Source of the DNA: Thalassobaculaceae bacterium
Lineage (GTDB): Bacteria; Pseudomonadota; Alphaproteobacteria; Thalassobaculales; Thalassobaculaceae
Assembly: GCA_029212785.1 (NCBI GenBank)
Contig: JARGOG010000027.1
Coordinates: 1 to 42,319, forward strand
DNA: 42,319 nucleotides
Direction: 5' to 3'
In this document: positions 1-42,319 of the stretch, piece after piece
Layout: each line of letters starts with the position of its first letter
Numbering within the stretch: position 1 is the first letter of the stretch
Made by a program: the position numbers and the translations under genes
Notes under the pieces: generated by a model
The model's input: only the letters and a program-made list of their open reading frames with translations
What the model was told of the DNA's origin: nothing
The model's database searches: none

Positions 1-159
1 TAGCGGTGCCTGTCGCTCAGGAAAGTCTGATGGCGCCTGGCGGCGTCCTGGCTGCGCCGGCAGGAAGGCCTGCCGCGTCACCCGGATAGACCGCGCTGAT
101 AGAGACCCAGGACATGGCCGCCATCCCAATGCTTCCGTGGCGCCGGTTCCGCGTGGCCG

Positions 160-1236
160 TCAGCTCGCTTCGGCCGGCTTGCTCAGGCTTTCGGCTGTCG
201 CGGTCAGCCGTTCCATCTCCCATTCCGAGATCCGGAACGCCCAGTTCGTCGTCTGCTCGCGATGCTTCTCGGCCAGAGCGCGGGCCTCGTCGGAGGCACC
301 CTCCGGGACGGTGATCCGCACCCGAAGCCAGTGCGCCGGCTTCTCCGCAGCGTCGCCGCCCGCCGGGTCCTTGGCGAACTCCACAGTGTACAGCACACCA
401 TCGGCGGTCGTGTACTCGGCATGGCCAAGATCCGGATCGAAGGTCAACCCGTCCGCCGTGCGCACGTCGTCGAACAGCAACTTGTCGAGGACCGTGGCGG
501 CATTGTTGACCGCGTATTGGGAATCGATCTTCCGACTGTCGGGCAGGTTGGCGATGCGGAAGTCGCGGCCGTCATCCGACACCCGCTCGAGTTCCAGGCG
601 GGATCCATCCGCCGTGACGATCGCCGCCCGCCGGATATCGGCCTGCGGAACGTCGACCACTTCCCGGAACAGCCAGAGCGGCGCCTTGCCCTTGATCTCC
701 AGCGAGCCCTCGGCGAGGTAGCTCTGGGTGTCGTCGGTGCGCCGCACATAGACCATCGGCTCGCCGCCGGACAGGCTGTCGCGGCGCTTGCCGACATGCA
801 GGTCGACCAGGGTCTCGCCATCGGCGGAGGTGACCACGAGCCGGGACGCCTTCGAGCCTTCCTGCGCCACGTCGCGCAGGTCAAGGCGGTTGAAGCGGCC
901 CGGGTCGGCGGTCTTGCGCTCGATCAGCTCGAGCTGGCCGATATCGAACAGCAGCTTGCGGACCGTGTCGGTGCGCGCGGGAAAGCCGTCGCGCTGCTGC
1001 AGGATCCAGCCGTCGCCGGTGCGCACGATCGAGACCGTGCCGTCCTCGTTGTCGTCGGCGCGGATCACCTCGATCTGCTGAACCTCGCCGGCCCGCCGAT
1101 CGAAATCCGGGTAGAGGAGCTCCGCTTCGACCTCGGTGCGCACGTCCGACAGCCGGTCGACCATGGCGACCGATGCGCCGATCGCGGTCAACAGCGTCAG
1201 GGTTCCGAGCAGTGTGACGGTGCGTTGGGTGATCAT
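160..1236 (-). CDS. DUF4340 domain-containing protein of Gld-type ABC system
   Basis: A 358-residue protein with one N-terminal membrane helix (about residues 7-26) and a long hydrophilic remainder that should lie outside the cytoplasm. The remainder has the repeated beta-rich pattern of the DUF4340 family, with short stretches such as RAGEVQQIEVIRAD and GDGWILQQRDGFPA. It is the last gene of a four-gene minus-strand operon (ATPase, permease, GldG-like, this gene). A strong GAGGAGG ribosome site overlaps the stop of the upstream gldG-like gene and sits about 6 bases before the ATG, so translation is probably coupled. DUF4340 proteins commonly follow GldG-type genes. The transported substrate is unknown. 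Family call fairly sure; function inferred from neighbours. Confidence 0.8.
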   Translation of the reverse strand: MITQRTVTLLGTLTLLTAIGASVAMVDRLSDVRTEVEAELLYPDFDRRAGEVQQIEVIRADDNEDGTVSIVRTGDGWILQQRDGFPARTDTVRKLLFDIGQLELIERKTADPGRFNRLDLRDVAQEGSKASRLVVTSADGETLVDLHVGKRRDSLSGGEPMVYVRRTDDTQSYLAEGSLEIKGKAPLWLFREVVDVPQADIRRAAIVTADGSRLELERVSDDGRDFRIANLPDSRKIDSQYAVNNAATVLDKLLFDDVRTADGLTFDPDLGHAEYTTADGVLYTVEFAKDPAGGDAAEKPAHWLRVRITVPEGASDEARALAEKHREQTTNWAFRISEWEMERLTATAESLSKPAEAS

Positions 1237-1246
1237 CGGTGCCTCC

Positions 1247-3250
1247 TCACGCGCTCGCGTCCGCGGTTTCGAAGCGCCGCCGTCGCTGCCGCGCGCGCAT
1301 CACCGACAGGCCGAGCGCGAACAGCGCGACCAGGATCGGCATCAGGGCGATGTTGACGAATTGCAGCTCGCGCTCGAGCCGCTCGACATCGGCCCTGAGG
1401 GAAGCCTGGACGCCGCGCAGCTCGCTGCGAACCCGCAGCACCTCGCCCTGCAGATTGCGCATGGTCGCCTGCTCCTCCTCGCTCAGCGCCACCGGGCCGG
1501 CGGTGACCGCGTCACGCTCCCGCAGGCCGCGCAGCTTCTTCTGGGTGTCGTCGAGGGTCTTGCGCAGCTCAAGCTCTTTCGACTGGTAGGTGCGGTCGGC
1601 TTCGCGCTTGAGCTTCTCCATGACCTCGAACGGCCGATAGGCGGTACCCTGGCCGCGCAGGTCGAGAAGGGCCGACGAACCGGTCATGGCGTCCAGCGCA
1701 TTGGCGACGAAATCGCCGTTGCCGGCGCCGGGGATCGCCACCCGCTGGCCCTGGAAGTTCTGATAGGTGACCCAGAACCGGTCGTCCAGAAGATCGGTAT
1801 CGGCGACCACCATGACGTCGATCGGCCCGACGGATTCGGTACGGACCGTATCGAAGTCGTGGCGCAACGCGGGATTGCCGCCCTCGACCGCTTCCGGCTG
1901 GCCGTTCGGGAAGGCGGTCGGCGCCGGGCCGGAAAGCCTGCCGGCGATGACGAAGCGCTCGGCGCCGGCCTGATAGGCGTTCAGCAGCGCCTGCGGGTTC
2001 GGTCGCTGGGTTGCCACCTGCTTGACGTCGAACAGGGTCGAGCCCGGGCTGGAGGTCAGCAGCGGGTCGAGGGTGAGGGGCGAGCCCTCCTTGAGCTTCA
2101 GATAGCCGGCACTGGCGACGGCGACGCTGTCGACCTGGGCGGTGACCGGAGAGTTCTTGTCCAGGTTCGGTCCGCGCAGCAGCAGCCAGGGAACATAGGT
2201 GACATAGCCCGACCCGGTGCCGTTTCCGACCCGGCGTCCGGCGAAGCGGTCGCCGACGATCTTGTCCGTCGGCATTTCCAGACCCCAGGCGTCGAACATC
2301 TCCGACAGAGTGCTGGACGCGCCGTTGACCGGACCGTTCGCGGCCTGCCAGCCGTCAGCCTCGGAATAGGGGTCGACGAAGATCACCGCCTTGCCGCCGC
2401 CGAGGATGTATTGATCGATGGCGAAGCGGGTGCGTTCCGCCAGGCGTTTGGGATGGATCACCATGAGGATCGAGATGTCGTCGGGGATCAGCTCGATCTC
2501 TTCGTCGAGCTCCTCGACATCCAGAACTTCCTCGATGCGCGGGGTGACCAGGGCCGGCGGCAGTTGTTCGGGGCGACCGCCCTGGCCCATCCGCACGTCC
2601 ATGGTGATCTTCTTGTTGCCGAGGATTCCGACCTTGCCGGTGGTGCCCTGGGACAGGGCATAGATCATCTTGGTGATGTCGTATTCGAGGAAGGCCTCGC
2701 GGTCCGGCTGGAAGAACGGCAGCGCCTCCACGTCATCGGTCGTGTTGGTGCCGACCAGACCGAAGAACACGTTTCCGTCGCCGCCTTCCAAGGCCACCGA
2801 CTGCAATCCGAAGGAGACGGCGCGGTCCTCGACCGGGGTGAACGGCTCCGGATCGTAGATCTCCAGCACGATCTTGCCGTCCGACCGGTCGGCGTATTCC
2901 TGCAGCATGTCGCGGACCCGGTCGGCATAGACGCCGTAGGTCGGGTTCTGGCTGCCGAGACGCTGGGAGTAGTAGAAGCGCAGCGTGATCGGCTCCTCGA
3001 CCTCGCGCAGGACCCGCATGGTCGCCGGCGAGAGCGAGTAGAGCTGGTCCTGGGTCAGGTCGACCCGGAAGCTGGTCAGCGAGAACGCGGCCAGGACATT
3101 GATCGATACGAACAGGGCGGCGAGCAGCGCCAGCGCGATGCCGGTGAGCTTGCCCTGGGCACCCAGGAACGGCGCGGCGCCGCCCGGGGCCTTACCCTGA
3201 TCCTCAGTCATGCCGCCATCCGGCGTGCTGTCGACGGTTGCCATGGTCAT
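1247..3250 (-). CDS. GldG-like ABC transporter auxiliary protein
   Basis: A 667-residue protein with the GldG / ABC_transp_aux layout. It has one membrane helix near residues 35-57, a large extracytoplasmic region, a charged coiled-coil-like stretch of about residues 540-630 rich in E, R, K and L, and a second membrane helix near 632-652 followed by a basic tail. The start ATG overlaps the stop of the permease gene (ATGA), which points to translational coupling. In Bacteroidetes GldG works with GldA and GldF; homologues in non-gliding bacteria are known but poorly characterised. The role here is inferred to be the substrate-handling or periplasmic component of the same transporter. Confidence 0.85.
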   Translation of the reverse strand: MTMATVDSTPDGGMTEDQGKAPGGAAPFLGAQGKLTGIALALLAALFVSINVLAAFSLTSFRVDLTQDQLYSLSPATMRVLREVEEPITLRFYYSQRLGSQNPTYGVYADRVRDMLQEYADRSDGKIVLEIYDPEPFTPVEDRAVSFGLQSVALEGGDGNVFFGLVGTNTTDDVEALPFFQPDREAFLEYDITKMIYALSQGTTGKVGILGNKKITMDVRMGQGGRPEQLPPALVTPRIEEVLDVEELDEEIELIPDDISILMVIHPKRLAERTRFAIDQYILGGGKAVIFVDPYSEADGWQAANGPVNGASSTLSEMFDAWGLEMPTDKIVGDRFAGRRVGNGTGSGYVTYVPWLLLRGPNLDKNSPVTAQVDSVAVASAGYLKLKEGSPLTLDPLLTSSPGSTLFDVKQVATQRPNPQALLNAYQAGAERFVIAGRLSGPAPTAFPNGQPEAVEGGNPALRHDFDTVRTESVGPIDVMVVADTDLLDDRFWVTYQNFQGQRVAIPGAGNGDFVANALDAMTGSSALLDLRGQGTAYRPFEVMEKLKREADRTYQSKELELRKTLDDTQKKLRGLRERDAVTAGPVALSEEEQATMRNLQGEVLRVRSELRGVQASLRADVERLERELQFVNIALMPILVALFALGLSVMRARQRRRRFETADASA

Positions 3251-3981
3251 TCCGCCTTCTTCAGGTCGACGATCAGCGCATTGGCGGCCAGCGCCAGCAC
3301 GATCACGGAAGCGAAGAAGATCGCATCGCGCAGGTCGATGACCCCACGGGCGATCGACTGGAAGTGGGTCAGGAAGCCGAAGCCGGAAACGATGTCGACC
3401 ACGGTATCGGGCAGGAAGGCGCGGACCGCATCGAGCACGACGTTGGAGCCGGCCAAGGTGAAGACGAACAGCACCGCCGTCGTCACCACGAAGGCGATGA
3501 CCTGGTTCTTCGTGGTCGCCGAGATCATCGAGCCGACCGCCAGGAACGCGCCTGCCATCAGCAGGCTGCCGATATAGGAGGCGACGATCACGCCGTTGTC
3601 CGGATTGCCGAGCTCGTTGACGGTGATCCAGAGCGGGAAGGTCAGCGCCAGCGCGATGCCGGTGAAGATCCAGGCCGCAAGATATTTGCCAACCACCGCC
3701 TCGACCATGGTGACCGGCAGGGTCAGGAACAGCTCGATCGTGCCGGTGCGCCGCTCCTCCGCCCAGAGCCGCATGGACAGCGCCGGGACCAGGAACAGGT
3801 AGAGCCAGGGATGGAAGGTGAAGAACGGCTGCAGGTCGGCCTGCCCGCGTCCCATCCAGCCACCGACGAAGAACGTCATCGTGCCGGCCAGGATCAGGAA
3901 TATGACGATGAAGATATAGGCGAGCGGCGTGGCGAAATACGCCTTCAGCTCGCGCGCCGTCACCAGCCAGATATTACGCAT
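3247..3981 (-). CDS. ABC-2 type transporter permease (GldF-like)
   Basis: A 244-residue, very hydrophobic protein with about six membrane helices. Its N-terminus (MRNIWLVTARELKAYFATPL) and the later RLWAEERRTGTIELFLTLPV stretch are typical of ABC-2 permeases of the GldF/NosY kind. The start overlaps the end of the ATPase gene by 8 bases, and the stop overlaps the GldG-like gene by 4 bases. It should form the membrane channel for the ATPase encoded just upstream. The family does not reveal the substrate. Confidence 0.88.
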   Translation of the reverse strand: MRNIWLVTARELKAYFATPLAYIFIVIFLILAGTMTFFVGGWMGRGQADLQPFFTFHPWLYLFLVPALSMRLWAEERRTGTIELFLTLPVTMVEAVVGKYLAAWIFTGIALALTFPLWITVNELGNPDNGVIVASYIGSLLMAGAFLAVGSMISATTKNQVIAFVVTTAVLFVFTLAGSNVVLDAVRAFLPDTVVDIVSGFGFLTHFQSIARGVIDLRDAIFFASVIVLALAANALIVDLKKAE

Positions 3982-4711
3982 TGGCCGTCACCTCGCGGAA
4001 CACGTCATCGAGATTGCCGCTGGCCGACCGGGTGCGCAGCTCAGGCGGCGTGCCGTCGGCGACGATCCGGCCGCGGGCGATGATCACCGCGCGGGTGCAG
4101 ACCGCGTCGACCTCTTCCAGGATGTGGGTCGAGATCACGATCGCCTTGGTCGCGGCCATTTCCTTGATCAGCTTGCGGACTTCGAACTTCTGGTTCGGGT
4201 CCAGACCGTCGGTCGGCTCGTCCAGGATCAGCACGGCGGGGTCGTGAAGCAGCGCCTGGGCCAGACCGACCCGCCGCTTGAACCCCTTGGACAGCGTCTC
4301 GATCGGTTGGTGCGCGACCTCCTCCAGCCGGGTCTTGCCCATGGCCTCGGTCACGCGTTCGCGCCGGGCGCCCCCATCGAAGCCGCGCACGGCGGCGATG
4401 AACTCGAGAAAGGCGAGAACGGTCATGTCGGGATAGGCGGGCGCCCCTTCCGGCAGATAGCCGATGGTGCTCTTCGCCGCGATCGGATCCCGCAGAACGT
4501 CATGGCCGCAGATCACCGCCGTTCCGGCATCGGGTGCCAGGAAGCCGCAGATCATCTTCATGGTCGTTGACTTGCCGGCCCCGTTTGGACCGAGGAAGCC
4601 GAGGACGTCGCCCTGGTCCAGTTCGAAACTGAGGCTGTCGACCGCCGTCTTGCGGGCATTCGCCGGTCCGAAGCTCTTTGTCAGTCCGCGCACGGACAAC
4701 GCTGTCGTCAT
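3974..4711 (-). CDS. ABC transporter ATP-binding protein (GldA-like)
   Basis: A 245-residue ATPase with all the expected motifs: Walker A GPNGAGKS at residues 41-48, signature LSKGF at 140-144, Walker B ILDEP at 162-166, and the switch histidine in STHILEE. The LSKGF signature and overall length fit the GldA/NatA/DrrA subclass that pairs with ABC-2 permeases. It is first in the operon, and its promoter should lie in the 4712-4825 gap shared with the divergent cyclase gene. It powers the transporter encoded by the three genes that follow. Confidence 0.9.
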   Translation of the reverse strand: MTTALSVRGLTKSFGPANARKTAVDSLSFELDQGDVLGFLGPNGAGKSTTMKMICGFLAPDAGTAVICGHDVLRDPIAAKSTIGYLPEGAPAYPDMTVLAFLEFIAAVRGFDGGARRERVTEAMGKTRLEEVAHQPIETLSKGFKRRVGLAQALLHDPAVLILDEPTDGLDPNQKFEVRKLIKEMAATKAIVISTHILEEVDAVCTRAVIIARGRIVADGTPPELRTRSASGNLDDVFREVTANA

Positions 4712-4825
4712 TGGGACGCTCTTATGATGTGCGTGACGTTACCGCTAGTGCGCCCGTGATGTATCGAAATGGCAGCGAAATTCCAAGACATTAGGCTAAG
4801 GTCACCGGGTCACGGGAGCAGGCTG

Positions 4826-6550
4826 ATGACGGCAATCGACGGGCAGAGGCGGGAGGGCCGCCAGGATCGGCGGGTCCCGTGGACGCCCGTGATCGCCAGG
4901 ATTCGGCTGTACACTGGTCTGTTGCTGTTCACTTACGTGAGCGCACATTTGGCCAATCATGTGGCGGGATTATGGTCGATTGGTGCCCTCGATGCCGGAC
5001 TCGAGATTATCGAAGGCCTGGTGCGCCATCGGGCGGTGACGATCCTGCTCTATGGCAGCCTGTTGCTGCACATGCTGATCGCGCTGAGGGCGATCTATTT
5101 CCGCGATTCGCTGAAGGCGATGTCGGCGCCGGAGTGGGTGCAGCTTACGCTCGGCCTGACGATTCCGCTGCTGCTGCTGCGTCACGTGCTCGCCAACCGG
5201 TTGATGCACGATCTCTACGGGCTGAACGACGACCATACCTGGGTGCTGCTGAACCTTTGGGTCTTCGATCCGACCGCGGCGGTGAACCAGGCGGCGGGCG
5301 TGCTGGTCGCCTGGGCCCATGGCTGCGTCGGGCTGCATCTCTGGCTGCGTTATGCCGCCTGGTATGATCGCGCCCGGCCCTGGCTGCTGACGGTCGCTGT
5401 CCTGCTGCCGGCCTTGTCGCTGGCCGGTTTCGTCGCGGCCGGCATGACTGTGGTCGAGCTGACGGCCACGCCGGGCTGGATGCCGTTGGCGATCAAGGCG
5501 GCAAACCTGCCCGACAATGCGACCATCAACGCCTCGCTGGTGTTGTTCGACCGGATCAAGATCGCCTATGGCAGCGTGATCGTGCTCGCTTTCGCCGCGC
5601 GCTGGGTCCGTCTGGTTCTGCACCACCGTAGTCAGGGGCTGCGGCTCGCCTATGGCGGCGACCGATCGGTGCAGGCGATCCGGGGCCAGACCCTGCTCGA
5701 GGTCAGCCGCATGCACGGGATCCCCCATGCCGCCGTCTGCGGTGGACGCGGACGCTGCTCGACCTGTCGGGTGCGGATCTCGCAGGGGCTGGACAATCTG
5801 CCGGAACCGGACGAGGCGGAGGCCAAGGTCCTGCGTCGGATTTCCGCGCCGCCGAACGTGCGCCTCGCCTGCCAGACCCGGGTGGCGGACGGGCTGGAGA
5901 TCACGCCGCTACTGCCGCCGCACACCACCGGCATGGCGGAGACCCGGGGCGGGCCGAGCTATCTGCAGGGTCGGGAGTTGGAGATCGTCGTGCTGTTCGC
6001 CGATATCCGCGGCTTCACGACGATCTCCGAAGAGCGGCTGCCCTACGACGTGGTGTTCATCCTGAACCGGTATTTTGCCGAGATGGGGGCGGCGATCGAA
6101 GGGGCCGGCGGGCGCATCGACAAGTTCATCGGCGACGGGATCATGGCCCTGTTCGGCGTCGATACCGGACCGGAGGCGGGCGCGCGTCAGGCGGTGGACG
6201 CGGCGCGGGAAATGGCGCGGCGGCTGGTCGACCTGAACGACTCCTTGTCCGGCGACCTGGAGGCGCCGCTGCGGATCGGTATCGGCCTGCATATCGGCCC
6301 GGCCATTGTCGGCGAGATGGGCTACGGCCGGGTGCGCGGCGTGACGGCCGTCGGCGACACCGTGAACACCGCCAGCCGATTGGAGGCGCTGACCAAGGAA
6401 TACGGCGCGCAGCTCATCGTCTCGGAGGCGCTGGCCGAGGCGTCGGGGGTGAGTTTCGCCGGACACCCGACCCACGAGATCGAGGTCCGCGGCCGCGATC
6501 AGGCGATGGTCGTCCGTACCGTGATGGACGCCACCGGGATCGGCGGGTAG
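4826..6550 (+). CDS. Membrane adenylate cyclase with cytochrome-b-like anchor and [2Fe-2S] domain
   Basis: A 574-residue, three-part protein. Residues about 22-265 form roughly six membrane helices with histidines at 41, 45, 82, 120, 165 and 171, placed like haem ligands in SdhC/cytochrome-b anchors. Residues about 271-365 are a ferredoxin domain with cysteines 305, 311, 314 and 349 (C-x5-C-x2-C-x34-C, adrenodoxin-like spacing). Residues about 385-570 are a class III nucleotidyl cyclase with metal ligands D393 and D437, substrate K433, adenine-selecting D511 and transition-state N514 and R518, so it looks active and ATP-specific. A start at 4769 is possible, but ATG 4826 has a better purine-rich site (GGGAGCAGG). 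It likely makes cAMP in response to redox or quinone state; Sinorhizobium CyaC is a known cyclase with a dihaem-b anchor. The sensing role is inferred. Confidence 0.9.
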   Translation: MTAIDGQRREGRQDRRVPWTPVIARIRLYTGLLLFTYVSAHLANHVAGLWSIGALDAGLEIIEGLVRHRAVTILLYGSLLLHMLIALRAIYFRDSLKAMSAPEWVQLTLGLTIPLLLLRHVLANRLMHDLYGLNDDHTWVLLNLWVFDPTAAVNQAAGVLVAWAHGCVGLHLWLRYAAWYDRARPWLLTVAVLLPALSLAGFVAAGMTVVELTATPGWMPLAIKAANLPDNATINASLVLFDRIKIAYGSVIVLAFAARWVRLVLHHRSQGLRLAYGGDRSVQAIRGQTLLEVSRMHGIPHAAVCGGRGRCSTCRVRISQGLDNLPEPDEAEAKVLRRISAPPNVRLACQTRVADGLEITPLLPPHTTGMAETRGGPSYLQGRELEIVVLFADIRGFTTISEERLPYDVVFILNRYFAEMGAAIEGAGGRIDKFIGDGIMALFGVDTGPEAGARQAVDAAREMARRLVDLNDSLSGDLEAPLRIGIGLHIGPAIVGEMGYGRVRGVTAVGDTVNTASRLEALTKEYGAQLIVSEALAEASGVSFAGHPTHEIEVRGRDQAMVVRTVMDATGIGG

Positions 6551-6568
6551 GCGGTATAAATCTCCAGT

Positions 6569-6657
6569 GTCATCCCGGTTCAGCCGCAGGCTGGGACCGG
6601 GACCCATCACTGTACGACGTGTAGGTTCCGGCCGCCGCCTCGCTCCGTCGGGATGAC
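6569..6657. repeat. Palindromic intergenic repeat element
   Basis: An 89-base element in the gap between two convergent genes (cyclase and cysS). Its ends are inverted repeats, GTCATCCCG at 6569-6577 and CGGGATGAC at 6649-6657. Inside is a strong hairpin, CCCGGT..CAGCC-GCA-GGCTG..ACCGGG. The sequence type (GTCATCCCGG ... GGGACCCATCA) resembles the short palindromic repeats scattered between genes in alphaproteobacterial genomes. It may also act as a bidirectional terminator. Only one copy is in this window, so its repeat status in the genome is inferred. Confidence 0.6.
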
Positions 6658-6667
6658 GGTTATTGGG

Positions 6668-8065
6668 CTACCCCGCCCGCTTCCATGTCGTCCCGCCGGC
6701 GCCATCCTCAAGTTCGATGCCGCGGGCCTTGAGGGCGTCGCGGATGCGGTCGGCCTCGGCGAAGTCCCTGGCCTTGCGGGCGTCGATGCGGGCGGCGATC
6801 AGCCCTTCGATCTCCGCGACGTCGTCGCTGCCCTCGCCCTTGAACCAGGCCTCGGTCTCACCCTGCAGCAGGCCGAGCAGAGTGCCCCATTCCAGCAGCT
6901 TGCCCATCAGCTCGGGGATCTGACGGTCGCGGTGATGGTCGAGGGCGATGTTCAGGTCCCGGGCGATCTGGTGCAACGCGCTGATGGCCAGCGGCGTGTT
7001 CAGGTCGTCGCACAGAGCGGCCAGGACCGTGTTGTCCTCGCGGTCGAAGTTCCAGTCCGGATAATGGCCGTCATTGGCCGCCCGGTGCAGGGCCCCGTAC
7101 AGCTTGTCGAGTTGGGCCTTCGCTTCCTTGAGGCCGGTCTTGGAGAAATCCAGCGGCTGGCGGTAGTGGGCCGACAGCAGGAGCAGGCGGATCGCCTCGC
7201 CCGGCCAGTCCTCAAGCAGGTCGTGGACGGTGTAGAAGTTGCCGAGAGACTTCGACATCTTCTCGCCTTCGACCGTCACGAAGCCGTTGTGCATCCAGTA
7301 GTTCGCCATGGTCGCATGGCCGAAGGCGCACCGTGTCTGGGCGATCTCGTTCTCATGGTGCGGGAAGATCAGATCGAGCCCGCCGCCATGGATGTCGAAG
7401 ACCTCGCCCAGATGCTCCGCCGCCATGGCCGAGCACTCTATGTGCCAGCCGGGCCGGCCGCGACCCCAGGGGCTGTCCCAGCCGGGCTGATCCTCGGCGC
7501 TCGGCTTCCACAGCACGAAATCGGCCGGGTCGCGCTTATACGGTGCCACGTCGACCCGCGCGCCGGCGATCATCTCGTCGCGGTCGCGGCGCGACAACTG
7601 GCCGTACTCCGCCATCGACGGCACGCTGAACAGCACATGACCCTCGGCGGCATAGGCATGGCCGTTCTCGATCAGCCGCTCGGTCATGGCGATCATCTGG
7701 GTGACATGGCCGGTGGCGCGCGGCTGCACGTCCGGTCGGTTGACGCCGATCGCCGCCATGTCGGCATTGTAGATGTCGGTGGTCTCGCCGGTCAGCGCCT
7801 CGATCTCGACGCCGCTCTCCTTGGCGCGGGCCATGATCTTGTCGTCGATGTCGGTGATGTTGGCGACATGGGTTACATGGTCGGCGCCGTACATCTCGCG
7901 CAGCACCCGGATCAGCACGTCGAACGCCACGGCGGGGCGGGCGTTGCCGACATGGGCATGGTCGTAGACCGTCGGCCCGCAGACATAGACGCGCACGTTC
8001 GTCGGGTCGATCGGGGCGAAGACCTGCTTCTCGCGCAGGAGCGTATTGGTGATTTTGAGGTCCAT
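6668..8065 (-). CDS. cysS: Cysteine--tRNA ligase
   Basis: A 465-residue class I aminoacyl-tRNA synthetase that charges tRNA-Cys in the cytoplasm. The HIGH-type motif is HVGN at residues 38-41 and the KMSKS loop is at 269-273. The zinc ligands that give cysteine specificity are present (C29, C211, H236, E240), as is the [17 protein letters not shown] block. Length is normal for the family. A GGAG site lies just before the ATG. It is downstream of gltX on the same strand with a 139-base gap, so it may share that transcript or have its own promoter. Confidence 0.97.
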
Positions 8066-8204
8066 GGGGGACTCCGGTGGTCTGTTTCAGGCTGTCGGCG
8101 GGCGCATAGGCGCAGGCGCGATCAGCGACAGACCTCGGCTGTCGTGTAGAACGCGGTGCCGATCGAAGTGAGCGGGCGGCGCGCGAACATCGGTCCCTCT
8201 TCCC

Positions 8205-9548
8205 TCAGGCAGTGTCTCCGCGCAGGCGGGACTGGATCCGCGCGCGGCCGAGGAGTGGTAACAGATCGCCAAGTTCCGGTCCACGCTCGCGTGCGGTCAG
8301 CGCCTTGCGCAGCGGCATGAACAGGCCCTTGCCCTTGCGCCCGGTCTCGGCCTTCAGCGCGCCGGTCCAGGCGCCCCAGGTTTCCGCACCCGGCTCACCC
8401 TCGGGCAGAAGGCCGGCGGCGGCGGCGCAGAATTCGGCATCGTCTTCGGCGATCATCGGCGCCATCGGCGTGCTCACCACCCGCCACCAGTCGCCGGCGT
8501 CGGCCAGTTTGGCGATGTTGCCGCGGATCGCGTTCCAGAATGCCGCGCCGCCCTCGACGCCCAGATCCCCCAAGCGCGCCGCGACCGTGTCGTAGTCGGT
8601 CTCGTGCAGGATCTTGGCGTTCATCTGCGCCAGCTCGGCCGGATCGAAGCGCGGCGTGGCGCGGCCGTAGCGGGAGATGTCGAAGCCCTCGACGAGCTGA
8701 TCCAGCGAAGTGGCGGCGACCACCTCGTTGGTGCCGAGCCCAGCCAGCAGGGAGTTGATCGCCATCGCTTCCAGTCCGTCGGTCTCGCGCAGATCCTGCA
8801 GGCTGAGGCTGCCCAGACGTTTTGACAGGCCGGACCCGTCGGCGCCGACGATCAGCGAGGTATGCCCCAGCACCGGCGGCTCGGACCCCAGGGCGCGGAA
8901 CAGCTGGATCTGGGTGGCGGAATTTGTGACGTGGTCCTCGCCGCGGATGATGTGGGTGACGCCGAGCTCGATGTCGTCGACCACGGACGCCAATGTGTAG
9001 ACCGGTCGGCCGCCGCCGCGCATCAGCACCGGATCGGACTGGGACGCCATGTCCTGCCGGCTTTCGCCGCGCACCAAGTCGTTCCAGGTGACCACCTCGT
9101 GGTCCAGTTTGAAGCGCCAGTGCGGGGCGATACCCTCGGCTTCCTTGGCGGCCTTCTCGGTGTCGCTCAGCGCCAGGGCGGCGCGATCGTAGACCGGCGG
9201 CCGGCCGGCGGAGAGCTGCTGCTTGCGCTTCAGCGACAGCTCTTCGGCACTCTCGTAGCAGGGATAGAGCCGGCCGATCTCCTTCAGCCGGGCGACCGCG
9301 GCGTCATAGCGGTCCAACCGGTCGGACTGGCGGGCGAACAGGTCCCATGTCAGACCGAGCCAGGTCAGGTCGCGCTCGATCTTTTCGGCAAATTCGGCGG
9401 TGGAGCGCTCGGTGTCGGTGTCATCCGAGCGCAGCATGAACTTGCCGCCTTCGGCACGGGCGAACAGCCAGTTGATCAGCGCCTGGCGGGTGTTGCCGAC
9501 GTGCAGAAGCCCCGTCGGGCTCGGCGCGAAACGGACGAGTACGGTCAT
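8205..9548 (-). CDS. gltX: Glutamate--tRNA ligase
   Basis: A 447-residue class I synthetase starting [13 protein letters not shown]. The HIGH-type motif is HVGN at residues 16-19 and the KMSKS-type loop is LSKRLG at 241-246. The open frame continues 158 codons further upstream, but that part lies inside nadE in another frame and has no protein character, so ATG 9548 is chosen. The gene begins 26 bases after the nadE stop. Many alphaproteobacteria carry two GltX proteins; this somewhat short version could be either the discriminating or the tRNA-Gln-charging paralogue, which the sequence alone does not settle. Confidence 0.95.
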
Positions 9549-9574
9549 GATGTCCCCGTTGGGTCGGTGCGCCG

Positions 9575-11266
9575 TTACTCGGCCGCCTGTTGCGTCTTCT
9601 TCGGCCGATAGACGCCGACGAACGCGTTGGTAATCGGGTAGCGCCGTTCCTTGCCGAAGGAGCGGCTGGTCAGCTTGACGCCCGGCGGGGCCTGGCGGCG
9701 CTTGTACTCCGCCCGGTCGAGCAGGCGCCACACCCGCAGCACGGTCTCGCTGTCGTAGCCCTTGGCGACGATGTCGGCCACCGGCGTCTCGTTCTCGATC
9801 AGCTCGGTCAGGATGCCGTCCAGCACCGGATAGGGCGGCAGGCTGTCCTCGTCCTTCTGGTCCGGGCGCAGTTCGGCCGACGGTGGCTTGGTGATGATCC
9901 GCTCGGGCATGACGGCACCCTCGGGGCCGAGGCAATCCGCCGGCTTGTTGGCATTGCGCCAGTGGCACAGCTCGAACACGGCAGTTTTGTAGACGTCCTT
10001 CAGCACCGAATAGCCGCCGCACATGTCGCCGTAGAGCGTTGCGTAGCCGACCGACATCTCCGACTTGTTGCCGGTCGACAGCACCATGTGGCCGAACTTG
10101 TTGGACAGGGCCATCAGGGTGATACCGCGCGAGCGGGCCTGGACGTTCTCCTCGGTGATGTCCGGGGAGGTTCCGGCAAACTGGTCGGCCAGCATGGTCT
10201 CGAAGGCCTGCATTGCCGGGCCGATGTTGATCGTCGCGTAGTCGACGCCGAGCAGTTTGGCCGCCGCCGCCGCATCCTCCAGGCTGTGATCGCTGGTATA
10301 GGGCGACGGCATCATCACGCAGCGCACCTTGTCAGGGCCGAGCGCGTCGACGGCGACCGCCGCCGAGAGCGCGCTGTCGATGCCGCCGGACATGCCGAGG
10401 ATGACGCCGGGAAAGCCGTTCTTGGTGACATAATCGCGCAGGCCGACGACCATGGCGCGGTAGGTCGCCTCCAGCCCGGTCTTCGGTTCTACCGTGTCGG
10501 TCCTGGCGCAAGACCAGCCATCCGGGCCGCGGGTCCAGGTGGTGGTGACCACCGCCTCTTCCCAGGCCGGCAGATGCGCGGCGACGGTGCGGTCGGCATT
10601 CAGCACGAAAGACGCGCCGTCGAATACCAACTCGTCCTGACCGCCGACCTGGTTGAGATAGACCATCGGCAGGCCGCTCTCGACCACGCGGGAGGTGGCG
10701 TGCTGCAGCCGGGCGTCCAGTTTCTGGCTGTCAAAGGGCGAGCCGTTGGGGACCAGCAGGATCTCGCCGCCGGTCTCGCTCACGCACTCGACCACATCGG
10801 GGGTCCAGATATCCTCGCAGATCGGCACGCCGATGCGCACGCCGCGGATATCCATCGGCCCCGGCATCGGACCGGCGTCAAACACCCGCTTCTCGTCGAA
10901 CACGCCGTAATTCGGCAGGTCCACCTTGTAGCGCGCCGCCTGCACCTTGCCGCCGTCGAGCAGCAGCAGGGCGTTGTATACCTTGTCGTCTTCCGACCAG
11001 GGCGTGCCGATCAGGATCGCGGGACCGCCATCGGCCGTCTCGGCCGCCAGTTCCTCCACGGCGTCGCGGATCTCGGCGACGAACATCGGCTTGCGCACCA
11101 GATCTTCCGGCGGGTAGCCGCAGGTAAAGAGTTCGGGCGTCAGGATCACATCCGCACCCGCGGCCGCCGCCTGGGTGCGCACGCGGCGCAGCTTCGCCAG
11201 GTTGCCGTCGATATCGCCGACACGCGGGTTGAGCTGGGCCAGGGTGATGATGAGCTGATCGGTCAT
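9575..11266 (-). CDS. nadE: Glutamine-dependent NAD(+) synthetase
   Basis: A 563-residue two-domain enzyme that makes NAD from deamido-NAD, ATP and glutamine. The N-terminal nitrilase-type glutaminase domain shows the Glu-Lys-Cys triad at E45 (LTPELF), K114 and C150 (VPICEDIW). The C-terminal synthetase domain has the ATP-pyrophosphatase loop SGGIDS at 293-298 and a GNKSE motif. It is the first gene of nadE-gltX on the minus strand. Both domains are intact and of normal length. Confidence 0.96.
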
Positions 11267-11344
11267 GGCAAACAGTTAGCGCGCTCCATTGGCGGCGGCA
11301 ATGCGTATCCGGCACCCAGGGCCGCTATGGCCAGCATTACTCTC

Positions 11345-11857
11345 CTAGCCGCTGCCGGCCAAGACATCCAGATCCGCTCCGCCGACCGTGTAAGGGAGCC
11401 AGGAGCCGCTGCGGGTCAAGCCGAGGCGGGCATAGAAGTCGCGGGCGTTGTTGTTGGTCTTCACCGAGAGGTCGAGTTTGATGCAGCCATGGGCGATCGC
11501 CTCGCGGGCCAGCGCCGCCATCAGCCGTCGGCCGAGGCCGGTGCCGCGCAGGTCGCCGTCGACATAGAGGTCCTCGACATAAAGCTTCGGCCGGCCGGCC
11601 CAGGTCGAATAGACGAAGTAGTAAAGCGCCAGACCGACCGCCGCTCCGTCCGCGCGCTCGGCGAGCATGGCCCGGAAATAGGGATTGTCGCCACTGCCGT
11701 CGCGACGCAGGTCGTCCTCGGTCCCGGTGACGTAGTCCGCGGCTTCCTGCACTTCGGCAAGCGCGCGCACCAGCCGGCGCACGGTCTCGGCATCGTCGTC
11801 GCCGGTCTCGTCCGGCCGCCTGAGGACGGCCTGTCTGATCGTGATTTCCATGCCCAT
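11345..11857 (-). CDS. GNAT family N-acetyltransferase
   Basis: About 170 residues with the acetyl-CoA-binding signature of GNAT enzymes: a beta strand LYVEDLYVDGDLRGTGLGRRLM, whose R-G-T-G-L-G-R turn binds the cofactor, followed by CIKLDLSVKTNNNARDFYARLGL. The layout resembles diamine or small-amine acetyltransferases, but the acceptor is not known. Two starts 6 bases apart are possible (11857 and 11851); a longer frame to 11899 is unlikely because the first 14 codons look non-coding. It is divergent from the ClC gene, with 126 bases between the starts. Confidence 0.85.
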   Translation of the reverse strand: MGMEITIRQAVLRRPDETGDDDAETVRRLVRALAEVQEAADYVTGTEDDLRRDGSGDNPYFRAMLAERADGAAVGLALYYFVYSTWAGRPKLYVEDLYVDGDLRGTGLGRRLMAALAREAIAHGCIKLDLSVKTNNNARDFYARLGLTRSGSWLPYTVGGADLDVLAGSG

Positions 11858-11983
11858 GATGCTATTCCCGAGGCGGCCCGCTCGCCAACCGCTTTCCACG
11901 TGTCGGCCGTCGCCCCTTTGATCGCAGACGGATCGCCGCTAAGCTGCCGTCTCCCTTACGTTTCCCAGCGGGTCCCCGCGTTC

Positions 11984-13747
11984 ATGGCGAACCGGTACAT
12001 TCAGGATTTCAAACGGCTGGTCGGCAACGATCAGGTGGTGATGGCGACCGTCGCGGTGGTCGTTGGCGGTACGGCGGCCGGCGGCGCGATCGCGTTCCGT
12101 GAGTCCATCGACATCCTGCAGTATCTCTTTCTGGGGTTCCGCTCGGAGCGGGTGGCGACCTTCGCCGCCGACATGGACTGGTGGCGGTTGATCCTGGCGC
12201 CGGCAATCGGCGGGCTGCTGATCGGCCTGTTCTGCCGGTATGTGATGCCGGGAGGCCGGCCACAGGGCGTGGCCAATGTGATCGAGTCCAGCGCGCTGCG
12301 TGTCGGCCGCATGTCGATCCGCCAGGGCCTTGGCGCCGCGGTGATCAGCGCAACGTCCATCGGTTGCGGCGCGTCGGTCGGCCGAGAAGGTCCGGCGGTG
12401 CATCTCGGTGCGTCGCTCGCCAGTTTCCTCGGCCGTCAACTCAACCTGACCCGCAGCCAGGCCCGCACCCTGCTCGGTTGCGGCGTGGCGAGCGCGGTGG
12501 CGGCCTCTTTCAATGCGCCGATCGCCGGCGTGTTTTTCGCGCTCGAGGTGGTGATCGGCCATTACGCGCTGTCGGCCTTCGCGCCGATCGTGATCGCCTC
12601 GGTGTTCGGCACCATCCTGTCGCGGGTCTGGTTCGGGGATTATCCGGCGTTCGAGGTGCCGATCCATCACATCACCTCATTCCTGGAGTTTCCGGCCTTC
12701 ATGATCCTCGGCATCGTCTGCGCGGTTGCGGCGATCGGGCTGATGCGGGTCGCGGCGCTGGTCGAGGATCAGGGCAACAGGCTGCCGATCCCGCGCTGGC
12801 TGCAACCGGCGGCAGCGGGGCTGATCGTCGGGGTCGTGGCGCTGGAGTTTCCGGAAATCCTGGGCGTCGGCTACGAGGCCATGGATACCGCCCTGAACGA
12901 GGGCTACGGCCTGCAGATGCTGATCGGTCTGGCGGTCCTGAAGATCCTGATGACGGCGCTCTGCCTCGGTGCCGGCTTCGGCGGCGGCGTGTTTTCGCCG
13001 TCTCTGTTCGTCGGCGCGATGATCGGCGGGGCCTACGGCCTCATCGCCTCGATGCCGTTTCCGGAGCTGTCTTCCGGCCATGGCGCCTATACCCTGATCG
13101 CGATGGGGGCGGTGTCGGCGGCGACGCTCGGCGCGCCGATCTCAACGATCCTGATCATCTTCGAGCTGACCGGCGACTACAGGCTGACCGTCGGCGTGAT
13201 GGTCGCGGTAGTGGTTGCCTCGGTGATCACCCGGGTCTGGCACAGCCCGTCCTTCTTCGCCGACCAGCTCCGCCGGCGTGGCGTGCACATCCAGGGCGGC
13301 CACGACGTCGCCGCCCTGCGCAGCCTGAAGGTCCACGACCTGATGTTGCAGGATCACGTTTGCGTGAATACCGATGCCGGGCTCGCCAGTTTGCGCAATC
13401 GCCTCCGAATTGCCCCGATGAACGAGCTGTTCGTGATCGATGCGGAGGAGACGCTTGTCGGGACGATCACGTTGAGCGATCTGGGCGAGGTCGCATTCGA
13501 TTCGTCGAAGGACAGGGAGTACACGGCGATCGATCTGGCCCGGAAGCACCCGCCTTTTCTGGAGATATCGGACGACCTGGAGAAGGCGATCCGCCGCTTC
13601 TCGGAAGTCGACGAGGGGTTGCTCGCTGTGGTCGATTCCGCTGACCGGCTGCGGTTGATCGGCTGTCTGCACGAGCGCGATGTCATGCGCGCCTACAACC
13701 AGGCGCTGGTCTCCCAGCAGGCCGAAGAGCACGGCGAGACGTTTTGA
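11984..13747 (+). CDS. ClC-family chloride transporter/channel with CBS pair
   Basis: A 587-residue ClC protein with the gating motif GREGP at residues 133-137 (gate E135), the GGGVFSPSLFVG block that lines the anion path, and the late ELTGDY motif. The usual GSGIP loop is replaced by GGRPQG at 90-95. The glutamate that carries protons in E. coli ClC (E203) aligns with V189 (FALEVV), which suggests channel-like or weakly coupled behaviour. The last about 150 residues form a pair of CBS domains, usually adenine-nucleotide sensors. The ATG at 11984 was chosen because everything upstream in this frame is antisense to nadE and the GNAT gene. Confidence 0.93.
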   Translation: MANRYIQDFKRLVGNDQVVMATVAVVVGGTAAGGAIAFRESIDILQYLFLGFRSERVATFAADMDWWRLILAPAIGGLLIGLFCRYVMPGGRPQGVANVIESSALRVGRMSIRQGLGAAVISATSIGCGASVGREGPAVHLGASLASFLGRQLNLTRSQARTLLGCGVASAVAASFNAPIAGVFFALEVVIGHYALSAFAPIVIASVFGTILSRVWFGDYPAFEVPIHHITSFLEFPAFMILGIVCAVAAIGLMRVAALVEDQGNRLPIPRWLQPAAAGLIVGVVALEFPEILGVGYEAMDTALNEGYGLQMLIGLAVLKILMTALCLGAGFGGGVFSPSLFVGAMIGGAYGLIASMPFPELSSGHGAYTLIAMGAVSAATLGAPISTILIIFELTGDYRLTVGVMVAVVVASVITRVWHSPSFFADQLRRRGVHIQGGHDVAALRSLKVHDLMLQDHVCVNTDAGLASLRNRLRIAPMNELFVIDAEETLVGTITLSDLGEVAFDSSKDREYTAIDLARKHPPFLEISDDLEKAIRRFSEVDEGLLAVVDSADRLRLIGCLHERDVMRAYNQALVSQQAEEHGETF

Positions 13748-14106
13748 GGTCCGGCACCGAGCGACGCGTGCTCCGGAAAGCACGGGGGGTGCCGAAGCAC
13801 CCCCCGTTACCCCGGAACCGCAGGCACATGGGACCGGCTCAAGACTGCGCCGAGCGGATCGGGGATCCCTGATAGAAGACACATCTGTCGCTGCTGGACG
13901 GACGGGCAACCCACCCGATATACGGGCATACACGCAGTTCGGATCTTTACGACAAACGTCATAACAAAAGATTAAATCCAATTAACATTCCCGCGATCAG
14001 CATTCGGACCGCGCGGACGGGGGAGCGGGACGCCCGGAAGCACGGCCGCGGCCGACGTGATCCGGCGACAGTTCCGACGACTTATCCCTGGGGGTGAGCC
14101 GAGGGG
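13748..14106. other. 359-base gap between ClC gene and uvrD-like gene
   Basis: No convincing gene. It holds a perfect 11-bp hairpin at 13782-13807 (listed separately), a GC-rich middle, and an A+T-rich stretch at about 13943-13990 that stands out from its surroundings and could carry the helicase gene promoter. Purine-rich GGGGGTGAG lies about 8 bases before the helicase ATG at 14107. Confidence 0.5.
13782..13807. terminator. Strong hairpin after ClC gene, probable terminator
   Basis: ACGGGGGGTGC and GCACCCCCCGT form a perfect 11-bp stem around CGAA (UUCG when read on the minus strand). There is no T-run on the plus side (TACCCC follows) and only GCTTTCC on the minus side. Its position 34 bases after the ClC stop suggests it ends that transcript, though the loop orientation matches two minus-strand terminators elsewhere in the window. 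Confidence 0.55.
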
Positions 14107-16557
14107 ATGTTATATGGTCAGGTCATGGCAGATCTGTTCTCAAATGATGGCGATGGCGGCATTGATCCGGCCGAATATCGACATCCGACCGGCCCGGCCC
14201 CGGCCTATCCCGGGGCTCCTCAGGCGGTGGCGACGGGTGCCCGGGGCGGCTATCTCGACGGGTTGAACGAGGGGCAGCGTGCGGCGGTCGACGCGTTGGA
14301 CGGTCCGGTCCTGGTGCTGGCCGGTGCCGGCACCGGCAAGACGCGGGTGCTGACCACGCGGCTCTCCCATCTGATGGCGCTCGGCAAGGCCAAGCCCTGG
14401 AACATGCTGGCGGTCACGTTCACCAACAAGGCGGCGCGCGAGATGAAGGAGCGGGTGGCGGCCATCGTCGGCCCCGCCGCGGAGCAGGTCTGGCTCGGCA
14501 CCTTCCACGCACTCTGCGCCCGGATTCTGCGCCGCCATGCCGAACTGGTGGGCCTCAAATCCAACTTCACCATTCTCGATACCGACGACCAGCTTCGCCT
14601 GCTGAAGCAGGTGCTTCAGGCGGAGAATGTCGACGACAAGCGCTGGCCCGCCCGGGTCGTGATGGGGGTGCTGCAGCGCTGGAAGGATCGCGGCCTCACG
14701 CCCGACAAGATCGGTGTCGCCGAGGCCGGCGACATGGCCGGCGGCAAGTTGCAGGACATCTACCGTCAGTATCAGCAGCGGCTGTCCACGCTGAACGCCG
14801 CCGATTTCGGCGACCTGCTGCTGCTCTGCCTGACCCTTTTCCAGACGCGTCCGGAGGTGTTGGCGCAGTATCAGACCCAGTTCCGCTACATCCTGGTCGA
14901 CGAGTATCAGGACACCAACGTCGCCCAGTATCTCTGGCTGCGCCTGCTGGCCCAGAGCCACAAGAACATCTGCTGCGTGGGTGACGACGACCAGTCGATC
15001 TACGGTTGGCGCGGCGCCGAGATCGGCAATATTCTGAAGTTCGAAAAGGATTTTCCGGGCGCGAAGGTCGTGCGCCTGGAGCAGAACTATCGCTCGACAT
15101 CCCGCATTCTCGCCGCCGCGTCGGACCTGATCGCCCATAACGAGGGGCGACTGGGCAAGACGCTGTGGACCGAGGGCGCCGACGGCGACCATCTGACGGT
15201 GCGCGGCGTGTGGGACGGTGAGGAGGAGGCACGGGTCGTCGGCGACCGCATCGAGGATCATCAGCGCGCCGGCGTGACACTGCGCGAGATGGCGGTGCTG
15301 GTCCGCGCCGGTTTCCAGACCCGCGAGTTCGAGGAACGGCTGATCACCCTCGGCGTGCCCTACCGTGTGGTCGGCGGCGCCCGGTTCTACGAGCGTAAGG
15401 AAATCCGCGACGCCATCGCCTATCTGCGGATCATCAACCAGCCGGAGGACGATCTCGCCTTCGAGCGGATCATTAACGTGCCCCCCCGCGGCATCGGCAA
15501 GACGACGGAGCAGGTGCTGTTCCACCACGCCCGATCAGCCGGCGTGCCGCTGACGGTGGCGGCGGATCAATTGGTGCAGAGCGACGAGCTGAAACCGGCG
15601 GCGCGCCGAGCGGTCGGCGGTCTGATGGGGGACTTCGCGCGCTGGCGCGAGGCGGCCCAGGTCGAAGACCCGTCCGATCTCACGCGGATGGTGCTGGATG
15701 AGAGCGGCTATACCGCCGCCCTGCAGAAAGACAAGTCGCCGGAAGCGCCGGGACGGCTGGAGAACCTCAAGGAACTGGTCACGGCGCTCGAGGAGTTCGA
15801 GTCGCTTGGCGGCTTCCTGGAGCATATCAGTCTGGTGATGGAGAACGCCGAAGCGGCCGACGGCGAGCAGGTCAGCCTGATGACCCTGCATGCCGCCAAG
15901 GGGCTGGAATTCGACGTGGTCTTTCTGCCGGGCTGGGAGGAAGGGATGTTCCCGAACCAGCGGGCGCTCGACGAAAGCGGGGCGGCCGGCCTGGAGGAGG
16001 AGCGTCGGCTCGCCTATGTCGGCCTGACGCGGGCGCGCAAGAAGATCGAGATCCTGTTCGCCGCCAACCGCCGCGTGCACGGCCTCTGGCAGAGCGCGAT
16101 CCCCTCGCGATTCGTCTCGGAACTGCCTGACGAACACGTCGAGATGATCAGCGAGGCCGGACTCTACGGCTCCGGTGGCGGCGGCTATGGCGACAGCGGT
16201 TACGGTTCCGGCGGCTACGGGCGGCGGGGGCGCGACGGTGTCAGCTACGACCGGGATGACGACGCTCGGTTACCGGCCTGGGACAGTGCCGGAAAGGGGG
16301 GCGCCAGGGTTTCCGGGCGGGGGCCCGGCTACATGCGCCGCGGTGGCGGGACGATCCGCACCCGCGCCCCGGTGATCGACGGCGAAGGCTATACGGTCAA
16401 CCGCTCCAAACCGGCGAAATACGCGCTCGACGACCGGGTATTCCACCAGAAATTCGGCATGGGAACGGTCACCAAGGTCGATGGCGACAAGCTCGAGGTC
16501 GCCTTCGACCACGCCGGAACCAAGAACGTGGTCGACACTTTCGTCTCCAAGCCGTAA
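14107..16557 (+). CDS. uvrD: ATP-dependent DNA helicase, UvrD/PcrA type
   Basis: An 816-residue superfamily 1A helicase with the full motif set: Walker A AGAGTGKT at residues 72-79, motif II LVDEYQDTN, DDQSIYGWRGA, QNYRS, MTLHAAKGLEFDVVF and LAYVGLTRARK. It unwinds DNA 3' to 5' in repair and replication restart. Around residues 679-712 lies a glycine/tyrosine-rich linker (repeats of GYG and GSGG), followed by a basic, arginine-rich stretch and a C-terminal Tudor-like domain (about 772-816) known in PcrA to contact RNA polymerase. The start could also be ATG 14125 (MADLFS). prmA follows after 11 bases. Confidence 0.94.
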   Translation: MLYGQVMADLFSNDGDGGIDPAEYRHPTGPAPAYPGAPQAVATGARGGYLDGLNEGQRAAVDALDGPVLVLAGAGTGKTRVLTTRLSHLMALGKAKPWNMLAVTFTNKAAREMKERVAAIVGPAAEQVWLGTFHALCARILRRHAELVGLKSNFTILDTDDQLRLLKQVLQAENVDDKRWPARVVMGVLQRWKDRGLTPDKIGVAEAGDMAGGKLQDIYRQYQQRLSTLNAADFGDLLLLCLTLFQTRPEVLAQYQTQFRYILVDEYQDTNVAQYLWLRLLAQSHKNICCVGDDDQSIYGWRGAEIGNILKFEKDFPGAKVVRLEQNYRSTSRILAAASDLIAHNEGRLGKTLWTEGADGDHLTVRGVWDGEEEARVVGDRIEDHQRAGVTLREMAVLVRAGFQTREFEERLITLGVPYRVVGGARFYERKEIRDAIAYLRIINQPEDDLAFERIINVPPRGIGKTTEQVLFHHARSAGVPLTVAADQLVQSDELKPAARRAVGGLMGDFARWREAAQVEDPSDLTRMVLDESGYTAALQKDKSPEAPGRLENLKELVTALEEFESLGGFLEHISLVMENAEAADGEQVSLMTLHAAKGLEFDVVFLPGWEEGMFPNQRALDESGAAGLEEERRLAYVGLTRARKKIEILFAANRRVHGLWQSAIPSRFVSELPDEHVEMISEAGLYGSGGGGYGDSGYGSGGYGRRGRDGVSYDRDDDARLPAWDSAGKGGARVSGRGPGYMRRGGGTIRTRAPVIDGEGYTVNRSKPAKYALDDRVFHQKFGMGTVTKVDGDKLEVAFDHAGTKNVVDTFVSKP

Positions 16558-16568
16558 ATCCCGCGCCC

Positions 16569-17453
16569 ATGAGCTCTTCCAGCAAATCCGCGCTCTGGCG
16601 CATCGCCCTGACCGTGCCGGCCAAGGCGTCCGAAGTCGTGGCCGACGCCCTGTCGCCCTTCGTCTCCGCCGTCACCGCGTTGGAGGATGCGCCCGGCGGC
16701 ACCTGGACGGTCGAGGGAATCGCCGAGGCTGAACCGCAGCGCCCGGCGGTCATCGCCGCCCTGGCGCTGGCCGCCGCGACGGTTGGCACGCCGCCGCCGG
16801 ATACGGTGATCGAGCCATTGCCCGATGTCGATTGGTTGGCGCTGAACCGGCAGTCCTTCCCGCCGATTCGCGAGGGTCGCGTGTGGATCCGCGGATCGCA
16901 CGTGGAGGGGCCGGCGCCGGCGGCAAGCGTGGAGTTGCTGATCGATGCCGCCCGCGCCTTCGGCTCCGGCAGTCATCCGACCACGGCACTCTGCCTGCGG
17001 GCGATCCAGGATCTGGTGAAGCGCCGGCGGCCGCGCAACGTTCTTGATCTCGGCTGCGGGTCCGGAATCCTGGCGATGGCGCTGGCCAAGCTGATTCCGT
17101 CGGCACGCATGATGGCTGTCGATCTGGATCCGGTGTCGGTGGCGACGGCGCGGGAGAACGCGCGAATGAACCGGGTCGCCGGCCGGATCGCCACCCATGT
17201 GTCCAACGGCTGGCGCGCGCCGGTGGTGCAGCGGGCCGCGCCATTCGACCTGGTGGTGGCGAACATTCTCGCCGGGCCGTTGTCGGAGATGGCGCCGTCC
17301 CTGAACAAGGGCCTGGCGCCGGGCGGGATCGCCATCCTGTCGGGGTTGCTCAATCAGCAGGAACGCTGGGTGATCGCGACCCACCGCGCGCAGGGGCTGC
17401 GGCTGATCCGACGCTATCGCCGTGACGGATGGAGCGCCCTGGTCTTCCACTGA
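16569..17453 (+). CDS. prmA: Ribosomal protein L11 methyltransferase
   Basis: A 294-residue protein with the PrmA layout: an N-terminal substrate-recognition domain, a linker with AFGSGSHPTTALCL, an SAM-binding LDLGCGSGILAMAL at about residues 157-170, and the catalytic-region VVANILAGPL near 228-237. It methylates L11 in the cytoplasm. The gene follows the helicase after 11 bases and so is probably co-transcribed. A strong terminator follows 35 bases after the stop. Confidence 0.92.
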   Translation: MSSSSKSALWRIALTVPAKASEVVADALSPFVSAVTALEDAPGGTWTVEGIAEAEPQRPAVIAALALAAATVGTPPPDTVIEPLPDVDWLALNRQSFPPIREGRVWIRGSHVEGPAPAASVELLIDAARAFGSGSHPTTALCLRAIQDLVKRRRPRNVLDLGCGSGILAMALAKLIPSARMMAVDLDPVSVATARENARMNRVAGRIATHVSNGWRAPVVQRAAPFDLVVANILAGPLSEMAPSLNKGLAPGGIAILSGLLNQQERWVIATHRAQGLRLIRRYRRDGWSALVFH

Positions 17454-17488
17454 CAACGCGGATCCGTCGGACAGCCCTCAGACAAAGC

Positions 17489-17516
17489 AACGGCCGGCAC
17501 ATGGGTGCCGGCCGTT
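17489..17516. terminator. Bidirectional intrinsic terminator between prmA and DUF1127 gene
   Basis: AACGGCCGGCAC (17489-17500) pairs perfectly with GTGCCGGCCGTT (17505-17516) around ATGG, a 12-bp stem. A TTTT run follows on the plus strand, and GTTGCTTTG is read on the minus strand. It lies between two convergent genes and can serve both. Confidence 0.85.
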
Positions 17517-17545
17517 TTGCATCGCACTGCCTCTGGGAGAGGGGG

Positions 17546-17932
17546 TCAGGCAGCGTGACGCACATCGGTATTGGCGGCGGTGCCGACCAGTGCCGGACGC
17601 AGGTGCGGCTCGACCGTGTTCGCGGTCTTCGGTGCCGAGGCGGTGGCGAAAGCGTCGCTCGGGGTGCCGACGACTTCGACATCGACACGACGGACCAGGC
17701 CGGCGCGCAGAGCAGTCAGGTCGAGGCCGATATCGGCCAGCATGCGCGGGCTCAGGTCCTCGACGGCCGCGAGAGTGCGGCGATGGGCGAGACGGTCGCG
17801 CAAGCCGTTGAAAGCCTGGGCGATCAGATCGCGAATGTAGACGCTCCGCATGGCCCGGGCCCGAGCGACCAGCACATACGGGTCCTCCGGCAGGGCCGAC
17901 CGAACGCGCAGGGTATCGTTCTGGGTGGACAT
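17546..17932 (-). CDS. DUF1127 domain-containing protein
   Basis: A 128-residue protein whose middle (about residues 40-75) carries the DUF1127 signature: a basic stretch LRDRLAHRRTLAAVEDLSP, then RMLADIGLDLTALR. The C-terminal 50 residues are low-complexity and longer than in the usual small DUF1127 proteins. Some small members (about 50 residues) are linked to RNA-turnover and phosphate-stress phenotypes in alphaproteobacteria, but the family is functionally vague. A good AAGGAGA site sits 7 bases before the ATG, and a perfect 7-bp hairpin lies in the leader at 17956-17972. Confidence 0.8.
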   Translation of the reverse strand: MSTQNDTLRVRSALPEDPYVLVARARAMRSVYIRDLIAQAFNGLRDRLAHRRTLAAVEDLSPRMLADIGLDLTALRAGLVRRVDVEVVGTPSDAFATASAPKTANTVEPHLRPALVGTAANTDVRHAA

Positions 17933-17955
17933 CGGAAATCTCCTTGGAAATCAGA

Positions 17956-17972
17956 GCCGGGCACCGCCCGGC
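17956..17972 (-). promoter_or_regulatory. Leader hairpin of DUF1127 gene
   Basis: GCCGGGC and GCCCGGC form a perfect 7-bp stem with a 3-base loop, placed 24 bases before the start codon and just upstream of the ribosome site. It could stabilise the mRNA or affect translation; no T-run follows, so it is not a terminator. Confidence 0.4.
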
Positions 17973-18151
17973 CGTTACTGACCCCCAATCTGGGCTTATT
18001 TTTCCGCGATACCATCTGGTTTTTTGCGGTGCAGCATTGCAGCCAACGCATGACTGAGACGGCAAGCTATGCGTCGTTGTTGCTGCAATACCTTGAGATC
18101 AGAAGGGGTATGGTGGGTTTCACGAGGAAATGGCCAGGGAACGTTTGGAAA

Positions 18152-18556
18152 ATGTATCGATCAGAAACCATCTCCGTCAGTGTTGCCCGGGAGGCGGACG
18201 ATCTCTACGAAGCTTTCTGGCGGCCGGAGTGTTTCACATCCTGGGCGTCCGGCTTGAGCAAGTCCGTGCTGCGGCGCGGCGATGACGGGTGGCACGCTGA
18301 CGGTCCGGAAGGTCCGATCACCATCCGGTTCTCAGATCACAACGCGTTCGGAGTGATGGATCACTGGGTCGTCCTCGCTGATGGCCGCGTCGTCTATATC
18401 CCGCTGCGTGTCATCCCCAACGATGCAGCAAGCTTGGTCATGCTGACGCTATTCCAGTTTCCGGACATGTCTGACGAGCAGTTCGGGAAGGATGCAGACT
18501 GGGTGCGCCGTGACCTGGAAACGTTGAAATCGGTGGCTGAGCAGGGTGGGCGGTAA
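18152..18556 (+). CDS. SRPBCC (START-like) family protein
   Basis: A 134-residue protein with the SRPBCC pattern: a starting strand SETISVSVAREADDLYEAFWRPECFTSWASGL, a central GPITIRFSDHNAFGVMDHWV, and a C-terminal helix DEQFGKDADWVRRDLETLKSV. These folds bind hydrophobic ligands; the ligand is unknown. ATG 18152 is preferred because family members start right before this strand; ATG 18110 is in frame with an AGAAGGGG site only one base away. It is divergent from the DUF1127 gene across 219 bases. Confidence 0.75.
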   Translation: MYRSETISVSVAREADDLYEAFWRPECFTSWASGLSKSVLRRGDDGWHADGPEGPITIRFSDHNAFGVMDHWVVLADGRVVYIPLRVIPNDAASLVMLTLFQFPDMSDEQFGKDADWVRRDLETLKSVAEQGGR

Positions 18557-18562
18557 AAGAAA

Positions 18563-18582
18563 GGCCCCTCCGAAGAGGGGCC
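18563..18582 (-). terminator. Intrinsic terminator on minus strand (downstream of ligA)
   Basis: A perfect 8-bp stem, GGCCCCTC/GAGGGGCC, with a UUCG loop on the minus strand, followed there by TTTCTTTTA. It lies 180 bases downstream of the ligA stop and just after the SRPBCC stop on the other strand. It ends either a long ligA 3' tail or a separate small transcript. Confidence 0.8.
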
Positions 18583-18763
18583 CCGCACACGCTCGAAACC
18601 CTGGGAGACGGGTTACGACTGACGCTCGTTGGCATGTCAGCAGGATTGGAGCCCCACAATGCCGGATCAGTACGCATCATGTGGGATGTCTTTGCCAAAG
18701 TTCAAAGGGTCTTTTTTTCAATGCAGACCAGTGTCGGACGCATGGGTCCGACGGCGATGATCC

Positions 18764-22541
<3,778 letters not shown>

Positions 22542-22545
22542 GGTG

Positions 22546-23367
22546 TCAGAACGGGCCGAGGCCCCAGCCGAACCACCCGTCGTCGGACTCGGCCGTGGTT
22601 CGCGCCCGGCCCTCTGTCGCCAGCACGAAAGCGTCCTGATACCAGTCCGTACCGGGGTAGTTGTGGCCGAGTACGGCCGCCGTCCGCTTGGCTTCCTCGG
22701 TCAGGCCGAGGGCGACGTAGGCCTCCGTCATGCGCATCAGCGCCTCGGGCACCTGCTCGGTGGTGTCGAAGTCGGTGACGACGCGCTGGAAACGGTTGAT
22801 GGCGGCAAGATATTGGCCCTGGCGCATGTACCAGCGCCCGATGCTCATTTCCTTGCCGGCCAGGTGGTTGCGGGTGAGGTCGATCTTCAGACGCGCGTCG
22901 CGGGCGTATTTCGAATTGGGAAAGCGCTGCACCACCTCCTCGAAGGCCGACAGCGCGTCTCGGGTCAGCTTCTGATCGCGCCCGACATCGACGATGCGCT
23001 CGTAGTGGCACAGGCCCTTGAGGTAGTAGGCGTAGTCGACATTCGGATTGCCCGGGTTGAGCTGAATGAACCGGTCGAGGGCGGAGACCGCGTCGTCATA
23101 CTCGTTCGACTGGTACAGCGCATAGGCCGACATCAGCTGCGCCTGGGTTGCCCAGACCGAATAGGGATGCTGGCGCTCGACCTCGTCGAACAGCGGAGCG
23201 GCATCCTTGAACTCGCCGGCAAGTGCGGCATTGTAGGCGTCATTGTAGAGTTCCTCGACCGGGCGCTCGACATATTTCGGCTCGTCATCGGAGGAGCTGC
23301 ACGCGGCGAGGCCCGCGATCAGAGCGGCGGCGGCGAGGTGCAGAACGGGTGTACGAAACGACGACAT
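22546..23367 (-). CDS. bamD: Outer membrane assembly lipoprotein BamD
   Basis: A 273-residue lipoprotein of the BAM complex that folds proteins into the outer membrane. The signal peptide ends in lipobox L20-A21-A22-C23, followed by SSSDDEP. The body is made of TPR repeats (ELYNDAYNAALAGEFKDAAPLFDEV, then QSNEYDDAVSALDRFIQLNPGNP). ATG 23367 is chosen over an in-frame TTG at 23403 because it gives a normal signal peptide. It is probably first of bamD-recN-ligA. The lpxC gene often found upstream in relatives is not here. Confidence 0.94.
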   Translation of the reverse strand: MSSFRTPVLHLAAAALIAGLAACSSSDDEPKYVERPVEELYNDAYNAALAGEFKDAAPLFDEVERQHPYSVWATQAQLMSAYALYQSNEYDDAVSALDRFIQLNPGNPNVDYAYYLKGLCHYERIVDVGRDQKLTRDALSAFEEVVQRFPNSKYARDARLKIDLTRNHLAGKEMSIGRWYMRQGQYLAAINRFQRVVTDFDTTEQVPEALMRMTEAYVALGLTEEAKRTAAVLGHNYPGTDWYQDAFVLATEGRARTTAESDDGWFGWGLGPF

Positions 23368-23485
23368 CAGCAGGGCGGGTCCGGTTGCACGAATGATCCG
23401 CAATGTAAGGCGACGGGGGGATCGAGGGAAGGGGAAGTGGGGGAGGCGCGGCGGCCGACCGGTTCCCGGCCCCAGAAAATCGAAA

Positions 23486-23503
23486 GCCCCGCCGAAGCGG
23501 GGC
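23486..23503 (-). terminator. Intrinsic terminator of the 59-residue gene
   Basis: A perfect 7-bp stem, GCCCCGC/GCGGGGC, with a UUCG loop on the minus strand, followed by TTTCGATTTT. It lies 35 bases downstream of the small gene and upstream of bamD, so it isolates the small gene from the bamD transcript. Confidence 0.85.
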
Positions 23504-23538
23504 CTGCGATCAGCAGTTTTTGGGATCCTGTTGAAGGA

Positions 23539-23718
23539 TCAGGCGGCCAGCTTCACTTCGCCGGCAGCAGCGGCCAGCGCCCACGGGTCGATCCGCAGGG
23601 TCTCGCCGTTGGTCTCGGCGACCGAATCGGTGGTGGCGGCCAGGCCGAGGATCATGTCGAGATCCAGGCCGGTCTGTTCTGCCGCTTCGAGCGGCGTCAG
23701 CACATAGGTATCGCGCAT
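23539..23718 (-). CDS. Small protein, possibly helix-turn-helix-like (59 aa)
   Basis: A 59-residue acidic protein starting MRDTYVLTPLEAAEQTGLDL. The ATG at 23718 is supported by a near-perfect GGAGGT site 6 bases upstream; the frame extends to 23808, but without such a site. The pattern LTPLEAAEQTGL ... TLRIDPWALAAA faintly resembles the EAA..G ... RI...L layout of excisionase/MerR-type (HTH_17) domains, but there are few basic residues for DNA contact. It has its own terminator (23486-23503) and a candidate promoter (23830-23857). Function unknown. Confidence 0.75.
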   Translation of the reverse strand: MRDTYVLTPLEAAEQTGLDLDMILGLAATTDSVAETNGETLRIDPWALAAAAGEVKLAA

Positions 23719-23829
23719 CGTGCGACCTCCATAACTTGCGTACATCAATGGGTCTATTTCAGCCCGCGGTGACGGTAGCGTTCCGAGATATCCTGCTCGA
23801 AAGGGCACGATCAGCGGGTGTTGGTATGC

Positions 23830-23857
23830 ACTTTATGTCTGGTTGGCCCGCCTGCAA
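23830..23857 (-). promoter_or_regulatory. Candidate promoter of the 59-residue gene
   Basis: On the minus strand TTGCAG (23857-23852) and TAAAGT (23835-23830) are separated by 16 bases. Transcription would begin near 23823, leaving a leader of about 105 bases. The match to a sigma-70-type promoter is moderate. Confidence 0.35.
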
Positions 23858-23927
23858 GGGTTTCGTGACGAAAATCTTGCAAACAGCTTCCCCTGTGGCA
23901 TTGCAGCAACAATTTCCGAAGAAAGCG

Positions 23928-25103
23928 TTAACCGTCCTTGCGGAACGGCGATTCCTCGAGAAGCAGCGCCTTCTCGTGCGCCATCTGCCGGCGCTCGCGG
24001 GCCAGAAAGTCCGCGACCGCGTCGCGGAATCCGTCATCGAGGATGAGGTGGTTGCTGTAGGTTTCGACCGGCAGGTAACCGCGCTGGATCTTATGCTGGC
24101 CCTGGGCGCCGGCTTCGACCGTCGCCATGCCGCGTTCGATCGCGAAATCGATGGCCTGATAGTAACAGGCCTCGAAATGCAGGAATTTGTACTCCTCGGT
24201 GCAGCCCCAGTTCCGCCCGAACAGCGTATCGCTGCCGATCAGGTTCAGGGCTCCGGCGACTGGCTGTCCGTCGCGCTCGGCGACCACCAGCATGACCCGC
24301 TCGGCCATCCGCTCGCCCAGCAGCGAGAAGAATGTCCGGTTGAGGTAAGGCGAGCCCCATTTGCGGTCCGAGGTGTCCATGTAGAAATGGAAGAACGCGT
24401 CCCAGTGACGCTCCTCGATGTCTCGGCCGACGAGACGGCGAAGCACAAGGTCGGTCTCCGCGACCTGGCGCCGTTCCTTGCGGATCGCCTTGCGCTTGCG
24501 CGACGAGAGCGCGTCGAGGAAGTCGTCGAAACCGGCGTAGCCGTCATTGTGCCAGTGATATTGCAGCCCCATGCGCTGCAGGAATCCGAACGCGCCAAGC
24601 CGCTCCCATTCCGGTTTTGGGAGGAAGTTCACATGGGCGGTGGCGACATTGAGCTGGTTCATCAGCGCGACAATGCCGCCGGCCAGGATCTCCTCGGCGT
24701 GGGCGCGGTCGATATCCGGGCGGATGAGCATGCGCGTGCCGGTCACCGGGGTGAACGGCACGGCCGAGAGCAGCTTGGGATAGTAGCGCCCCCCGGCACG
24801 CTCATACGCATCGGCCCAACCCCAGTCGAAGACATACTCGCCTTGGGAATGGCCCTTCAGGTACATCGGCATCGCGGCGGCCAGCCGCCCTTCGCGGTCG
24901 CGGACCGCCAGATGGCGCGGTAGCCATCCGGTCTCCGCCCGCACCGAACCGCTCTCCTCGAGCGCATTCAGGAAGTCATGCGATAGGAATGGATTGTCCG
25001 CGCCCGCGCAGGCGTCCCACTCCTCAGCCGTGACCGCGGAGATGGCGGGCAGGACCGAAACTTCCTCGGCCAGCTCGTTCTGGATATCGGTGCCGTCGGG
25101 CAT
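23928..25103 (-). CDS. COG3146 / DUF482 family N-acyltransferase
   Basis: A 391-residue protein with the pattern of the peptidogalycan/FemAB-like acyltransferase family DUF482: NPFLSHDFLNALEESGSV near the start, GEYVFDWGWADAYERAGGRYYPKLLSAVPFTPV in the first half, then SSRKRKAIRKERRQV, NRTFFSLLGERMAERVMLVVAE and GRNWGCTEEYKFLHFEACYYQAI. The fold is GNAT-like. Donor and acceptor are not established for the family. ATG 25103 is preferred to an in-frame TTG at 25163. It follows ridA on the same strand after 106 bases. Confidence 0.85.
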   Translation of the reverse strand: MPDGTDIQNELAEEVSVLPAISAVTAEEWDACAGADNPFLSHDFLNALEESGSVRAETGWLPRHLAVRDREGRLAAAMPMYLKGHSQGEYVFDWGWADAYERAGGRYYPKLLSAVPFTPVTGTRMLIRPDIDRAHAEEILAGGIVALMNQLNVATAHVNFLPKPEWERLGAFGFLQRMGLQYHWHNDGYAGFDDFLDALSSRKRKAIRKERRQVAETDLVLRRLVGRDIEERHWDAFFHFYMDTSDRKWGSPYLNRTFFSLLGERMAERVMLVVAERDGQPVAGALNLIGSDTLFGRNWGCTEEYKFLHFEACYYQAIDFAIERGMATVEAGAQGQHKIQRGYLPVETYSNHLILDDGFRDAVADFLARERRQMAHEKALLLEESPFRKDG

Positions 25104-25209
25104 GGCGGAATCCGTTGCGGTACTCCCCTGGAATCGAGGTGGGGCGGCAATGCGGCCAGGCAAGGCCGCCCCGATCTGTGCCTGAAACGCGGCGCCAGTT
25201 GGGCGGGTG

Positions 25210-25677
25210 TCAGGAAACCTCGAAGACCGCCTCGACCTCGACGGCGACGCCGCGCGGCAGCGCGTTGGTGCCGACCGCGAAGCGGGAGTGGCGGCCCTTG
25301 TCGCCGAACACCGCGACCATCAGGTCGGAAGCGCCGTTGACGACCTCCGGCTGCTCGGTGAAGTCAGGCGTGCAGCGCACGAACCCACCGAGCTTGACCA
25401 CGCGCACCACCTTGTCCAGGTCGCCGCCGCAGGCGGCCTTGGCCTGGGCGATCAGGTTCTTGGCGCAGATCTCGGCGATGCCGCGGGCGTCATCGGTGCT
25501 CAGATCGGTGCCGACCACGCCGATGCCTTCGATCTTGCCGTCGACCATGGGGATCTGGCCGGAAACGAAGACCAGGTTTCCGGTGCGCACGAACGGGACA
25601 TAGTTGGCGGCGGGCGTCGCCGGCGTCGGAATCACGATGCCGAGCTCGGCCAAGCGGGCGTCGATGGTGCCGGCCAT
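25210..25677 (-). CDS. ridA: RidA family protein
   Basis: A 155-residue RidA/YjgF-type protein. The family hydrolyses reactive enamine/imine by-products released by PLP enzymes and so protects other PLP enzymes. The sequence has LVFVSGQIP, the VVRVVKLGGFVRC strand and HSRFAVGTNALPRGVAVEVEAVFEV, in which R132 aligns with the catalytic arginine (R105 of E. coli RidA). A strong AAGGAGA site precedes the ATG. It diverges from a PLP aminotransferase gene across a structured gap, which suits its role. Confidence 0.93.
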   Translation of the reverse strand: MAGTIDARLAELGIVIPTPATPAANYVPFVRTGNLVFVSGQIPMVDGKIEGIGVVGTDLSTDDARGIAEICAKNLIAQAKAACGGDLDKVVRVVKLGGFVRCTPDFTEQPEVVNGASDLMVAVFGDKGRHSRFAVGTNALPRGVAVEVEAVFEVS

Positions 25678-25824
25678 GGCTGCTTCTCCTTGGAAGGTAC
25701 AGGTCGAATTGCGTGGACGCGGAGCCTAGCCGGGCATTGGGGCTCACGCCAGAGCCGCAGACACAGAATGTGTGTCTCGACATGCGCGCTGGTTTGGAGA
25801 GGAAAACCGGGCGGTGCCGGCCTG

Positions 25825-25862
25825 AAAAAGCCGGGTGCGCCAATTCGCATGCGGGCGCACCC
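25825..25862 (-). terminator. Terminator-like hairpin in ridA leader (possible attenuator)
   Basis: On the minus strand GGGTGCGCC (25862-25854) pairs perfectly with GGCGCACCC (25841-25833), followed by GGCTTTTT. An alternative stem CCGGC/GCCGG (25834-25830 with 25821-25817) would use part of the same bases and bury the T-run. It sits about 150 bases before the ridA start, so it would end transcripts coming from the 26.0 kb promoter region unless read through. Confidence 0.45.
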
Positions 25863-26026
25863 GCTAGGCTGGGCGGAGAACCGCCCTTAGGAGCTTCACA
25901 GGGTGGTGGGAAAAGCGAAAAGGAGACTCCGCCTTTCCCGCTTCCGCCGCCGGGGAAGCGACGGAACTCGTGGCGCCAACCGATCCGCTCCGACAAAGAT
26001 CGTGACGCAATCACAGTCCGAATCGA

Positions 26027-26066
26027 CATATATAGTGTCTGAATTTTCCGAATAACACCATATATA
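26027..26066. promoter_or_regulatory. A+T-rich inverted repeat, candidate operator
   Basis: CATATATAGTGT at 26027-26038 and ACACCATATATA at 26055-26066 are imperfect inverted repeats (10 of the 11 inner positions match), separated by 16 bases. The patch is far richer in A+T than the region and contains TATATT/TATATA boxes usable in both directions. It looks like a binding site for a dimeric regulator over a divergent promoter. Confidence 0.5.
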
Positions 26067-26185
26067 TTCGATTTCCGCGTGTGAATGGGGCGATTTCCGT
26101 CCGGGCGCGAGGCGATGTCGGTACAGGTCTTGGCGCAGCGCAGCAGGCGCGCCACTATTGCCGCTTGATCTCCATGAGGGCACCG

Positions 26186-27601
26186 ATGTCCACCTTGCTC
26201 AGAAACGACCTCGACGTATTGCCGCCGCTCGGCACGCTGGCCCGCGGCGAGCCCATCCAGGTCTTTGCCGCCCCCCCCGGTACCCCCGCCAAACCGCAGA
26301 TCGCGCGGGCGATGGGGGTCGAGATGTGGGACACGTCCGGCAAACGGTATTTGGACGCCAGCTCGGGGCCGGTGGCCTGCAATCTCGGCTACGGCAATCG
26401 CCGGGTGTTGGACGCGTTGCAAACCCAGGCCGAGGCGGCGGCCTTTGCCAACGTCTCGCATTTCGAAAGCAAGGCGAACCGGGATTTCGCCGAGCGTCTG
26501 GCCGAAGCGGCCGGGCCCGGATATGAGCGGGTCTTCGTCGTGTCCGGCGGCTCGGAGGCGAATGAGGCGGCTTTGAAGCTGGCCCGTCAGATCGCCCTGT
26601 CGCGCGGCGAGGCGTCGCGGTGGAAGGTGATTTCGCGCCAGCCCTCCTATCACGGCGGCACCCTCGGCGCGCTGGCGATCACCGGCGATCCGGCGGCTCA
26701 CGCCATGTTCGGCCCGATGATCCAGATGATGCCCAAGGTGCCGGCGCCCGTGACTTATCGCGTGCCGGCGGGTCATGACGCCGAGAGCTGGGCGCTGCAC
26801 TGCGCCCAGGTCCTGGAGGATACGATCGAGGCCGAAGGGTCCGACAGTGTGCTGGCCTTCATTCAGGAGCCGGTCGGCGGGGTCGCTACGGGGGCGTTGG
26901 TCGCCCATGCGGCCTACATGCGCCGGGTGCGTGAGATCTGCGACAAGTTCGGTGTTCTGCTGATCCATGACGAGGTGATGAGCGGCGGCGGCCGAACCGG
27001 CGCGTTCCTGTCCCACGACCACTGGCCCGACTGTCGGGCCGATCTGATCGTCATGGCCAAGGGGATCGGCGCCGGCTATCTGCCGCTCGGCCTCGTCCTG
27101 GCGCCGCGGGATCTGGTGGAGAAGGTCGCGACCGGCGGCGGATTCCTGCACGGCCACACTGCGCTTGGAAATCCGCTGTCCTGCGCCGTCGGGCTGGCTG
27201 TGCTGGAAGAGACGCTGGAACGCGGCCTGATTGAGCGATCGGCCCTGCTCGGCGCCGCCCTCAAGGCTCGGATCGAGGAGATGGCCGGGCGCTATCCGAT
27301 CATCGGCGACGTTCGGGGCAAGGGCCTGCTGATGGCCGTCGAGTTCGTGGAGGACCGCGAGGAGAAACGATCCTTCGCGATTGAAGCGTCAGTACCGGCT
27401 GCGGTCTCCCGTATCGCAATGCAAAACGGTTTGATACTGTATACGCGACGAACGAACGGCGGTCGGGATGGAGACTGGGTGATGGTGTCTCCGCCCTTGG
27501 TTACGAGCGATGCTGAGCTCGACGAGATAACCGATCTGCTGGAAAAGACGTTCGCACAGGCAGAAGCCGAACTTTCGCCCCTGCGGAGGGCGGGAACTTA
27601 A
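26186..27601 (+). CDS. Class III PLP-dependent aminotransferase
   Basis: A 471-residue fold-type I aminotransferase. It shows the phosphate-binding GSEANE at residues 122-127, SYHGGTLGAL, the cofactor-ring D262-E263 in IHDEVMSGGGRTG, and Schiff-base lysine K292 in VMAKGIGAGYLP. It resembles omega-amino-acid/amine:pyruvate aminotransferases, whose substrate cannot be read from sequence. ATG 26186 has a GAGGG site at proper distance; ATG 26174 is also possible. It diverges from ridA, and a pentapeptide-repeat gene follows 35 bases downstream. Confidence 0.92.
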   Translation: MSTLLRNDLDVLPPLGTLARGEPIQVFAAPPGTPAKPQIARAMGVEMWDTSGKRYLDASSGPVACNLGYGNRRVLDALQTQAEAAAFANVSHFESKANRDFAERLAEAAGPGYERVFVVSGGSEANEAALKLARQIALSRGEASRWKVISRQPSYHGGTLGALAITGDPAAHAMFGPMIQMMPKVPAPVTYRVPAGHDAESWALHCAQVLEDTIEAEGSDSVLAFIQEPVGGVATGALVAHAAYMRRVREICDKFGVLLIHDEVMSGGGRTGAFLSHDHWPDCRADLIVMAKGIGAGYLPLGLVLAPRDLVEKVATGGGFLHGHTALGNPLSCAVGLAVLEETLERGLIERSALLGAALKARIEEMAGRYPIIGDVRGKGLLMAVEFVEDREEKRSFAIEASVPAAVSRIAMQNGLILYTRRTNGGRDGDWVMVSPPLVTSDAELDEITDLLEKTFAQAEAELSPLRRAGT

Positions 27602-27636
27602 GAATGATTTAAGTAGGTAACTGCGATTGTGAGCGG

Positions 27637-28854
27637 ATGAGCATCCAGGGTCACATAGCGCACGACGTTGTTGAGCGGAAACTGGCAAGCCACCGGCTTT
27701 GGTTGGAGGGTGCCGCCGACGGACAACCGGCCTCGTTCGCGCATACCAATCTCTTCGGATCCGATTTCTCCGGCCAGGATCTGCGCGAGGTCGATTTCGG
27801 AGGCTCGGACCTTCAGGGCGTGCGGTTCATCGGCTGCAATCTGACGCGCGCGATCTTCGCGGGAGCCGATCTGTGCGGCGCCTCGTTCCGGGACGCTACG
27901 CTGGAAGAGGCGGATCTGACGGGCACGCAGCTTGTTGGAACAGTGTTCGAAGGCGCGGATCTGCGCGGGGTTTCCCTGCGCGGCGCCAGCGGCCTCCCCA
28001 CCGGCAACAATGGTCGCGGCGAAGCGTTTTCCGGCGCGTCGGTGAATTTCGCAGGTGCGCGGATGCACCGCGCCAACCTCAAGGGCGCGAAGTTCGATCA
28101 GGCCCGCATGGCGCAGACCGATCTGACCGGCGCCAATCTGGAGCGGGCGACCCTCCGCCGAGCCTCCATGTCGGGCGTCATCCTGCGCAACGCTAATCTT
28201 GTGTCGGCCGATCTGAGCGAAGCGGATCTCAGCGACTCGCTGGCGACCGGTGCGGACCTCTCCGGCGCCCAGCTCGACGGCGCGACGATCGACCGGGCGA
28301 ACCTGATCGGCGCGCGTCTGCGGGACGTGGATCTGAGCAAGGTCGATACCTCCAACGCCCGGCTCGCGCCGCCGGCCGATATCGTCGCCGCCGAGGTTCA
28401 GCGCACCCTGGTCGAGCATGACCGCTGGGTGCGCAGCGACGGCAAGCGCGGATCGCGGGCCTCGCTCGACGGCGTCGATCTGACCGATGCCGATCTGCGC
28501 GGACTGAACCTGTCCGGTGCGGATCTGCGCGGCGTGATCATGCGTCGGGCGCTGCTGACCGACGCCCTCCTGGTGCTGGCCGATCTGTCCGGTGCGGACC
28601 TGTCACTGGCGTCCCTGGCGCGATGCAATCTCTCCGGTGCCATCCTGTCGGGGGCGAACCTGTCGCGTGCCGACCTGACCGACGCGATCCTGACAGCGGC
28701 GCCGCTGCTCTCCAGCCATGGGGAGAATATTGGTCGAAAGCAGGAAACCCGGCTCAACGGCGCCAACCTGACCGGTGCGGTCATGGATGGTGTGAAGCTG
28801 GACGAGGCGCGCACGGCAACGGCGCCGGCGAAACGGGCACGGCCCGAGAAGTAG
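27637..28854 (+). CDS. Pentapeptide repeat-containing protein, two modules
   Basis: A 405-residue protein built largely of A(D/N)LxG five-residue repeats that fold into a right-handed beta helix. Two runs of repeats (about residues 34-245 and 276-390) are each preceded by a related motif: LASHRLWLEGAADGQPASF at 16-34 and LVEHDRWVRSDGKRGSRASL at 258-277. This suggests duplication of a capped module. There is no signal peptide or membrane helix, so it is probably cytoplasmic. Some relatives (Qnr, MfpA) mimic DNA and protect gyrase, but most have no known role. The 35-base spacing suggests co-transcription with the aminotransferase. Confidence 0.9.
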   Translation: MSIQGHIAHDVVERKLASHRLWLEGAADGQPASFAHTNLFGSDFSGQDLREVDFGGSDLQGVRFIGCNLTRAIFAGADLCGASFRDATLEEADLTGTQLVGTVFEGADLRGVSLRGASGLPTGNNGRGEAFSGASVNFAGARMHRANLKGAKFDQARMAQTDLTGANLERATLRRASMSGVILRNANLVSADLSEADLSDSLATGADLSGAQLDGATIDRANLIGARLRDVDLSKVDTSNARLAPPADIVAAEVQRTLVEHDRWVRSDGKRGSRASLDGVDLTDADLRGLNLSGADLRGVIMRRALLTDALLVLADLSGADLSLASLARCNLSGAILSGANLSRADLTDAILTAAPLLSSHGENIGRKQETRLNGANLTGAVMDGVKLDEARTATAPAKRARPEK

Positions 28855-28952
28855 ACCTCCAGGCGATCGGTTTTATCGGGTGGCGTAGGCACTTAACGCG
28901 GCGTGTGGGCGGGCGTAGGCTGTCGGTCTCCTGTGCTGAAAGGGCCGATATC

Positions 28953-30101
28953 GTGACCCCTGATTCAATCCGTCCGCTTTTCGATCTCAGTGACGACGTC
29001 GTCTATATGAACTGTGCGGCCCAGGGGCCGGCGCCGATTGCGGCCGCCGAGGTCGGGCGGCGCGCGGTTGGCCGGAAGGCGCGTCCCTGGGAGCCCGAAC
29101 GCAACGGTCTCGGCGCCGAGATGACGCGCGCTCGCGATCTCTTCGCCGCGTTTCTCGGGGCGGCGGGGACGGACATCGCGATCAGTACGGCGACCAGCTA
29201 TGCCGTCGCCATCGCTGCCCGCAACATCACGCTTGAGCCGGGCCAGACCGTCGTGGTGCTCGAGGCGCAATTCCCCTCGAATCTGTACGCTTGGCAGTTG
29301 CTGGCCGAGCGCAGCGGTGCGTCGGTGGTCGTGGTCCCTCAGCCGGCGGACGGCGACTGGTCCAGTGCCGTGCTCGACCGTCTGGGGCCGGAGACCGGCC
29401 TGGTCGCGTTGCCGAACGTGCACTGGGTGGATGGCGGGGTTCTGGATCTGGGGCCGATCGCCGATGTCGCACATGCGCAGGGCGCGGCGATTTTCATCGA
29501 CGCAACCCAGTCGATCGGCGTCGTGCCGCTTGATATCGCGCGGATCGACCCGGATTACGTCGCCTGTTCCGCCTACAAGTGGCTGCTGTCGCCGGATCAG
29601 TCCGGTTATCTCTATGTCGCGCCCCGACGCCAGGACGGCGAGCCGGTGGAGCACAACCACGCGGGGCGGATCGGCGACGGGCCGATGACCCTGTCTCCCG
29701 GATACGGCTCCCGTTTCCAGCCGGGCGCCAAGCGTTTCGATCAGGGGGCCGCCGACGCCATGATCCATACTCCGATGGCCGTGGCGGCGATGGAGCAGAT
29801 CACCGACTGGGGCGTCGCGCGCATCGCTGCCGGGATCGAACCGGTCGTCGACCGCATTGCCGCCGAGGCGGAAACGCGGGGCTGGCGGGTGCCGCCGAAG
29901 GCCTTCCGGTCCCCGCACTTCATCGGCATCACGCCGACTGAGCCGCCACCGTCGGATCTGGCCGATCGCCTGGCGGCGGAGAACATACACGTGAGTTTGC
30001 GCAGCGGGCGGATCCGGGCGGCGCCCTATCTGTTCACACGGTTGGATGAGGTCGACACCCTGTTCGCGGCCCTCGATCGGCACCTGCGCGCCGCGGCCTG
30101 A
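28953..30101 (+). CDS. Class V aminotransferase-fold PLP enzyme
   Basis: A 382-residue PLP enzyme of the cysteine-desulfurase/isopenicillin-N-epimerase branch. Cofactor residues are seen in FIDATQSIGV (D183) and in CSAYKWLLSPDQSGYLYV, with Schiff-base K209. The start is taken as GTG 28953, preceded by AAGGG about 10 bases away; ATG 29007 would cut into the conserved MNCAAQGP strand. No catalytic cysteine loop typical of desulfurases was recognised. Substrate unknown. The gene ends 40 bases from the convergent membrane-protein gene. Confidence 0.85.
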   Translation: MTPDSIRPLFDLSDDVVYMNCAAQGPAPIAAAEVGRRAVGRKARPWEPERNGLGAEMTRARDLFAAFLGAAGTDIAISTATSYAVAIAARNITLEPGQTVVVLEAQFPSNLYAWQLLAERSGASVVVVPQPADGDWSSAVLDRLGPETGLVALPNVHWVDGGVLDLGPIADVAHAQGAAIFIDATQSIGVVPLDIARIDPDYVACSAYKWLLSPDQSGYLYVAPRRQDGEPVEHNHAGRIGDGPMTLSPGYGSRFQPGAKRFDQGAADAMIHTPMAVAAMEQITDWGVARIAAGIEPVVDRIAAEAETRGWRVPPKAFRSPHFIGITPTEPPPSDLADRLAAENIHVSLRSGRIRAAPYLFTRLDEVDTLFAALDRHLRAAA

Positions 30102-30141
30102 CGGGGCGGAAGCGGACAAGAAGCGGAACAGACGTCTGGGA

Positions 30142-30864
30142 TCAGCAGGCCGGCGACGGGGCGGCGGGGCGACGGCCGAGGGTTTCGGCGGCCTGCCGTG
30201 GCCGTACCGGCATGCGCCGCTGGCGGACGTCGCTCATATCGACGAAGGCAACGCCGGGGCCGAGAACGCTGATCGCCGCTACTTTCAGGGTCTGCTCCAT
30301 CTTCTGCTTGGAGAAGCGGATCACGGGATCGGAGACGGCGATGATGAAGGCGTTTTCGAGCGCCCGTTTCAGCACGTCCGGCTGGTTGGTCAGGATGCGG
30401 ATCGGCTCTTCGCTGTCGAGCGCGATGGCCACGTTGCAGGACGCCTCGAACCGCGAGGTCAGATCGCCGATGGGCGGTTCGACCGTGATCCGGAACGGGA
30501 GCGGGATGATGATCGCGGCCCGACGCTGCGCCTCCAGGCGGAGCCGCAGGAAGTGCGCCGCAATCGACAGCAGGGCGAAGATCACCGACAGTTCGAGCAC
30601 GCTGCGATAGTCGCTCGGCACGAAGATCGGCGCCGCGCCGGATAGCGTGAGCGCATTGTCCAGAATGTAGATGATGAGCACCAGGGTGATCGACAGGGCG
30701 CCCATCAAGGCGGTCGCGGCGGTCACGAGCCAGAGTGCATAGGGAACGTCGACGATCTGACCCATGGCCGGCGCCAGGACCGGGCGCGGCGGCGTCGGAG
30801 CGGGCACGCGGACGATCGGGGCGGGCCCCATATCTTCCATCAGCATGTCCGTCTCTATGGTCAT
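30142..30864 (-). CDS. Unrecognised two-helix membrane protein
   Basis: A 240-residue protein. Residues 1-40 are proline-rich, helices lie at about 43-67 and 88-106, and a soluble domain runs from about 123 to 215 with a basic tail. The soluble part (ASCNVAIALDSEEP ... LKRALENAFIIAVSDP ... VAFVDMSDVRQRR) has a faint likeness to the C-terminal domain of FliL-type proteins, but no family is claimed. The ATG has AGAAGGGC upstream and a very good promoter at 30915-30943. It is transcribed alone and divergent from an MFS gene. Confidence 0.7.
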   Translation of the reverse strand: MTIETDMLMEDMGPAPIVRVPAPTPPRPVLAPAMGQIVDVPYALWLVTAATALMGALSITLVLIIYILDNALTLSGAAPIFVPSDYRSVLELSVIFALLSIAAHFLRLRLEAQRRAAIIIPLPFRITVEPPIGDLTSRFEASCNVAIALDSEEPIRILTNQPDVLKRALENAFIIAVSDPVIRFSKQKMEQTLKVAAISVLGPGVAFVDMSDVRQRRMPVRPRQAAETLGRRPAAPSPAC

Positions 30865-30914
30865 CTCTGGTTTGCCCTTCTCATACGCGAATGGCAGTTT
30901 TTACCTTCAGTTCG

Positions 30915-30943
30915 AATATAAGATGTCCGATATTACATTTCAA
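30915..30943 (-). promoter_or_regulatory. Sigma-70-type promoter of the 240-residue membrane protein gene
   Basis: On the minus strand TTGAAA (30943-30938) and TATATT (30920-30915) are 17 bases apart, a near-ideal housekeeping promoter in an A+T-rich patch. Transcription should start near 30908, about 44 bases before the ATG. CCGAT/ATCGG inverted repeats (30927-30931, 30943-30947) overlap the -35 box and could be an operator. Confidence 0.7.
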
Positions 30944-31118
30944 TCGGTAAGATTTATCCCTCGCACCATTCAGCACGTGAAACCTTCCCCGAGCGTCAGG
31001 CGGCCTGCGACGGAACGCGCCGGTGCTGGTACCGTTCCAATTCGGGTTATGATCTGCTGCACTTTCCTCCGTTGCCAAGGCTGTCGGCACAGACCGGCGG
31101 CGCGACCGGGCACCCACC

Positions 31119-32363
31119 ATGATCGACCATCCCATTCTGCGCACGTTGGCGCATCGCGACTACGGCCTTTACACGCTGGGAAACGGGGTCTCCCTGATCG
31201 GCATGTGGGTCCAGCGCGTGGCGATCGGCTGGCTGACCTGGGAGTTGACCCATTCGGCGACCTGGCTCGGGGCGGTGGCCTTCGCCGACCTGTTCCCCTC
31301 GGTGCTGATCGGCCTGATCGGCGGGGTGGCGGCGGATCGCCTGGATCGGACACTGGTGATTCTGACCTGCCAGACGATCTCGATGGGGCTGGCGGTTCTC
31401 CTCGGCGTGCTCACATTGACCGGCCATGTCTCGGTGGAGATGGTCGCGGCGATGACCTTCGCGAACGGCATGGTCGTCGGCTTCAACCAGCCCTCCCGCC
31501 TGGCTCTCGCGCCACGATTGGTCCCGCGCGAGCGGATCAGTACCGCCGTCGCCATCAACTCGATGGTGTTCAACACCGCTCGGTTCATCGGGCCGGCGGT
31601 GGCCGGATTGGTGATCATCTGGGCCGACCTCGGGTGGGCCTTCATCGTCAATGCGGCGACCTATCTGTGCCTGCTGGTCGCCCTGGCGCATATCCGTTCC
31701 CGCAACCCCTCGATCGGGCGCGATGACGGCGTTCCGCGCGCCCGCCGCGGGCTGTTCGCGGATATTGCCGAAGGGATGCGCTATGCCGCGCGGGATCCGG
31801 GCCTCGGGCCGATCCTGCTGCTTCATCTGGTGACGGCGATCTCCGTGCGGGCGGTGGTCGAGCTGCTGCCGGGCTTCGCCGACCGGGTTTTCGGCGGTGG
31901 CGCCGACACGTTGGCGATCATGACGTCGGTCACGGGCGCCGGCGCGATCGCCGGCGGGTGGCTGCTGGCCGGCAGACGGAGCGAGGGCGGGCTCGTGCCT
32001 ATCGTTCTCGGCGCCTCGGTCGTGGTCTCCCTGTCGATGCTGGCCGTGGCGCTCTCCGGCAGTCTTTGGATTGCGTTCGCGGCCCTCGGGTTCTACGGCG
32101 CCTCCATGGTCGCCGCTGGCGTGGGCACGCAGACGATCGTCCAACTGGCGGTCACGCCGGAGATGCGCGGCCGCGTTCTAAGTCTGCACGGGGTCATCTT
32201 TCGAGGGGGGCCGGCGATCGGCGCGCTCGTCATGGGAGCGGCGGGCGACGTGGTCGGATTGCGGCCGCCGGTGGTCGTCGGCTGCGCGGTGTCGATGGCG
32301 GTGCTGGCGGTCATCTGGATGCGGCGACATGCCATCTCGGCGGCGGTGGACGGCGACGCATGA
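31119..32363 (+). CDS. MFS transporter (DHA3/MFS_3-like exporter)
   Basis: A 414-residue protein of about twelve membrane helices. The start LRTLAHRDYGLYTLGNGVSLIGMWVQRVAIGWL is typical of the MFS_3/DHA3 drug or siderophore exporters, as are GGVAADRLDR between helices 2 and 3 and the later TPEMRGRVLSLHG loop. It is predicted to export small molecules across the inner membrane by proton antiport; the substrate is unknown. A flavin monooxygenase-like gene follows 31 bases downstream, so the two may form an operon. Confidence 0.88.
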   Translation: MIDHPILRTLAHRDYGLYTLGNGVSLIGMWVQRVAIGWLTWELTHSATWLGAVAFADLFPSVLIGLIGGVAADRLDRTLVILTCQTISMGLAVLLGVLTLTGHVSVEMVAAMTFANGMVVGFNQPSRLALAPRLVPRERISTAVAINSMVFNTARFIGPAVAGLVIIWADLGWAFIVNAATYLCLLVALAHIRSRNPSIGRDDGVPRARRGLFADIAEGMRYAARDPGLGPILLLHLVTAISVRAVVELLPGFADRVFGGGADTLAIMTSVTGAGAIAGGWLLAGRRSEGGLVPIVLGASVVVSLSMLAVALSGSLWIAFAALGFYGASMVAAGVGTQTIVQLAVTPEMRGRVLSLHGVIFRGGPAIGALVMGAAGDVVGLRPPVVVGCAVSMAVLAVIWMRRHAISAAVDGDA

Positions 32364-32394
32364 TGGGTCGGAGTGCATTTTGGAAGGCGAGACA

Positions 32395-33870
32395 ATGACG
32401 ATCACGGATACGGCAGGCCTGGGATTGCAGGTTCTGGAGCAACGGGTCGCCGAGGATCTTGCCAAGGTCTCCTACCCGGCCGGACGGTGGGTGACACCCC
32501 ATCATACGCCGGATGGCGGGCGCGTGCTCGACGTCCTGATCGTCGGCGGCGGCCAGGGCGGTACGGCGCTTGCCCATGCGCTCACCCGCCAGCGGGTGGT
32601 GAACTTCCGGGTCGTCGACCAGTCGCAGGCGGGGCTGGAAGGCCCGTGGAACACCTATGCCCGTATGGCCACTCTGCGGTCGCCCAAGGCGGTGACCGGG
32701 CCGGATCTCGACATCCCCTCGCTGACCATCCAGGCTTGGTTCGAGGCTCAGCACAGCGCCAGTGCTTGGGAGTCGCTCAACAAGATCGACAAGGTCGATT
32801 GGGTTGCCTACCTGCTCTGGCTGCGCCGGGTCCTGGGGCTGACCATCGAGAACGGCAAGCGGTTGGAGCGCATCGAACCGGCCGATCCCTACCTGGTGGC
32901 GACCGTGCGCGACCTGGCGAGCGACACGGTGGAGCGGATCACCGCCCGCAAGATCGTGCTGGCGACCGGGATCGAGTCCTCCGGGCGCTGGTGGACGCCC
33001 CCGATGGTCGAGGCGCTCGATAAGCGGTTCTGGGCCCATACCTGCGAGGACATCGATTTCACCGCGCTGACCGGCAAGCGTGTCGCGGTGCTGGGCGCCG
33101 GCGCATCGGCCTTCGACAACGCGGCGACCGCGTTGGAGGCCGGGGCCGCGTCCGTGGCGATCTGCGTGCGCCGCCCGGACCTGCAACGGGTGCAGCCGTT
33201 CCGCTGGCTCAGTTTCCCGGGTTTCCTGGGGCATTTCCATTCACTCGACGACGCCTGGCGCTGGCGCTTCATGAACTACCTGCTGAGCCTGCGCGAGGCC
33301 TTTCCGCGCGAGACCTGGCAGCGGGTGGCGCGCCACGCGACTTTCGAGTTGCGCACCGGCGCGGGGTGGGACGCCTGCGCGCCGATGGGCGACGCCGTGC
33401 GCATTAGTACGCCGGGCGGTGAGATGGAGGCCGACTATCTGATTGTCGGTACCGGGTTCGATATGGACCTCGGCCTGCGCCCGGAACTGGATGGGGTATC
33501 GCAATATGTCGCGTCCTGGGCCGATCGTTACGCACCCCCGCCGGGCGAGGAGAACCAGCGGCTCGGCCGCTATCCGTATCTCGGTCAGCACTATGAACTG
33601 CTGGAGCGGGATCCGGGCAGCGCCCCGTGGCTTCGGCACATCCGCCTGTTCACATTTGGAGCGACCATGAGCTTTGGGCCGTCCGGGGCGTCGATCAACG
33701 CGATGAAGTTCGCTGTCCCGCATCTGGCCGCTGGCATCGTGCGCGATCTGTTCCATGAGGATATCGAGGACCATTGGCAGAACCTGACAGCCTTCCAGCT
33801 TCCGGAATTCCTGTTCGACGGTGAGGAAGGCGAGGCGGCGCCGGCCATTCCGGTGATCGACCGAGGGTAG
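32395..33870 (+). CDS. NAD(P)/FAD-dependent monooxygenase-like flavoprotein
   Basis: A 491-residue flavoprotein with an N-terminal FAD-binding GGGQGG at residues 51-56 and a second dinucleotide fold LGAGASAFDNAA at about 233-244 for NAD(P)H. The ATG... D sites (LATGIESSGRWW, IVGTGFDMD) match the flavin-containing/Baeyer-Villiger monooxygenase group. The canonical FMO fingerprint is only partly kept (RFWAHTCEDIDF). Cytoplasmic; substrate unknown. A GGAAGG site lies before ATG 32395. Confidence 0.82.
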   Translation: MTITDTAGLGLQVLEQRVAEDLAKVSYPAGRWVTPHHTPDGGRVLDVLIVGGGQGGTALAHALTRQRVVNFRVVDQSQAGLEGPWNTYARMATLRSPKAVTGPDLDIPSLTIQAWFEAQHSASAWESLNKIDKVDWVAYLLWLRRVLGLTIENGKRLERIEPADPYLVATVRDLASDTVERITARKIVLATGIESSGRWWTPPMVEALDKRFWAHTCEDIDFTALTGKRVAVLGAGASAFDNAATALEAGAASVAICVRRPDLQRVQPFRWLSFPGFLGHFHSLDDAWRWRFMNYLLSLREAFPRETWQRVARHATFELRTGAGWDACAPMGDAVRISTPGGEMEADYLIVGTGFDMDLGLRPELDGVSQYVASWADRYAPPPGEENQRLGRYPYLGQHYELLERDPGSAPWLRHIRLFTFGATMSFGPSGASINAMKFAVPHLAAGIVRDLFHEDIEDHWQNLTAFQLPEFLFDGEEGEAAPAIPVIDRG

Positions 33871-33928
33871 GCCTTGGAGGCACTCCAGAGGGGCCGACTA
33901 CCGGGTTGAGGCTGGACCGGTTCCCCGC

Positions 33929-33964
33929 ATGGGCTTAGGAATAATGCGATAAAAATCAGCCCAT
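33929..33964. promoter_or_regulatory. Inverted repeat upstream of CoA-transferase operon
   Basis: ATGGGCT (33929-33935) and AGCCCAT (33958-33964) are perfect 7-bp inverted repeats around a 22-base A+T-rich centre, ending 21 bases before the start codon. It may be an operator or an RNA stem. Confidence 0.4.
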
Positions 33965-33984
33965 CCGGGGGAGCGCCAGGAACC

Positions 33985-34671
33985 ATGCCCATAGACAAGA
34001 TCGTCCCCGATGTCGCCGCGGCCGTCGCCGGCGTCAAGGACGGCGACACCATCATGATCTCCGGCTTCGGCTTCGCCGGCGTGCCGAACGACCTGATCCA
34101 CGGCGTGCTGGACAGCGGCGCCAAGGATCTCACGGTCATCTCCAACAATGCCGGCACCGGCACCGAGGGGCTGGCGGCGCTGATCGGCAGCGGTCGGGTG
34201 AAGCGGATCATCTGCAGCTATCCGCGTTCCAAGGGCTCGGACCAGTTCGACGCGCGCTACGCCGCCGGAGAGATCGAGCTCGAGCTGGTCCCCCAGGGCA
34301 CCCTGTCGGAACGGATGCGGGCCGCCGGCGCCGGCGTGGCCGGATTCTACACGCCGACCGGCGTCGGCACCGACCTCGCCGAGGGCAAGGAGGTGCGCAA
34401 TTTCGAGGGCCGCGACTACGTGCTGGAGCTGCCGTTGCGCGCCGATCTCGCGCTGGTCCAGGCCTACAAGGCCGACCGTTGGGGCAATCTGATCTACAGC
34501 AAGGCGGCGCGGAATTTCGGTCCCGTCATGGCTCTGGCCGCCGATCTCACCATTGTCCAGGTGCGCGAGATCGTGCCGCTCGGCGACATGGATCCCGAGG
34601 CCATCGTCACCCCCAGTATCTTCGTCGACCGGGTGGTCCATATCGACAACGACCGGGAGTGGGACATATGA
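33985..34671 (+). CDS. 3-oxoacid CoA-transferase subunit A
   Basis: A 228-residue alpha subunit of a family I CoA transferase. It has the ISGFGFAGVP strand, the oxyanion-region SNNAGTG, QGTLSERMRAAGAGVAGFYTPTGVGT and GNLIYSKAARNFGP. With subunit B it moves CoA from succinyl-CoA to a 3-oxo acid such as acetoacetate or 3-oxoadipate; sequence does not decide between these. AGGA lies just before the ATG. The stop overlaps the start of subunit B (ATGA), so translation is coupled. Confidence 0.92.
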   Translation: MPIDKIVPDVAAAVAGVKDGDTIMISGFGFAGVPNDLIHGVLDSGAKDLTVISNNAGTGTEGLAALIGSGRVKRIICSYPRSKGSDQFDARYAAGEIELELVPQGTLSERMRAAGAGVAGFYTPTGVGTDLAEGKEVRNFEGRDYVLELPLRADLALVQAYKADRWGNLIYSKAARNFGPVMALAADLTIVQVREIVPLGDMDPEAIVTPSIFVDRVVHIDNDREWDI

Positions 34672-35372
34672 GCACCGCGGTATCCACATCGGGCCAGGGC
34701 GCCGGCTTCACCAAACTGTCGCGCTTGCAGATCGCCCGCCGGGCGGCGGAGATGATCCCCGACGGCAGCTTCGTGAATCTCGGCATCGGCATCCCCACGC
34801 TCGCCGCCAACGTGATGCCCGAGGGCAAGGAGATCGTGCTCCACAGCGAGAACGGCATCCTCGGCGTCGGGCCGGCCCCGGCGGAAGCGGATCGCGACCG
34901 GGACCTGATCAACGCGTCCAAGGAATACGTGACCCTGCGGCCCGGCGGCTCGTTCTTCGTCCACAGCGACGCTTTCGCGATGATCCGCGGCGGCCATCTG
35001 GACCTTGCATTGCTCGGCGCCTTCCAGGTGGCCGGGAACGGCGATCTGGCGAACTGGACCACCGGCGACCGCCGCTTCCCGCCGGGCGTGGGTGGGGCGA
35101 TGGACCTGGCCGCCGGTGCCAAGGGGATCTGGGTGCTGACCGATCACGTCACCAAGAAAGGCGAGCCGAAGATCGTCAACACGTGCTCCTTGCCGCTGAC
35201 GGCACCGGGCGTGGTCAAGCGGATCTTCACAGACATCGCGGTGATCGACGTGACCGAGGGGGGGCTGGTGGTGCGCGAGATGGTGCCCGGCCTGACCCTG
35301 GAGCAGCTCCAGGAGATGACCGAGCCGCCGCTCACCCTGGCCGACGACTGGAAGGAACTGGTGGTCGCGTAA
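34668..35372 (+). CDS. 3-oxoacid CoA-transferase subunit B
   Basis: A 234-residue beta subunit. The catalytic glutamate that forms the thioester is E61 in HSENGILGVGPAP. VNLGIGIPTLAANVMP, the GGHLDLALLGAFQV block and GAMDLAAGAKGIWV are all typical. ATG 34668 is used because it makes a 4-base overlap with subunit A; the frame extends upstream inside subunit A without protein character. It ends 43 bases from the convergent NDUFA9-like gene. Confidence 0.92.
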   Translation: MSTAVSTSGQGAGFTKLSRLQIARRAAEMIPDGSFVNLGIGIPTLAANVMPEGKEIVLHSENGILGVGPAPAEADRDRDLINASKEYVTLRPGGSFFVHSDAFAMIRGGHLDLALLGAFQVAGNGDLANWTTGDRRFPPGVGGAMDLAAGAKGIWVLTDHVTKKGEPKIVNTCSLPLTAPGVVKRIFTDIAVIDVTEGGLVVREMVPGLTLEQLQEMTEPPLTLADDWKELVVA

Positions 35373-35415
35373 GCCTCCTTGGGCTTTCTACGACCGAGTT
35401 TGCCGGGAAAGCCGA

Positions 35416-36369
35416 TCAGGCCGGCTGGCGGCCCGTGCTGTAGCGGCCGCCGGGGCGGAACTTGTCGAGATAGGTCGGCACGATGATCTCCACCGAGGTC
35501 GCTTCGATGCCGAGATCGGCCAAGGTCTTCGACCCCGCGGAGACCATGTTGTCAGTCTTCAGCAACTCGACCTGATCGCGGGTGAGAGGCGGGCTCGGCA
35601 GGATCTCCAGGAACATCGCCTTGAGCGATGCGGCCCAGAACGGCAGGTCGACAAGCCATGCCTTCCGGTTGGTCTCGCGCAGAACCATCTCCATCAGCGC
35701 ACGGAAGGTGTAGACCGACGGGCCGCCCAGCTCATAGGTCTCGCCCTTCGCCGCCGGCATCGCGATCGACGCCATGATCGCGTCGGCCACGTCGTCGACA
35801 TAGACCGGCTGGAATTTGGTCTTGCCGCCGCCGATCAACGGCAGGACCGGCGATAGTTGCGCCAGGGCGGCGAACTTGTTGAAGAAACTGTCATTGGCGC
35901 CGAACAGTACCGACGGACGCAGGATCGTTGCCTCGGGGAAGGCCGCGCGGACCGCCGCCTCGCCCGCTGCCTTGCTGCGGGCGTAGTGCGAGGAAGAATG
36001 CGCGTCGGCGCCGATGGCGGAGACATGGATCATCGCTTCGGCGCCCGCGTCCTTGGCGGCCTTGGCGATCAGGCCCGGTGCGGTCGCCTGGACGGCGTCG
36101 AAAGTGTTGCGGCCGGACGGGTGCAGGATCCCGACCAGATTGATGACGGCGGACGCGCCGTTGATCGCCCGGGAGATGGCGGCGGCATCGGTGACGTCCG
36201 CGCGCATCGGGGTGACCTGGCCGACCGCGCCCATGGGCTTCAGGAACTTGGCCTTTTCGACATCGCGGCAGACCGCGTTGACCCGCGCGCCGCGCTTTGC
36301 CAGTTCGCGCACGATGTTGCGGCCGATGAAGCCGGAGGCGCCGAAAACGGTAACGAGCTTGCCTTGCAT
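35416..36369 (-). CDS. Complex I NDUFA9 subunit-like NAD(P)-binding protein
   Basis: A 317-residue atypical short-chain dehydrogenase with the dinucleotide-binding loop GASGFIGRNIV near the N-terminus, INLVGILHPSGRNTF, the HVSAIGADAHSSSHYARSKAAGE region (tyrosine and lysine of the YxxxK type) and FQPVYVDDVADAI. It matches the bacterial relatives of the NDUFA9 accessory subunit of respiratory complex I. ATG 36369 is preferred over GTG 36381 because AGGAG lies about 11 bases before it. A TATAAG box lies upstream on its strand near 36405-36415. Confidence 0.9.
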   Translation of the reverse strand: MQGKLVTVFGASGFIGRNIVRELAKRGARVNAVCRDVEKAKFLKPMGAVGQVTPMRADVTDAAAISRAINGASAVINLVGILHPSGRNTFDAVQATAPGLIAKAAKDAGAEAMIHVSAIGADAHSSSHYARSKAAGEAAVRAAFPEATILRPSVLFGANDSFFNKFAALAQLSPVLPLIGGGKTKFQPVYVDDVADAIMASIAMPAAKGETYELGGPSVYTFRALMEMVLRETNRKAWLVDLPFWAASLKAMFLEILPSPPLTRDQVELLKTDNMVSAGSKTLADLGIEATSVEIIVPTYLDKFRPGGRYSTGRQPA

Positions 36370-36492
36370 GGCCGGTTCCACTCCTGCACTCGAGAATACG
36401 GCTATCTTATAGTACAGCCGTGGCCTGGAGGGGAGAACGAATGCCGGGCGGCGGATCGCGACGGCGATCTCCCCGGATCTGCGAAATCCCGT

Positions 36493-36520
36493 TTGACAAT
36501 GGCGCCGCGGCGCTTATAAC
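36493..36520 (+). promoter_or_regulatory. Promoter of tRNA-Leu gene
   Basis: TTGACA (36493-36498) and TATAAC (36515-36520) are 16 bases apart, a consensus housekeeping promoter. Transcription should start near 36527, about 33 bases before the tRNA. Confidence 0.85.
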
Positions 36521-36559
36521 ACGGCCCTCCGAACGGTCCCTGCGGGGCCGTACGCACCT

Positions 36560-36646
36560 GCCCAGGTGGCGGAATTGGTAGACGCGCTAGCTTCAGGTGC
36601 TAGTGGCCGTAAGGTCGTGGAAGTTCGAGTCTTCTCCTGGGCACCA
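36560..36646 (+). tRNA. tRNA-Leu(CAG)
   Basis: An 87-base class II tRNA. The acceptor stem GCCCAGG pairs with CCTGGGC, followed by discriminator A and an encoded CCA. The anticodon loop TTCAGGT in stem CTAGC/GCTAG gives anticodon CAG, reading CUG, the main leucine codon in GC-rich genomes. A variable arm TGGCCGTAAGGTC is present. The T arm GGAAG-TTCGAGT-CTTCT has one wobble pair. Confidence 0.97.
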
Positions 36647-36684
36647 TCTGCTTTCGTCCGACGCATCGATCCGGGACCGACGAC

Positions 36685-37296
36685 ATGACCGCGACCGTGC
36701 ATCAGGGCGATCTTCCCGACGGACTGGACCTCGGCGCAATTGTCGCCATCGACAGTGAGACCATGGGCCTGCGCCCCGAGCGCGACCGGCTCTGCGTCGT
36801 CCAACTCTCCAGCGGCGACGGCGATGCCCATCTGGTGCAGTTCGCCAAGGGTGTTCACCACGCACCGAACCTGTGCCGGCTGCTGACCGATCCGGCCGTC
36901 CTGAAGATTTTCCACTACGCCCGATTCGATGTGGCGGTGATGCAGGCCTATCTCGGCGTCGTCACCACGCCGGTCTATTGCACCAAAATCGCCTCCAAGC
37001 TGGTCCGCACCTATACCGACCGCCACGGGCTGAAGGATCTCTGCCGCGAGTTGCTCGGCGTCGAAGTGTCGAAGCAGCAGCAATCCTCGGACTGGGGCGC
37101 GGTGGAACTGACGCCGGAACAGGTGGCCTATGCCGCCTCCGACGTCCTGCATCTGCACCAGCTCAAGGCCCGGCTCGACGAGATGCTCGAGCGCGAGGGG
37201 CGGATGGGCATGGCGAAGGCCGCCTTTGACTTCCTGGCGACCCGTGCCCATTTGGACCTCATCGGTTACGGCGACGAGGACATCTTCTCCCACTGA
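36685..37296 (+). CDS. NrnC-type short RNase D-like 3'-5' exonuclease
   Basis: A 203-residue DEDDy exonuclease with catalytic D23 and E25 (AIDSETMG), D82 (FHYARFDVAV), Y149 and D153 (QVAYAASDVLHL). It lacks the HRDC domains of full RNase D, and its length fits NrnC, the alphaproteobacterial enzyme that clears two-base RNA fragments, including the pGpG product of cyclic-di-GMP breakdown. It follows the tRNA-Leu gene after 38 bases and may share its transcript. Family call sure; the NrnC assignment is by size and lineage. Confidence 0.88.
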   Translation: MTATVHQGDLPDGLDLGAIVAIDSETMGLRPERDRLCVVQLSSGDGDAHLVQFAKGVHHAPNLCRLLTDPAVLKIFHYARFDVAVMQAYLGVVTTPVYCTKIASKLVRTYTDRHGLKDLCRELLGVEVSKQQQSSDWGAVELTPEQVAYAASDVLHLHQLKARLDEMLEREGRMGMAKAAFDFLATRAHLDLIGYGDEDIFSH

Positions 37297-37416
37297 GCCG
37301 ATTCGGCCGGACTGACGATGAGCGTCGACTGTCGCTGAGAGGGTGGCCTATGCCTATGCCTCGTTCCGTCAGCGCGCTATAAATCTCACGAGAAGTGTCG
37401 CGGGACAGGACCTGTA

Positions 37417-38070
37417 GTGGCAGTCGCACAAACCTCCAGCCATCAAGGCCCCTTGGCGCCGGTGCGGAATCGACCGATCGCCCGGGCAAGCCGCTTGGTC
37501 GCGGCGATGAAAATGCTGCTGCCCGCCCTGGCGATTACCCTTGTGGCGATGGTTCTGATCTGGCCGCAGTTCGGCCGCAACGCCGCCGACATTCCCGTCG
37601 ATCAGGCCCCGGTCACGCTTGAGGACGTCGATACACTGCGGATGGCCAATCCCCGGTTCGTCGGCCTGGACGAGAATGACCGTCCGTTCGAGATCGTTGC
37701 GCGCACGGCCATCCAGGTTGGCGAGAACGGGCAGGCGGTCGAACTCGACCACCCTCAGGCCGACATGATCAACGAGGACGGGACCTGGGTCTCGCTGAAC
37801 GCCGAGGAGGGGATCTGGTTCAAGGACGCCTCGGTCGTGAACCTGACGGGAGGCGTGTCCCTGTTCCACGACGCCGGCCATCAGCTCCTTACCGAGGAGG
37901 CGATGATCGACATGGGGCCCGGGAACGTGTTCAGCGAGGTGCCGACCCAGGGACAGAGTCCGGGCGGAACGATCCAGGGTGAGGGCATGCAGAGCCTGGA
38001 TCGCGGCGCGCGCATCATCTTCACCGGCCGCTCGCGGGCGGTCCTGTACAGCACCGGCTCCTCCGAGTGA
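37417..38070 (+). CDS. lptC: LPS export protein LptC
   Basis: A 217-residue bitopic protein with one membrane helix at about residues 29-49 and a periplasmic beta-jellyroll part (MANPRFVGLDENDRPFEIVARTAIQ, then AEEGIWFKDASVVNLTGGVSLFHDAG). It links the LptB2FG transporter to the LptA bridge. The GTG start at 37417 has AGGA 6 bases upstream. It is first of lptC-lptA-lptB. The similarity is moderate, but the neighbours make the call firm. Confidence 0.9.
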   Translation: MAVAQTSSHQGPLAPVRNRPIARASRLVAAMKMLLPALAITLVAMVLIWPQFGRNAADIPVDQAPVTLEDVDTLRMANPRFVGLDENDRPFEIVARTAIQVGENGQAVELDHPQADMINEDGTWVSLNAEEGIWFKDASVVNLTGGVSLFHDAGHQLLTEEAMIDMGPGNVFSEVPTQGQSPGGTIQGEGMQSLDRGARIIFTGRSRAVLYSTGSSE

Positions 38071-38093
38071 CGGTACAAAGTGATGGCACACCC

Positions 38094-38918
38094 ATGAGCG
38101 CACGTTCGGCCGTACCCTTTGCTGCTTTCCTCGTCCTGGCACTCGGTTTCCTGGCGCCCGGTCTGGCGATTGCGCCGGCCCATGCCCAGCTCCTGCAGCA
38201 GGAAGGCGACGACCCGGTGACCATCGAGGCCGATGACGGCATCGAGTGGGTGCGCGACGACAAGGTCTATATCGCTCGCGGCAACGCCAAGGCGGTCCGG
38301 GGGGCGTTGACGGTCAAGGCCGACACGCTGACCGCGGCCTACCGCCCGAAGGACAGCGGCGGCAGCGAAGTCTACCGCCTCGAGGCGTTGGGCAATGTGG
38401 AGATCATCTCGACCAAGGACCGGGCGGTCGGCGACCGCGCCGTCTACGACATCGACCAGGAGGTCATCGTCCTCCTCGGCGACAATCTGAGCTTCAAGAA
38501 CGGCATCGACACGATTTCGGCGCGCGACAGTCTCGAATACTGGGAGACCCGCCGTCTGGCGGTCGCCCGGGGCGACGCGTCGGCCGTGCGCGAAGGCCAG
38601 CGGATCGATGCCGACGTTCTGACCGCCTATTTCGGCAACGACCCGAATGGCGAGAACCGCATCGAGCGGGTCGACGCCCTCGGCAACGTGGCCATCACGA
38701 CCCCAGAAGAGGTCGTTCGCGGCGACGAAGGCGTCTACGATGTCCTGCGCGAGATCGCCACGCTGGACGGCGACGTGCGGGTAACCCGCGGCGAAAACCA
38801 GCTGAATGGCGAGCGTGCCGAGGTGAACTTGAAGACCGGCGTCAGCCGCATGCTGCCCGGGCTGAAGTCCGGCGGCCGCGTGAAGGGCCTGTTCACGCCG
38901 GAAAAGGGGAAGAACTGA
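38094..38918 (+). CDS. lptA: LPS transport periplasmic protein LptA
   Basis: About 274 residues with a signal peptide (MSARSAVPFAAFLVLALGF...) ending at an AHA-type cleavage site near residue 31. The mature part is made of repeated OstA/LptA beta strands such as VTIEADDGIEWVRDDKVYIA, YRLEALGNVEII and IERVDALGNVAITT. It is longer than E. coli LptA, with one or two extra repeats. It forms the periplasmic bridge for LPS. An alternative GTG start at 38067 would overlap the lptC stop (GTGA) but adds nine residues before the signal peptide; neither has a strong ribosome site. Confidence 0.9.
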   Translation: MSARSAVPFAAFLVLALGFLAPGLAIAPAHAQLLQQEGDDPVTIEADDGIEWVRDDKVYIARGNAKAVRGALTVKADTLTAAYRPKDSGGSEVYRLEALGNVEIISTKDRAVGDRAVYDIDQEVIVLLGDNLSFKNGIDTISARDSLEYWETRRLAVARGDASAVREGQRIDADVLTAYFGNDPNGENRIERVDALGNVAITTPEEVVRGDEGVYDVLREIATLDGDVRVTRGENQLNGERAEVNLKTGVSRMLPGLKSGGRVKGLFTPEKGKN

Positions 38919-39022
38919 CCCGGTGTGGAAAACCGCCGTTTGGCGCGTCACCGTGCTAAACTTCACTGGTGGGGGCGCAACTAGAGTTCGGCAGACAGTG
39001 CCGGCAGGGGACGAGAGAACGG

Positions 39023-39820
39023 ATGGCACCGAACGACGGGGTCCGACCGACACGACATGACGACGCCTCGCCGCGTCTCGTGCATCAGAACACCACGCGC
39101 CGCGGGCTTGCCGCCCATAACGTGGGAAAGCGCTTCAAGAAGCGGCCGGTTCTGCGCGACGTGTCCGTGAACGTGCGGCCGGGCGAGGCTGTCGGCCTGC
39201 TCGGGCCGAACGGTGCCGGCAAGACCACCTGCTTCTATATCATCACCGGTCTGATCGCGACCGATGCCGGTTCCGTCAGCCTGGACGGCCAGGACATCAC
39301 CGATCTGCCGATGTACCGGCGCGCCCGCCTCGGGATCGGCTATCTGCCGCAGGAGGCGTCGATCTTCCGCGGCCTCAGCGTCGAGCAGAACATTGCCGCC
39401 GTCCTTGAGGTCGTGGAATCGAACCCGAGCAAGCGCGAGGTGATGCTGGAGGACCTGCTGGCCGAGTTCTCCATCAGCCATCTGCGCCGCACGCCGGCGC
39501 TGGCCCTGTCGGGGGGCGAGCGCCGCCGCGTCGAGATCGCCCGCGCGCTTGCCTCCGGACCGCAGTTCATTCTGCTGGACGAGCCGCTGGCCGGTATCGA
39601 TCCGATCGCCGTGGGCGAGATCCGCGACCTGATCTCTCACCTGACCGACCGCGGATTGGGTGTGCTGATCACCGATCACAACGTCCGAGAAACGTTGGAG
39701 ATCGTCGATCGCGCCTACATCCTCCATGATGGCATGGTCCTGATGGAAGGATCGCCGGACGACATCGTCGGAAACCGCGATGTCCGGCGCTTCTACCTCG
39801 GGGAACGTTTCAGTCTCTGA
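39023..39820 (+). CDS. lptB: LPS export ABC transporter ATPase LptB
   Basis: A 265-residue ATPase that drives LPS extraction from the inner membrane. Walker A GPNGAGKT is at residues 61-68, signature LSGGE at 162-166, Walker B FILLDE at 182-187 and the H-loop histidine at 219. The typical LptB stretches GIGYLPQEASIFRGLSVEQNI and DHNVRETLEIVDRAYI are present. ATG 39023 has a GAGAGAAC purine run; a GTG at 38969 is a less likely start. An N-terminal extension of about 28 residues precedes the ABC core. rpoN follows after 12 bases. Confidence 0.96.
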   Translation: MAPNDGVRPTRHDDASPRLVHQNTTRRGLAAHNVGKRFKKRPVLRDVSVNVRPGEAVGLLGPNGAGKTTCFYIITGLIATDAGSVSLDGQDITDLPMYRRARLGIGYLPQEASIFRGLSVEQNIAAVLEVVESNPSKREVMLEDLLAEFSISHLRRTPALALSGGERRRVEIARALASGPQFILLDEPLAGIDPIAVGEIRDLISHLTDRGLGVLITDHNVRETLEIVDRAYILHDGMVLMEGSPDDIVGNRDVRRFYLGERFSL

Positions 39821-39832
39821 CGCTGCACGCCC

Positions 39833-41440
39833 ATGGCCCTGTCGCAACGCTTAGATCTCCGCCAAGGACAGTCCCTTGTCCTGACGCCGCAGTTGCAGCA
39901 GGCAATCAAGCTGCTGCAACTGAACAATATGGAACTGGCGGAATATGTCGAAGGCGAGCTGGCGCAGAACCCGCTGCTCGACCGTGACGACGGCGATGGC
40001 CCCGCGGCTTTGGAAGCGGCCTCTGCCGATAATCTGCTGCGACACGACGGGGAGAGCCCGGCGCCGACGCCCGATGGCGACGGGTTCGCCGATGCCGTCG
40101 ACGACGGAGGCCGCGACACGGTCGACCGCACCACCACCGAGAGCATTCCGGCTACCGGCGACGACCCGAACGATGTCGACTACGACAACAACTGGGGCAG
40201 CGCCGGGATCGAGGAGACCGAGGGTGTGGCGGCGATCGGCGCCGGCGACCTGTCGAGCTGGAGTACCGCCGGTGGCGGCGGCGGTGGCCTGGTCGGCGAC
40301 GACGAATTCGGACTGGAGCAGACGGTCGCCGATTCCAAGACCCTGCGCGAACACCTGCTCGACCAGATGTCGATGGAGTTCGACGAGGCGCGCGACCGCC
40401 TGATCGCCGCGCACCTGATCGACATGGTGGATCCGGCGGGTTACCTCGCCGGTGACCTGGATGTCCTGGCGGACCAGCTTGGCGCCGACATGGCCGAGAT
40501 CGAGCGAGTCCTGGCCCGGGTGCAGGGGCTGGATCCGGCCGGGGTGCTTGCCCGCGATCTCAAGGAGTGCCTGGCGCTGCAACTGGCCGACCGCAACCGG
40601 CTCGACCCATATATGCAGGCGTTGCTCGACAATCTCGACCTGCTGGCGCGCCGCGAGATTGCGGCCCTGAAGAAGCTCTGCGGGGTCGATGACGAAGACC
40701 TCACCGAGATGATCTCCGAGATCCGTGCCCTGAACCCGAAACCGGGTGAGGCGTTCGACCGGCCATTGGACCAGCCGGTGGTGCCGGATGTTCTGATCCG
40801 GCGCGGCGCCGATGGTAGCTGGCTGGTCGAGTTGAACAGCGAGACCCTGCCGCGGGTGCTCGTCAACAACGCCTATTATGCCGAGGTCTCGAAATTCGCC
40901 GCCAAGGACCGCAAGGCCAAGGAATATCTGTCTGAATGCCTGCAGACGGCGAACTGGTTGACCCGCTCGCTGCACCAGCGGGCGACGACGATTCTGAAGG
41001 TCGGCAGCGAGATCGTGCGCCAGCAGGACGCGTTCTTCGAGAAGGGGATCCAGTATCTCCGCCCCCTCGTGCTGCGCGATATCGCCGATGCCATCGGCAT
41101 GCATGAGAGCACCGTCAGCCGGGTAACCAGCAACAAGTTCGCGGCCACGCCCCGCGGCATCTTCGAGCTCAAGTACTTCTTCACCTCGGCCATCGCCTCG
41201 TCGGGCGGCGGCGAGGCGCATTCGGCGGAAGCGGTTCGGCACCGGATCAAGGGCCTGATCGAAGCCGAACCGGCCACCGCCATTCTGTCGGACGACCGGA
41301 TCGTGGAACTCCTGCGGGTGGACGGCGTGGATATCGCCCGGAGGACCGTCGCTAAGTATCGGGAGGCAATGCGCATTCCCTCAAGCGTGCAACGCCGGCG
41401 CGAGAAGGTCGGTCAATCGGTGATGGCGGCCCGGCGATAG
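39833..41440 (+). CDS. rpoN: RNA polymerase sigma-54 factor
   Basis: A 535-residue sigma-54. Region I is the glutamine/leucine-rich LTPQLQQAIKLLQLNNMELAEYVE, followed by an acidic region II (about residues 50-160). The core-binding and helix-turn-helix parts follow (LRDIADAIGMHESTVSRVTSNK). The RpoN box ARRTVAKYRE is at 502-511. It directs RNA polymerase to -24/-12 promoters with enhancer-binding activators. The position after lptB and before hpf is the usual one in proteobacteria. Confidence 0.97.
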   Translation: MALSQRLDLRQGQSLVLTPQLQQAIKLLQLNNMELAEYVEGELAQNPLLDRDDGDGPAALEAASADNLLRHDGESPAPTPDGDGFADAVDDGGRDTVDRTTTESIPATGDDPNDVDYDNNWGSAGIEETEGVAAIGAGDLSSWSTAGGGGGGLVGDDEFGLEQTVADSKTLREHLLDQMSMEFDEARDRLIAAHLIDMVDPAGYLAGDLDVLADQLGADMAEIERVLARVQGLDPAGVLARDLKECLALQLADRNRLDPYMQALLDNLDLLARREIAALKKLCGVDDEDLTEMISEIRALNPKPGEAFDRPLDQPVVPDVLIRRGADGSWLVELNSETLPRVLVNNAYYAEVSKFAAKDRKAKEYLSECLQTANWLTRSLHQRATTILKVGSEIVRQQDAFFEKGIQYLRPLVLRDIADAIGMHESTVSRVTSNKFAATPRGIFELKYFFTSAIASSGGGEAHSAEAVRHRIKGLIEAEPATAILSDDRIVELLRVDGVDIARRTVAKYREAMRIPSSVQRRREKVGQSVMAARR

Positions 41441-41639
41441 ACCGGCAAACCGCCGCGTGACTCGATTGTTGACCTTGAAACGCGCTACACTTAGGTTCCG
41501 GCGCTTCGCTCAGATGGGACCGGAACGGGTGGCGCCGGCGCGGCGATGGAAACGCGCTGTGGAGCACTTTGAGGCTCATTCGAAACCCGGTGTCCGTGCT
41601 CACCTGATGCGAAGGCCGGACGCAAGATTGGATACAGCC

Positions 41640-42221
41640 ATGCAGATATCTGTCCAGGGCAAGCAACTCGACGTCGGTGACGCGCTCCGTGAGCGGATCG
41701 AGACGGAGATCGATGGGATCGCGACCAAGTATTTTTCCGATCCGATCGAGGCCACGGTGACCATGACGAAGTCGGGCAACCAGTTCGCCGCCGACATCGT
41801 CGTCCACATTGGCAAGGGCATCACCGTGCAGAGCGAGGGCAAGGCCGGCGAGGCCCATCCCGCCTTCGATGTCGCCGCCGAGCGCATGGACAAACGCCTG
41901 CGACGCTATAAGCGGCGATTGCGCGACCATCATCGTGGGCACGCACCGGATGCAATTGCCGCCCAACAGTATATCCTGGCCGCCGAACCTGAAGTCGAAG
42001 AGGTGGACGAGCCGGATGGCTGGAACCCGGTCGTTGTCGCGGAGATGGAAACGGCGGTCGATACCCTGACCGTGGGCGAGGCGGTCATGCGTCTCGACCT
42101 TTCCGGGGCCCCGGCGCTCATGTTCCGCAATCGCGGCCATGGGGGAATTAACATGATCTATCGCCGGTCCGACGGGAACGTCGGATGGGTGGATCCCGCC
42201 GGGGTTGCCGGCGCCGACTAA
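41640..42221 (+). CDS. hpf: Long-form ribosome hibernation promoting factor
   Basis: A 193-residue protein with an N-terminal S30AE domain (about 1-95: MQISVQGKQLDVGDALRERI, ending in RMDKRLRRYKRRL), an acidic linker, and a C-terminal dimerisation domain (about 130-190: DTLTVGEAVMRLDLSGAPALMFRN). The long form pairs ribosomes into inactive 100S dimers in stationary phase. ATG 41640 is chosen by the family's usual N-terminus; ATG 41607 is in frame upstream. The 199-base gap after rpoN may hold its own promoter, but none was clear. In relatives ptsN usually follows, beyond this window. Confidence 0.93.
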   Translation: MQISVQGKQLDVGDALRERIETEIDGIATKYFSDPIEATVTMTKSGNQFAADIVVHIGKGITVQSEGKAGEAHPAFDVAAERMDKRLRRYKRRLRDHHRGHAPDAIAAQQYILAAEPEVEEVDEPDGWNPVVVAEMETAVDTLTVGEAVMRLDLSGAPALMFRNRGHGGINMIYRRSDGNVGWVDPAGVAGAD

Positions 42222-42245
42222 TTGCGTTCTTTACTTTGAACGCAA
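42222..42245. promoter_or_regulatory. Perfect inverted repeat after hpf
   Basis: TTGCGTTC (42222-42229) and GAACGCAA (42238-42245) form an 8-bp perfect repeat around TTTACTTT, directly after the hpf stop. No T-run follows, so it may be a weak hairpin terminator or an operator for the next gene. Confidence 0.4.
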
Positions 42246-42319
42246 CCGAAGCAGGTCATTCGAGCACGATTCCGACTTCGTCCGTCCCCCGCGCGGGGCG
42301 GGCGGCCCCAAGAGCGAGC

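Follow-up and report, generated by a model that had tools for sequence, protein, structure and literature searches.

The window analysed here, a stretch of 42,319 nucleotides from a Thalassobaculaceae bacterium (contig JARGOG010000027.1), carries on its forward strand a confirmed open reading frame with an ATG at position 4826 and a stop codon at 6550, encoding a protein of 574 residues (Table 1). Another in-frame ATG lies further upstream at 4769 and is missing from all three same-genus relatives; the ATG at 4826 is common, in the alignment, to the window and these three relatives. Pfam assigns two domains above the curated cut-off, Fer2 at residues 279-353 and Guanylate_cyc at residues 386-560, and has no match for the membrane part of the protein (residues 1-278). 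The cysteines C305, C311, C314 and C349 have the exact C-x5-C-x2-C-x34-C spacing, and D393, K433, D437, T507, N514 and R518, which we take to be catalytic residues of class III cyclases, are all in place in the alignment. An AF2 model of the full protein, based on the 45-sequence alignment A3 (from which 11 of the 56 loci examined were left out for stops, truncations or near-duplication), has a mean pLDDT of 88 and contains six long helices (21-49, 69-92, 101-131, 149-174, 178-212 and 231-267). The pLDDT falls below 50 only at residues 1-15 and 365-378, the latter being the linker between Fer2 and the cyclase. The original prediction of about six membrane helices, a ferredoxin domain with this cysteine pattern and a class III cyclase with its catalytic residues is borne out by the six predicted helices, by the spacing together with the Fer2 match, and by the Guanylate_cyc match with the six aligned residues.

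Divergent to the cyclase gene and 114 bp upstream of it, a four-gene operon (160-4711, reverse strand) encodes an ABC ATPase, an ABC-2 permease, an ABC_transp_aux/DUF7088 protein and a DUF4340 protein; the operon presumably belongs to a type that owes its name to gliding genes of Bacteroidota. Within the flanks examined, cysS follows the cyclase gene in the same genus only. We read the window protein as a CyaC-type, redox-regulated adenylate cyclase with a diheme-b anchor, with a probability of about 0.87.

Table 1. Features of the window and of three loci (L164, L165, L202) in other genomes
Feature	Position	Strand	Basis
CyaC-type adenylate cyclase gene, 574 aa	4826..6550	+	ORF; 42% identity over 545 aa to S. 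meliloti CyaC
Six-helix anchor, residues 21-267, likely haem ligands H41/H82/H120/H165	4886..5626	+	AF2 models, structural matches, His invariance
Fer2 [2Fe-2S] domain, residues 279-353, C305/C311/C314/C349	5660..5884	+	Pfam PF00111, E 4.6e-9; Cys invariance
Class III nucleotide cyclase catalytic domain, residues 386-560	5981..6505	+	Pfam PF00211, E 6.8e-19; alignment residues
Divergent intergenic region, 114 bp, between cyclase gene and ABC operon	4712..4825		Divergent pair in family relatives
Gld-type ABC ATPase, first gene of the divergent operon; neighbour, outside the enzyme	3974..4711	-	PF00005; synteny
Anchor-Fer2 without cyclase, with MscS-type gene	L164:767-4095	-	4 nt overlap
Anchor-Fer2 without cyclase, with MscS-type gene	L165:2420-5508	+	4 nt overlap
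Anchor-Fer2 without cyclase, with MscS-type gene	L202:2-2466	+	4 nt overlap

Predicted fold and likely haem sites of the membrane anchor

Residues 1-280 of the window protein hold 11 histidines, and the original prediction had seen six at haem-like places. Six is too many. Four of the histidines, H41, H82, H120 and H165, are found without exception, in all 45 rows of A3 and in each of the 141 distinct complete anchors; this set of anchors is not random, as its loci were best matches and the profile was built from fused members. These 141 were obtained from 174 frames matching the anchor profile, 146 of them distinct, after five incomplete anchors had been dropped. H45 is histidine in 119 of the 141 anchors and H171 in 31 of the 45 A3 rows, and C167 is kept in 118 of the 141. 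Judged by conservation, four histidines rather than six are likely to be the haem ligands. In S. meliloti CyaC, histidine mutants lose activity or regulation.

Among the matches listed, a Foldseek search with the full model returned cyclase chains only, and the anchor was therefore modelled alone (pLDDT 95, pTM 0.87). With this model, Foldseek gave nothing at E≤0.001 (best 0.16, a fumarate reductase), no significant hit came from a PDB profile search with the anchor (the best, at E 0.87, being a succinate dehydrogenase C subunit), and Pfam searches on the anchors of 30 relatives found no family in more than one member (best Sdh_cyt, E 0.015, in 1 of 30). When the Foldseek list was ranked by VIA-align, the top six chains were all diheme-b QFR/SQR C subunits (Z 14.3-11.4), including 2bs3_C (Z 14.3, rmsd 3.5, 199 residues aligned), 5xmj_C (13.5) and 9lay_C (11.4), and the first other fold was cytochrome b561 at Z 7.2; helical bundles can reach Z values of up to ~13 through common arrangement. 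The six chains aligned over 178-200 residues with 13-17% identity, and the match spans helices 1-5. Helix 6 has no counterpart in the QFR/SQR C fold and leads into the cytosolic domains. Because the top group is all of one kind and stands four Z units clear of the next fold, it is likely that the anchor is related to the diheme-b QFR/SQR C subunits; the link depends on how VIA-align ranks a predicted fold.

The positions of the four histidines are consistent with this relationship. Taking the N-terminus as inside, since the chain crosses the membrane an even number of times before it reaches a cytosolic cyclase, and counting 1.5 Å per residue from the helix limits, H41 and H120 lie ~30 Å and ~28 Å from the cytosolic helix ends, and H82 and H165 ~15 Å and ~14 Å. 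The model would thus place two bis-His sites at two depths, one between helices 1 and 3 and the other between helices 2 and 4, which is the order of pairing in diheme fumarate reductase. The anchor has the predicted fold of a diheme-b C subunit with four histidines in two probable transmembrane pairs, the pairing being derived from depth. The predicted fold and four conserved histidines, which in the window anchor lie on helices 1, 2, 3 and 4, are shared with the QFR/SQR C subunits of Wolinella, Desulfovibrio gigas and Chloroflexus; unlike these, the window anchor has one extra helix and is fused to Fer2 and cyclase. The genes adjacent to the window cyclase include no flavoprotein or iron-sulfur subunit genes; they are the ABC operon and cysS. 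The anchor is probably related to the QFR/SQR C family and is no member of it.

It is conceivable that the anchor is a vestigial tether and that the cyclase answers some other signal, such as bicarbonate or pH, like other class IIIb enzymes. T507 stands at the position of the class IIIa Asp, which we take to be a mark of class IIIb, and Spirulina CyaC and Cya2 are among the best PDB chains. A tether, however, would have no need of four haem-type histidines that are invariant in all 141 anchors, and we consider this explanation highly improbable.

Kinship with CyaC and spread of the architecture

The gene annotated as cyaC (SMc01818) in S. meliloti CP090106.1 encodes a protein 42% identical to the window protein over 545 residues with nine gap positions. 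It has Pfam matches to Fer2 (E 7.2e-8) and to the cyclase (E 6.1e-18), and the four histidines and four cysteines of the window protein are kept in it. Both proteins share a six-helix tetra-His anchor, a Fer2 domain with the same four cysteines and a class III cyclase whose base-specifying sites are occupied by K and T. As far as can be read from its sequence, the window protein has what marks a CyaC-type enzyme: a hexahelical tetra-His anchor, Fer2 between anchor and cyclase, and ATP-type class III residues. The expectation of a cytochrome-b-like anchor in a protein akin to Sinorhizobium CyaC agrees with this identity and with the diheme-type fold match. The genomic settings differ, with a TetR-type gene near S. 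meliloti cyaC and the Gld-type ABC operon in the window. A gene annotated as rutR, presumably a TetR-type regulator, lies ~3 kb downstream of S. meliloti cyaC, past two transposase genes, and is probably CycR.

The idea that the ferredoxin unit is an addition to CyaC fails, as S. meliloti CyaC itself has Fer2 and the cluster has been drawn in print: the legend to Fig. 6 of Klein 2023 (PMC10463352) includes a [2Fe-2S] cluster in CyaC. In the passages of that paper on CyaC (Klein 2023, PMC10463352), which cite Wissig et al. 2019, the protein carries two haem b, its activity is governed by the redox state of the quinones, and it is activated on oxidation. The combination of anchor, ferredoxin and cyclase in a single protein that responds to redox state has thus already been published. 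Our literature searches in one open library found no paper on a ferredoxin-domain class III cyclase; there, a search for CyaC with iron-sulfur and heme gave no result, and the titles on redox-sensing cyclases that were listed did not include such a fusion.

In a 50-row tree built on anchor and Fer2, the window protein grouped with its own family (97/95) and the S. meliloti protein with Microvirga (100/99), and the backbone between the window family and S. meliloti CyaC had weak support (61/73). By its sequence the window protein is a member of the CyaC family; with only 42% identity and this backbone, we do not claim that it is a strict orthologue of the S. meliloti gene.

Each of the four Fer2 cysteines is kept in 141 of 141 distinct complete anchors, and the cysteine pattern follows the anchor in all of them, although this set came partly from Fer2-containing queries and may under-sample anchors lacking Fer2. 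Five of the 141 have gaps at the cyclase sites (two without a cyclase, two frameshifted and one cut by a contig end). As for how widespread the fusion is, a point raised with the original prediction, 135 of the 141 anchors continue into a product of at least 500 residues that includes the cyclase, and this architecture occurs in several proteobacterial classes. Going by the alignments, the conservation of the histidines, cysteines and catalytic residues is not due to chance, and Fer2, because its cysteine pattern stands behind the anchor in every case, is part of the anchor module and no ornament of the window protein alone.

At E≤1e-20, 45 of 61 related genomes contain matches: 23 near full length (the window's own included), two partial and 20 to the cyclase domain only. 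The window genome itself encodes a single full-length copy; its nine other matches are partial, eight of them to the cyclase domain and the ninth to Fer2. Among the best 80 of at least 560 matches in named genomes, there are near full-length relatives from Alpha-, Beta- and Gammaproteobacteria, as well as from single MAGs assigned to Nitrospinae, Rokubacteria and Spirochaetaceae, for which a binning error is possible. Matching plasmid records number 167, of which 164 match over at least 80% of the query and 142 are from Rhizobium; the five plasmid loci that were annotated were hand-picked among the 167. With the anchor profile alone as query, which is how the class and phylum were searched, matches were found in 83 of 289 genomes sampled from the class and in 45 of 397 sampled from the phylum. 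Eight phage records match, all to the cyclase domain only and none over more than 80% of the query. Class III cyclase domains are annotated in Methylophilales and Pelagibacter phages (MZ577095-MZ577098, KC465899). In one genome (G007:C66) the start of a family cyclase (223898-224260) lies ~47 kb from the rest (271673-272965), the second part being at a contig end.

Neighbouring genes, candidate cAMP receivers and the substrate site

Of 19 relatives from the window family, 17 have the ABC ATPase gene, at 67-91% identity, in divergent orientation to the cyclase gene; in the remaining two (L018 and L026) the contig ends before the operon site. The same divergent arrangement was seen in 16 of 71 genomes of other families, spread over five families and in the 64-69% identity class (lowest 62.8), many of these 71 loci having a flank of only 1.5 kb. 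An ATPase at ≥50% identity was not found in the named and plasmid loci L038-L122, S. meliloti included (mostly 4-6 kb flanks), nor in L027, L028 and L030-L032, and a general link between the cyclase and the Gld-type ABC operon was rejected on these grounds. The arrangement is old but lineage-bound and hints at shared control, and a divergent Gld-type ABC operon beside the cyclase gene looks new. In an alignment of 18 divergent intergenic regions (the window and 17 others), no shared Crp-like palindrome was recognised by eye.

That the neighbours do not show a cAMP target holds for the adjacent genes of the window cyclase, which include no Crp and no TetR gene. Elsewhere, the window genome has 11 matches to cNMP-binding domains, and three relatives (an Azospirillum plasmid, a Methylocystis plasmid and the genome G068) carry a Crp/Fnr gene in divergent orientation beside the cyclase gene. 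We presume that the partner regulators of CyaC are Clr, which is CRP-like, and CycR, which is TetR-like. A Crp-type protein of the window genome (L127) with cNMP-binding and HTH domains is 41% identical to the Crp/Fnr protein of the Azospirillum plasmid and is the best candidate for the cAMP receiver.

In class III cyclases, the lysine that corresponds to K433 reads adenine. As the window protein has both K and T, its sequence would predict ATP as the substrate. Of the 136 rows that cover this site, 22 have another residue in place of K433 (15 Q, 3 G, 2 S, 1 N and 1 A); all 22 keep the metal Asp pair and R518, and N514 has become His in two. The lack of the adenine-specifying lysine in 22 of 136 relatives looks new. 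The three Crp-linked proteins are among the 22, with T507 replaced by Q. At L041, L042 and L167, where the equivalents of Lys433 and Thr507 are replaced, the cyclase gene is divergent to a related Crp/Fnr gene, and the substrate may differ. Loss of the lysine is not generally linked to Crp, as L174 has the same S/Q exchange and no Crp match in the stretch examined.

A proposed signal path, and anchor and Fer2 without a cyclase

How could such a protein work? The anchor would be a diheme-b cytochrome akin to the C subunits of diheme SDH/fumarate reductase, with one helix added. H41 of helix 1 and H120 of helix 3 would hold a distal haem near the outer face, and H82 of helix 2 and H165 of helix 4 a proximal haem near the cytosol. 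The redox state of the haems would be set by ubiquinone/ubiquinol, and the signal would pass from the haem to the neighbouring [2Fe-2S] domain on the surface of the membrane and on to the dimeric cyclase. The output of cAMP would then track the quinone pool and, if the protein behaves like S. meliloti CyaC, rise on oxidation. We infer redox control of the window protein, together with binding of the cofactors, relay of the signal by the cluster and reception of cAMP by a Crp-like protein. A path from quinone over haem and [2Fe-2S] to the cyclase is plausible, and the strict co-occurrence of the four histidines and four cysteines fits it.

The anchor and Fer2 also occur without the cyclase. In a class-wide search of 385 genomes, 112 of which match, two genomes (G094 and G182) have an anchor-Fer2 protein that ends in a stop after 386 and 374 residues, respectively. 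In both, the next gene overlaps this stop by 4 nt, taking its first start codon, and encodes an MscS-type channel of 643 and 735 residues, respectively, with Pfam MS_channel domains. A third genome, G418 of the same family as G094, has a pair with the same overlap (L202), in which the anchor start is cut by the contig, which leaves it outside the 141 anchors, and the channel runs beyond the fetched stretch; over 103 residues, the part of the channel that is present shares 57% identity with the G094 channel. The anchors of G094 and G182 group together at 97/96, with a warning of long branches. In the family of G182, 8 matches were found in 61 genomes, the other seven in frames of 560-590 residues, and in the order of G094 only G094 and G418 match at E≤1e-60 among 43 genomes. 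The pair of anchor-Fer2 and MscS is rare but repeated, in three genomes of two families, and without a cyclase it looks new; in one open library we found no paper on a channel coupled to ferredoxin or haem.

Several other candidates for a loss of the cyclase were rejected. In L200 (G381) and L201 (G110) the cyclase continues in another frame than anchor-Fer2, through either decay or a sequencing error, and in L137 (G240) and L074 the frames run off contig ends. Two further short matches, in G306 and G252, are located at the ends of contigs. A short ORF in G195 (L166), which has a partial match to the anchor profile and none to Pfam, was not counted. This ORF (L166:1757-2533) encodes a small membrane protein with a weak, partial anchor match, possibly a stand-alone cytochrome b. 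L073 was rejected as a channel pair, its MscS homologue (32-35% identity) lying ~1.9 kb from the cyclase gene on the other strand.

The opposite split is seen in a plasmid protein of Hymenobacter volaticus (308 residues), which has the Fer2 and cyclase Pfam domains and no strongly hydrophobic stretch. As in the window protein, Fer2 directly precedes the class III cyclase; unlike it, the Hymenobacter protein lacks a membrane anchor.

These partial forms bear on two further explanations. The haem anchor could sense the quinone pool alone and act on the cyclase through its conformation, with Fer2 being a spacer or a separate cytosolic redox input, fed by a ferredoxin- or NADH-linked donor or by oxidants. 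The Hymenobacter protein supports this view in that Fer2 can serve a cyclase without haem, but the Fer2 cysteines stand behind every one of the 141 anchors, and anchor and Fer2 remain joined where the cyclase is absent; we regard this explanation as unlikely, though it deserves to be taken seriously. The protein could also be a true electron-transfer enzyme, a quinol oxidase or reductase working through Fer2, with the cyclase secondary. The order of haem and [2Fe-2S] resembles a redox chain, and three genomes have anchor-Fer2 without a cyclase; against this, the adjacent genes contain no acceptor enzyme and 135 of the 141 anchors run into a cyclase product of at least 500 residues, which makes it the least probable of the explanations weighed here.

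Returning to a redox-regulated cyclase of the CyaC type, the window gene adds a member to a published family; the observation is sound and the kind of sensor has already been described. As Fer2 goes with the anchor in all 141 cases collected, its part in the sensing unit is worth a mutational test. We tentatively put forward, as a possibility short of even odds, that the tetra-His anchor and the [2Fe-2S] domain form one portable input module for quinone redox state, whose output is usually a cyclase and, in at least three genomes of two families, an MscS-type channel from an overlapping gene, maybe gated by or linked to the respiratory redox state. If the anchor-Fer2 protein and the channel work together, the redox state of the quinones would be directly linked to the flux of ions or osmolytes.
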